A stretch of DNA of 44,259 nt. Origin: Candidatus Methanomethylicaceae archaeon (lineage in GTDB: Archaea; Thermoproteota; Methanomethylicia; Methanomethylicales; Methanomethylicaceae). The DNA is taken from positions 1 through 44,259 of the forward strand of contig JACTUC010000012.1 of the NCBI GenBank assembly GCA_015660995.1, read 5' to 3'. The notes below the pieces were generated by a model. It ran no database searches. It saw nothing but the letters and a program-made list of their open reading frames with translations, and had not been told where the DNA came from. Shown here one piece after another: positions 1 through 44,259 of this stretch; the first letter of the stretch is position 1; each line of letters begins with the position of its first letter. Position numbers and translations under genes: made by a program.

Positions 1-12
1 CACTCTTGTGAT

Positions 13-246
13 TTAGGTCGACAGGGTTAGCGATGTTTCGGTGTGTACTATGTTGGGGTCTTTCTCGATGACTTTGTATACTATCTTGTTGATGTTGTCG
101 ATAGCTGTGGTCTCTATCACAACTATGGCGTCATAGCGGCCGTAGATTGTGTCTGCCTGAACGACCTCCTTCACATTTTTCCTTATTCTCTTCACGACCT
201 CCTCCGAAGTACCTGGCTTGGTCTGGATTAGGATATAGGCTCTCAT
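13..246 (-). CDS. Stand-alone Lrp/AsnC ligand-binding (RAM) domain protein
   Basis: This 77-residue protein matches the effector-binding half of Lrp/AsnC regulators, with the usual pattern of a strand that begins MRAYILIQTKPG, then a helix, then the segment IYGRYDAIVVIE. It has no helix-turn-helix, so it cannot bind DNA alone. In the family such single-domain proteins form ring oligomers that bind amino acids and may join full-length Lrp proteins. The ATG is preceded by GGTGA with a 5-base spacer, which supports this start. Two more proteins of this type lie at 22850-23315. The family call is strong; the ligand is unknown. Confidence 0.85.
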   Translation of the reverse strand: MRAYILIQTKPGTSEEVVKRIRKNVKEVVQADTIYGRYDAIVVIETTAIDNINKIVYKVIEKDPNIVHTETSLTLST

Positions 247-365
247 ACAATCACCAGGTACCTATAGGCTGAAAATACATTTAACAATTTTCAATGGGGT
301 GCCTTGATTCCAGAGCGATTATTCGATTAATCAACATTAAAAAAAGGGTGGTAACACCTAATTGG

Positions 366-435
366 GGCTGATCAAATAAACATCTATTCAATTAGTTAAT
401 TATGCGATAAAGGTCTTTAGCCATGTCCTTGCCCT
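366..435. repeat. Fragments of the interspersed AT-rich repeat family
   Basis: The 16 bases at 368-383 (CTGATCAAATAAACAT) recur exactly at 3330-3345. The stretch at about 406-433 resembles 2571-2600 and 5058-5090, where all three share a core of AAGGTCTT followed shortly by CCATGTC. These pieces look like decayed copies of the longer repeat present at 2471 and 4956. Nothing coding is supported between 247 and 496, although a TATA-like box near 462 could serve the next gene. Confidence 0.5.
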
Positions 436-496
436 TCAAAAACTTAGAACATCAAAAACAGTATAAGAAAAAACCTACTTAATATAAGTGGTAATA

Positions 497-742
497 ATGG
501 CTGAGGATGAGTACAAACTGACGAAAGGGAAAATCCTAATTTTTTTAGGCATTTTAATCTTTATTTTTGCCTTCCTTCAGCTTAGCTTTCTCTTCTCCAC
601 TCAAATAGACATTTCTTTTGCGTATTCCCAATATTACATGTATGTTATTATCATGATAACTGGAATCACACTTGTAGTGAATGGAAGACGCATGAATAAA
701 AATCCCAACTATAGATTCAACGATTCCGAATTTAATGATTAA
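497..742 (+). CDS. Small two-helix membrane protein, unknown function
   Basis: This 81-residue protein has a charged N-terminus (MAEDEYKLTKGK) followed by two hydrophobic segments at roughly residues 13-33 and 46-63. Its tail is polar and rich in Asn and Asp. I chose the ATG at 497 over the in-frame GTG at 488 because a TATA-like box sits about 30 bases upstream and no clear ribosome binding site is visible, so a leaderless message is plausible. I do not recognise a family. It stands alone before IMP dehydrogenase, with 170 bases between them. Confidence 0.55.
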   Translation: MAEDEYKLTKGKILIFLGILIFIFAFLQLSFLFSTQIDISFAYSQYYMYVIIMITGITLVVNGRRMNKNPNYRFNDSEFND

Positions 743-912
743 TTGACCTGTGGCTCAGGGGAAGTTCAAGTTCTCTGAAAAAAGAAAGAGTAGGTTCCAC
801 TATCTGCTTCAGAACTGTTATTACTTGGAAGCTAAGCATATCGCCCCGGCCAGCGAGGGTAAAAGCGTTAATTAGTTTCCTCCTTGCTATAGGAAGTGGC
901 AAGGTGAATCTC

Positions 913-2355
913 TTGCCCAATAATTTCTATAGAAGGCTCATCGAGGCCTCCAACCTCTTCTCCTTCAGGGACTACCTTGTCATTCCGGGCAGGTCAGAAG
1001 TCGAACCCTCCCAGATAGCCATTGCCTCCACCTTCTCCACCAACATTAAGGTCAACCTCCCATTCATTTCAAGTCCCATGGACACCGTCACCGAGAGCGG
1101 GACGGCGATCGCCCTCGCTCGCCTGGGCGGGCTGGGCGTTATCCACAGGAACATGAGCATAGAGGAGCAGGTGGAGCAGGCGAAGAAGGTAAAAAGGGCA
1201 GAATCCTTCATAATCAGGGATGTATTCACCATATCCCCTGGCACCAAGGTCAAGGATGCCATAGAGATAATGACAAAGAACAGCATCTCCGGCCTGCCGG
1301 TAGTGGAGAGCGAGCGTCTCGTCGGCATCTTAACCAAGAGGGATGTCTCCTTCGCGGAGATGGGCACAGACGTCAGCAGCGTCATGACGAAGAATGTGAT
1401 AACAGCCTCCCCCACTGCCACAGTCGAGGAGGCAAAAAGGACAATGCACGAACACCGGATTGAGAAGCTCCCGGTCGTGGATAAAGACGGCAAGCTCCAT
1501 GGTCTAATAACCATCAAGGACATCTACTCCCGCGAGAAGTATTCCGCAGCCACAAGGGACTCTCAAGGCCGCCTAATGGTAGCTGCTGCCGTATCCCCCT
1601 TCGACATCGACCGGGCAATGGCCCTCGATCACCATGTGGACGCGTTGGTGTGTGATGTGGCGCATTTCCACAACTCGAACATCTTCAACGCTGCGAGGAG
1701 GATGGCAAAGGAGATATCTGTTGATTTGGTCATAGGTAATATAGGCACAGCGCAGGCTCTCAAAGATTCAGTAAGCGCCATAGAGAGGGTGGACGGGATC
1801 AGGGCTGGCATAGGATCTGGCTCCACATGCATAACATCGGTGGTCACCAAGGCTGGGGCACCGACCCTCTTCGCCGTAGCTGAGATGGCAGACGCCATGG
1901 AGGAGCTTGATCTAGAGATTCCCATAATCGCCGATGGGGGAATAAGGACCCCTGGAGACGCCATGCTCTCCTTGGCTGTTGGTGCCTCGACCGTTATGAT
2001 GGGCAACGTCTTCGCTGGCTGTAGCGAGTCCCCAGGGAATCTGATAAAAATTGGTGGGAAGTACTACAAGCCCATCCGCGGAATGGGTAGCGCCTCGGCC
2101 CGTGAGAAAAGGTTCGCAGTGGATAGGTACGCCTCTATGGCAAAGGGCATAGCGGAGGGCGTGGAAGGGTACGTCTCATACCGTGGTGATCTCCAAATAG
2201 TAATGGACGAGTTCTCGGCCGGACTGAAGGCTGCCCTTGGGTATGCAGGGGCGAGTAACATCAAGAACCTCTGGGAGAAGGCGAGGTTCGGCACTGTCGT
2301 TAGTGCTCCGTCGGAAGGGGCAGGCATGAAGGACATCATACTACCGGGCGACTAG
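913..2355 (+). CDS. guaB: IMP dehydrogenase family protein with CBS pair
   Basis: The 480-residue protein has the IMPDH order: TIM-barrel start with SSPMDTVTE and GGLGVIHRNMSIEEQ, a pair of CBS domains at about residues 95-205, then the barrel with the catalytic-cysteine loop GSGSTCITS (Cys near 306) and the flap ending in DRY. IMPDH makes XMP from IMP using NAD, the committed step to GMP. The TTG at 913 is preferred over GTG 904 because AAGGTGA at 901-907 then lies 5 bases upstream. Two conserved sites are unusual: the loop is STCIT where SICTT is normal, and DVAHFHN replaces the usual D-x-A-H-G-H-S. It could be a divergent IMPDH or an IMPDH-related reductase. Confidence 0.85.
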   Translation: MPNNFYRRLIEASNLFSFRDYLVIPGRSEVEPSQIAIASTFSTNIKVNLPFISSPMDTVTESGTAIALARLGGLGVIHRNMSIEEQVEQAKKVKRAESFIIRDVFTISPGTKVKDAIEIMTKNSISGLPVVESERLVGILTKRDVSFAEMGTDVSSVMTKNVITASPTATVEEAKRTMHEHRIEKLPVVDKDGKLHGLITIKDIYSREKYSAATRDSQGRLMVAAAVSPFDIDRAMALDHHVDALVCDVAHFHNSNIFNAARRMAKEISVDLVIGNIGTAQALKDSVSAIERVDGIRAGIGSGSTCITSVVTKAGAPTLFAVAEMADAMEELDLEIPIIADGGIRTPGDAMLSLAVGASTVMMGNVFAGCSESPGNLIKIGGKYYKPIRGMGSASAREKRFAVDRYASMAKGIAEGVEGYVSYRGDLQIVMDEFSAGLKAALGYAGASNIKNLWEKARFGTVVSAPSEGAGMKDIILPGD

Positions 2356-2470
2356 CCCACACATCGTAGCTTATGCGACAATTTCCTTTCCACTTTCATA
2401 TGATGATTTATTTTGAAAAAAAGAAAGAGGTTGCGATTGAACTCTTCAATCCTTTTATGCTTTCACTTAA

Positions 2471-2584
2471 AGAGCCCTTTTGGGTAGTGTTGGGTTAATT
2501 AACATAAAAATGAAATCTCTTGCCAAAAGTTTGCTCGACAATCCCATCTATGCTGCCATAAACTTTTCAAATGATGAAGGTCTT
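2471..2584. repeat. 114-bp perfect direct repeat, copy 1
   Basis: The 114 bases are identical to 4956-5069. The repeat runs from AGAGCCCTTTTGGG to GATGAAGGTCTT and contains an ATG at 2510 that opens a 37-codon frame ending at 2623. The first 25 codons are shared with copy 2, after which the sequences drift. The spacer 2356-2728 holds no other supported gene. This copy lies between IMP dehydrogenase and the acetate-transporter-family gene. Confidence 0.9.
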
Positions 2585-2697
2585 TTGGGCCATGTCTTTA
2601 GCCTGGTTTGGGTTTCTGTTTGACAGGTAAGCTTGAAAGCAGATTTTGTAGTGGTGTGCAGATTTATAATTATATATCATGTTAAATATCAATAATA

Positions 2698-2707
2698 CTT
2701 ATATATT
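2698..2707 (+). promoter_or_regulatory. TATA-like box for the acetate-transporter-family gene
   Basis: CTTATATATT lies 21 bases before the ATG at 2729, which has no ribosome binding site. This spacing fits a leaderless archaeal transcript. The call rests on position and composition only. Confidence 0.45.
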
Positions 2708-2728
2708 GTTCAAACTAAGCGTTTGCCT

Positions 2729-3283
2729 ATGTCTGACAAAGTCCCTCCAACCGGCTGGGCAAACCCAGCAGTCATCGGTCTAATGGGCTTCGGCATGACT
2801 ACAATGGTTACAGGCCTGTCCAATGTGGCCGGACTTGGCATTGGATTCCATTCGGCCCTATCATTAGCATTCATTTGGGGAGGCGTAGCGCAGTTTGTAG
2901 CCGGAATCGTCGCCCTGAATAAAGGTGAGATCTTCGCAGGGTCGGCATTCACGGGTTACGGCTCCTTCTGGATCGCCTTGTATCTTTTCCTCTACGTCGT
3001 TCCAGGTGCCCCGGCTACCAACGACCTGCTGGCGTTCTGGTTCGTCTGGACTCTCTTCACCTTAACCTTCCTCATCACATCTTGGAAGCACGGTCCTGGG
3101 CTCTTCACCGTGTTTCTGTTGCTATTCATAGGATTCCTGCTTCTCGATGCAATGGCAGCTGGAGTTACAGGAATAACGACGCTGGCAGGCTACGAAATCT
3201 TCCTTGACGGTCTCATCGCTTGGTACGTGGCCACAGCCATTATGGTAGAGTCTCACTTCAGAAAAAAAATCCTGCCATTCTAA
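2729..3283 (+). CDS. GPR1/FUN34/YaaH (acetate transporter) family membrane protein
   Basis: The 184-residue protein has about six transmembrane helices and the family signature near the N-terminus (WANPAVIGLMGFGMTT, like NPAPLGL in SatP). A later segment reads KGEIFAGSAFTGYGSFW, another conserved family block. Members move acetate, succinate or ammonium across the membrane. The ATG at 2729 is preferred over the TTG two codons earlier because a TATA-like box lies at a leaderless distance. The gene stands alone between AT-rich spacers, 240 bases before a nucleobase permease. The substrate is not readable from sequence. Confidence 0.85.
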   Translation: MSDKVPPTGWANPAVIGLMGFGMTTMVTGLSNVAGLGIGFHSALSLAFIWGGVAQFVAGIVALNKGEIFAGSAFTGYGSFWIALYLFLYVVPGAPATNDLLAFWFVWTLFTLTFLITSWKHGPGLFTVFLLLFIGFLLLDAMAAGVTGITTLAGYEIFLDGLIAWYVATAIMVESHFRKKILPF

Positions 3284-3523
3284 GATCTCATTACTCTTTC
3301 AAGATAGGCAAGTCACCATCAGCTTTGGACTGATCAAATAAACATTGATTAAATGTTTTCAGATCATCATCAGCTACATCAAAACTAAGCTTTTTGAGTT
3401 TAGCAGAGTTAAAAATTGTAATAATTTGTTCAGGGGGTTGAGTCAAATAAATAAATTATTATGGCAGGAACTATCTAATTCTTGGAGCTAATAGGGATCC
3501 TCTGCATCAAAAGGTCGGTTGAT

Positions 3524-4834
3524 TTGGAAAAACATGGAATAGAACATATTGATGAGAAACAGAGGCACGGGATTCCATTCAATATGTTCACACTCTGGTT
3601 CGGGGCAAACTTGACCATAGCGGATTATGCGCTTGGTTCATTGTTCTTCGGGTTACCTCTTTCCAGCATAATAATAGCCATAGTGATAGGCAATGTCCTG
3701 GGCGGCCTTTTGTTGGGGTTGATGGCTTCTATGGGCCCAACCTTTGGATATCCGCAGATGATGATTTCAAGGGTCATAACGGGGCGCAGAGGGAACGCAC
3801 CATTTGCCCTTGCAAACTGGATTAGCACAGTGGGGTGGTTCACAGTCAATATCATTCTTGGTGCATATGCGCTTCAGCTTGCCTTCGGTCTCCCATTTTA
3901 TGCTGCTGCTATCCTGATAATTTTTGTCGATATGATCTTGGCGGTCTATGGCCATGATATAATTCACCTGTTTGAGAAGATAATGTCTGTTGTGTTGGCT
4001 GTAATGTTCACCGTTGTCACAATAATCGCCTACTCAAAAATGGAGATTCAGCTGCCTATTTATCAGGCATCAGCTACATTCGATTTGTACTTCTGGGCCC
4101 TGGTGGTGGCAGCCGTGTTCTCATATCTCATGAGCTGGTCGCCATATGCCAGCGACTATTCGAGATACATGCCCAAAGGAACTTCGAAGCTAAAGATTAT
4201 TGCCTACACGACAGTTGGCGGTGCAGTTGCCAGCGCTTGGCTTGAGATCATAGGTTTCTTAGTCTTTCTTGGCGCCAACAACCATAGCTTGAATCCCATC
4301 GAGGCGCTTGCGTCGGTCTCGGGCAGGCTTTCTGTCTTTGCCCTACTTGCTGTTGTGCTGGGGGCTATAGCCGCTGATGCCCTAAATCTTTACACTAACT
4401 CGCTCTCCGCCCTTGTGCTTTACCGGAAGGCTGGTAGGGTAAAAACTGTCTTGCTGGCGGGCGTGGTCGGTTTTTTGCTTGCAATGATCGGTTCAGTAAA
4501 TTTTGGCGCATTTTACCAGAACTTCCTTTTGACGCTCGACTATTGGATAACCCCATGGATCGGGGTCATGGTTGGCGCCTTCTTTATCAAAGGGATCCGA
4601 TCTGGGGTAGAGAGTTCAGCATCTGTTGTAAAATCCGGGATTGTTTCATATGTCGTGGGCTTGTTGGTGTCGGTTCCCTTCATGAATCTCTCTTCTTACG
4701 GTATCAACTTTGTCGGGCCATTGGCAACCTTGCTGCAGGGCGCAGATGTAAGCTACTTCATTGCCTTCGCCGGTGCCCTGATTGCCTACGTTCTAGTTAC
4801 GCCCAAACAATCTCATTCAGCATCGCCTGGATAG
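3524..4834 (+). CDS. NCS1-family nucleobase permease (cytosine/uracil/allantoin type)
   Basis: A protein of about 436 residues with twelve predicted membrane helices. The N-terminal motif HGIEHIDEKQRHG followed by the first helix, and WSPYASDYSRYMP midway, are hallmarks of NCS1 permeases such as CodB. These take up cytosine, uracil, allantoin or hydantoins with H+ or Na+. The start is uncertain: TTG 3524 has AAGG 9 bases upstream, and TTG 3482 would add 14 residues. Since a pyrimidine-degradation block lies 5-12 kb downstream, uracil or a related base is a sensible guess for the substrate, but the two are not in one operon. Confidence 0.8.
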   Translation: MEKHGIEHIDEKQRHGIPFNMFTLWFGANLTIADYALGSLFFGLPLSSIIIAIVIGNVLGGLLLGLMASMGPTFGYPQMMISRVITGRRGNAPFALANWISTVGWFTVNIILGAYALQLAFGLPFYAAAILIIFVDMILAVYGHDIIHLFEKIMSVVLAVMFTVVTIIAYSKMEIQLPIYQASATFDLYFWALVVAAVFSYLMSWSPYASDYSRYMPKGTSKLKIIAYTTVGGAVASAWLEIIGFLVFLGANNHSLNPIEALASVSGRLSVFALLAVVLGAIAADALNLYTNSLSALVLYRKAGRVKTVLLAGVVGFLLAMIGSVNFGAFYQNFLLTLDYWITPWIGVMVGAFFIKGIRSGVESSASVVKSGIVSYVVGLLVSVPFMNLSSYGINFVGPLATLLQGADVSYFIAFAGALIAYVLVTPKQSHSASPG

Positions 4835-4870
4835 GAAAAAGAGTAGAGCTGAGATTTTAGATAAGGAAAA

Positions 4871-4911
4871 GGAAACGAAACAGAAGATATGATCTAATTT
4901 TGAGCTTGCAG
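4871..4911. repeat. Imperfect 41/42-bp direct repeat, left copy
   Basis: This stretch (GGAAACGAAACAGAAG ... GAGCTTGCAG) pairs with 5166-5207, agreeing at about 37 of 42 positions with one single-base gap. The two copies bracket the second copy of the 114-bp repeat, so the unit 4871-5207 looks like a composite or duplicated element. Confidence 0.75.
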
Positions 4912-4955
4912 GCGAGGAGTTGACTAAAACCCCCAATCCCTTTGTACTCACGCTT

Positions 4956-5069
4956 AGAGCCCTTTTGGGTAGTGTTGGGTTAATTAACATAAAAATGAAA
5001 TCTCTTGCCAAAAGTTTGCTCGACAATCCCATCTATGCTGCCATAAACTTTTCAAATGATGAAGGTCTT
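4956..5069. repeat. 114-bp perfect direct repeat, copy 2
   Basis: Identical to 2471-2584. The repeat carries an ATG at 4995 and a reading frame that continues to 5159 with a sequence different from copy 1 after codon 25. The spacer 4835-5250 (over 400 bases) holds this repeat, the flanking 42-bp repeats and no protein gene I can support. The 29 bases at 5101-5129 recur at 8169-8197 with three mismatches. Confidence 0.9.
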
Positions 5070-5165
5070 CTGTGGCCATGTCTTTGCCCGGGCTTGATCA
5101 CTCAGACATCTACAATACAAAAGGATTTATTGAGCTGGATATGGATGCCCAATGGGTAAGAGGAA

Positions 5166-5207
5166 GGAGACGAAACAGAAGACATTCATCTAATTCTGAG
5201 CTTGCAG
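5166..5207. repeat. Imperfect 41/42-bp direct repeat, right copy
   Basis: Right-hand partner of 4871-4911. Both copies run in the same direction. Direct rather than inverted orientation argues against a simple MITE or insertion sequence end. Confidence 0.75.
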
Positions 5208-5250
5208 ATAATCAACACTTGCTGTAGTTCCGAGCAGTCGCCTTAACCGG

Positions 5251-6054
5251 TTATTTCTGATTCAATGGGGATCTATTCAAGTCTTCTAAAATAATTGCAA
5301 TAAATCGCCCTCTAAGAGGTACTATTCCCATAAGCAAGTTTCTCTTTTGAGAATCATGTAAAGTACAATAAATTGGCACTCTTTTTATTTTTTTCGAGTC
5401 CATGACACTAATCAGCAGCTTGGGAAAATTCTGCATTGGGTGCATCGAATAAACTTCATCCACTCTTTTCCCGATTTTTTCTTGCTGTGACATCCCTGTA
5501 ATTCTCTCCACTGCTGGGTTCGAAAAGACCAATCTGAAATCTTCACTATTGATCTCTTTTTGAGCCCAGACCTCCACGCCGAAGTCTACATTATTGAAGA
5601 CGTCTACAAACATGTTCCCTTTTTCTTCATATGATTTAGTCTTTGCATATTCATCGACTTTTTGTTGGATAAGCCTAATTTCTCGTTGTTGCCCTATCAA
5701 TTGATCACAAATTATTTTTAAAAGAGCTTCGGGTGCGATCGGCTTTATAATAAACGCATCCGCACCCAAGTTCAAGGCACCGATGGCATTATCAATAGTG
5801 GCATGCCCCGTTATTACTATCTTGCGAAGTTTCGGGGTGCCACTTTTTAATTTTTTAAGCAGCTGAACTCCACTCATGTCTGGAAGAACAAGATCGATGA
5901 GAGCAACATCAAAATGTCTTTCCAGCGACTTCTTGATTGCCTCGGCGCCATCCTTTGCCGTCTCCACGTTGTATTTATCCGATAGCACTATAGCATAGGT
6001 TTCCAGCAGGTCTAGATCATCATCAACAATCAGAATTTGGGCACGCTCTTCCAT
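5251..6054 (-). CDS. Response regulator with REC and PAS domains, no DNA-binding domain
   Basis: Residues 1-120 form a receiver domain: acidic pocket VDDD at 10-13, phospho-acceptor Asp54 (ALIDLVLPD), Thr82 and Lys104 (IIKP). Residues about 145-260 look like a PAS fold (VFSNPAVERITGM). There is no helix-turn-helix, so output is probably by protein contact, which is common for archaeal two-component systems. It lies 40 bases downstream of the histidine kinase on the same strand, making a clear cognate pair. What the system controls is unknown. Confidence 0.85.
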   Translation of the reverse strand: MEERAQILIVDDDLDLLETYAIVLSDKYNVETAKDGAEAIKKSLERHFDVALIDLVLPDMSGVQLLKKLKSGTPKLRKIVITGHATIDNAIGALNLGADAFIIKPIAPEALLKIICDQLIGQQREIRLIQQKVDEYAKTKSYEEKGNMFVDVFNNVDFGVEVWAQKEINSEDFRLVFSNPAVERITGMSQQEKIGKRVDEVYSMHPMQNFPKLLISVMDSKKIKRVPIYCTLHDSQKRNLLMGIVPLRGRFIAIILEDLNRSPLNQK

Positions 6055-6094
6055 ATTTTATGCCTTCTTTTTTTCAACATATTAATTTGAACCA

Positions 6095-7993
6095 TTATGG
6101 CTGTTTTAGGGGAATTGTAATGGCAAATGACGTTCCTTTTCCTACTTCACTCTTAACGTCAACGTTCCCTTTATGGGCATCGACAATCCTTTTTACAACG
6201 ACCAAACCCATTCCCATCCCTTTAGCCTTATTCGTGGTAAACGGCTTGAAGAGATTCTTTATCCCATCAGCAGGAATGCCTTGGCCCGTGTCTGTAAATT
6301 TCATATATGTTCCTTTGTCCGTATCCTCTGCTGTTATTGTGAGAACCCCGCCGTCGGGCATAGCTTGAATCGCATTTACTATTAAATTCGTAAAGGCGCG
6401 TTTGATCAGCTGGCGGTCAACCATAATCTTCAGAGTTCTGTCAAAAAGTAATGTAATGCCGACATTGTCTGGAACTTTAATATCCGCTAATGTTTCATTA
6501 ATCAACCTTTGTAGGCTTGTCACCGAAAACTCAGGCACCATAGGACGAGCGTAGTCCAACAAATCGGAAACGATTTTGTCCATGTAATTAGTATTCCTTT
6601 CTATTCGTTCATAGTTTCTTGTTAGCTCATCCCTCATGGGGCTTGAGGGCATTTCTTTAATCTTCTTGTTGAGAATGTACACTGTATTGACGACTGATTG
6701 GAGGGGGTTCCTCAAATCATGACCTACCATCGTAGCTGTTTCGCCTATAATAGCAAGACGCTGGGCATTCTGGAGCTGAAGAGTCTTCTCCTCCACCATC
6801 TGCTCGAGCTTCTTGGAGTAATTTGACAGCTCTTCTTCCATCTTTTTTCGCTCAGTGATGTCAATGGCTATGCCTCTTAGACCGACAGGACGTTCGTTTT
6901 CAACGACAGGTCTGTTTACAATGATAACTGGAAAAGTGCTTCCGTCTTTTCTGACAAGTGTATACTCGTTATCAAGAGAGGACTGATTGTTCAAGGTTTT
7001 CATGAAATGTTCAATAGCCTTCCCTTTATATTGTGGTGCAATAAAATCGAAAATGCTATGACTATAGACAAAGTCCTTCGTATAACCAGTAATTTTAAAA
7101 GCCCTCTCATTTGCAAAAACTAATTTGCCATTAATGTCTGTCTCAAAGACAATTTCAGGCAAAGAATCAGCAAGACTCCTATACCTCTGCTCACTTCCCC
7201 TCAATGCTTCTTCTGCAAACTTGCGCTCAGTAATGTCCCTCCCCACCGAGTGGATGCTGATCAGGTTGCCGTCTCTGTCAAACCTTCCCCTGTCCACCCA
7301 CTCTGTCCAAATCACACTGCCATCGGGTTTCATAATGCTATTTACAATTTTTATAGTGTCACTGCCAAGGTGAAGCTCCATCAGCTGACCCTTCACTTTT
7401 TCCCTCTCCCCTTCGGGCACAATCTCTATCCATTTTGTCCCGATTAGGTCACTTGCGGGTTTCCCTAAGACCCTCGAATAGGCGTCGTTTATGAAAGTTA
7501 GAGTGGTATCAGGGTTGAATATGCTAATGAATTCCGTCTGGTCCTCTATGAGGTGGCGGTACTTTTGCTCAGATTCCTTCAATAGAGTCTCGGCATTGAT
7601 TCTTTTTGTAACATCCTTGAAAGTTGCAATTACTAAACGTATGCCATCCCGCTCAAAAACTTTAACAGCAATTTCTGCTGGAAATTCTGATCCATCTGCT
7701 CTCGTTAGAGTATAGATCATTCCTCCAATGGGACCAACCCTAATGGCTGATTCGAGTGTTGAACGCGCCCTATCGAGGTCCCTTTTAGCAATAAAATCAA
7801 ACACATTGCCTTTCAGTGTTTCCCCTTTGCCTTTGTTAATCCTTAGGCTCTTGATAAAGAGCTCATTGCATTCTAGAATCTCGCCACTAATATCAAAAAT
7901 GACTATCTGATCAGGAATCTCGTCAATGAATTGCGTAAGATCTACCGTTTTGGTAAAAAAAACTCCCCTGCGGGAGGCGGTTTTTGGCTCCAT
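6095..7993 (-). CDS. Soluble histidine kinase with three PAS domains
   Basis: The 632-residue protein has no membrane helix or signal peptide, so it is a cytoplasmic sensor. It carries PAS domains at about 15-130, 138-256 and 262-384, two ending in the DITER linker, then a coiled coil, the HisKA box GHDLRNPLQS with His425, the N box NLIVNAIQAM near 538-547, and the ATP lid motifs DTGQGI and GMGMGL. In this family an internal ligand, redox state or bound cofactor is sensed by PAS and the phosphate passes to a response regulator, here the gene directly downstream. The signal cannot be read from sequence. Confidence 0.9.
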   Translation of the reverse strand: MEPKTASRRGVFFTKTVDLTQFIDEIPDQIVIFDISGEILECNELFIKSLRINKGKGETLKGNVFDFIAKRDLDRARSTLESAIRVGPIGGMIYTLTRADGSEFPAEIAVKVFERDGIRLVIATFKDVTKRINAETLLKESEQKYRHLIEDQTEFISIFNPDTTLTFINDAYSRVLGKPASDLIGTKWIEIVPEGEREKVKGQLMELHLGSDTIKIVNSIMKPDGSVIWTEWVDRGRFDRDGNLISIHSVGRDITERKFAEEALRGSEQRYRSLADSLPEIVFETDINGKLVFANERAFKITGYTKDFVYSHSIFDFIAPQYKGKAIEHFMKTLNNQSSLDNEYTLVRKDGSTFPVIIVNRPVVENERPVGLRGIAIDITERKKMEEELSNYSKKLEQMVEEKTLQLQNAQRLAIIGETATMVGHDLRNPLQSVVNTVYILNKKIKEMPSSPMRDELTRNYERIERNTNYMDKIVSDLLDYARPMVPEFSVTSLQRLINETLADIKVPDNVGITLLFDRTLKIMVDRQLIKRAFTNLIVNAIQAMPDGGVLTITAEDTDKGTYMKFTDTGQGIPADGIKNLFKPFTTNKAKGMGMGLVVVKRIVDAHKGNVDVKSEVGKGTSFAITIPLKQP

Positions 7994-8535
7994 AACCCCA
8001 CCTTAGAATTAAATAAAGACATTCTTTACTTATGAGGAGTTGCATAAATGGGGCTCCATTAGGTCGCCTCCAACTAATAGCATATCTATGTCAAATCATG
8101 AACTACAATAATTAGGAGCATCTGGAGGGAAATATCAACCTCAAAGGGTCAACTGATTCTCGCAAATCCTCAGACTTCTACAACATAAAAGGATTTAGAG
8201 GCATTGCCAAGGGAAAAAGGCACAATCAATGATAACATAAAAATTTATAGTTAACTATAACATTAAGGTTATTATCATATAGTTCCCTCGATTAAAATTG
8301 CCATTAATTTCTCAAGATTAGGATTTCAGGAGCAGTACCTGCATTCAATTAGGTACAAAAACCTTCAGGGCCTTCAAAAAACCTACTCATGGTCAAAAGA
8401 AGTAATACTTATTAATATCAAGTTTTGACATAACACAGAGGGTTGCTTTATGGGTGTAAAATTATATGATTTTCACCATGAAAAGTTAATCCTCAACTTA
8501 ACGATATAATCATAAAATATAGTAAGGTGACGGAT
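7994..8535. other. AT-rich intergenic region of about 540 bases
   Basis: This spacer separates the divergent kinase and inositol phosphate synthase genes. It has no reading frame that looks real. The 29 bases at 8169-8197 match 5101-5129 except at three positions, so part of the interspersed repeat family is present. TATA-like sequence near 8501-8507 lies about 30 bases before the synthase start. Confidence 0.6.
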
Positions 8536-9603
8536 ATGACCATCAAGGTAGCTATAGTGGGCGTCGGCAACTGTGCCTCTGCCCTCATTCAAGGCACTCG
8601 GTATTACAGAGATGCTAAGGAAGACGAGATAGTACCAGGGTTGCTTCATGTAAACATGGGCGGATACCACGTCAGGGATGTGGAGTTCGTCGCTGCCTTT
8701 GACGTTGATACAAGGAAGGTAGGCAAGGATCTCTCAGAGGCAATTTTTGCGAAGCCAAACAACACTAGGAAGTTCTCGGATGTCCCTAAGCTCGGTGTCA
8801 GGGTCGAGAAGGGTCCTGTAATGGACGGGATAGGTAAGTACCTGAAGGGAATCGTGAAGGAAAGTCCAGCAAAGCCAGTGGACGTTGCCAAGACTCTCAA
8901 GGAATGCGGAGCGGAGGTGGTAGTGAACTATCTGCCAGTCGGCTCGGAACAGGCTGTGAGATGGTACGCGGACGAGGTTCTCAAGGCAGGATGCGCGTAT
9001 GTAAACTGCATGCCGGTCTTCATAGCTTCGGACATCGCATGGCAGAAGAAGTTCGCTAGCAAAGGGCTTCCGGTTGCAGGCGACGACGTAATGAGCCAGA
9101 TTGGTGCAACAGTGCTCCACAAGACACTGGCGAAGCTGTTCGTCGACAGGGGCGTGGAGGTTTCAGAAAGCTACCAGCTTAACATCGGAGGAGACACAGA
9201 TTTCCTGAATATGCTGGAGGAGTCGCGTCTCATATCGAAGAGGATAAGCAAGACGTCCGCAGTTCAAGCCATGATCCCGTACCAAGTTCCGTTGAGGATC
9301 GGCCCTTCAGACTATGTTCCATTCCTCGAAAACAAGAAGATCTGTTATCTTTACCTAAAAGGCAAGTACTTTGGCGGAACACCGGTGCAGATCGACGTCA
9401 AACTCGACGTTTGGGATTCCCCGGACAGTGGCGGCGTTGTGATCGATGCGATAAGGGCATCCAAGATCGCCCTAGACAGGGGAATTTCTGGGCCACTCAT
9501 AAGCCCCTCTGCCTTTGCCTTCAAGCATCCGCCAGAGCAGATGTCCTACGAGGTTGCTAAGAGGCGCTTCGAAGAGTTCATTGATGGAAAGAGAGAGCGT
9601 TAA
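8536..9603 (+). CDS. ino1: myo-Inositol-1-phosphate synthase
   Basis: The 355-residue protein begins with a Rossmann motif (VAIVGVGNCASAL) and contains the conserved blocks NMGGYHVRDVEFVAAFD, VNYLPVGSE, GDDVMSQIGATVLH and NIGGDTDFLNM of archaeal and actinobacterial synthases. The enzyme turns glucose-6-phosphate into inositol-1-phosphate with NAD, the first step to archaetidylinositol lipids and to di-myo-inositol phosphate. ATG 8536 is chosen over GTG 8527 because AAGGTGA at 8524-8530 sits 5 bases ahead of it. It is a single gene, convergent with the pyrimidine block. Confidence 0.92.
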   Translation: MTIKVAIVGVGNCASALIQGTRYYRDAKEDEIVPGLLHVNMGGYHVRDVEFVAAFDVDTRKVGKDLSEAIFAKPNNTRKFSDVPKLGVRVEKGPVMDGIGKYLKGIVKESPAKPVDVAKTLKECGAEVVVNYLPVGSEQAVRWYADEVLKAGCAYVNCMPVFIASDIAWQKKFASKGLPVAGDDVMSQIGATVLHKTLAKLFVDRGVEVSESYQLNIGGDTDFLNMLEESRLISKRISKTSAVQAMIPYQVPLRIGPSDYVPFLENKKICYLYLKGKYFGGTPVQIDVKLDVWDSPDSGGVVIDAIRASKIALDRGISGPLISPSAFAFKHPPEQMSYEVAKRRFEEFIDGKRER

Positions 9604-9640
9604 GCGCTTGAACTGAAAAAAGAGATTTTTAGGGTCGTTA

Positions 9641-9668
9641 ACTAAATAAAAAATAAAAAAAAGAAAGG
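9641..9668 (-). terminator. T-rich terminator at the end of the minus-strand pyrimidine block
   Basis: Read on the minus strand, the stretch after the stop of the Cys-rich gene is a long T-rich run broken by a few other bases. Archaeal RNA polymerase stops at such runs without a hairpin. It also separates this block from the convergent inositol gene. Confidence 0.5.
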
Positions 9669-9676
9669 AAAGTAGT

Positions 9677-9988
9677 TTATGGCCTTGGCACGACAGAGCG
9701 GCCAGAGATCTTAATGGCCTCTGCTGCGTTGTCAGGCTTTATCTCAAAGGCGAGCGGCCTCTGGCACCACCAGAACTTCTTGTCGACATCCGCCTTGAAG
9801 TACGGGCATTTAGAGCAGCATCTTGCCTCCAATTTAAGGAGGTACCAAAGTGGTGGAGCCTCGTCGGACGGGAAGCTCTTCTGTGGCCACGGTTTCTCCT
9901 TCGAGACGTAACCTGGGCATTTCGGTGATACCCTGGGCTCTACATTTAGTATGTTCTTATATTCTGGGCACAAATTGCAACATGGCAT
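9677..9988 (-). CDS. Small protein with two CCxxC metal-binding-type motifs
   Basis: The 103-residue protein has eight cysteines in two similar groups: Cys3, Cys4, Cys7 and Cys24, then Cys57, Cys58, Cys61 and Cys75. Each group reads CCxxCP, with one further Cys 14-17 residues later, which suggests an internal duplication that binds two Zn2+ or Fe-S centres. I do not recognise the family. It follows the carbamoyltransferase with a 14-base gap, and GGAGGT lies just before the ATG, so the two are co-transcribed. It could be a partner or electron carrier of the pyrimidine pathway; this is inference. Confidence 0.75.
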   Translation of the reverse strand: MPCCNLCPEYKNILNVEPRVSPKCPGYVSKEKPWPQKSFPSDEAPPLWYLLKLEARCCSKCPYFKADVDKKFWWCQRPLAFEIKPDNAAEAIKISGRSVVPRP

Positions 9989-10002
9989 GTTCCATTACCT
10001 CC

Positions 10003-11040
10003 TTACTTGCGTCCTCCCATGTTCAGCGCCATTATACCCTTCTGGCCGTGGAGCCTGTTCTCAGCCTCGTCCACTGAGACGGACCACCGGTTGGAGAAGA
10101 TAACTTCTGGTTCTACCTCCACGCCTACGTCGGCAGGCAGGCAGTGCATCCAGATGCTGTTCTTCTTAGTCTTGTCCATCTTCGCAGGGTTTGTCTTCCA
10201 AGCGCCTAGGTCATGGGCCTTCTTGTACTCCTCGTGAGGTACTTCGTTGTATTTGGCAGCCTTTAGCAGATCCCAGCTGCACCAGCCCTTCGGGTAGACC
10301 ACCAGAGCGTCGTTGAACGCGTCTTCCATATCATTTGTGATCTCGAACTTTGTGCCGTACTGGTCTGCAAGCTTCTTTGTGTATGCTTCTACAGCAGGGT
10401 CGAGGTTGAACTTCTTCGGGTACGCCAATGTCACGTCCATCTCAAGGAGCCTTGTGAAGAAGATTATGTTAGTTTGTGGGACTGCGACTGGCTTCCATGC
10501 ACCTGGGCTGTTGGCATAGGACATGACGAACTTCTTGCCTCTTAGGTTCCTTGTATTGAACTTCTCCATGACAGTCATTATGTCTGCAACACCCTGGCAG
10601 GGGTGCCACATATCGCACTCCATGTTTATGACTGGGACTGTTGAGGCTTTTGCGTACTCTCTCATTGTGAGGTTGCCCTCTCCGTAATACAATCCCTTGA
10701 TGTACCTTCTGAGGGCGAGGCCGTCAAACATCTGACTCATGATTGCGGCGGTCTCGTAGATTGTCTCACCGTGGGAGATCTGCAGTTTGCCTGGGTCCAA
10801 GTCGTAGGCTATGCCGCCTAGCTGGGTTATGCCAGTAATGAATGACGATCGGGTTCTCGTAGAAGGGTTGAAGAATAGCGTGGCGAGCGATTTGTTGGCA
10901 CAGATGTCCTCGTGCTTCTGCCCCCTAGCGTTCTCGCGCTTAAGGTCGAAGCCTGTGTCGATTACGGTCCATAGTTCTTCATCGTTCCATTCAATTTCTG
11001 GAGCGATCCAATGTTTTCCATGCAGTTGTGTTTTTACCAA
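10003..11040 (-). CDS. Carbamoyltransferase (OTC fold, YgeW-like), candidate N-carbamoyl-beta-alanine phosphorolysis
   Basis: The 345-residue protein has the carbamoyl-phosphate site STRTR (60-64), HPCQ (146-149) and HCLPA (299-303) of the aspartate/ornithine carbamoyltransferase superfamily. The ornithine-binding SMG loop is absent: the same place reads WCSWD (253-257). It is therefore not a normal ornithine enzyme and most resembles the YgeW group, linked in enterobacteria to ureide breakdown. Its neighbours are dihydropyrimidinase and dihydropyrimidine dehydrogenase, so I propose it splits N-carbamoyl-beta-alanine with phosphate to beta-alanine and carbamoyl phosphate. The TTG start has GGAGGG 6 bases upstream. 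Family sure; substrate inferred. Confidence 0.82.
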   Translation of the reverse strand: MVKTQLHGKHWIAPEIEWNDEELWTVIDTGFDLKRENARGQKHEDICANKSLATLFFNPSTRTRSSFITGITQLGGIAYDLDPGKLQISHGETIYETAAIMSQMFDGLALRRYIKGLYYGEGNLTMREYAKASTVPVINMECDMWHPCQGVADIMTVMEKFNTRNLRGKKFVMSYANSPGAWKPVAVPQTNIIFFTRLLEMDVTLAYPKKFNLDPAVEAYTKKLADQYGTKFEITNDMEDAFNDALVVYPKGWCSWDLLKAAKYNEVPHEEYKKAHDLGAWKTNPAKMDKTKKNSIWMHCLPADVGVEVEPEVIFSNRWSVSVDEAENRLHGQKGIMALNMGGRK

Positions 11041-11167
11041 ACAATTCCCTCCGTTTTATGTTTGGTAATATAGATCAACGAGGTTAAATATCCTTTCTGG
11101 ATATCAAACTGGGTTCTATAATTTGGTTAAGCAGGAGAATTGTCGGCAAAATAAACCAAGAGCGCGA

Positions 11168-11195
11168 AATTAAAAAAAGGAAAGGGAAAAGCGCC
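11168..11195 (-). terminator. T-rich stretch after dihydropyrimidinase
   Basis: On the minus strand, a run of seven T follows pyrimidine-rich sequence directly after the dihydropyrimidinase stop codon. It may end or weaken transcription before the carbamoyltransferase, which has a 158-base leader and could use its own promoter. Confidence 0.4.
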
Positions 11196-11198
11196 CCT

Positions 11199-12572
11199 CT
11201 AGAGAGGGATATGCTTGCCCCTAGACACGAATTTGCCTGCCCCTTTCTTGCCTACAAGCTTCCTGTCGTACAGAACTGGAGTACCCCTCACGAAGGTGTG
11301 GGTAGGCATGCCTTTGGCCACCATACCCTCAAACACCGTGTAGTTTGATTTGGAATGCAGGTTCTTTGCCGTGAGCTCCATCTCGCACTTTGGATCGAAT
11401 ATGACTATGTCTGCATCGCTGCCTATGTTCAAGCAGCCTTTTGCTGGATACATTCCAAAGATCTTTGCTGGGTTGTAGGATGTGAATTTGACCATCTGAT
11501 TGAGGGTGATCCTATTCTTCCGTACCCCTTCGCTGAATAGGACAGGCACCATTGTCTCCGTACCGGGAGCGCCGTTTGGAACCTTAGTGAAGTCGTCCTT
11601 CCCCACGTCTTTTTGGGCGTCGTTGAAGGCGCAGTGGTCGGTTGCAACTGTACTCAGGATCTCATCATATAGGCCCATCCATAGGGCGTCGTTGTCATCC
11701 TTGCTCCTCAGCGGTGGGGACATTATGTATCTCCTCCCCTTTGGCGAGAGGTACTTTTCGTCGGTTAATGTCAGGTAGTGGGGGCATGTCTCCCCATAGA
11801 CGTTTGCAAACCCTTTAGTATTTGCAAGCTCAGCCAGCGATTCCATACAAGTCATATGAACGACATAGAGGTTTCCGCCGGTCGCGGCTGCCAATGCGAG
11901 TGCCCTGTGGGTCGCTTCAGCTTCAACAAAGTTGGGTCTACTCTTGGCATGGAACTCTGCCGATGTGTTACCAGCCTTTATGTACCTTTCCTTCAGCATC
12001 TCGAGCACGGTGTCGTTCTCTGCATGCACCTGAACCAGGAAGCCATGCTTTTTACTCTCTTCCAGCATTCTGTAGATCCTAGCATCATCGCTGAAAAGTC
12101 CACCTTTGCTGTAGGTCATGAAGAGCTTGAAACTGGAGACGCCAGCTTTGAGCACTTCTGGAATCTGCTTCACCAGATCGTCTGTTAGGTTTGTTACGGC
12201 AACATGGAAGCCAAAATCTATGAAAGCCTTAGGGTCGGCTTTGCCATGCCATATCTTCAGCGTTTCTAGGAAGTCCTTGTCCTTGGGCTGCATAGCAAAG
12301 TCGAGGAGCGTAGTTACACCACCATAGGCAGCGCAGGTTGTCCCAGATTCGAAGTCATCAGCTGTCACTGTTCCCATGAAGGGCATGTCCATATGGGTGT
12401 GCGAGTCTATAGCGCCAGGGAAGACATACTTCCCTTTGGCATCTATAACGTCGTCTGCCTTGCCTGGGATGTCCGTGCCAATGGCAACGATCTTGCCATC
12501 GTCCACGCCGATGTCGGCTTTGATAGAGTCTGTTGGAGTAATTAGTGTTCCGCCTTTAATTAACAAGTCCAT
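11199..12572 (-). CDS. Dihydropyrimidinase (D-hydantoinase family)
   Basis: The 457-residue protein is a cyclic amidohydrolase with a full dinuclear metal site: His58 and His60 (DSHTHMD), the carboxylated Lys149 (SSFKLFMTY), His183 (HAEN), His239 (HMT) and Asp312 (ATDHCAF). Family length is 450-490. Dihydropyrimidinase opens dihydrouracil to N-carbamoyl-beta-alanine. Allantoinase or hydantoinase activity is possible by fold, but the adjacent dehydrogenase subunits point to dihydropyrimidines. AGGGG precedes the ATG by 8 bases. It is third in the minus-strand gene order preT-like, preA-like, this gene, carbamoyltransferase, Cys-rich protein. Confidence 0.88.
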   Translation of the reverse strand: MDLLIKGGTLITPTDSIKADIGVDDGKIVAIGTDIPGKADDVIDAKGKYVFPGAIDSHTHMDMPFMGTVTADDFESGTTCAAYGGVTTLLDFAMQPKDKDFLETLKIWHGKADPKAFIDFGFHVAVTNLTDDLVKQIPEVLKAGVSSFKLFMTYSKGGLFSDDARIYRMLEESKKHGFLVQVHAENDTVLEMLKERYIKAGNTSAEFHAKSRPNFVEAEATHRALALAAATGGNLYVVHMTCMESLAELANTKGFANVYGETCPHYLTLTDEKYLSPKGRRYIMSPPLRSKDDNDALWMGLYDEILSTVATDHCAFNDAQKDVGKDDFTKVPNGAPGTETMVPVLFSEGVRKNRITLNQMVKFTSYNPAKIFGMYPAKGCLNIGSDADIVIFDPKCEMELTAKNLHSKSNYTVFEGMVAKGMPTHTFVRGTPVLYDRKLVGKKGAGKFVSRGKHIPL

Positions 12573-12595
12573 TTTAAATTCCCCTGTATTAATAA

Positions 12596-12623
12596 CATAA
12601 AAAGGGGAAAAAAGGTTTCCCCT
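12596..12623 (-). terminator. Hairpin plus T-run between the dehydrogenase and dihydropyrimidinase genes
   Basis: The arms AGGGGAAA (12603-12610) and TTTCCCCT (12616-12623) are a perfect 8-bp inverted repeat with a 5-base loop. On the minus strand the stem begins within the preA-like stop codon and is followed by TTTTT. The shape is that of an intrinsic terminator or a processing site and could lower expression of the downstream genes. Confidence 0.6.
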
Positions 12624-13830
12624 ATTTCTTGACGCGCTTCCAGGTTATGCAACCTGGTACTGGGCATGACAGAGTGCAGAGCGAGCAGGCGTCGCATTTC
12701 TCTTCATCGACCTCTGCTGCCTTACCCTGCTCGAACTTTATTGCCTGGTAGCCACCATCCCTACAGCCAACAAAGCAGATCCCGCACTTGATGCACTTGT
12801 CCTTGTCGATCTTCGCAACAACCTCCCAATCCTTGTCTAGCTTGGACCAGGCCGTTAGCTTGGGGAGAGTCAGCCCCTGTATCTCTTTGACTGAACTGAA
12901 GCCCTTGTCGTCTAAGTACTGGGTCAGACCATCAACCATGTCGTGTATCAACCTGTAGCCACGCCACATGACCGATGTGCAGACTTGGACGTTGTTGGCG
13001 CCTATTAGGAGGAATTCGACTGCGTCCCGCCATGTGGTTATGCCGCCTATGCCCGACACAGGGATATTTGTAGCTTGGCAAAGCTGGGCCACGCATCTCA
13101 TCGCGATTGGTTTCATGGCTGGACCGGACATACCGCCGAAGGTGCTTTTCCCGTTTACGGTCGGCATTGGCTCAAAGGTGTCTATGTTGACGCCTATTAG
13201 CCCGAGCACCGTGTTTATTGCGGATATCGCGTCCGCGCCTGCCGCCTCGGCTGTCTTCCCCATGAATGCTATGTCCGTAACGTTGGGGGTCAGCTTGACC
13301 ATAATTGGCACATTGGACCCCTGCTTCGACGCCTTTGTTAGCTTCTCGATGAGCTCGGGCCTCTGCCCGCAGAAAGCTCCCATGCCGCGTTCGGGCATCC
13401 CGTGGGGGCACCCGAAGTTCAACTCAAGCATGTCAACGCCTGCCTCGCTCACTGCCCTTGCCAGGGCTTCCCATTCATCCTCCTTTGGCTCGGCCATTAG
13501 GCTCCCGATCAGTGGCTTCTCCGGGTACTTCTTCTTTACCTCCTTGATCTCCTTGATCCATGTGCCCAGCGGGCGCTTTGTGACCTCCTCGATGTTCTCA
13601 AAGACGACCATCTGCTTGTCCTCGAAGCCCATTATGCCAAAGCGGTTGTCATAGTCGTATACCGCTGTCTTGTCAGGCTTGATTGTCTTTGTTACTGCCC
13701 CTGCCCAACCCTCCTCGAACGCACGCATTATCATCTCGCCAGTGCACGTTGGTGGCGCTGATGAAAGCATGTACGGGCTCTCAAGCTCTAGTTTGCAGAA
13801 TTTTACCGTTAGATCTGGTTTGGTTACCAT
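12622..13830 (-). CDS. preA: Dihydropyrimidine dehydrogenase, catalytic FMN/4Fe-4S subunit (PreA-like)
   Basis: The 402-residue protein joins a dihydroorotate-dehydrogenase-type barrel to a C-terminal two-cluster ferredoxin domain (Cys346/349/352/356 and Cys379/382/385/389). The active-site loop reads CPHGMPERGMGAFCGQ, nearly the same as the mammalian enzyme, with the general-acid Cys at 154. Asn-Thr-Val at 206-208 also matches the pyrimidine site. These residues separate it from dihydroorotate dehydrogenase. The protein reduces uracil or thymine to the dihydro form together with the PreT-like subunit, 13 bases upstream. GAGGTGA lies 6 bases before the ATG. Confidence 0.92.
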   Translation of the reverse strand: MVTKPDLTVKFCKLELESPYMLSSAPPTCTGEMIMRAFEEGWAGAVTKTIKPDKTAVYDYDNRFGIMGFEDKQMVVFENIEEVTKRPLGTWIKEIKEVKKKYPEKPLIGSLMAEPKEDEWEALARAVSEAGVDMLELNFGCPHGMPERGMGAFCGQRPELIEKLTKASKQGSNVPIMVKLTPNVTDIAFMGKTAEAAGADAISAINTVLGLIGVNIDTFEPMPTVNGKSTFGGMSGPAMKPIAMRCVAQLCQATNIPVSGIGGITTWRDAVEFLLIGANNVQVCTSVMWRGYRLIHDMVDGLTQYLDDKGFSSVKEIQGLTLPKLTAWSKLDKDWEVVAKIDKDKCIKCGICFVGCRDGGYQAIKFEQGKAAEVDEEKCDACSLCTLSCPVPGCITWKRVKK

Positions 13831-13843
13831 GTCTTTTCACCTC

Positions 13844-15193
13844 TCACTTTCTCCCCGACAGATACTTGTCTATTGCCTCCGCTGCCTTCTTGCCCTCAGC
13901 CACAGCCTCAACCACGGTGTCTCCTCCGTTCACAGCATCGCCGCCCGCGAAGACCCCCTTAATCGATGTGGCATAATTCTTGTCCACCTCGATAAGGCCA
14001 TCCTTCACCTTGACCCCAAAGGATTTGAGCGCGGCCTCGTCAGGCTTCTGGCCTACGGCAAGGATCACGACGTCAGTCTCCACTGTGAACTCAGATCCCT
14101 TGATCGGCTTGACGCTCCGCCTTCCCGATGCATCTGGGGAGCCGAGTTCCATCTTGACACACTCCACACCAGAGACCTTATTGCCACCAATGATCTTCAC
14201 TGGGGCTGTTAGCAGCATAAATTCCGCGCCCTCTTCCTTTGCTTGTTTCCTCCCGTACGGGACAGCAGGCATCTCGGACAGGGAGCGTCTGTAGAGGACG
14301 TAGACCTTCTCCGCACCCAGCCTCAGGGAAGCCATCGCACAGTCAATCGCTGTGTCCCCACCGCCGACGACCACAACCTTCTTACCCTTGAGTTCCGGTG
14401 CCTTCCCCTCGCCCTTGACGTAGCAAGCCACCTTGTAAAGGAAATCCTGAGCAAGGTGTACACCTGGAAGGTCCTCGCCGGGTATTCCCAGACCTGCAGA
14501 TTTTGTCGCGCCGGTGCTGATATAGACAGCATCGAAATCCTTGAGAAGCCCCTTCGCATCAGCTATGGGCTTCTTTGTGAGGAGTCTCACGCCGTACTCC
14601 TTTATGTTGGCGATTTCACTCTCGGCTACGCTCCATGCAACCTTCCAAGGGAGGATGCCGTATATCAGCAGTCCACCTGGCTTTGCGTTGGAGTCGCAGA
14701 CTGTGACCTCATAGCCTTTTCGGCCCAGCTCATACGCAGCGGAGAGACCGGCAGGTCCTGCCCCCACAACAGCAACCTTCTTCTTGTTTGAGGGGGCTTT
14801 GTCAAACTTGACAAGACCCTTCGGCTTTTCCATCTCATATACAAACCTTTGCAATAGGGATATTGCAACAGGTTCCTCACCAAGATTGTTTCTCACACAT
14901 TTCGACTCGCAAAGCCTCTCGACAGGGCAGACATAGCCGCATTCTCCGCCGAAGATATTGCTCTCCCTGATGATTTTTGCAGAGCCACGATAGTTGCGCG
15001 TCTTTATCCTGAATATGAATTCAGGTATGTTGATCCTAGTTGGACATGCTGTGACGCACGGGGCGTCGAAGCACATAATGCAGCGGGATGCTTCATACCA
15101 AGCTGTCCTGTCGATGAGGTTTGCGACGTAGGGATCGAATGTCTTTATTCGGTCTTGTGGAGTCAAAACGGTTGTATGGGTTCTACCAGACAT
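13844..15193 (-). CDS. preT: Dihydropyrimidine dehydrogenase, FAD/NAD(P)H subunit (PreT/GltD-like)
   Basis: The 449-residue protein has an N-terminal cysteine-rich Fe-S domain (CIMCFDAPCVTACPT, then CGYVCPVERLCESKC), an FAD Rossmann site (VAVVGAGPAGLSAA) and an NAD(P)H site (VVVVGGGDTAIDCA). This layout is shared by PreT, the N-terminal half of mammalian dihydropyrimidine dehydrogenase, and the small subunit of glutamate synthase. The LLQRF segment keeps the Gln that ligates a cluster in the mammalian enzyme. The preA-like gene directly downstream decides for PreT. ATG 15193 is chosen because AAGGTGA lies 8 bases ahead. An AT-rich TATA-like stretch lies at 15212-15222. Confidence 0.88.
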   Translation of the reverse strand: MSGRTHTTVLTPQDRIKTFDPYVANLIDRTAWYEASRCIMCFDAPCVTACPTRINIPEFIFRIKTRNYRGSAKIIRESNIFGGECGYVCPVERLCESKCVRNNLGEEPVAISLLQRFVYEMEKPKGLVKFDKAPSNKKKVAVVGAGPAGLSAAYELGRKGYEVTVCDSNAKPGGLLIYGILPWKVAWSVAESEIANIKEYGVRLLTKKPIADAKGLLKDFDAVYISTGATKSAGLGIPGEDLPGVHLAQDFLYKVACYVKGEGKAPELKGKKVVVVGGGDTAIDCAMASLRLGAEKVYVLYRRSLSEMPAVPYGRKQAKEEGAEFMLLTAPVKIIGGNKVSGVECVKMELGSPDASGRRSVKPIKGSEFTVETDVVILAVGQKPDEAALKSFGVKVKDGLIEVDKNYATSIKGVFAGGDAVNGGDTVVEAVAEGKKAAEAIDKYLSGRK

Positions 15194-15310
15194 TGGAAAA
15201 CTCACCTTAGAGGAAAATATTTATCCCATAACCACGCTTTAAGGGTTTTCATTACTGATGGCAAAAGGCTTAAACATGGCGATACGCGAGACCTTGGGTG
15301 GTAATTCATT

Positions 15311-15970
15311 TTGATCAAGGGCGTTATATTTGACCTCGACAGCACACTTGTCGATTCGGTGGAGACTATATGGAAGTGCTCCGATCACGTGCTAAGGGAG
15401 AACGGGTTCAAGGGGGTCGACAGGGAGACAGCCAAGAGAGCCATGGGCTTAACGATATTCTACCTCTTTGATCTAGCTGAACCCGGTCTGAGCAAGGCGC
15501 AAAAGCAGAAGCTCTTCAATGATTACAGGGGTTCGTACATGGAGTATGTCGGTTACAGCAAGCTGCTCCCATACGCGCGCGAGTCGCTCGAGTATGCAAA
15601 ATCAATCGGTCTGAAGCTAGCGCTCGTGACGACGAAGAGCAGGATGAACGCAGGAAAGATCCTCAAATCATTCAGGCTCTTGGATTTCTTCGATGCCATC
15701 CTCGGCTACGAGGACACCTTAGAGCATAAACCCTCTGCCGAGCCGATGCTCAAGGCATCACTCGCACTCAATTTAAAGCCGAAGGAGATGGCTGTGATCG
15801 GGGATACAGAGATGGATGTAAGGGCCGGGAAGGGGGCAGGTTCGATTACGGTAGCAGTGACGACCGGAGTTAAGACTGCAGAGCAACTGCAGGCAGAGAG
15901 ACCGGATTACATTATTGCGACTCTCTTTGAGCTACCTAAAATACTCAGCGGGTTGGTCTCAGTAGACTAA
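15311..15970 (+). CDS. HAD-superfamily phosphatase (phosphoglycolate phosphatase-like)
   Basis: The 219-residue protein has the HAD motifs: DLDSTL with Asp8 and Asp10, a Thr in VTTKS, Lys in the HKPSAEP segment, and the acidic GDTEMD near residue 164. A helical cap lies between residues 15 and 85. Such enzymes dephosphorylate small phosphates such as phosphoglycolate or beta-phosphoglucomutase-type substrates. The gene is divergent from the preT-like gene, with about 115 bases between the starts. The TTG start has GGTGG about 8 bases upstream. A role in pyrimidine breakdown, for example removing phosphate from a nucleotide, is possible but not shown. Confidence 0.8.
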   Translation: MIKGVIFDLDSTLVDSVETIWKCSDHVLRENGFKGVDRETAKRAMGLTIFYLFDLAEPGLSKAQKQKLFNDYRGSYMEYVGYSKLLPYARESLEYAKSIGLKLALVTTKSRMNAGKILKSFRLLDFFDAILGYEDTLEHKPSAEPMLKASLALNLKPKEMAVIGDTEMDVRAGKGAGSITVAVTTGVKTAEQLQAERPDYIIATLFELPKILSGLVSVD

Positions 15971-15998
15971 AAAAAGGCTGAAAATAATGTAGATCGAT

Positions 15999-17291
15999 CT
16001 ACTGGGTAATGGTCTTCAGCGCCTCGTCGAAGACTACAATAGCCTTGTCAATGTGTCCCCTGGTAAGCACAAGGGGTGGCTCTATTCGCACCACGTTTCC
16101 GTCCAGACCACCAAGCCCTATGAGAACCTTTCTCTTCCAGACTTCTTGCAGTAGCTTCGCTGCCGCATCCTTGGCCGGCTCCTTCGTCTTCCTATCCTTG
16201 ACCAGTTCCATGCCAAGGAAGAAACCCTCGCCTCTGACGTCACCTATTATCTCGTGCGTCTCCATTAGAGCCTCCAACGAACGCTTGAAGTACTTCCCAT
16301 TCTCCCTGGCCTGTTCTATCAGGCCACTGGTGAGTTCATCAAGGACGACCATAGCAGCTGCGCATGAGAGAGCGTTGCCGCCGAGGGTCGAGTAGTGTTC
16401 ACCGGGCTTGAGGGAGCTGTCCAGCTCCTGGCTGTAGAGGGTGACGCCAAGTGGCAGGCCGTTTGCTATCGCCTTTGAGGTCGTGATCGCATCTGGGATA
16501 ACCCCGAAGTGTTCTATACCCCAGAGCTTGCCTGTCCTGCCGTTGCCCGACTGAACCTCATCCGCAATGAAGAGTATCTGGTACTTGTCGAGGACCTTCT
16601 TCACCTCTCTGAAATAGTCTAGCGGAGGGACTACCATCCCGCCATTGGCCAGCATGGGCTCAGCGAGGAGAGCAGCCACGGCTTCTCCACCGACCTCACA
16701 CCGCAGCACGTCCTCCATATACTTCACGCATGCGTAGCCGCATTCTGGACAAGAGTCATGGCCGAGCGGGCATCTGTAGCAGTAGGGATCTGGCGCGAAG
16801 ACAACGGGGGCGAAGGGTCCCAGACCTACCTTCCACTGCGACTGCCCCAGTGCGCTCATGGCGTAGAAGGTCCGCCCGTGGAAGGACCGGTGGAGCGACA
16901 TTATGTAGGGCCTTTTAGTGACCCTTCTGACTATAGATATTGCAGTCTCGTTTGCCTCGGAGCCACTGTTTGTGAAGAATGATTTTGTGAGCGCCTGACC
17001 GGGGCTGAGCTCAGCCAGCTTCTTCGCTAGCCTCGCTGTGTGTTCCAAGTAGTAGGAGGAGGAGATGTGAAACATCTTTTGGAGCTGCTTCTCCACCGCC
17101 TCTATTACGCGGTCGTCTGACCAACCTACGTTCACTATGGATACCCCGGCGTAGAGGTCAATGTAGGCTTCCCCATCGATTGTGAAGACCGTGTCCCCCT
17201 CTGCGTAGTCTGGGACGAAAGTGTAGAACCTACGGTACATGCGGGAGAGGTACTTTTCCGAGAGGTCTACTATCTCCTTCGTGTGATCCAT
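15999..17291 (-). CDS. Class III aminotransferase, AGXT2-like (beta-alanine/3-aminoisobutyrate type candidate)
   Basis: The 430-residue PLP enzyme shows NSGSEA at 108-113, the PLP-contact Asp244 (ADEVQSG) and the Schiff-base Lys273 (TTSKAIANG). The block CYRCPLGHDSCPECGYAC at 171-188 carries five Cys in a short stretch and resembles the insertion in AGXT2 relatives. AGXT2 transfers amino groups from beta-alanine and 3-aminoisobutyrate to pyruvate or glyoxylate, which would follow directly from uracil and thymine breakdown next door. AGAGGA precedes the ATG. It sits after a cupin gene on the same strand, so it may be in a separate transcript from the dehydrogenase genes. Confidence 0.85.
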   Translation of the reverse strand: MDHTKEIVDLSEKYLSRMYRRFYTFVPDYAEGDTVFTIDGEAYIDLYAGVSIVNVGWSDDRVIEAVEKQLQKMFHISSSYYLEHTARLAKKLAELSPGQALTKSFFTNSGSEANETAISIVRRVTKRPYIMSLHRSFHGRTFYAMSALGQSQWKVGLGPFAPVVFAPDPYCYRCPLGHDSCPECGYACVKYMEDVLRCEVGGEAVAALLAEPMLANGGMVVPPLDYFREVKKVLDKYQILFIADEVQSGNGRTGKLWGIEHFGVIPDAITTSKAIANGLPLGVTLYSQELDSSLKPGEHYSTLGGNALSCAAAMVVLDELTSGLIEQARENGKYFKRSLEALMETHEIIGDVRGEGFFLGMELVKDRKTKEPAKDAAAKLLQEVWKRKVLIGLGGLDGNVVRIEPPLVLTRGHIDKAIVVFDEALKTITQ

Positions 17292-17309
17292 CGTGGTTCC
17301 TCTAATGGT

Positions 17310-17654
17310 TCATTTCGGCGGGACATTTATTGCGATGAGCCAGAGGGGCGTCTTGCTGGTGTTCTTGATCGAGTGCACCATGTTGGGCGGGAAGATCACG
17401 GAGTTACCTGGCTTGACCTTGTACTCGTCCTTACCTATGGTAACCAGTCCGTGCCCCTTCAGGATGTAATAGGCCTGCTCGAAGGGGTGCGTATGCGGAT
17501 CTGCATAGCCCCCGACCTCGAACTCCGAGCGAAACATTGAAAGGTTCTTGCACCCTGCGTTGGCTTCCTCCAGCATGACGCGGGCGTTGCACTTGATGTG
17601 TCCTGCTGGAACGAAGGTACGGACTTCCTTGGGGTCTAAAACGTACTTTACCAT
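17310..17654 (-). CDS. Small cupin-domain protein
   Basis: The 114-residue protein is a single cupin barrel: motif 1 HTHPFEQAYYILKG followed by motif 2 GNSVIFPPNMVHSIKN. The His, His, Glu and His metal ligands are present. Single cupins act as isomerases, dioxygenases or sensors of small acids, and the substrate is open. ATG 17654 is chosen because AAGGTG lies 6 bases ahead. The aminotransferase gene starts 18 bases after the stop, so the two probably act together. Confidence 0.82.
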   Translation of the reverse strand: MVKYVLDPKEVRTFVPAGHIKCNARVMLEEANAGCKNLSMFRSEFEVGGYADPHTHPFEQAYYILKGHGLVTIGKDEYKVKPGNSVIFPPNMVHSIKNTSKTPLWLIAINVPPK

Positions 17655-17744
17655 TTGTAACACCTTGGCTATAAAAAGGGTCGAAGTTGTAATAAAGTCT
17701 GTCGGGAGGGTGATGCTCCCCTGCCTTTGGCGTTAAAGAATACG

Positions 17745-18308
17745 TCAGGGTGGCAGTAGAGTGCGAATGTTCGAGCAGGTCACAAGTTCTATTTCCTTTA
17801 CCCCGAAGCCTGCCCAGTCCAAGTGATGTGCGACCTTCGGAAGGGCAAGCGGGTCGGATGGGGTATTTCCCAGATCGCTGTTTACGACTATTCCTTCTGG
17901 TCCGTTCTTCGATAGGATATCTGCGACGTCTTGGGGCGTTGGCTTGCCAGGCTGGACCATCAGCCCGGCGACAACTCCCGCTGACCTCGCCTTCGGCACA
18001 AGATCAGGTGTCAGGTGATCCATAATGACTCTTCCAGGGTCAATCTTCTCGGACTCGATGACTAAAAGGAGCTTATTGAATATCTTTGGCTTGTTTGATC
18101 GTGGCGTGTGAATTATGATGGGGGCAGCGTATTCATTGGCTATCCGCATCTGCTGCACGAGGATTTTCTCCCCTTCATTGCTATCCGTCTCCAAACCCAC
18201 CTCGCCCAATGCCGAGACCTGCTTGTTGCCAAACAGGGCGCGGATGTGGCCAAGGACTTTTTTCGTTCCCTCAATGGGGATTGAGCGCGGATGAATGCCA
18301 ACAGCCAC
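17745..18308 (-). pseudogene. TatD/COG1099-like hydrolase, C-terminal part after an in-frame TGA
   Basis: This part starts with GTG right after the TGA of the upstream part and stays in the same frame, so the two would make one protein of about 255 residues. It carries the later metal-site blocks: GIHPRSIP, GEVGLE, IIIHTPR, IMDHLT and NSDLGN. The product would lack the first HxH pair and could not be active alone. It may be made by restart at the TGA-GTG junction, by read-through, or not at all. A point mutation or a sequencing error are equally good explanations. Confidence 0.6.
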
Positions 18309-18512
18309 TCACGTGCTGAGCCCGAACTTACTGAGCCTCTCCGGCTCCTCCTCGATCAACCATTTGTAGAGATCGATGAGCGTAGACAGCCCTGATGGTT
18401 TAACTGGGTAGTATGAGCAAATGACTACACCTTCCACACCTGCCTGCGCCATCAGTTCTAGGTCTTCGGAACTCCTTAGATAGATATGCGTGTGGGAGTC
18501 GATGAAGCGCAT
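18309..18512 (-). pseudogene. TatD/COG1099-like hydrolase, N-terminal part ending at an in-frame TGA
   Basis: The 67-residue part begins MRFIDSHTHIYLRS, whose His7 and His9 are the first metal ligands of the TatD-type amidohydrolase barrel. It ends in the segment ERLSKFGLST, where full-length relatives run straight on to the GIHPR block. The TGA at 18309-18311 is followed at once by GTG in frame. The family is a predicted metal-dependent hydrolase or nuclease. No sign of other damage is seen in the frame. Confidence 0.6.
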
Positions 18513-18552
18513 TATGGCAACCCCCTTTAGAAAATAAGAATGGGAGGATATG

Positions 18553-18975
18553 TCACTGAAGGTGCTTTAGCAGAGCTTCCTCTAGCGCTTTCTCCCCGGA
18601 CGCGCCAACGATCCGCTCCACCTCGTTCCCGCCCTTAAAGAATATGAAGGTTGGTATACCATAGATGCCGTACTTCTCGGGTGTTCCGTTGTTCTCATCG
18701 ACGTTAAGCTTTGCTAAAATTGCTTTGCCCTGGTACTTTGCTGCCAGTTTCTCGAAGATGGGAACCATCGTCATACATGGGCCGCACCAGCTGGCCCAAA
18801 AGTCTACGAGCACAGTTAGCTTACTCGAGGCTATTGTCGAGCTGAAGTCAGAATCGTTAAGTTCGATATAGGCGTGACTCATTTTTTTTACACCGCTATT
18901 GTCTATTGGAACCGAAATTTTAGCGAGTTTCTTGGCTTCCAACCGCTCCAGTTCTTCGTCCTGCTCGCTTTGCAT
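18553..18975 (-). CDS. Thioredoxin with an N-terminal extension
   Basis: The protein is 140 residues long. The thioredoxin fold covers residues about 34-140 and holds the active site WASWCGPC and the cis-Pro segment YGIPTF. About 30 charged residues precede it (ERLEAKKLAK). AGGTGA lies 4 bases before the first ATG, so the extension is likely real; an internal ATG at residue 32 is an alternative start. It reduces disulfides in the cytoplasm. The neighbours on the same strand are the broken hydrolase and SerB. Confidence 0.9.
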   Translation of the reverse strand: MQSEQDEELERLEAKKLAKISVPIDNSGVKKMSHAYIELNDSDFSSTIASSKLTVLVDFWASWCGPCMTMVPIFEKLAAKYQGKAILAKLNVDENNGTPEKYGIYGIPTFIFFKGGNEVERIVGASGEKALEEALLKHLQ

Positions 18976-19076
18976 CGGCTCACCTAAGATTGTTCCAAGA
19001 GGGGTATATATTTACTTTTTGAGGTTTCAGCAAAGAAGCATCTTGCGAGCTGATCCCCCAAGCCTTTGCGCAACTG

Positions 19077-20021
19077 CTAGATCCTATTGACGACGTCCTT
19101 CTTGAGGTCTATGCAACCGATGAGGGCAAGAAGCACCTTAAGATCGTCGGTGTTGATTACAGCAGATGCCTTCTCTTTGACGATGAGCTTTGGTCTGAAG
19201 CCAACTCCGAGACCGACGTTCTCTATCATGAAAAGATCATTTGCCCCGTCCCCGACGGCAACACATGAGTTTAGGCCTATGCCCCTCTCTTCTGCAATCT
19301 TCTTTATTGCCTTGAGCTTGGCCTCTGGGCCGATCATCTCGCCTGTCACCTCTCCGGTCAATGTGCCGCCGAATGTGACCAGCTTGTTGCTGAAGACGTA
19401 GTCTGCCCCGACCATCTTTCCAACGTAATCTGCCACGAAGTCGAAACCCCCAGTAACTATGCCTACAATGAAGCCTATCTCCTTCAGTTGATGCACTAGG
19501 TCCACCACACTTGGGAGGATGCTGATCGAGCACCTGATCTCCTCCAGCCTCGAGACAGGTAGCCCCTTGAGCAGCCTCACTCGGGCCTTCAACGCCTCAT
19601 GGAACTCCATCTTGCCATTCATCGCAAGGGCAGTTATTTGCCGGACTTCCTCGTAGGCGCCAGCTGCCTTTGCCAGCTCTTCAATAATCTCCTGCTCAAT
19701 AAGCGTGCCATCGAGATCGAAGACTATGATCTGCTTCCCACACTTGTAGCTCTTTCCGCTCTCAACTGCAAGCGCCAGACCGATGCCATCACAGCTCCGC
19801 TTAAGGATGTTAATGAGGTCTGCTTCCTTTATAGTGGCGTGCTTAGCGTCCACGATCATTATCATTACGAAGAGGTTCGAGAAGATGGTGGACGCCCTCG
19901 TCTTGATAATGTTTGCGTGGAACCTAGCGAGGACGCCGGAGACCGTTGCGACGATTCCTGGGCGGTCCTTCCCCACGGCGGTGAGGACGAGCTTACTTTC
20001 CGCCAGTGTAATAGAAGGCAA
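19077..20021 (-). CDS. serB: ACT-domain phosphoserine phosphatase
   Basis: An ACT domain (LVLTAVGKDRPGIVATVSG) is followed by a HAD phosphatase domain with DLDGTL, VTGGFDF, a downstream Lys and GDGANDL, which is the SerB pattern. It makes serine from phosphoserine; the ACT domain usually binds serine for feedback. The start is unclear. In frame, TTG 20021 is the only common start codon, yet GGAGG directly abuts it. ATT 20012 would have the right spacing to that site. The 5' end overlaps the preceding ACT gene, so translation is probably coupled. Confidence 0.85.
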   Translation of the reverse strand: MPSITLAESKLVLTAVGKDRPGIVATVSGVLARFHANIIKTRASTIFSNLFVMIMIVDAKHATIKEADLINILKRSCDGIGLALAVESGKSYKCGKQIIVFDLDGTLIEQEIIEELAKAAGAYEEVRQITALAMNGKMEFHEALKARVRLLKGLPVSRLEEIRCSISILPSVVDLVHQLKEIGFIVGIVTGGFDFVADYVGKMVGADYVFSNKLVTFGGTLTGEVTGEMIGPEAKLKAIKKIAEERGIGLNSCVAVGDGANDLFMIENVGLGVGFRPKLIVKEKASAVINTDDLKVLLALIGCIDLKKDVVNRI

Positions 20022-20253
20022 CCTCCAAGCCCAACTCGTGGCACAGATATTTGAGCTTCTTCCTGAGTTTCTCCAGACTCTCAACCGCGTGGGAGATATT
20101 GATAAGAAGAGAGAGGATGAATACCCCATGCATCACAACCTGGTCCATATCCTCAATGTTGAAGTCGAAATCGGCTATGACTGATGTGATCTCAGCGATT
20201 AACCCACTCCGATCTGGACCCACGGTTATAATGACCAGGTATTTATCGGGCAT
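19993..20253 (-). CDS. Stand-alone ACT-domain protein
   Basis: An 86-residue protein made of one ACT domain (YLVIITVGPDRSGLIAEITSVIADFDFNIEDMDQ), resembling the glycine-cleavage repressor type. ATG 20253 has GGTG 6 bases before it. The end overlaps the SerB start by about 29 bases. It probably binds an amino acid, perhaps serine or glycine, and works with SerB; this is inferred from position. Confidence 0.8.
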   Translation of the reverse strand: MPDKYLVIITVGPDRSGLIAEITSVIADFDFNIEDMDQVVMHGVFILSLLINISHAVESLEKLRKKLKYLCHELGLEVAFYYTGGK

Positions 20254-20378
20254 GGGGAACACCAAATAGACATCCAAGAGTGGATAGAAAATCTATTTAA
20301 CTTTTCGTGCTGATAATGGCTGAAGTGCAACAATAAAGAATGTGCAGATTGATGTTCTAGCGTTTAGGGGGAAAAAAT

Positions 20379-21023
20379 CTGTCCAAAGAGAGCCTGCTGA
20401 AGTTAAGGAGGGCCATAATCGACCAAGACTTGAACGGCGCCATGGGGTCCACAATAGCCTGCTTGGGTGAGAACATCGACCCCGCTGAGATAATTGACGT
20501 GGCGGCTGGCGCGCTGAAAGAGGTGGGCGACCTCTTCGAAGGAGGGGAGCTCTTCCTCCCAGAGGTAATGCGGGCAGCCAACGCTGCTAAGGCTTCGCTG
20601 AACATAGTGCTGCCGCTGGCAGCAAATACTGGGACCAGGGGGCGAGGATCGAGGGGGCAGGTCGCGATAGGCTCACTCGGCCCCCACGACATCGGGAAAA
20701 CGATTGTGACGTCCATGCTGATAGCGGACGGGTTCGACGTGCTGGACATAGGAACGTGTATAACCCCCACCAAGGTGGAGGAGGCTCTTGAAGTTGGGAC
20801 TTCTGCTTGTGTCCTGGCGCTCTCAGTCCTGCTCACATCGGACATCGACAAGTCCGCCGAGATAATACGAAGATCCAAATTGACAAGGGGAAGCCTGAAG
20901 GTTATGGTTGGGGGAGCGGCAATGAACGACAAAGTTGCGAAGATGATTGGTGCCGATGCCTACGGGGTAGACGCCAACGAGGCAGTCAAGCTAGTGAGAA
21001 AATTCATGGAGGCTTCACATTGA
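20379..21023 (+). CDS. Corrinoid protein of methyltransferase systems (MtaC/MtbC-like), CTG start proposed
   Basis: About 214 residues: an N-terminal helical cap (ALKEVGDLFEGGELFLPEVM) and a cobalamin-binding Rossmann domain with GPHDIGKTI, where His is the lower cobalt ligand, then SVLL and GGAAMN. The Asp two places before the His in the usual DxHxxG motif is Gly here. The frame has no ATG, GTG or TTG early enough. CTG 20379 has GGGGG 7 bases upstream and restores the first helix; TTG 20430 is the fallback. It should carry a methyl group from MtrH to the MetE-like protein, whose gene overlaps its stop. Confidence 0.88.
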   Translation: MSKESLLKLRRAIIDQDLNGAMGSTIACLGENIDPAEIIDVAAGALKEVGDLFEGGELFLPEVMRAANAAKASLNIVLPLAANTGTRGRGSRGQVAIGSLGPHDIGKTIVTSMLIADGFDVLDIGTCITPTKVEEALEVGTSACVLALSVLLTSDIDKSAEIIRRSKLTRGSLKVMVGGAAMNDKVAKMIGADAYGVDANEAVKLVRKFMEASH

Positions 21024-21913
21024 TAAAAACGACGGTAATAGGGAGCCACCCCGTTGTGGGTGAGGGGCTCGCAGCGGTCGAGACAGCAGTGAAGGACCAA
21101 ATTGAGGCTGGCATAGACATCATAAGTGATGGTCAGACGAGGACGGATATGGTCTCGTATTATGCTGATCATATCCCCGGGTTCAAGGTAGAAGGCGGGA
21201 GGTGTTTCATCGTTGGCAAGATCAAGCCGTCAGAGGCGACGCCTGTGCCAGAGGACCTCCTTTTCGCCAAGAAGTTAGCTGGGGGGAAGGCCGAAGTTAA
21301 GGCGATAGTGACCGGACCTGTAACTATGGTCTTCTTCTCAGAACTCACACCTAGCGCGCCATATAAGGGGTTTAGGGATGAGGTGCTCTTCAGAGACGTC
21401 TCTGATGCGCTGGCAATGGAGGCAGAACTCATTCAGAAGAAGGGATTCTTCAACTTCCAGTTCGATGAGCCCAGTTTCTCGATAGGTGCGCCGATGGCAC
21501 TCGCAAGGGATGCGCTAGAGAGGACGGTGGCGGACGTGAAGGGAACTAAGGCACTCCATGTCTGCGGCAACCTTAGGAGATCGTTCAAGGAGATAGTCCC
21601 CATAGAGGGGATAGACGTGCTCAGCTTCGCGTTCAAGGACAGCGTGAGCAACTTCGACACTGTAGACAGGAAGCTCCTTGAGGATTACTCGAAGAGGCTG
21701 GGCGTTGGCTGTGTCAGTTCCACCGAGAATAGCGTCGAGGATGTGGAAGTTGTGAAGGGCGTGATCAGGAAGGCTCTTGGGCTCTATGGCCCGGAGGGTA
21801 TTGCGTGGGTTCATCCAGACTGCGGGATGCGGGCGCTGGAGAGGGAGGTCGTGAGGTCAAAGCTCAAGAACATGGTGAAAGCAGTAAAGGGTATGGAGGT
21901 TGAGCTGCGATGA
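21020..21913 (+). CDS. MetE-core methyltransferase, likely corrinoid-dependent methionine synthase
   Basis: The 297-residue protein equals the C-terminal catalytic half of cobalamin-independent methionine synthase. It has the zinc residues His and Cys in HVCGN and the late Cys in HPDCGMR. The Glu ligand usually found about 20 residues after the first pair appears to be Ala (LSFAFKDS). Archaeal core-MetE enzymes use methylcobalamin or a methyl-corrinoid protein instead of folate. TTG 21020 overlaps the corrinoid-gene stop (TTGA) and has GGAGG 7 bases before it. It most likely methylates homocysteine; another thiol acceptor is possible. Confidence 0.88.
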   Translation: MIKTTVIGSHPVVGEGLAAVETAVKDQIEAGIDIISDGQTRTDMVSYYADHIPGFKVEGGRCFIVGKIKPSEATPVPEDLLFAKKLAGGKAEVKAIVTGPVTMVFFSELTPSAPYKGFRDEVLFRDVSDALAMEAELIQKKGFFNFQFDEPSFSIGAPMALARDALERTVADVKGTKALHVCGNLRRSFKEIVPIEGIDVLSFAFKDSVSNFDTVDRKLLEDYSKRLGVGCVSSTENSVEDVEVVKGVIRKALGLYGPEGIAWVHPDCGMRALEREVVRSKLKNMVKAVKGMEVELR

Positions 21914-22800
21914 TCAAGCCGCCGTTCTGCTTTGGCAACGCTGTCTTTGGGGTTCCAGCCAAGACGGTTCTGATCGGCAGTGTCTTCTACAAATCGGACC
22001 GGAAAGTCCTTGACCATAAGAAGGGCGAGGTGAGTCTGCCAGCGCTGGAAAGGGAGCTCAAGTCTGTAGAGATCCTAAAGGAGAGGGTAGGCCTTGACCA
22101 CGCGCTTGATGTAATTGCTGAGACGCCACTGGCGATGGAGAAGTGCCTTGGGATACTGGCGGAGATGACGGATGACCCCTTACTCATTGGCGGCATGGAT
22201 GAAGAGACGAGGATCGCTGGATACAACAAGGCAAGGGACCTAGGTATCCAGGCGAAGTGCGGTGTCAACTCTATTGGCCCGGCAACCTCAGAAAAGGAAC
22301 TGGGGAGTATGAAGAGCAACGGGATAAAGTTTGCTGTACTCCAGACGATGGACCCCTCGGCGGTCTATCCGCTGGAGAAGGTAGCGCTTTTCAAGGGCAG
22401 CCTGCAGACAAAATGCGAGATTGCAGAGATAGAGATGGCAGTAATCGACGTAGGGATAATTGACTTCACCAGTGCATGGCTCGCAGCAGAGTCCATAAAA
22501 ATGGTGCACAAAGAGCTGAACTTGCTGGCAGGGTGTGCCCCGTCCAACGCTGCGTACCAGCCCCTAGGCGCACATAAGATCTCGAGGAAGAGCGCGAGGT
22601 CCATAAATGTCTCTCTCAACACCATGATGCAGTTGGCTGGGGCGGACTTCATAATCTACGGCCCCCTAAGAGCGGCAACCTATGTCTTTGAGGCAGCGGC
22701 CATCGTTGAGGCGATAAAGGCTTATGGTTCCAAGCTTGCGGGCGAGAAGCTAATAGATAAGGGACACCCGCTGCACAGGTTTCTTCCGAAACTTGTGTGA
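21910..22800 (+). CDS. mtrH: MtrH-like methyl-tetrahydromethanopterin:corrinoid methyltransferase
   Basis: The 296-residue protein matches MtrH throughout: the TIM-barrel start KTVLIGSVFYKSDRKVLDHKKGEV, the MDEETRIAGYNKARDLG block, and GCAPSNA near the end. MtrH moves the methyl group of methyl-tetrahydromethanopterin to a corrinoid. No other Mtr subunit is present, so energy-conserving Mtr is not encoded here. The ATG overlaps the stop of the MetE-like gene (ATGA), which indicates translational coupling. Together with the two upstream genes it makes a complete methyl-transfer chain. Confidence 0.9.
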   Translation: MIKPPFCFGNAVFGVPAKTVLIGSVFYKSDRKVLDHKKGEVSLPALERELKSVEILKERVGLDHALDVIAETPLAMEKCLGILAEMTDDPLLIGGMDEETRIAGYNKARDLGIQAKCGVNSIGPATSEKELGSMKSNGIKFAVLQTMDPSAVYPLEKVALFKGSLQTKCEIAEIEMAVIDVGIIDFTSAWLAAESIKMVHKELNLLAGCAPSNAAYQPLGAHKISRKSARSINVSLNTMMQLAGADFIIYGPLRAATYVFEAAAIVEAIKAYGSKLAGEKLIDKGHPLHRFLPKLV

Positions 22801-22849
22801 AGGAAAAAGGTAAATAGTTTAACGTCGGGTATCAACTGGAGGAAGGCAC

Positions 22850-23080
22850 ATGGTCCTCGCATGCATAATGATACATTGCAAGCCAGGCACGGCTCCGGAG
22901 GTAATGGAGACCATAAAGTCAATAAAAAGCGTCAGGAGGGTTTTCGAGACCCTGGGCGCTTATGATGTGGTCGTTGAGTACGAGTTCCCTTCGCTGGAGA
23001 AGCTTGGAATAACAGTCTACGAGATAGCGAGGATAAATGGGGTAATCGCGACGGAGACGCTGATAGAGACAATAATGTGA
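22850..23080 (+). CDS. Stand-alone RAM-domain protein A
   Basis: A 76-residue Lrp/AsnC effector-binding domain (CIMIHCKPGTAPEVMETI, then LGAYDVVVEYEF) without DNA-binding part. GGAGGAAGG lies directly before the ATG. It is 49 bases after mtrH and on the same strand, so it probably belongs to the operon. Binding of methionine or another amino acid is a reasonable guess. Confidence 0.85.
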   Translation: MVLACIMIHCKPGTAPEVMETIKSIKSVRRVFETLGAYDVVVEYEFPSLEKLGITVYEIARINGVIATETLIETIM

Positions 23081-23090
23081 TGTGTTGCTT

Positions 23091-23315
23091 ATGGCGCAGA
23101 TGCTTGTTTTGATGCATGCTGAGAAGGTATCCGTGCTTGACATAGTGAAGAACTTAAGCAAGATGCCGTATGTCGTGGACGTCTTCCCGACCTTTGGCAG
23201 GTTCGATGTAGTTGCATTCTGCAGCGTAGAGAAGAGGGACGATGTGGGCGCTCTCGTTAAGAGGATAGCTTCGCTGCAAGGGGTGCTCAAGACAGAGACT
23301 CTGGTAGAGATCTGA
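23091..23315 (+). CDS. Stand-alone RAM-domain protein B
   Basis: A 74-residue relative of protein A (MLVLMHAEKVSVLDIVKNL, FGRFDVVAFCSV). The ATG follows the stop of A by 10 bases. A and B may be unequal duplicates that form a mixed ring. There is no helix-turn-helix in either. The convergent endonuclease IV gene ends 96 bases further on. Confidence 0.85.
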   Translation: MAQMLVLMHAEKVSVLDIVKNLSKMPYVVDVFPTFGRFDVVAFCSVEKRDDVGALVKRIASLQGVLKTETLVEI

Positions 23316-23411
23316 GCTGGCACCTTCTATTCGAAGTGAAAGCAGATCAATTGCGACTGAAGGCGGACTCCTTTTATTCATTGGGTGGTATGGGCCGTCT
23401 GGCTGGATGAT

Positions 23412-24260
23412 TCAGAAGAGCGGCTGCTCGCCAGCCAGTTCGTAGAGTTTTAAGAGGTTACCCCTGTCATCTCGCCTCTGATCGACTGGTGTCTCCATTA
23501 TGAGCGGGAGAGACCTTATCCTCATCTCAGCCAAGATGGAGCGAAATCCAGGCTCACCAATGGTGCCCAACCCAATATGCTCGTGTCTGTCCAGGTGGCT
23601 GCCAAGATCCCCCTTGCAGTCGTTCATATGAACCACCTTAAGCTTGCCGAGACCTATTACACTGTCAAGCTTGTCAACGATCTCGCCAACCTCTGTTCGA
23701 AGGTCGTATCCAGCTGCGAAGGCATGGCAGGTGTCGAAGCAGAAGCCTATCCTCTCTTGGCAGTCCGTTCTGTCCATTATTGCCCTAATATCCTCAAAGG
23801 TCGTCCCGAGGCTGTTCTTCTGACCTGCTGTGTTCTCGAGGAGGATCATGCAGCTCGGCTCTGCTCCACAAGCGGCCTCGCTAATTGCGGATGTAAACCT
23901 AGCGCGACCCTTATCGAGGCCGTTCCCCAGGTGGCTACCGAGATGCGTCACAAGGTAAGGTATCCCGAGCAGGTGGCACCTTTTTAGTTCAGCTTTCAGC
24001 GTGTCAACGGACTTTTTGTACTGCTCGTCGTTGGAGCCTGCCAGGTTCGGCAGGTAAGGCATATGATCTACCACAGGTGAGATGTGGGACTTGGATAATT
24101 TTTCGGAGAACGCGGAGATAGCATCCGTAGGGAGATCGGAGAATGCCCAGCCTCTGGGATTGCGCGTGAAGAGCTGGAAAGTGTTGCAGCCCATCGCAAG
24201 AGCCCTATCTACGGCTTTGTCAATGGAGCCTGCAATAGAGACGTGGAAGCCTGCCCTCAC
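23412..24260 (-). CDS. nfo: Endonuclease IV (apurinic/apyrimidinic endonuclease)
   Basis: The 282-residue protein has the Xfp/Nfo-type zinc-TIM-barrel blocks: GFHVSIAG, CNTFQLFTRNPRGW, VDHMPYLPN, THLGSH, LLENTAGQ, GFCFDTCHAFAAGYD, VHMNDCKGDLGSHLDRHEHIG and METP. It cuts DNA at abasic sites in base-excision repair. GTG 24260 is selected because GGTG lies 5 bases before it and the length then equals the family norm; upstream in-frame codons are not conserved-looking. It shares the strand with the ProC-like gene before it. Confidence 0.93.
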   Translation of the reverse strand: MRAGFHVSIAGSIDKAVDRALAMGCNTFQLFTRNPRGWAFSDLPTDAISAFSEKLSKSHISPVVDHMPYLPNLAGSNDEQYKKSVDTLKAELKRCHLLGIPYLVTHLGSHLGNGLDKGRARFTSAISEAACGAEPSCMILLENTAGQKNSLGTTFEDIRAIMDRTDCQERIGFCFDTCHAFAAGYDLRTEVGEIVDKLDSVIGLGKLKVVHMNDCKGDLGSHLDRHEHIGLGTIGEPGFRSILAEMRIRSLPLIMETPVDQRRDDRGNLLKLYELAGEQPLF

Positions 24261-24359
24261 AAGAGCACCACACCAGATATTGGTTTGGTGGAGATTAAGT
24301 TTTGTCCCGTTCACTGTTGGGGGGTTGCCAAGTGCGATGGCTGATGTGCATTACCCGGA

Positions 24360-25067
24360 TCAACCCCGGGGTTTCTCGGCTTTGATGCTGCAGGATTCCA
24401 ATGCCTTTTTTACTGCACGGTGTATCTCTGAAATGGCTTCAGGATCAAGGTCCTTTCCCTTTGGCACGATTTCATCCAAGCCCGAGCCCTTGATCCCAGC
24501 GGCACCAATTCCGTACAGGAGCCAGTCAAGCACGTAGTCATAGATGGACCTGTCGCCACCTGCTGACTCTCTCAAGGCAGAAATCACCTCTCTGATGACT
24601 GCAATGGAGGCGTCCATCTGCAGGCTCAGACTCTCAAGTAGCTCCTCTTTTACGCATAGGATCTCGCCGAGCACGCCGAGGAGATCCTTGACAAAAGCAA
24701 GATCGATCTCAGAGAAGCTCCTGTCAAAAGCAAGGACAAGGAGAGACCTATCCGCATCCGCGTTTATTGAAGCCCGGCAGCGGCAGACCTTCGAGAGAGG
24801 ATAGATTTCCCTGAGATCGGATATACGCAGGTTCTCGACAAGCGAGATAACGATCTTGTTGTGAAGTAGATGCCATATCTCGTCTGCCGCAATGCGGTTC
24901 CAGCCAATATCACCAGCCATGATTACTAGATCGCATGCTTTGGATGCGTCATGAAGGCCAGCAATTCTCCCGTCAGTTTCGTCGAATTTTGAAAGATCGA
25001 AGCCTGAGCGTGAGAGCGACGCCAGAATGGGCGGGATGTTATTTCCCATGAGAAGCAATTTCACCAA
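24360..25067 (-). CDS. Divergent pyrroline-5-carboxylate reductase-like protein
   Basis: The 235-residue protein follows the ProC layout: an N-terminal Rossmann-like region, the KIVISLVENLRISDL segment, and a helical tail for dimer formation. The normal GxGxxG coenzyme loop is changed to LMGNNIPP and the SGSGPA substrate motif is missing. It may have lost reductase activity or changed coenzyme. The start is uncertain, with TTG 25067 and GTG 25064 both possible. Its gene precedes nfo on the same strand with a 100-base gap. Confidence 0.45.
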   Translation of the reverse strand: MVKLLLMGNNIPPILASLSRSGFDLSKFDETDGRIAGLHDASKACDLVIMAGDIGWNRIAADEIWHLLHNKIVISLVENLRISDLREIYPLSKVCRCRASINADADRSLLVLAFDRSFSEIDLAFVKDLLGVLGEILCVKEELLESLSLQMDASIAVIREVISALRESAGGDRSIYDYVLDWLLYGIGAAGIKGSGLDEIVPKGKDLDPEAISEIHRAVKKALESCSIKAEKPRG

Positions 25068-25227
25068 TCAAGCCATCTCCCACTGGACGCTGACTAATGA
25101 TCTTCCTCTTTGGGTTTTAACCCTTACCTGAGTTCCTTGCGCAGATCTTGCAGAATTTCTATTTTTTCGCAATCTCACAAAGTTAATATTAAGATAGAGG
25201 TCTATTACTCCTTGCGGGGTCTGATGC

Positions 25228-26007
25228 ATGTCTTTCGACAGACTCAAGGGTATCGGTTTTACGGATTCAGAAGTTAAGATTTATGAACTGCTCATAAGGG
25301 ATGGGGAGTGCCCGAAGGAGGAGCTCTCCAGAAAAGCAGCATTGAGTAAAGCAAAATTTGATGACGCATTGTCGGGGCTTGCCTCCCATGGCGCAATCGA
25401 GGTGAGCGACAAGATTATTACAGCAGCATCCCCGAGAACCTTCCTCCAGAAATACCTCACGAATAAAGAGGTTGACTTGGAGATCCAGCTGGCGGAGGTG
25501 AAGAGGAACGTCAGCGAGATCCAGGGGCTGCTTGATCCCATATACAGCGAGAGCAAGTACGGCTTGAGGCTGGAGGAGCTCTGGCAGATAATAGACGGGC
25601 TTCCAGCGATGGAGATGGAGACCATAAAGATGATCTCGAGGGCTAAGTCTGAGATCTGCATTCTTGCTGAACGGTTCACCTGGTATTACAAGGTAAGGGA
25701 GGAGCTACTCTCCGCCCTCGACAGGAAGGTTAGCGTGAAGGTCCTTACCCTCGAGACTGATAAGGAGACGCAGGAGAGGGTCGAGGATATGAAGGGGTAC
25801 GGAATCTCGGTCAGGCGCGCCAAATGCGACTGGCGGAGTATGAGGTTCACGCTTGTGGACAGCAGCGAGCTTGTCTTCCTGATATGGGCCAAGAAGAGCA
25901 ACGAGAGTAGGGTCTACTACCGACCCGGCTATACCAAAAACCCTGGCTTGCTTGGAGTCTTCTGTGACTCCTTCCAGTATCTGTGGGAGAAAGCAAAACC
26001 TATATGA
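25228..26007 (+). CDS. TrmB-family transcriptional regulator
   Basis: The 259-residue protein begins with a winged helix (GFTDSEVKIYELLIRDG, then LSRKAALSKAKFDDALSGL), followed by a coiled coil and a C-terminal sensor domain that starts around residue 140. TrmB proteins are archaeal sugar or metabolite regulators. Its stop overlaps the start of the first lipoate gene (ATGA), so it is the first gene of the lipoate operon and probably controls it. A promoter with AT-rich sequence lies at 25170-25200. Confidence 0.85.
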   Translation: MSFDRLKGIGFTDSEVKIYELLIRDGECPKEELSRKAALSKAKFDDALSGLASHGAIEVSDKIITAASPRTFLQKYLTNKEVDLEIQLAEVKRNVSEIQGLLDPIYSESKYGLRLEELWQIIDGLPAMEMETIKMISRAKSEICILAERFTWYYKVREELLSALDRKVSVKVLTLETDKETQERVEDMKGYGISVRRAKCDWRSMRFTLVDSSELVFLIWAKKSNESRVYYRPGYTKNPGLLGVFCDSFQYLWEKAKPI

Positions 26008-26966
26008 AGAGCACGATAGGGGTCTCGCACGGTTCCGCGGTTGAACTAGGGCTAACAAGGGGAACATTCGCAGAGAAGCCTACCACAGCTTACTTGTTCT
26101 TGAAGGATAGGAAGTGCAGTGGGAGCTGCGCATTCTGCCCACAGTCGACGGAAGCGGGCCAAAGGATTTCGAGGGTGGACTGGCCCGAATTTTTCATGGA
26201 CGATTTATTGAAGGCGCTATCATCGAACAAAGCCCTGAAGAGGGTTTGCGTACAGTGCTCCAACGAGGAATCAGTCAGGAACAGCCTCCCCCATGTGATC
26301 AGGGCAATAAGAGAATCGACTGAAGTTCCAATATCTATATCCTCTTCGCCGATGACGCAGGGTCTGATGCATGAAGTGAAGGGAGCGGGAGCAGACTGCC
26401 TCACGATCCCATTGGACTGCGCAAGCGAGGGCTTGTTCAGGGCAGTTAAGGGGAGCGAGTGGGGGGATTGCTGGAAGGCACTGGAGCTTGCTCTTCCAGT
26501 CTTCGGGGTTGGCAACGTTGGGTCACACTTGATCGTTGGTCTCGGGGAGGAAGAGAAAGAGGTTGTGGTGCTGATGCAAAGGCTTTGGGGGATGGGGATC
26601 GTCCCCTACCTTTTCGCATTCACGCCAGTCAAGGGAACGCCCATGGAGAAGAGGGAGGCGCCACCGCTCGTGGCATACAGGAGGTTACAGCTCGCGAGGC
26701 ACATAATAATCGAGAGGGGAGGGAGGCTGGATGCATTTGAGTTCGATGGCATGGGTAGGATCAAGCGATTCCTGATAGCCAAGATCGAATTTGAGTCTAT
26801 GATTTCCGATGCCGGAGTCTTCATGACCAGCGGTTGCCCCGGATGTAACAGGCCGTACTTCAACGAGAGGGTCTCCGGCCCCATCTTCAACTTCCCCCGC
26901 AAGCCAAAGGCGGAGGAGATCTCAAGAATAAGGGGAGAGATGCTTGGAGCAGTTGAGGGTTATTAA
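26004..26966 (+). CDS. Radical SAM protein, lipoyl synthase LipS1/LipS2-type (first of pair)
   Basis: The 320-residue protein has the CxxxCxxC radical SAM motif at Cys38, Cys42 and Cys45 (CSGSCAFCPQ), and a C-terminal pair CPGC followed by NRPYFNERVSGP that could hold the auxiliary, sulfur-donating cluster. Biotin-synthase-like archaeal proteins of this kind, next to LplA/LplB and a second radical SAM gene, match the LipS1/LipS2 lipoyl synthase reported in Thermococcus. I cannot say which of the two this is. ATG 26004 overlaps the TrmB stop. GTG 25983 is an alternative start. Confidence 0.8.
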   Translation: MKSTIGVSHGSAVELGLTRGTFAEKPTTAYLFLKDRKCSGSCAFCPQSTEAGQRISRVDWPEFFMDDLLKALSSNKALKRVCVQCSNEESVRNSLPHVIRAIRESTEVPISISSSPMTQGLMHEVKGAGADCLTIPLDCASEGLFRAVKGSEWGDCWKALELALPVFGVGNVGSHLIVGLGEEEKEVVVLMQRLWGMGIVPYLFAFTPVKGTPMEKREAPPLVAYRRLQLARHIIIERGGRLDAFEFDGMGRIKRFLIAKIEFESMISDAGVFMTSGCPGCNRPYFNERVSGPIFNFPRKPKAEEISRIRGEMLGAVEGY

Positions 26967-27702
26967 GTTCGTCACGGGGACGCCATGGTATAATATGGCC
27001 CTGGATGAGGCAATAGCGAGGAGGGTCGGTTCAGGGGAGAGCCCCCCAACCCTCAGGCTCTATGGTTGGTCTCCTGAGGCAGTCTCGATAGGGTTCTTCC
27101 AGGAGGTGCGGGAGGAGGTCGATCTAGAGTTCTGCAGGAGAAGAGGGATTGAGCTGGTCCGCAGGCTGACCGGGGGCGGCGCGGTGGTCCATTCCAGAGA
27201 CGAACTGACCTACAGCCTAGCCGTCGGTGAGGGCGATCTGATGATACCTAGGGATGTACAGGAGAGTTATGGAAGAATATGTGCGCCGATAGTCAGCTCG
27301 CTCAGAAGGTTGGGAGTTGACGCCTCTTTCAGGCCGGTGAATGACATTGAGGTTAGCGGGAGAAAGATCTCGGGGAGCGCCCAGACGAGGAGGTTTGGGG
27401 CAGTGCTGCAGCATGGGACGATCCTGCTCGATTTGGACTATACACTGCTCTCCGCGCTCAAGGTCAGTGCTGAGAAACTGAAGGGGAAGGGAGCATCTAC
27501 TGCTGGGGATAGGATCAAAACATTAAGGCAGATACTCGGAAGACCCATTGGGCACCAAGAGATGGGTAGGATCGTGGTAGAAGAGTTCAGCAGGACCTTC
27601 TGCTGCGAAGCGGTTCAAGGCGACGCAAGCCACGAGGAGGAGATCGGGGCACATGCCTTGGAAGGGAGGTATCGATCTCAAGAGTGGCTCTTCAGGAGGT
27701 AG
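26944..27702 (+). CDS. lplA: Lipoate-protein ligase A subunit
   Basis: The 252-residue protein shows RRLTGGGAVVHSRDELTYS and GRKISGSAQ, the lipoyl/octanoyl-binding motifs with the catalytic Lys. The C-terminal accessory domain of bacterial ligase is missing, as in archaeal LplA, which needs LplB. It attaches lipoate or octanoate to carrier proteins using ATP. The TTG start has GGGGAGA about 5 bases upstream and overlaps the preceding radical SAM gene by 23 bases. Confidence 0.9.
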   Translation: MEQLRVIKFVTGTPWYNMALDEAIARRVGSGESPPTLRLYGWSPEAVSIGFFQEVREEVDLEFCRRRGIELVRRLTGGGAVVHSRDELTYSLAVGEGDLMIPRDVQESYGRICAPIVSSLRRLGVDASFRPVNDIEVSGRKISGSAQTRRFGAVLQHGTILLDLDYTLLSALKVSAEKLKGKGASTAGDRIKTLRQILGRPIGHQEMGRIVVEEFSRTFCCEAVQGDASHEEEIGAHALEGRYRSQEWLFRR

Positions 27703-27706
27703 TGTT

Positions 27707-27979
27707 GTGGAGAGGAGCGCCATAATCAAGGTCAGTGGAAGTAAACTCTTGAAGGTTGCAGTTCGTTCCCAAGGTGGGACCATAGAAGGTGTTAGGATCA
27801 CCGGGGACTTCTTTGTCTATCCAGAGGAGGCACTTGAGTTGCTCGAAGCGAAGCTGAAGGGAAGAATGGTGCAGGATGTTGGGAAGATCCTCAAGGATGA
27901 GGTAAAGTCGCTCAATATCACCATAATAGGTTTTAAATTAGAACAACTCATCAGTATGATAGAGGGTTGTTCTCGTTGA
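27707..27979 (+). CDS. lplB: Lipoate-protein ligase accessory subunit LplB
   Basis: A 90-residue protein with the LplB-type pattern KVSGSKLLKVAV, then GDFFVYPEEALELLEAKLKG. It corresponds to the C-terminal domain of bacterial LplA and is needed for lipoyl-AMP formation. GTG 27707 is chosen because GGAGGT (27695-27700) lies 6 bases upstream. It is 4 bases after the lplA stop, and its own stop overlaps the next gene. Confidence 0.88.
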   Translation: MERSAIIKVSGSKLLKVAVRSQGGTIEGVRITGDFFVYPEEALELLEAKLKGRMVQDVGKILKDEVKSLNITIIGFKLEQLISMIEGCSR

Positions 27980-28809
27980 AGGGCAGAATATACTGCTTCA
28001 GGCCGTCACCCGTGGTCTACGGCATCTCGATTACCGGCAAGCGCTGCGAGCTCCAGTGTGGCCACTGCAGCGGTAAGTACTTAAGCGCCATGGATGCGAC
28101 CGAAACTCCCGAGAGCTTGATGGATGCATTTGTGGCAGCCAAGGAGGCAGGAGCCAAGTGTGTCCTGATAAGTGGGGGATTTACCAGGGAAGGCAAGCTG
28201 CCCATCTCAGAATTCATGGAAGCCCTGAGGGAGGGAAAGCAGAAGACAGGCCTGAAGGTTGAGATACACGCTGGCGTGATCAGCGACAAGGAGCTTGCAG
28301 CTCTCGGTGACGTCGGCATTGATGCGCTCTTGCTTGACGTGATCGGGGACCAAGAGACCATAACCGACTACATGGGTGGCAGTTGGCATGTAAAAGATTA
28401 CGAAAGGATCCTCAAGACTGCCAAGAATTGGGTGCCAATACTGACGCCTCACATCCTGATAGGGGTGAGTAACGGCAAGATAAAGGGCGAGTTCCATGCA
28501 ATCGACATGGTTGCAGAGGGAAACATCGACTCGCTGGCGCTGCTAACACTTATGGATGAGTACGGAACTCCAAGGCTTGATGAAGTGGAGAAGGTGATGC
28601 AATATGCCAAGGACAGAGTCAAAAAGGCGAGCCTCACCCTGGGGTGTATGAGGAGCAGAGGCAAGGAGAGGCTTGCGCTGGAGATGCTGGCCATAGACAT
28701 GGATTTCGACGGGATCGCCAATCCAACCAAGGAGTCCATGGAGTATGCGAAGTCCAAGGGCATGATCCCAGTCGAGATCGAAGACTGTTGTGTTTTTATT
28801 CCAAAGTAA
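27976..28809 (+). CDS. Radical SAM protein, lipoyl synthase LipS1/LipS2-type (second of pair)
   Basis: The 277-residue protein has the radical SAM cysteines at 24, 28 and 31 (CELQCGHC). Later Cys residues in TLGCMRSRG and EDCCVF could ligate a second cluster. It belongs to the biotin-synthase-homologue group seen next to archaeal lipoate ligase. With the first radical SAM gene it should insert both sulfur atoms into octanoyl groups. TTG 27976 overlaps the lplB stop as TTGA, with GAGGG 9 bases before. Confidence 0.8.
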   Translation: MKGRIYCFRPSPVVYGISITGKRCELQCGHCSGKYLSAMDATETPESLMDAFVAAKEAGAKCVLISGGFTREGKLPISEFMEALREGKQKTGLKVEIHAGVISDKELAALGDVGIDALLLDVIGDQETITDYMGGSWHVKDYERILKTAKNWVPILTPHILIGVSNGKIKGEFHAIDMVAEGNIDSLALLTLMDEYGTPRLDEVEKVMQYAKDRVKKASLTLGCMRSRGKERLALEMLAIDMDFDGIANPTKESMEYAKSKGMIPVEIEDCCVFIPK

Positions 28810-28834
28810 AAGCTGTTGTGCCTAGAGGGGCAGA

Positions 28835-29341
28835 TCAAACAAGTGTGAATTCCCAGATGCAACAGGCATCTTTCGAAGACCTTTCTGGCGGGCACTGGAC
28901 GCATCGGACTCTGAACCGTGGGTTCAGTTCCTTTGCGAATGTTGACAGGTGGGCAATGCCAACCGTTCTGCACGGAAACTCGCCCTTGCCGCTCCTTATT
29001 CTTGCAGCTTGGGGTCTGCAGTTTCCTACGGCCAGCATCAGCGAGTCCGCGCTCAGGGCAATATCGAACTCGGAGGCGGGGGCTATGGAGATCAGCTGCA
29101 GAGCATTCCCCAGTTCGGGCAGACTCCATGCATTAGCCTTGATGAGATCCTTCACCCGCCTCGCCTCTGAAACCGCATATTTCCCCCATGCCTCCTCGTC
29201 GATCTCTATTGCAACTTTCTGACCGAACCTGTCCTCGACCCCGAGGAACCAGTAGCCGTCTAGGGTCAGGAAGTTTTTGGACAGGATCTCGATGTACTCG
29301 ATTAATTCCTCCTTGGATAAACTTTCTAGGAATCTTTCCAC
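28835..29341 (-). CDS. DUF6125-like protein with a cysteine-rich end
   Basis: The 168-residue protein starts LSKEELIEYIEILSKNFLTLDGYWFLGVEDRFG, a pattern of the uncharacterised DUF6125 group. The C-terminus has CVQC followed by CC. The function is unknown. It is convergent with the lipoate operon, with 25 bases between the stops. It is not a member of the hydrogenase operon, which lies behind a tRNA-like remnant. Confidence 0.7.
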   Translation of the reverse strand: MERFLESLSKEELIEYIEILSKNFLTLDGYWFLGVEDRFGQKVAIEIDEEAWGKYAVSEARRVKDLIKANAWSLPELGNALQLISIAPASEFDIALSADSLMLAVGNCRPQAARIRSGKGEFPCRTVGIAHLSTFAKELNPRFRVRCVQCPPERSSKDACCIWEFTLV

Positions 29342-29425
29342 TTACAGTGCACCCCTTCATCCATGTAATTCGAATCAAGAATATGCAGCACCGGGTATAT
29401 AATTTGGTTCGGAATCACTCATAGA

Positions 29426-29520
29426 GGGCGAGTTGGCCGAATGGATACGGATCAGGGGGGATTTGAACCTGAATGGGTGTGGAACCCAAGAGTTGTAAAA
29501 GTGACACACGTTATCCCCTT
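29426..29520. other. tRNA-like remnant between DUF6125 and the hydrogenase block
   Basis: On the plus strand, 29426-29450 resembles a tRNA 5' end with D-arm (GGGCGAGTTGGCC). On the minus strand, 29459-29474 contains AGGTTCAAATCC, a T-loop pattern, and 29474-29488 forms a TGGG/CCCA stem-loop with CCA in the loop. The parts are on opposite strands and do not fold into one cloverleaf, so this is no working tRNA. It could be a scar left by an integration. Low confidence. Confidence 0.25.
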
Positions 29521-30030
29521 TCAATAAATTGATAAAATCTCTCCATAATACAATGTATGAAAATTATTCTCATCACGTCCACTATAGTAGGTTCTTCTTA
29601 CGTCAGCAGGAATGAGGTCGGGGATAATCTGTAGCTTGTGGAGTACCCTGCATTCGTAGCGCAGTTTGCACTGCCTGATAATGGGCACAGAAACTTTTTT
29701 CCCTTTGGCAGTCGAGAATTTGCACTCCTTGAACTTATCATGCGTCCTCCCGCTAAACCTGCCACATAAAGCGACTGCCTCGCCCATTTCCTCACTGGGC
29801 ACATTCACTGTGAACTCGCCATTGTCTTCTAAGAACCCATGCGAAAATCTGGAATGCTTAACGGCGACCATGAAAACTGGCTTGGCCCAAAAAATACCGA
29901 TAAGCCCCCATCCTATCGTCATCACATTGCAGCTGCCATCCTTCTTGCTCACCACCAGCAAGACACCAGGATCAGCTATCTTGCCAAGGGTGGCAGAGGT
30001 ATACTTCTCAATTTTTTTGATCATATCCAT
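29521..30030 (-). CDS. Flavin reductase-like (flavoredoxin-type) protein
   Basis: From ATG 30030 the protein is 169 residues long. It has the FMN-binding split-barrel pattern: GVLLVVSKKDGSCNVMTIGWG, then SHGFLEDNGEFTVNVP, and GRTHDKF. Longer starts reach back to 30078 or 30147, but they overlap or crowd the hydrogenase stop. AAGG precedes ATG 30030 by about 11 bases. It follows hydrogenase alpha on the same strand. A link to electron transfer with NAD(P)H is likely, but the partner is not known. Confidence 0.75.
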   Translation of the reverse strand: MDMIKKIEKYTSATLGKIADPGVLLVVSKKDGSCNVMTIGWGLIGIFWAKPVFMVAVKHSRFSHGFLEDNGEFTVNVPSEEMGEAVALCGRFSGRTHDKFKECKFSTAKGKKVSVPIIRQCKLRYECRVLHKLQIIPDLIPADVRRTYYSGRDENNFHTLYYGEILSIY

Positions 30031-30101
30031 CTTTAACAACCTTTTTTCATCAAATCTCTTTGCCCACTTAGCACCCATTGCGCGTACTTCGTTGGTCCTT
30101 C

Positions 30102-31391
30102 TTATACAAACTTTACATTGATAAGATGCGCAGAGCAAGATATGCAAGGATCATAGGCTCTTGCGATTAACTCAAGAGTGCTTTCCAGATTCTCCTTTCT
30201 CTCAGAGACTAGTCTTCCAACAGCAACCCCAAAGTCCTTCTCCATATTAGCAGAGTTCATAGCAGTGGGGGTTATCACGTTGGCTTGAGTTATGCAACCA
30301 TTTTCGTCGAAGGAGTAGTCGTGATAGAGAATTCCCCTCGGAGCTTCCACGGCGCCGATTGCGGAGCTTTTCCTTGGCTCAATTTTAGCCAGTTCCTCTT
30401 TTTCAATTCCATTATTAAAAAGGGCATCTATGTCTTCCAGGCATCTGTCTATGCAGTGCACGAGTTCTATTGCCTGGGCAAGGTTGTTGTTCAGAGAATT
30501 TCTCGGATTCAGCTTCTCTGCGTGTTCCCTAAACAGCTCATTGGCCGTTCCATAAAGTCTTTCTTTGCAAAGCGTTACTCTGGAAAGGGCACCCACCATG
30601 AAAGAAGAACCCCTGTAGGAAGAATGCTTTGCATGGGAGTGTTTCACCACTTCTTCGTTCGTCAGCTCTCTGTACTCTTCAACCCTTTTCCTTTTTCCAT
30701 CAGAGATCAACACGTGATCGCCTAAGTATCCAAATCTGTCTCCCGGATCTAGAGCCATAAGAATATTTTCTGAATGGGTGCAATCGGGGATGTCCAAGGA
30801 TGCAAAGAGACTTACAGCATCTTCTGCTGCTGCTTTCGAGTCTTCCATTGCTTTCTTGATGGATAGCAGGTCTTCCTCTTTCGGCATAGTTGAAAACCCT
30901 CCCACTCGATCATTCATACCATGAACCTCCCTCCCGCTCAGTGCGTTGTGGACCATGTTTCCAGTTTTTTTGAGTTGGAACGCTGCTTTGACTTCCTTGG
31001 CATGCTTGTCCATCATGCTTAAGGCGTCGGGGTATCCAAGGTAATCCGGGAGTGCCAGCAGAAACAAATGAAGCGAGTGGCTTTCAATTACCTCTCCATG
31101 TATTAAGAGATCCCTAAGCATGGCTGTGCGGGGTGTAACCTCTACCTTGAATGCCTTCTCAATGGTGCGGATAGATGCGAGGCTATGGGAAGCAGTGCAA
31201 ATGCCGCAGATCCTTCTCATTACATCCGGGACCTTGTCATACTTTACTCCTTTTATGATTGCCTCGAAGAATCTCGGCCCCTCGGAGATTCTCATCTTGA
31301 CATCCTTTACTTCTTCACCCTCAATTGTGACCTCTATTCCTCCATGACCTTCTACTCTGGCCAGATGCTCCACCACTATTTCTCTAGCCAT
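30102..31391 (-). CDS. NiFe hydrogenase large (alpha) subunit, group 3b-like
   Basis: The 429-residue protein has the NiFe-binding motifs RICGICTASH near residue 58 and DPCISCSAH near the end, and begins with EHLARVEGHGG. Seven residues (LINVKFV) follow the last His and would be removed by the maturation protease. The order alpha, delta, gamma and beta on this strand is that of cytosolic NADP-linked hydrogenase (sulfhydrogenase). It takes up or makes H2. ATG 31391 has AGAGGT 7 bases before it and follows the delta stop after one base. Confidence 0.93.
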   Translation of the reverse strand: MAREIVVEHLARVEGHGGIEVTIEGEEVKDVKMRISEGPRFFEAIIKGVKYDKVPDVMRRICGICTASHSLASIRTIEKAFKVEVTPRTAMLRDLLIHGEVIESHSLHLFLLALPDYLGYPDALSMMDKHAKEVKAAFQLKKTGNMVHNALSGREVHGMNDRVGGFSTMPKEEDLLSIKKAMEDSKAAAEDAVSLFASLDIPDCTHSENILMALDPGDRFGYLGDHVLISDGKRKRVEEYRELTNEEVVKHSHAKHSSYRGSSFMVGALSRVTLCKERLYGTANELFREHAEKLNPRNSLNNNLAQAIELVHCIDRCLEDIDALFNNGIEKEELAKIEPRKSSAIGAVEAPRGILYHDYSFDENGCITQANVITPTAMNSANMEKDFGVAVGRLVSERKENLESTLELIARAYDPCISCSAHLINVKFV

Positions 31392-31392
31392 T

Positions 31393-32193
31393 TTATTTAC
31401 CTCTTGCACCACCTGTTTTTTCGCGGAGCATTTTAGATAATTTCAGTATCCCCTCAAAGTTCGCGCCGAAGAATCTCAATCTGTTTTCAATGTATCTCTC
31501 ATCGTAGCCTTTCTCCAGAAGAGTATGCAATTCTTCTGCGGCGTTTGTTTCATTCATGATGGGACCCCTACATCCTACGCAGTCTATCCCCAAGCCTGGG
31601 CACCTAGCGTTACATCCTGCAGCTATTATGGGTCCTAGGCAGGGCATTCCCTTATCCACCAGCAAGCATTGGTATTCGTTGAGTTTACATTCGACGCATA
31701 CCGGATAGTCCTTTATTTCTGGCGTGTCACCATGTAGTAAGGAGAGAAAGACTTGACGGATTTCGGTTGTTTCTATGGGACACCCCTGCAGCTCCAGATC
31801 GACGTTTACATATTTTGAGAGACCGTACGGTTCAAGAACTTTGAAGTACTCTTCTCCTTTGCCATATACCTCCTCCATCTTTTCCTTCATGGTCATCTCT
31901 TGGTTTCTCATGGCTTGCACGCACCCTCCTATGGCGCAGTCACCTATGGCGATAAGCATCCTGCTTCTCTTTCTTACATCCTTCAGGCGCTCCAGATCCA
32001 ATTCGGTGCTGACGGAGCCTTCTACAAAGGCTATGTCAACCTCTTCATCTTGTTGGACGCTGCTTGCCTCTTGGAATGCCACTATCTCCACGTTTCTCAA
32101 CAAGTCCAGCAACTCATTTTCAAGGTTTAATATCATCAATTGGTCACCGCCACAGCCGGTGAGGCCATAAATCCCGATTTTTGGTTTTGCCAT
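31393..32193 (-). CDS. NiFe hydrogenase small (delta) subunit
   Basis: The 266-residue protein starts GIYGLTGCGGDQ, the proximal-cluster Cys region, and has further Cys groups (CVECKLNEYQC, then GCNARCPGLGIDCVGC) for Fe-S clusters. There is no twin-arginine signal, so it stays in the cytoplasm with the alpha subunit. It passes electrons from the NiFe site to the gamma and beta subunits. The gene follows gamma after 12 bases. Confidence 0.92.
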   Translation of the reverse strand: MAKPKIGIYGLTGCGGDQLMILNLENELLDLLRNVEIVAFQEASSVQQDEEVDIAFVEGSVSTELDLERLKDVRKRSRMLIAIGDCAIGGCVQAMRNQEMTMKEKMEEVYGKGEEYFKVLEPYGLSKYVNVDLELQGCPIETTEIRQVFLSLLHGDTPEIKDYPVCVECKLNEYQCLLVDKGMPCLGPIIAAGCNARCPGLGIDCVGCRGPIMNETNAAEELHTLLEKGYDERYIENRLRFFGANFEGILKLSKMLREKTGGARGK

Positions 32194-32205
32194 GTTAAGC
32201 GACTC

Positions 32206-33087
32206 CTAGATCATGCCCTTTGTATGCAAAGCGTCCCAATAGGTAAAGACTGGTCCGTCTTTGCAGACGTATCTTATGGAACTTCCATCACCGATGATGC
32301 AATTCCCGCATTTTCCTATTCCGCATCTCATCCGCCTCTCAAGGGATATCAATATCCTCTCGGGAGGAACATCCCTCTTCGTAAGCTCTTGGCCAACAAA
32401 TTTGTACATTATGGATGGACCACAGATTATGGCATAGGTGTCCTTCGGAGAAATTTCTGTCCTTTCAAATAGCTTGGATACGACTCCACTCATACATCTG
32501 TCAGAGTACTCAGCCTCCAATAAGAGACACTGTTCATCCTTGGGATCTTCATAGGAGAGGTAAAATTTGCAACCGGACTCGTCACCCCCTGCAAGAAGGC
32601 TGTTGAATTCATCTCTGAACAGCATGGTATCATAGGTTCGGATACCGTAGAAGAAAGTGATGTCCCTGTATTTTGCTCTGTTTTTCAGGGAATATTGGAG
32701 AATGGATCTGAGGGGCGCGACGCCCAAGCCTCCAGCCACCAGTAGCAGATTGCTCCCCTCCATTTCTTTCAATGGGAATCCATTTCCGTAGGGCCCTCTT
32801 ACTCCCACAAGGGATCCTTCGCCTAGGCGAAGGATCGCGGAAGTGACCCTGCCCCCACTTCTGATGCATAAATCCAGTAGATACTTTTGATTCTGCATGG
32901 AACATATGGAGAATGGGGCTTCCCCTACGCCCATAATGCTGATCTCTATGAACTGCCCCAGATTGTATTGGAATTCCTCTGCGGTCTTCTTATCCAGCAG
33001 TTGCAATCGCAGAAAGTGTTCCATTGCCGTCATCTTTTCATTTTTCACAATCTTGGCTAATTTTGGAAGGAAGACATTCTCCATCAT
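32206..33087 (-). CDS. Hydrogenase gamma subunit, FAD/NAD(P)-binding with 2Fe-2S
   Basis: The 293-residue protein has a ferredoxin-NADP reductase fold: FAD-binding barrel, the NAD(P) motif LLVAGGLGVAPLRS, and a C-terminal 2Fe-2S site CGIGKCGNC followed by YVCKDGPVF. It joins the hydrogenase core to NAD(P)H. Dihydroorotate dehydrogenase electron-transfer subunits share this fold, but the neighbours settle the call. Its ATG overlaps the beta stop as ATGA. Confidence 0.92.
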   Translation of the reverse strand: MMENVFLPKLAKIVKNEKMTAMEHFLRLQLLDKKTAEEFQYNLGQFIEISIMGVGEAPFSICSMQNQKYLLDLCIRSGGRVTSAILRLGEGSLVGVRGPYGNGFPLKEMEGSNLLLVAGGLGVAPLRSILQYSLKNRAKYRDITFFYGIRTYDTMLFRDEFNSLLAGGDESGCKFYLSYEDPKDEQCLLLEAEYSDRCMSGVVSKLFERTEISPKDTYAIICGPSIMYKFVGQELTKRDVPPERILISLERRMRCGIGKCGNCIIGDGSSIRYVCKDGPVFTYWDALHTKGMI

Positions 33088-34091
33088 AGTTCACCCCGCA
33101 CCCTCCTAAGAACTTCAACATAGTCTATTTTGGAGGGGCAGTACACGGTGCACCTTCCGCAGCCAACACAGTTCATCATATCCTCCCTCAGACTTCCCTT
33201 ACAGTTGAATCTGTTCCTTAGTCTCTCAACTCTAGTGGGTCTAAAATTCTTGCCACCATAGACCAGACCATGTTTTTTGAGCATACATGAATTCAACATT
33301 CTCTGCCTTTCCCCACTTTTTAGGTCCATATTGACGTTGTCGACAACGTCATAGCACCTACATGTGGGACAGACTAGGTTGCAGCTACCACAACCGAAGC
33401 ATTTGTCAGCATATTCCTTCCATACATCGCTTTCATAGGAGAGGGCGAGCATGTCTGTGAGCCCATTAATGGCCAATTTTAGGGTAAACTCCTTTTCCCT
33501 CTTCCCCTCTGCTTCCCTAAACTCCTGGATATCGCTGCTTTCCACATCCATAAAGAACTTTGAGTTCTCGCTTGCAATTTTATTCCCCTTTTCGCTTCCT
33601 ATTCTAACTAAGAATTTATCTTTCAATTCGTGGAGAAACAGGTCAAATCCGTCTACGGCATAATTGGTTCCCTGGGACTGGCAAAAACAGTATTCGTCTG
33701 GGTGGCAGCTGTAACCGATTAATGTGGCGTTCTCCCTTCTCATCTGATAATATTTGTCAGGATTTTTATCTAAATAGATCTTGTCCATTAGCTTCAGCGC
33801 ATAGATGTCACACGGGTGTATCCCGAACACGACAATTTTCCCATCTTCTAAGGTTTCCTCATATTCACATTCTCTCTCGTCAAAGATGAACATTCTTTCC
33901 TTAAGCTTAAGAAAGAATTTCTTTGGGGGGATCATCGTTCTCGAGTAGTTGAGAGCCATCTCCTTTGATTGACTAATCTCCTGAAAGGAGCAGGATTCGC
34001 CAGTCTTAACTGGCCCATATATCTTCCCGTATGTCTCCAGGTTGTTTACGAATGCATCTAGGCTCTCACTTGTCATTTTAAAATATTTCAC
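33084..34091 (-). CDS. Hydrogenase beta subunit, 4Fe-4S protein (HydB/AsrA-like)
   Basis: The 335-residue protein has two C-terminal 4Fe-4S motifs (CFGCGSCNLVCPTCRC and CVGCGRCTVYCPSKID) and an upstream CHPDEYCFC group. It resembles the beta subunit of sulfhydrogenase and AsrA of anaerobic sulfite reductase. It wires electrons between the gamma flavin and the hydrogenase. GTG 34091 or ATG 34076 may be the start. It is first in the operon, with an AT-rich stretch of about 195 bases upstream. Confidence 0.9.
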   Translation of the reverse strand: MKYFKMTSESLDAFVNNLETYGKIYGPVKTGESCSFQEISQSKEMALNYSRTMIPPKKFFLKLKERMFIFDERECEYEETLEDGKIVVFGIHPCDIYALKLMDKIYLDKNPDKYYQMRRENATLIGYSCHPDEYCFCQSQGTNYAVDGFDLFLHELKDKFLVRIGSEKGNKIASENSKFFMDVESSDIQEFREAEGKREKEFTLKLAINGLTDMLALSYESDVWKEYADKCFGCGSCNLVCPTCRCYDVVDNVNMDLKSGERQRMLNSCMLKKHGLVYGGKNFRPTRVERLRNRFNCKGSLREDMMNCVGCGRCTVYCPSKIDYVEVLRRVRGEL

Positions 34092-34285
34092 AATCCCTAC
34101 CTTGAGATAATATTAGATTTGGAGTTTTTTATAGTTGCTTCTATAACGCTTTTATATTTTTTTAATCTTAAGGATAGAAAAAGAAGCATGTATTCAATTG
34201 GTCCCATTAAATTTTGTAAAAGCAATTTTGCTCCGTCTGAAGAGGATGCGGAAATTGAAGCTATAAAAAGACCTGCTCAAAAAGA

Positions 34286-34786
34286 TCAGTACTTTTTTTT
34301 GGGAGAGAGAATCTTCCTAAGGGTTCTAACCATGGCCATAGCTGAATTCTCGACCTCTCTGGTCAAGCCTTCGCCAAAATCTATTGTTTGGGGTTGGATG
34401 GCAAGCAGAGCCACTTTAGCGCCTGAAGTACTCCTTAGGTATCCACAGAGGATTTGGAGGGGTAATGTGTGCATGGTCATTGGGGGAGGAGCACTTTTCA
34501 GATCCTCCAGAAATGCAATGCTTCCACCGGGTCTGCCTAGCGAGGTAGCATCAATAACCAGGATATGGGTAGGCTTGAATTCCAATATCTCCTGGCTGTG
34601 ACTTTCGGGGGTAGTCTCGCAACCAACGAGGTACACCCTTTGCGATGCCACATCCATCAGGTCAAGGACTATCCTCATGCCCACATAGTCGTCTCTGCGC
34701 AAGGGATTGCCGATGCCTGCGATAACAATTCTTCTGGCGCCCCTCAGCCAGTTCCGTAGCTCTCTCTCGATAGAGTCTTCTTCCAT
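34286..34786 (-). CDS. Hydrogenase maturation protease (HycI/HyaD-like)
   Basis: The 166-residue protein has GIGNPLRRDD, the acidic VIDATSLG site and TMHTLPL, which fit the Ni-binding endopeptidases that trim the large-subunit tail. The target is surely the adjacent alpha subunit, which still carries its tail. The gene lies upstream of beta on the same strand with a 194-base spacer, so it may be a separate unit. No other hyp genes are in the window. Confidence 0.9.
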   Translation of the reverse strand: MEEDSIERELRNWLRGARRIVIAGIGNPLRRDDYVGMRIVLDLMDVASQRVYLVGCETTPESHSQEILEFKPTHILVIDATSLGRPGGSIAFLEDLKSAPPPMTMHTLPLQILCGYLRSTSGAKVALLAIQPQTIDFGEGLTREVENSAMAMVRTLRKILSPKKKY

Positions 34787-34836
34787 CTTTATCAGGTTCT
34801 CCGCATATTAACATAGGAGTGTCTAGGCGTGCCTCC

Positions 34837-34869
34837 GAGAGGAGCCCTCCTTTCTCAAGGACTCCTCTC
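34837..34869. other. Strong hairpin between the protease and the sulfur reductase-like gene
   Basis: Arms GAGAGGAG (34837-34844) and CTCCTCTC (34862-34869) are perfect inverted repeats. The inner arms TCCTT and AAGGA extend the stem with a CCC bulge and a TCTC loop. On the minus strand it lies just after the reductase stop and before the protease start, so it may stop or process that transcript. Confidence 0.6.
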
Positions 34870-34940
34870 TAGCATAACTAGACAAGATCATCTAGCGACC
34901 GGACCCACTGGAGCTTTTGTCCATGTCCATGGTTGGAGTG

Positions 34941-36293
34941 CTAGGAACTTCGCTTGACCTCAGCGTCCTCGGCGGCGTTTATTATTTGGTAGGCTATGGG
35001 TGAGCAGGTGAGGGTTGGGTGAGTACCTAATTGGAACGTTGCGATCTCGCTGGTGGCCATCCGCTTTTGGATCATGGTAGCCAGGATGTTCATCACCTCG
35101 CCGCATGTCAGACCACCTACGACCTGTCCCCCTAACAGCACGCCCGTTGGCTTGTCGAATACGAGCTTGACCTTCATTTCCATGGCGTTCGGCATCGAGC
35201 CAGGATGCTTATCAGGCGCCGCAGCATTGCCTATGACCGGTTCGTAGCCCGCTTCCCTTGCTGCCCTTTCCGTGAGCCCCACAGCTCCGATGGCAGAGTC
35301 TCCGATCGAGGACATGAATGTGCCCACGTTGCCATCGTTCTTCCTTCTCAGCTGGAAGAGGTTTGCGCCTGCAATCCTAGCTTCTCTTGTGGCAATGGAT
35401 GCAAGTTTCAGTCCTAATGGCTTCTTGGTGAAGTAGGATGCCTTCTCAGCACAGTCCCCGATGGCGAAGATGTTCTCGTCGCTCGTCCTCATGTACTCAT
35501 CGACCCATACGGACTGCTGGGGACCGAGCCTCAGACCTGCGTCGGCTGCCAGCTTTGTATTGGCCGATACACCTATGGCTAGAAAGACCAGGTCTGCCTT
35601 GAGCACCTCACCGGAGCGGAGTCGGACGCCCTCGACCTTCTCTGTCCCTAGAATGGACTCCACGCTGCTGTCCAATTTGAGTTTGATTCCCCTATCGGCC
35701 AGCTTCTTTTCGGCAATCAGGGAGAACTCCTCTTCGTAGACCAGTTGTAGGCAGTGGGGCAACATCTCAACGATGGTTACATCCAAACCCCTTTTGCGGA
35801 ATTCGTCGGCAAACTCGACGCCAATGAAACCTCCGCCTATGACGACCACGCTCTTGGCGCCTTGCAGTGCGACCTCCAGCTCTGCTGAGAGGCCTTTCAG
35901 ATAATCAACATCCTTCTTGGCTGCGAAGACATTCTTCAGATTCACGCCAGGTATCTTGGGCACGAGTGGTAGCGAGCCTGTTGCCAGGATCAGCTTGTCA
36001 TAGCCCCAGGTCTTGCCACTTAAGGTGGCGAGGGTCTTATTGGATTTGTCTATGGAAGTGACCTCGTCAATGCTGAGCTCAATGTTATTTTTCTGCAGCA
36101 ATGCATCAGGGAGCAGGTTCTTGTCGGGCGTACCTACGGTCCCGAAGATATATGGGATCCCACAAGGTATCAATGCCTGCTTCTCCTTGCGGATGAGGGT
36201 AATCCGAGCTTTTGGATATTGTCGCCTCGTAGTTATGCCTGCGGGCAATCCTGCTGCGCTTCCTCCAACGATCAATACTTCTGTCTTGTCCAT
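34941..36293 (-). CDS. CoA-disulfide reductase / NAD(P)H sulfur reductase-like flavoprotein
   Basis: The 450-residue protein has an FAD motif (VLIVGGSAAGLPAG), the redox Cys of the family (IPCGIPYIFG), an NAD(P)H motif (VVVIGGGFIGVEFADEF), the second FAD block FAIGDCAE, and the dimer domain. This is the CoADR/NADH oxidase/NSR group, which reduces CoA disulfide, O2 or elemental sulfur with NAD(P)H. Adjacent group 3b hydrogenase favours a NADPH sulfur role. ATG 36293 follows GGGGAT by 5 bases; upstream starts are unlikely. Confidence 0.88.
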   Translation of the reverse strand: MDKTEVLIVGGSAAGLPAGITTRRQYPKARITLIRKEKQALIPCGIPYIFGTVGTPDKNLLPDALLQKNNIELSIDEVTSIDKSNKTLATLSGKTWGYDKLILATGSLPLVPKIPGVNLKNVFAAKKDVDYLKGLSAELEVALQGAKSVVVIGGGFIGVEFADEFRKRGLDVTIVEMLPHCLQLVYEEEFSLIAEKKLADRGIKLKLDSSVESILGTEKVEGVRLRSGEVLKADLVFLAIGVSANTKLAADAGLRLGPQQSVWVDEYMRTSDENIFAIGDCAEKASYFTKKPLGLKLASIATREARIAGANLFQLRRKNDGNVGTFMSSIGDSAIGAVGLTERAAREAGYEPVIGNAAAPDKHPGSMPNAMEMKVKLVFDKPTGVLLGGQVVGGLTCGEVMNILATMIQKRMATSEIATFQLGTHPTLTCSPIAYQIINAAEDAEVKRSS

Positions 36294-36623
36294 ATACATC
36301 CCCACGTACCATCTGTGGAGAATGGAAGATATTATGGTTTTGTTATTACGCTGTAATAAATGAGGGTTTTTAGCCAAGAACTTGGGCAACGGTTAGATTT
36401 ACCACTAATTTTGTTAGTTTTTGTTCAAGAAATAAGACTGACTGTCCTCTCTCGTCACCGCCGATGACGTATAGGCTATTGACAAGTCAGTTGTCTCAGG
36501 GTTATTGATCCCCGAAGAATTGAAAACTTGATCTGGAGTCTGAAGATGGAGCTTCACGCAAAGCGTAAAGGGTAGATGAGGGAAGAATTAATATGGGGAC
36601 CAAATCCCCGAGGGGGAGCGCAG

Positions 36624-36797
36624 ATGAGCGATGATTACACCGACGAGGCTGCATTGTTTGAAATAGACACAGTGACCGACGACTACGGTGACGAGGCTGA
36701 ATGGTTCATAGACATAATCAACATGTACGAGGAAGCAAAGAAGAAGGCGAACATGGGTACGCCACTCAGTCGCGTAGTGCTTGGTCTTTGTAATTGA
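36624..36797 (+). CDS. Tiny acidic protein with an internal repeat
   Basis: The 57-residue protein has two copies of a 13-residue acidic unit spaced by 16 residues: DDYTDEAALFEID at 3-15 and DDYGDEAEWFIDI at 19-31. A basic helix-like segment EEAKKKA follows. I do not recognise a family. GAGGGGGAG lies about 5 bases before the ATG, which supports translation. It is upstream of the PIN-like gene at 36985 by about 190 bases. Confidence 0.65.
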   Translation: MSDDYTDEAALFEIDTVTDDYGDEAEWFIDIINMYEEAKKKANMGTPLSRVVLGLCN

Positions 36798-36984
36798 GGG
36801 TGGATGGTAGAACAGGTGGCATAGGATTCTGAGATTGCTATAGCGTCCCGAGCAAAGACACGGCTAAAGACCTTTATCTTATAGTTGACTGCCAATTGCG
36901 CTTTGATTGCTGAATGAAATACGCTCTTACTTAAGCAAAAAGCAATATATCAAAAGTAAGAATGGCTATTTTCAGGTGGCAAAT

Positions 36985-37266
36985 ATGAAACTGCTTTTAG
37001 ATGAAATGTATACTGGACTGAAGCCAATATTGTCTGCACTTGGCTGGGACGTGTTGACGGTTCAGGAGTGTGGGCTGCAGAGTAAGCCTGATGAAGTTGT
37101 CGCGAAGTATGCCTTTGAAAATGAACTTCTTTTGGTGACTGAAGATGATCTTCCAGCCGAGATAGCTGATTCGCTCGGAGGGAAAAATGTCCTAGTGCGG
37201 AAAAAAGATTTGGCAGCTGTAATAGTGGAACTCGTCAAAGAGAAATATCATTTGGTTTGCAAATGA
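36985..37266 (+). CDS. DUF5615 PIN-like protein, possible toxin
   Basis: The 93-residue protein begins MKLLLDEMYTGL and contains TEDD, the two acidic sites expected of PIN-like nuclease folds. DUF5615 proteins often pair with a small antitoxin (DUF433), which is not seen here. ATG 36985 has AGGTGG 5 bases ahead and is preferred to the upstream start. The acidic 57-residue protein before it could be an unrelated partner. Confidence 0.7.
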   Translation: MKLLLDEMYTGLKPILSALGWDVLTVQECGLQSKPDEVVAKYAFENELLLVTEDDLPAEIADSLGGKNVLVRKKDLAAVIVELVKEKYHLVCK

Positions 37267-37343
37267 ATTGGTCTATATGACGGAGTAAGATCATTATGAG
37301 CTCAAATTATGTTAAAATCCAAATGCCGTGATAGCGGGCAGTG

Positions 37344-37913
37344 TCAGTGCTTCGCTCCCGGATTATCACGAGTCGAAGATGCAAGCCAAGGGAGGACGGC
37401 TAAGGAGGATATGAACTCAGGCAGAGCTTCCCCCTGGAAGAAGATTTGCTGGAAGTAGAGTACCCACGGAATTACTGCCACTAGCGCTAGGAGGGCTAAC
37501 TTAGATCTTTTCTCAAGCAGGTAGATCAGGGATGTAACCAGTAGCATCAGAAACAAGAGCATCGAGACGTAGAAGTGGAGAGAGCCGTAGTTCTCGTTCA
37601 GTCCCCCCACAAGCTGCAGGGAGAACCCCGTCAGAGCTAGGGACCAGGCAGTCCTTGGTGCAGTCCCCTTCAGGGAGAGCATCGCATAGAGGATTAGCAG
37701 GAATCCAGTCGCTAGGAGACCAACATTGAAGATCGGGGCAACACTGCTATGGCTGACGTTGCCAAAGTCGCTCAGTGCATTCCCTGTCCAGCTGAACCAT
37801 GGGGAGAGAACGATGGATATGCCTATGGAAGAGTAGAGGGCCAGGGCTGCCAAGAAGAAGTAAGCTGCTCCCGGCTTGAAGTGCATGGGATGCATGGTAG
37901 AGACCGTGTTCAA
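37344..37913 (-). CDS. DUF998-type membrane protein
   Basis: The 189-residue protein has six hydrophobic segments and a short NALSDFG motif that is typical of DUF998. No catalytic residues are clear. It is divergent from the TspO-like gene and the two share a short promoter region of about 65 bases. Function unknown. Confidence 0.8.
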   Translation of the reverse strand: MNTVSTMHPMHFKPGAAYFFLAALALYSSIGISIVLSPWFSWTGNALSDFGNVSHSSVAPIFNVGLLATGFLLILYAMLSLKGTAPRTAWSLALTGFSLQLVGGLNENYGSLHFYVSMLLFLMLLVTSLIYLLEKRSKLALLALVAVIPWVLYFQQIFFQGEALPEFISSLAVLPWLASSTRDNPGAKH

Positions 37914-37947
37914 GTGCCCTTTATTTCTTTATTCGTACCAGCGGCAA

Positions 37948-37957
37948 TTTTTATTAG
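37948..37957 (+). promoter_or_regulatory. TATA-like box for the TspO-like gene
   Basis: TTTTTATTAG-like sequence lies about 22 bases before the ATG at 37980, which lacks a ribosome binding site, in line with a leaderless message. Confidence 0.4.
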
Positions 37958-37979
37958 GCAGTTGGTCAATTTTCCGATT

Positions 37980-38753
37980 ATGTCAACAACCTCAAGCTCA
38001 AGCATCTTAAAGATCACCAACATCGTGGCATTGGCAATCGTTGTTATTGTAAACAGCATTGCGGGAGCGGTGGGCCTCAATGGGCACCTGACAGGGCAGA
38101 TTTCGGACCTGTATCCCAACCTCTTTGTACCCTCCGGCATCATCTTCTCCATATGGGGAGTCATATACCTGCTATTGGGTCTCTTCATTGTCTTCCAGGC
38201 ATTGCCCTCGACCAAGAATTCGCTATTCCAGAAGAAGATTGGGTACCTATTCATCCTCAGTTGCATCTTCAATGTTGCTTGGCTAATCTGCTGGCACTGG
38301 GGTTATCTTCCGCTGTCCGATGTGGTGATGTTTGCGCTACTCGCTACGCTCATAGCCATATACCTGCGCTTGGACATAGGTCACGGTTTGGTCAGCCGCA
38401 GGGAGAGGTTGTGTGTATGGCTACCATTCAGCGTGTACTTGGGGTGGATCACCGTTGCGCCAATAGCCAACGTTACGGCTACATTGGTCTCGATTGGCTG
38501 GAACGGCCTCGGCCTCAGTGACATTACATGGACAGTCCTGGTCCTGGCGGTCGCGCTCGTGATCACCCTTGCGGTAATATTCACGAGGAAGGACATTGGC
38601 TACAGCGCGGTCATTGTGTGGGCACTCTTGGGCATCTGGCTTAAACAGTCGGCGATCTCGCAAATAGTATTGGCAACAGAAATTTGCGCAATAATAATAG
38701 TGCTAGCACTTCTCGTCGTATACCTCGTGCCGAGACTTAGGAGCAGTAAATGA
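37980..38753 (+). CDS. TspO/MBR-like membrane protein
   Basis: The 257-residue protein has about seven membrane helices. The segments NLFVPSGIIFSIWGVIYLLL and YLRLDIGHG, and the Trp-rich helix AWLICWHWGYLP, match tryptophan-rich TspO-related membrane proteins. These may bind tetrapyrroles or act as sensors. ATG 37980 is chosen because the frame upstream runs into the divergent DUF998 gene and a TATA-like box lies in position. Confidence 0.7.
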   Translation: MSTTSSSSILKITNIVALAIVVIVNSIAGAVGLNGHLTGQISDLYPNLFVPSGIIFSIWGVIYLLLGLFIVFQALPSTKNSLFQKKIGYLFILSCIFNVAWLICWHWGYLPLSDVVMFALLATLIAIYLRLDIGHGLVSRRERLCVWLPFSVYLGWITVAPIANVTATLVSIGWNGLGLSDITWTVLVLAVALVITLAVIFTRKDIGYSAVIVWALLGIWLKQSAISQIVLATEICAIIIVLALLVVYLVPRLRSSK

Positions 38754-38796
38754 GCCTCTTCTGCGAAAGCCTAATTGCGGCAAAGGATCGATCGAT

Positions 38797-39255
38797 ATGG
38801 CCCTTACCTTCCCAATAATATTGGCTGAGAACCTAGAGAAACAGAAAGTCGAGGTTCCGAAGGATTTCAGGGGCAAGCTCAACGTTGTAATCGTTGCATT
38901 CAAACAGGACCAAATAGGCCTATTGGCGTCCTGGGAGCCTTTTCTCAAGGAGCTTACCCAGTCCATCCCTGACCTTGCTTTTTATGAGCTGCCGACCCTG
39001 AACTCGTCCTACTCGCTCCTCCGTTGGTGGATTGATGGCGGCATGCGGTCTGGGATCAGGGACAAGGAAGCCAGAGAGAGGACAATAACCCTCTACACCG
39101 ACAAGAGGGCCTTCAAGAGGCAGCTGAAGATACCCAACGAGAGCACTACCTATCTCTTTCTGCTGAAGGGCGGCGAGGTTGTCTGGCGCACCGATGGTGA
39201 GTATACCGAGGAAAAAGGCAAGGACCTTGCTACTGCCATAAGAGAGAGCCGTTAG
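38797..39255 (+). CDS. Thioredoxin-fold-like protein without CxxC
   Basis: The 152-residue protein looks like an ATP10- or thioredoxin-related fold: a strand LNVVIVAFKQDQIG, a helix, then FYELPTL and TYLFLLKGGEVVWRTDGEY. There is no CxxC pair, so it is unlikely to be a disulfide reductase. AAAGGA lies about 10 bases upstream of the ATG. It follows the TspO-like gene by 43 bases and may be co-transcribed. Family assignment is tentative. Confidence 0.55.
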   Translation: MALTFPIILAENLEKQKVEVPKDFRGKLNVVIVAFKQDQIGLLASWEPFLKELTQSIPDLAFYELPTLNSSYSLLRWWIDGGMRSGIRDKEARERTITLYTDKRAFKRQLKIPNESTTYLFLLKGGEVVWRTDGEYTEEKGKDLATAIRESR

Positions 39256-39304
39256 CTGACCAGAAGGTCAGTCTTTAAGAAGATCGAGTTGAGATCATAG
39301 TAAA

Positions 39305-39616
39305 ATGAGGCAGAATTTTATGGTGAAACATGCAGATATAGTCGGATTCGTCCCGTTGCTCCAAAAACTCGAAGTAGTTTACGCAAAGAATGACGGCAAT
39401 GGCGGATTCTACAAGCAGCCTGCCCTGGCATTGGCAGTCGTTAAGGACGAGACGACCCCATCCGTGACGTTCCTTGTGCCCATGATTTCCATGAACAGAG
39501 AGAAAGAGATAGACATTGCACACGAAGACAACATAATAGGGTACGATGACGGATCGCTGGCGATAGATTGGAAGAAGGTAGCAGAAAAGTTCGAGGCAGG
39601 CAAAAAGAAGCGATGA
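39305..39616 (+). CDS. Hypothetical protein of 103 residues
   Basis: A mixed alpha/beta sequence with no Cys and no known motif. It has strands ALALAVVKD and SVTFLVPMIS and a basic C-terminus (KFEAGKKKR). The frame has base and codon use like its neighbours, which supports a real gene. A T-rich stretch follows. I do not recognise it. Confidence 0.6.
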   Translation: MRQNFMVKHADIVGFVPLLQKLEVVYAKNDGNGGFYKQPALALAVVKDETTPSVTFLVPMISMNREKEIDIAHEDNIIGYDDGSLAIDWKKVAEKFEAGKKKR

Positions 39617-39620
39617 TCGT

Positions 39621-39646
39621 TTCTACTCTTTTTTCCTGGTTTTTTG
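39621..39646 (+). terminator. T-rich terminator after the hypothetical gene
   Basis: Two T-runs (six T each at 39629-39634 and 39640-39645) follow the stop codon. This is the usual form of an archaeal transcription stop. Confidence 0.5.
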
Positions 39647-39747
39647 TAATTCGCAAGTCTGCCGCACTAGCAGACGTGGCGAGTTGGAATCTTTATTAAT
39701 TGACAATACATGCATAGCGATCAGCGCTTGTGAAGGATCGGTCAACG

Positions 39748-40896
39748 ATGGAGAGCGGAACTGGGAGTATCCTCGAGGATTTCGCATCGGCGCTGGTGGA
39801 GCCATGGTACGAAGCCCTGGCGAACCCAGGCAAGGCCCAAGGGGATGCCTTGAAGGAGCTTCTTAAGGGTTATGCCAAGACAAGTTATGGCTTGGAATAC
39901 GGCGCGAAAGATGTTGGCAGCCTCTCCGATTTCCAGAGGGCGTTCCCCATCGCGAAATACCAAGATCTCAAGCCATATCTGGAGAGAGTCAAGCAAGGCA
40001 ACTACTCAGCCTTACTTCCCGAACCGGCTGTACGCTGGGTAATGACCAGGGGCACAACTGGCACACCCAAGATGATACCCGCTACGCAGACCCACTTGGC
40101 ACAGGTCCTGACGCTCGGTGCCCGTGGACTAGTCAACTTAGCGCTGAAGAGGAAAGACTTTGCAGTCCTAACGGGACATGTTCTGAACCTGAACTTCCCC
40201 TCGGAGGTGGCAGTTTTGCGCACTGAGAGAGGGGAAGAGCCCTACGGTTACAGTTCCGGGACATACGCCAAGCTGAATCCTGCACTCGGGGAGGCGAGGT
40301 TGGTCCCGAGGCAGGAGGAGATAGACTCCCTTGGCGGTGGTATAAGGAAGGATGACTGGGAGGCGAGGTTCGAGCTGGTCTACCAAAAAGCTAGGGGTGA
40401 GGATGTCAGGAGCGTTATGGGCGTTGCGCCCGTATTAACAGAGTTTGCAAGGTACGTCCATAAAAAATACGGAGCTTGCCCGAAGGAAGTCTGGAAGATG
40501 AAGGGATTGTTCCCCACAAGCGTTGCCAAGATCCAGACCAACTACGCACCGCTGATGAAGAAGATGTACGGCGATGTGCCTGTTGTGGAGCTATACACGG
40601 CTACGGAGGGGGTTTTTGCCCAGCAGCTTGATGATAACCCCTACGTCTGCCCCAACTATGATGCCTACCTCTTTGAGGTGGCAACCAGTAAGGGGGTCAA
40701 GCCGCTCCACGAGTTGCTCGCGGGGGAGTGGGGGAGGCTCATAATATCTGGACCTCTCTTCCCGAGGTACGACATTGGGGACATGGTGGAAAGCGTTGGA
40801 AAGGGGTATTACCGCATCTTTGGCAGGTCAAAATGGCTGACCGTAACCGAGCACTACCTATTCAACTTGTTCACTGGAAGGTTTTTCAGGGCCTAG
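39748..40896 (+). CDS. GH3-like adenylate-forming protein, short form
   Basis: From ATG 39748 the protein has 382 residues (388 from GTG 39730). It has the ATP loop of the ANL/GH3 superfamily (MTRGTTGTPKMIP), the ELYTATEGVFA motif and YDIGDMVE. GH3 enzymes join amino acids to acyl acids through acyl-AMP. The C-terminal domain seen in plant GH3 and many bacterial forms (100-200 residues more) is missing after the segment IFGRSKW. AAGGA lies 9 bases before ATG 39748. The stop overlaps the convergent zinc-ribbon gene by 11 bases. Its function in archaea is open. Confidence 0.75.
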   Translation: MESGTGSILEDFASALVEPWYEALANPGKAQGDALKELLKGYAKTSYGLEYGAKDVGSLSDFQRAFPIAKYQDLKPYLERVKQGNYSALLPEPAVRWVMTRGTTGTPKMIPATQTHLAQVLTLGARGLVNLALKRKDFAVLTGHVLNLNFPSEVAVLRTERGEEPYGYSSGTYAKLNPALGEARLVPRQEEIDSLGGGIRKDDWEARFELVYQKARGEDVRSVMGVAPVLTEFARYVHKKYGACPKEVWKMKGLFPTSVAKIQTNYAPLMKKMYGDVPVVELYTATEGVFAQQLDDNPYVCPNYDAYLFEVATSKGVKPLHELLAGEWGRLIISGPLFPRYDIGDMVESVGKGYYRIFGRSKWLTVTEHYLFNLFTGRFFRA

Positions 40897-41428
40897 GGGC
40901 TCTCCGCCTACCAAAGATTGCAAGTGCAATTATCAGTATTCCTAATACAATGAGAAAATATGGCCAGACCCCGATGGGGCTGAAAGCATCGCCCATTCCG
41001 ATCAGGAACACTATGGCGCCACCTATGAAGAAGCCTATGAACGGGTAGAAGTGGTTTCTGCGCATTGCCAGGACAAACCCTTCGAGCATGAGTATTACGC
41101 CCAGCCCCATGAGGAAGTAGGCCCACCAACCAGTGATGTAATGAGTCAAGGATAATGCGATCGACAGACCCAGCCAGATTATGATTATTCCTGCAAAGAC
41201 GGAGGCGACCCATCCTGCCCTTCCTCCCTTCTCCATCTTCTCGCCCTTTTCATGCTTCTCGTGCTTCTCCCCCTTCTCCTCCTGCTTCTCGCCCCTGTAG
41301 TAGGTTGGCGGAGGCGGTGGGACAGGTCCTGCGGACGCCTGAGCTACAGATCTCCCACACTTACTGCAGAATACCGCGTCCCCGCTAATGGGTGCTCCGC
41401 AGTTGGAGCAAAACTTCTGTTCGGACAT
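40886..41428 (-). CDS. Zinc-ribbon membrane protein with a charged repeat linker
   Basis: The 180-residue protein has an N-terminal zinc ribbon (CSNCGAPISGDAVFCSKCG), a Pro-rich stretch, a Lys-Glu linker with repeated EKGEKHEKHEK units, and four membrane helices. It is probably anchored in the membrane with the ribbon in the cytoplasm. The family is common but uncharacterised. ATG 41428 is the sensible start. No clear operon partner. Confidence 0.75.
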   Translation of the reverse strand: MSEQKFCSNCGAPISGDAVFCSKCGRSVAQASAGPVPPPPPTYYRGEKQEEKGEKHEKHEKGEKMEKGGRAGWVASVFAGIIIIWLGLSIALSLTHYITGWWAYFLMGLGVILMLEGFVLAMRRNHFYPFIGFFIGGAIVFLIGMGDAFSPIGVWPYFLIVLGILIIALAIFGRRRAPRP

Positions 41429-41517
41429 AGTGATCAATGATAAGTGGCTTCAGGTTCTATTTAGATTTTGCATCGTCGAGAGAAGTAGTAAGAAATGCAA
41501 GAAGGATAAAGGGGAGC

Positions 41518-43911
41518 CTATTCCTCGGATTTCAGCTCAAAGTCAATATCCTTTCCCTTCTTGGCAAAGAGCTCCATTATCACCTTCCGCTCCACTCCTG
41601 CAACGACCTTCCTAGTCCAGACCACCATGTCGGGGTTCACGCTCAGGCTGTCGATGCCGAGGCGGACCAAGAATTCGGAGAGCTCGGGGTACTGGCTCGG
41701 ACCCTGCCCACATATACTCACCGTCACGCCCTTGGAATGGGCGACCCTGATGAGATGCGAGATTGCCCTGAGAACTGCAGGGTCCCTCTCGTCGAAGTAC
41801 CTTGGATCCTGCCCTGGTAGTATGGGGGAGTCCCTGTCAACGCCCAGTGTCAGCTGCGTCAGATCGTTGCTGCCGACGCTGAAGCCATCGCAGAGCTTGG
41901 AGAACTCGTCAGCCATGAATATTATCGAGGGCACCTCTGCCATCAGCCAGACCTTGAAGTCCCTGTTCCTCTCGAGGCCCTCCTCCTTCATTATCTCGAG
42001 GCATTTTTCCACCTCCCAAGTGGCCCTGACAAACGGGAGCATTACGTAGACGTTCTTGAGCCCCCACTCCTCCCTGACGCGTTTTATGGCTCTGCACTCC
42101 AGCCTGAAACCTGGGGAGTAGAGTGGAGAGATATATCTGCTGACGCCCCTCCAGCCGATCATGGGGTTGCTCTCCTGCGGTTCGTACTTCTCACCACCCT
42201 TGAGCGAGCGGTACTCGTTGGTCTTGAAGTCACTGAACCTCACCACGAGCGGCCGCGGGTAGATCTCCCGTGCGATCCTCGAGACGCCGCTGGCGAGCTT
42301 GTCTATGAACTTCTCCTCCTGCTTGTTCTCGATCAGGTAAAGCGGGTGCTCGCCTATTACATCAGCTATGATGAACTCCACGCGCATGAGGCCTATTCCG
42401 TCGAACGGGAGGTTCTTGTACTTCTCGATCATGCCAGGCTCGCCGAGGTTCATGTAGATCTTAGTACCTGTCGGCGGGTAGTAGCCGGTGCCGTCCAAAA
42501 CTGTCGGCGCCACAGCCTGGGCTTTCTGCTCCGCAATGAGTGCGTCACCTTCGAAGACCATACCGTGGGTTGCGTCCACCGTTATCAGCTGCCCAGTCTT
42601 TATGACAGTGGTAGCAGTCCCAGTCCCGACCACACAGGGTATGCCCAGCTCCCTGCTGACTATTGCAGCGTGGCAGGTTATGCCTCCACTGTCCGTCACT
42701 ATCGCAAGCGACTTTCTCATGGCGGGAGCCCAGTCTGGCGAGGTCATCTCTGTCACGAGTATCTCGCCGTTCTGGAACTCGCTTATGTGCTTCGCGTCAA
42801 GAATGACGTGTGCTTTTCCTGCCACCATCCCTGGCGAGGCAGGTAGTCCTCTTAAAAGTCGCTTCTTTTCACCACTCATAGTTTTTACCTCTTCTTTTTT
42901 GGCATCTTTCTGAGACCAAACGGTCTCCGGTCTGGCCTGCACTATATACAGAACCCCGTCTTCTCCGTCGAGGGCCCATTCTATATCCATGGGTACCCCA
43001 TAGTGTTTTTCTATCTCGAAGGCGTACTTGCCCAGCAACAACGCCTGCTCATCTGTAAGGCACGGGCTCTCCATCATCTCCGCGGGAATCGGAACCTCTT
43101 TTATGAAGCCCCCGCCCTCCTCGGAGGGTGTCCTTACGGTCATTATCTCCTTCTTTGAGATCATCCTCTCTTTGATCGAGAGATCTGACTTGCTTATCAC
43201 GAACTGATCCGGCCTCACCCTGCCCTGGACTATGCTCTCGCCGACCCCCCAGGTCCCTTCTATTACAATGATGTCCCTGTTTCCTGTCGCAGGGTCGAGC
43301 GTAAATATGACCCCGGCTGCCTTGCTGCTGACCATCCGCTGCACAGCAACGCTGAGGTAGACCTTCGTCTCCTCGAACCCCTTCGCCTTACGGTAGGCAA
43401 TGGCTCTTGGCGTATACAGGGAGGAGAAACACTTAACCACGTACTTCAGCAGCTTCTTCTCGCCTTTGACGAACAGATAGGTGTCCTGCTGCCCAGCGAA
43501 GCTGGCGCCCGGCAGGTCCTCGGCTGTGGCACTACTCCTCACGGCTACAGTAGGGTCCTTTGTCTTCAGGCGCTGACCGAGCTCCCGATAGGATGCGAGA
43601 ATCTCTGCTTTGAGCTCTTCAGGGATTTTTGAGCTTTCCATGATCTTCCTTAGCTCTAAAGACGCATGCTCAAGGGATTCGCTGTTCTCTGTGTCCATCT
43701 TTGAGAGTATTCTTACGATATTGTCGGCAAGGTCGTTCTTCTGTATATAGAGCTTGTAACCATCGGCAGTTATCGCAAAGCCAGGTGGAACTGGCATCCC
43801 GAATGACAGAAGTTCGCCGAGGTTCGCATTCTTGCCCCCTACAAGGGCAACATCGCTTTTGCGGAGGGAGTCGAAATGAAGAATGAAGGAGGGTTTAACG
43901 GGCTTTGGCAT
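41518..43911 (-). CDS. ppsA: Phosphoenolpyruvate synthase
   Basis: The 797-residue protein has the full PEP synthase layout: an ATP-grasp domain (GGKNANLGELL, then VAVRSSATAEDLPGASFAGQQ), the swivelling phospho-His domain with GGITCHAAIVSRELGIPC, and the PEP/pyruvate barrel with GSNDLTQLTLGVDRD and the Cys of SICGQGPSQ. It makes PEP, AMP and phosphate from pyruvate and ATP, the entry to gluconeogenesis; some archaea run it in reverse in glycolysis. ATG 43911 has TTGGTG 6 bases ahead. Confidence 0.95.
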   Translation of the reverse strand: MPKPVKPSFILHFDSLRKSDVALVGGKNANLGELLSFGMPVPPGFAITADGYKLYIQKNDLADNIVRILSKMDTENSESLEHASLELRKIMESSKIPEELKAEILASYRELGQRLKTKDPTVAVRSSATAEDLPGASFAGQQDTYLFVKGEKKLLKYVVKCFSSLYTPRAIAYRKAKGFEETKVYLSVAVQRMVSSKAAGVIFTLDPATGNRDIIVIEGTWGVGESIVQGRVRPDQFVISKSDLSIKERMISKKEIMTVRTPSEEGGGFIKEVPIPAEMMESPCLTDEQALLLGKYAFEIEKHYGVPMDIEWALDGEDGVLYIVQARPETVWSQKDAKKEEVKTMSGEKKRLLRGLPASPGMVAGKAHVILDAKHISEFQNGEILVTEMTSPDWAPAMRKSLAIVTDSGGITCHAAIVSRELGIPCVVGTGTATTVIKTGQLITVDATHGMVFEGDALIAEQKAQAVAPTVLDGTGYYPPTGTKIYMNLGEPGMIEKYKNLPFDGIGLMRVEFIIADVIGEHPLYLIENKQEEKFIDKLASGVSRIAREIYPRPLVVRFSDFKTNEYRSLKGGEKYEPQESNPMIGWRGVSRYISPLYSPGFRLECRAIKRVREEWGLKNVYVMLPFVRATWEVEKCLEIMKEEGLERNRDFKVWLMAEVPSIIFMADEFSKLCDGFSVGSNDLTQLTLGVDRDSPILPGQDPRYFDERDPAVLRAISHLIRVAHSKGVTVSICGQGPSQYPELSEFLVRLGIDSLSVNPDMVVWTRKVVAGVERKVIMELFAKKGKDIDFELKSEE

Positions 43912-43945
43912 CGATAGCACCAAGTCATTTTAAGATTTCTTTTAT

Positions 43946-43955
43946 GAATATATAA
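43946..43955 (-). promoter_or_regulatory. TATA-like box for ppsA
   Basis: On the minus strand TTATATATTC lies 35-44 bases before the ppsA ATG, which leaves room for a short leader with the ribosome binding site. Confidence 0.45.
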
Positions 43956-44259
43956 AACCTTACCCATGATGCATTATAAATTGCTCCAGCAATCAATTAT
44001 GATATAACATTTGGACCGACATCAATGCTGAAATAGGATAAGCTACCCACATGACGCAACCAGCTTCGTCTCGTTAAATACTCTTTTTGCAGGTTTATGT
44101 TAATAATTCGAATGGTTGCGAAGATAAAGATAGACAAGAGTTTCATTGTTTTGCTCTTATTAACCGCCAAGAACAGGGATTAGGAAGTGTGTTATCAACT
44201 GTGGGTATATTCCGATCAAGAAGGAGATTATTGCCAAAACGAAAAGAGGAGATCGGAAG
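43956..44259. other. Window end with no supported gene
   Basis: AT-rich sequence. A frame opens at ATG 44112 and meets TAG at 44181 after 23 codons. The last 80 bases are open in other frames but lack a start, so a gene could continue past the window. Nothing can be supported here. Confidence 0.4.

Follow-up and report, generated by a model that had tools for sequence, protein, structure and literature searches.

A block of five minus-strand genes at 9677-15193 of the window (the whole stretch of DNA analysed, 44,259 nucleotides) probably encodes reductive pyrimidine (Pyd) degradation that ends in phosphorolysis, after which carbamate kinase would give ATP. Gene identities, linkage, co-occurrence and empty sites were the observed basis of this reading. 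PreT and PreA would use NAD(P)H to turn uracil into dihydrouracil, the ring of which dihydropyrimidinase would open to form N-carbamoyl-beta-alanine. A YgeW-like carbamoyltransferase (CTase) would cleave this product phosphorolytically, yielding carbamoyl phosphate as well as beta-alanine, and carbamate kinase would convert carbamoyl phosphate and ADP into ATP, CO2 and ammonia. Uracil could serve as an energy source, at best with one ATP per uracil and after one reduction step. An earlier note on this DNA had proposed the same route with a nearby aminotransferase as a further member; CTase in the place of beta-ureidopropionase, the carbamate kinase and the gene order were upheld, and the aminotransferase as a part of the pathway was not.

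Enzymes of the block

The window came from a Methanomethylicota archaeon with a genome of 1.63 Mb in 28 contigs, the close relatives of which were Candidatus Methanomethylicota (Verstraetearchaeota) MAGs. The four enzymes previously noted were all present as ORFs on the minus strand between 9677 and 15193. The order of transcription was PreT, PreA, dihydropyrimidinase, CTase and finally a Cys-rich protein of 103 aa; the intergenic gaps were 13, 49, 158 and 14 bp.

PreT (13844..15193, minus strand) was the FAD/NAD(P) subunit, with a Fer4_20 domain. Alignment with relatives (e.g., L019, 4875-6236) placed its start at the ATG at 15193; a longer ORF ran from a GTG at 15205. PreA (12622..13830, minus strand), the FMN subunit of dihydropyrimidine dehydrogenase with a 2x4Fe-4S domain, exceeded its curated cut-off (NF006183, 531.9 bits vs. 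335). Aligned to pig DPD (1gt8), PreA retained N609, N668, the catalytic C671, N736 and T737, and had Gly in place of S670. These six are DPD residues that contact uracil, and the uracil-type active site claimed for PreA was retained except for S670G. Dihydropyrimidinase (PydB; 11199..12572, minus strand; 457 aa) was also above its curated cut-off (TIGR02033, 521 bits vs. 393), had D-hydantoinase 1k1d and dihydropyrimidinase 3sfw as its nearest PDB entries, and possessed the full metal site described before (HxH58-60, K149, H183, H239 and D312).

PreT/PreA and dihydropyrimidinase corresponded to the first two steps of the Pyd pathway (PydA/PreTA, PydB and PydC, extended by PydD and PydE), and lay in one operon-like block. 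Unlike the Pyd pathway, the block was without PydC, with CTase in that place and a co-occurring carbamate kinase, and the adjoining class-III aminotransferase is at most a putative PydD. The absence of beta-ureidopropionase from the block was confirmed by a domain and family search of the block ORFs. A catabolic-type CTase, inside the block and co-occurring with PreA, occupied the place of that enzyme, as had been proposed.

The Cys-rich protein (9677..9988, minus strand), separated from CTase by 14 bp, was encoded by an ORF within the block coordinates that had been left out of the earlier note. It had eight Cys, arranged as two CCxxC clusters and two single Cys, and adjoined CTase in every relative checked, including L022 (44% identity). 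No match to it was found in Pfam or NCBIfam, nor in viral contigs. The conserved motifs CCxLCP, CPGY, CCxxCPY and WWC suggest a metal or Fe-S site.

Class of the carbamoyltransferase

CTase (10003..11040, minus strand; 345 aa) contained the OTCace_N and OTCace domains, and its motifs were as first described (STRTR, HPCQ and HCLPA, with YPKGWCSWD replacing the SMG loop). It reached none of the curated family cut-offs (OTC, acetylornithine, YgeW and putrescine models). CTase did not qualify as an ornithine carbamoyltransferase (OTC), with DxxxSMG absent (WCSWD) and a TIGR00658 score of 197.9 vs. 280.85. Scores were likewise below the cut-off with the N-acetylornithine carbamoyltransferase model (NF003384, 202.2 vs. 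288) and the putrescine carbamoyltransferase model (TIGR04384, 171.4 vs. 500), and far below it with the YgeW models (NF005538, 186.6 vs. 453; TIGR03316, 182.1 vs. 500). The best PDB match of a profile built from eight CTase orthologues was E. coli YgeW 3q98 (2.4e-56), followed by YgeW 2yfk.

Knotted transcarbamylases (AOTCase, SOTCase and YTCase) have a proline-rich loop, an extended 120's loop and a lysine opening the 240's loop (PMC4581275). CTase carried this signature, with the proline-rich loop SPGAWKPVAVPQ, a 120's region longer than in OTC, and an invariant lysine in YPKGW. Judged by its sequence, CTase is a probable member of the knotted, YgeW-like class. An AlphaFold model of CTase made from eight close homologues had a pLDDT of 39.6. 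Phylogenetically, Methanomethylicota CTases formed one clade (100/100), separate from two other archaeal clades, and YgeW attached weakly to the Methanomethylicota clade (83/81, long branch).

In E. coli, YgeW acts in reductive uric acid degradation together with HyuA and the carbamate kinase YqeA; a knotted-type CTase was likewise accompanied here by a carbamate kinase and a cyclic amidohydrolase, and phosphorolysis of a ureido acid is proposed here too. The two CTases differed in that they shared 34% identity and in that CTase partnered uracil-type PreT/PreA, not YgfK/SsnA/XdhD. YgeW (YTCase) has additional N- and C-terminal helices and an extended 240's loop (PMC4581275). CTase had neither the long terminal extensions (345 vs. 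396 aa) nor the long 240's loop; its 240's region was shorter than that of YgeW and longer than that of the OTC of the same genome.

E. coli YgeW phosphorolyses a 2-ureido group in vitro, in a reaction that, according to the authors, is reversible and thermodynamically less favourable than hydrolysis (PMC12507026). As YgeW was nearest by structure profile, this precedent argues for phosphorolysis by CTase, and we infer its substrate, the direction of its reaction and the formation of ATP. The same genome encoded a full de novo pyr operon with ATC and, separately, an OTC, which makes a biosynthetic need for CTase unlikely. Phosphorolysis by OTC, the model case of the CTase fold, is thermodynamically uphill, which counts against the pathway proposed here.

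Distribution among relatives and empty sites

A carbamate kinase was found on another contig of the same genome (TIGR00746, 398.8 bits vs. a cut-off of 358.25), as the earlier note had suggested it might be. It lay beside regulator and radical-SAM genes, which also flanked the kinase in L019. CTase was present in 7 of the 22 family genomes and PreA in exactly those 7; carbamate kinase was present in the same 7 and in G006 (59% complete, match at a contig edge). Co-occurrence with CTase across these 22 related genomes had, with shared ancestry ignored, Fisher p = 6e-6 for PreA and p = 5e-5 for carbamate kinase. Presence and absence were both observed within one genus, with the pathway in G005 and not in G003 and G004.

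Carbamate kinase was within approximately 3.5 kb of CTase in six relatives (G005, G016, G017, G018, G019 and G120). Of the seven relatives compared, six shared the gene order; L022, the remaining one, had the same order minus PreT and PreA. The core of L022 (G120) consisted of dihydropyrimidinase, CTase, the Cys-rich protein and carbamate kinase, with no PreT or PreA in the cluster, so that the ring substrate could differ there. Linkage and co-occurrence of PreA, CTase and carbamate kinase support a phosphorolytic last step.

Six genomes free of the pathway (G001, G002, G003, G004, G020 and G021) kept the order SerB, Trx, TatD-like gene, aminotransferase and INO1. None of the genes from PreT to the Cys-rich protein was found between the aminotransferase and INO1 in these six empty-site stretches. 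Ends of the aminotransferase and INO1 overlapped or were a few bases apart in four of the six, and in G003 and G004 a stretch of roughly 1 to 2.6 kb between the two genes gave no match. These empty sites argue for the gain or loss of the pathway genes as one unit, with the aminotransferase, the TatD-like gene and Trx as old neighbours. A HAD-family phosphatase (15311..15970, plus strand) had no match in the six empty-site stretches and accompanied the island. A small Cupin_2 protein (17310..17663, minus strand), possibly an extra enzyme or a regulator, was present at the CTase loci that reached so far, L022 included, and missing at the six empty sites.

The class-III aminotransferase (15999..17291, minus strand) gave no sign of being AGXT2-like, as it had been called, and was closest to archaeal enzymes of the 4-aminobutyrate and isoleucine-epimerase types. 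Its membership in the pathway did not hold either: six pathway-free genomes carried it in the same position, and a role of this gene in beta-alanine metabolism is therefore weak. MfnA as an alternative source of beta-alanine was non-discriminating (match in the window's genome only, below the cut-off), and this pattern did not support a role in CoA supply. The TatD-like gene (17745-18512, minus strand) was broken by a single in-frame TGA (18309-18311), where relatives had a sense codon; either a sequencing error or a recent pseudogene would account for it. Corrinoid-protein-like and methylcobamide-methyltransferase-like ORFs, judged by sequence alone, were observed near the block (20430-21913).

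Alternative readings and known ureide phosphorolysis

According to the earlier note, a beta-ureidopropionase elsewhere in the genome and linked to these genes would have spoken against the phosphorolytic reading. None so linked was found, and an unlinked YgeY-like M20 hydrolase was present. The sole CN-hydrolase of the genome was unlinked and Nit2-like (168.8 bits with Nit2 vs. 35 with human-type beta-ureidopropionase; also close to deaminated-glutathione amidase). It was found in 17 of the 22 family genomes independently of the pathway, with no match in 3 of the 7 pathway genomes. Four M20 matches were obtained, none linked to the cluster, and three of them resembled DapE/ArgE, LysK and aminopeptidase types. 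The fourth (contig C2, L115:2012-3244) passed the YgeY model PRK13004 (340.6 vs. a cut-off of 321), failed the other YgeY model, TIGR03526 (288.4 vs. 321.5), and was 33% identical to E. coli YgeY. In E. coli, YgeY acts hydrolytically on the 3-ureido group of albizziin, a beta-ureido group (PMC12507026), and the C2 M20 protein is thus the strongest loose end, which leaves a hydrolytic route open. Cleavage of N-carbamoyl-beta-alanine by this hydrolase, with some other job for CTase, is nevertheless quite unlikely, as the C2 M20 gene was away from the cluster whereas CTase was inside the block and tracked PreA. The logic of ring opening and phosphorolysis might also apply to a different ring: if hydantoin or some other cyclic ureide is opened, the resulting N-carbamoyl amino acid (e.g., N-carbamoylglycine) would be phosphorolysed by CTase. 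The dihydropyrimidinase/hydantoinase family accepts rings of both kinds, the nearest solved chain to dihydropyrimidinase was a D-hydantoinase, and in the L022 cluster CTase and carbamate kinase accompanied dihydropyrimidinase in the absence of PreT/PreA. In the family of the window, however, PreA always occurred with CTase and kept the catalytic Cys and most uracil contacts of DPD, and a different ring is an unlikely substrate.

A reductive purine (uric acid or xanthine) pathway resembling E. coli ygeW-hyuA-yqeA-ygfK would agree with the likeness of CTase, dihydropyrimidinase and carbamate kinase to YgeW, HyuA and YqeA (34, 37 and 42% identity, respectively), and with the participation of PreA-like UacX in uric acid degradation by C. 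difficile (PMC12507026). Such a pathway is highly improbable here, however: its signature enzyme SsnA was missing, a single CTase of this kind was present instead of two, and PreA was of the true type (531.9 bits), whereas a UacX-like protein from a different Thermoproteota genome scored 195.7, under the cut-off. The only two Amidohydro_1 proteins of the window's genome were dihydropyrimidinase and PyrC; SsnA-type uric acid degradation was discarded on this basis, and the missing SsnA makes uric acid degradation unlikely in this genome. Every step is in principle reversible, and archaeal carbamate-kinase-like enzymes are able to make carbamoyl phosphate, as would be needed if the pathway ran in reverse from beta-alanine to uracil or if CTase took part in arginine-type biosynthesis. 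The complete de novo pyr operon and the separate OTC and ATC, and the failure to find carbamate kinase in 14 of the 22 family genomes, render this biosynthetic direction very unlikely.

The proposed phosphorolysis of N-carbamoyl-beta-alanine has counterparts in the catabolism of other ureides. Uric acid (YgeW, PMC12507026) and allantoin (AllFGH, PMC11326118) are known to be degraded phosphorolytically, and a route of this type has been proposed for ureidoglycine (PMC4016543). The E. coli oxamate transcarbamylase AllFGH and a catabolic carbamate kinase similarly perform an energy-yielding ureido phosphorolysis followed by the carbamate kinase reaction, whereas AllFGH is a different enzyme of three subunits with oxalurate as its substrate. 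Rubrobacter ureidoglycine carbamoyltransferase (UGTCase) is comparable in that it works in nucleobase degradation and has a carbamate kinase and a cyclic amidohydrolase as neighbours (PMC4016543), and differs in belonging to the unknotted ATCase branch and to a purine route. No report of phosphorolytic ureide catabolism for pyrimidines or in archaea was found in the open-access literature.

CTases 35-48% identical to that of the window were observed in other Thermoproteota, frequently in two paralogous copies and accompanied by carbamate kinase and by SsnA-like and PreA/UacX-like proteins. Clusters there (L083:3328-10891, L085:3198-10763 and L073:3689-14390, and also L081, L084, L072 and L076) contained threonine-synthase-like and cysteine-synthase-like PLP enzymes, and some contained molybdenum hydroxylases. 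These clusters possibly encode reductive degradation of purine (uric acid) in archaea, with phosphorolysis of each of the two ureido groups. Tentatively, the archaeal knotted-type CTase family may salvage nucleobase ureido groups in the form of carbamoyl phosphate, a single enzyme serving for uracil in Methanomethylicota and a pair of paralogues serving for both ureido groups of a purine in other Thermoproteota.

The proposed activity would name a function for a CTase clade that no curated model captures and that is readily confused with ornithine carbamoyltransferase. If the wider pattern is true, nucleobase catabolism would be ATP-yielding across Methanomethylicota and the other Thermoproteota with such CTases. 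In textbook uracil breakdown, the ureido group is lost as CO2 and ammonia; a phosphorolytic ending would save one ATP per uracil in these uncultured archaea, as in arginine and allantoin degradation.
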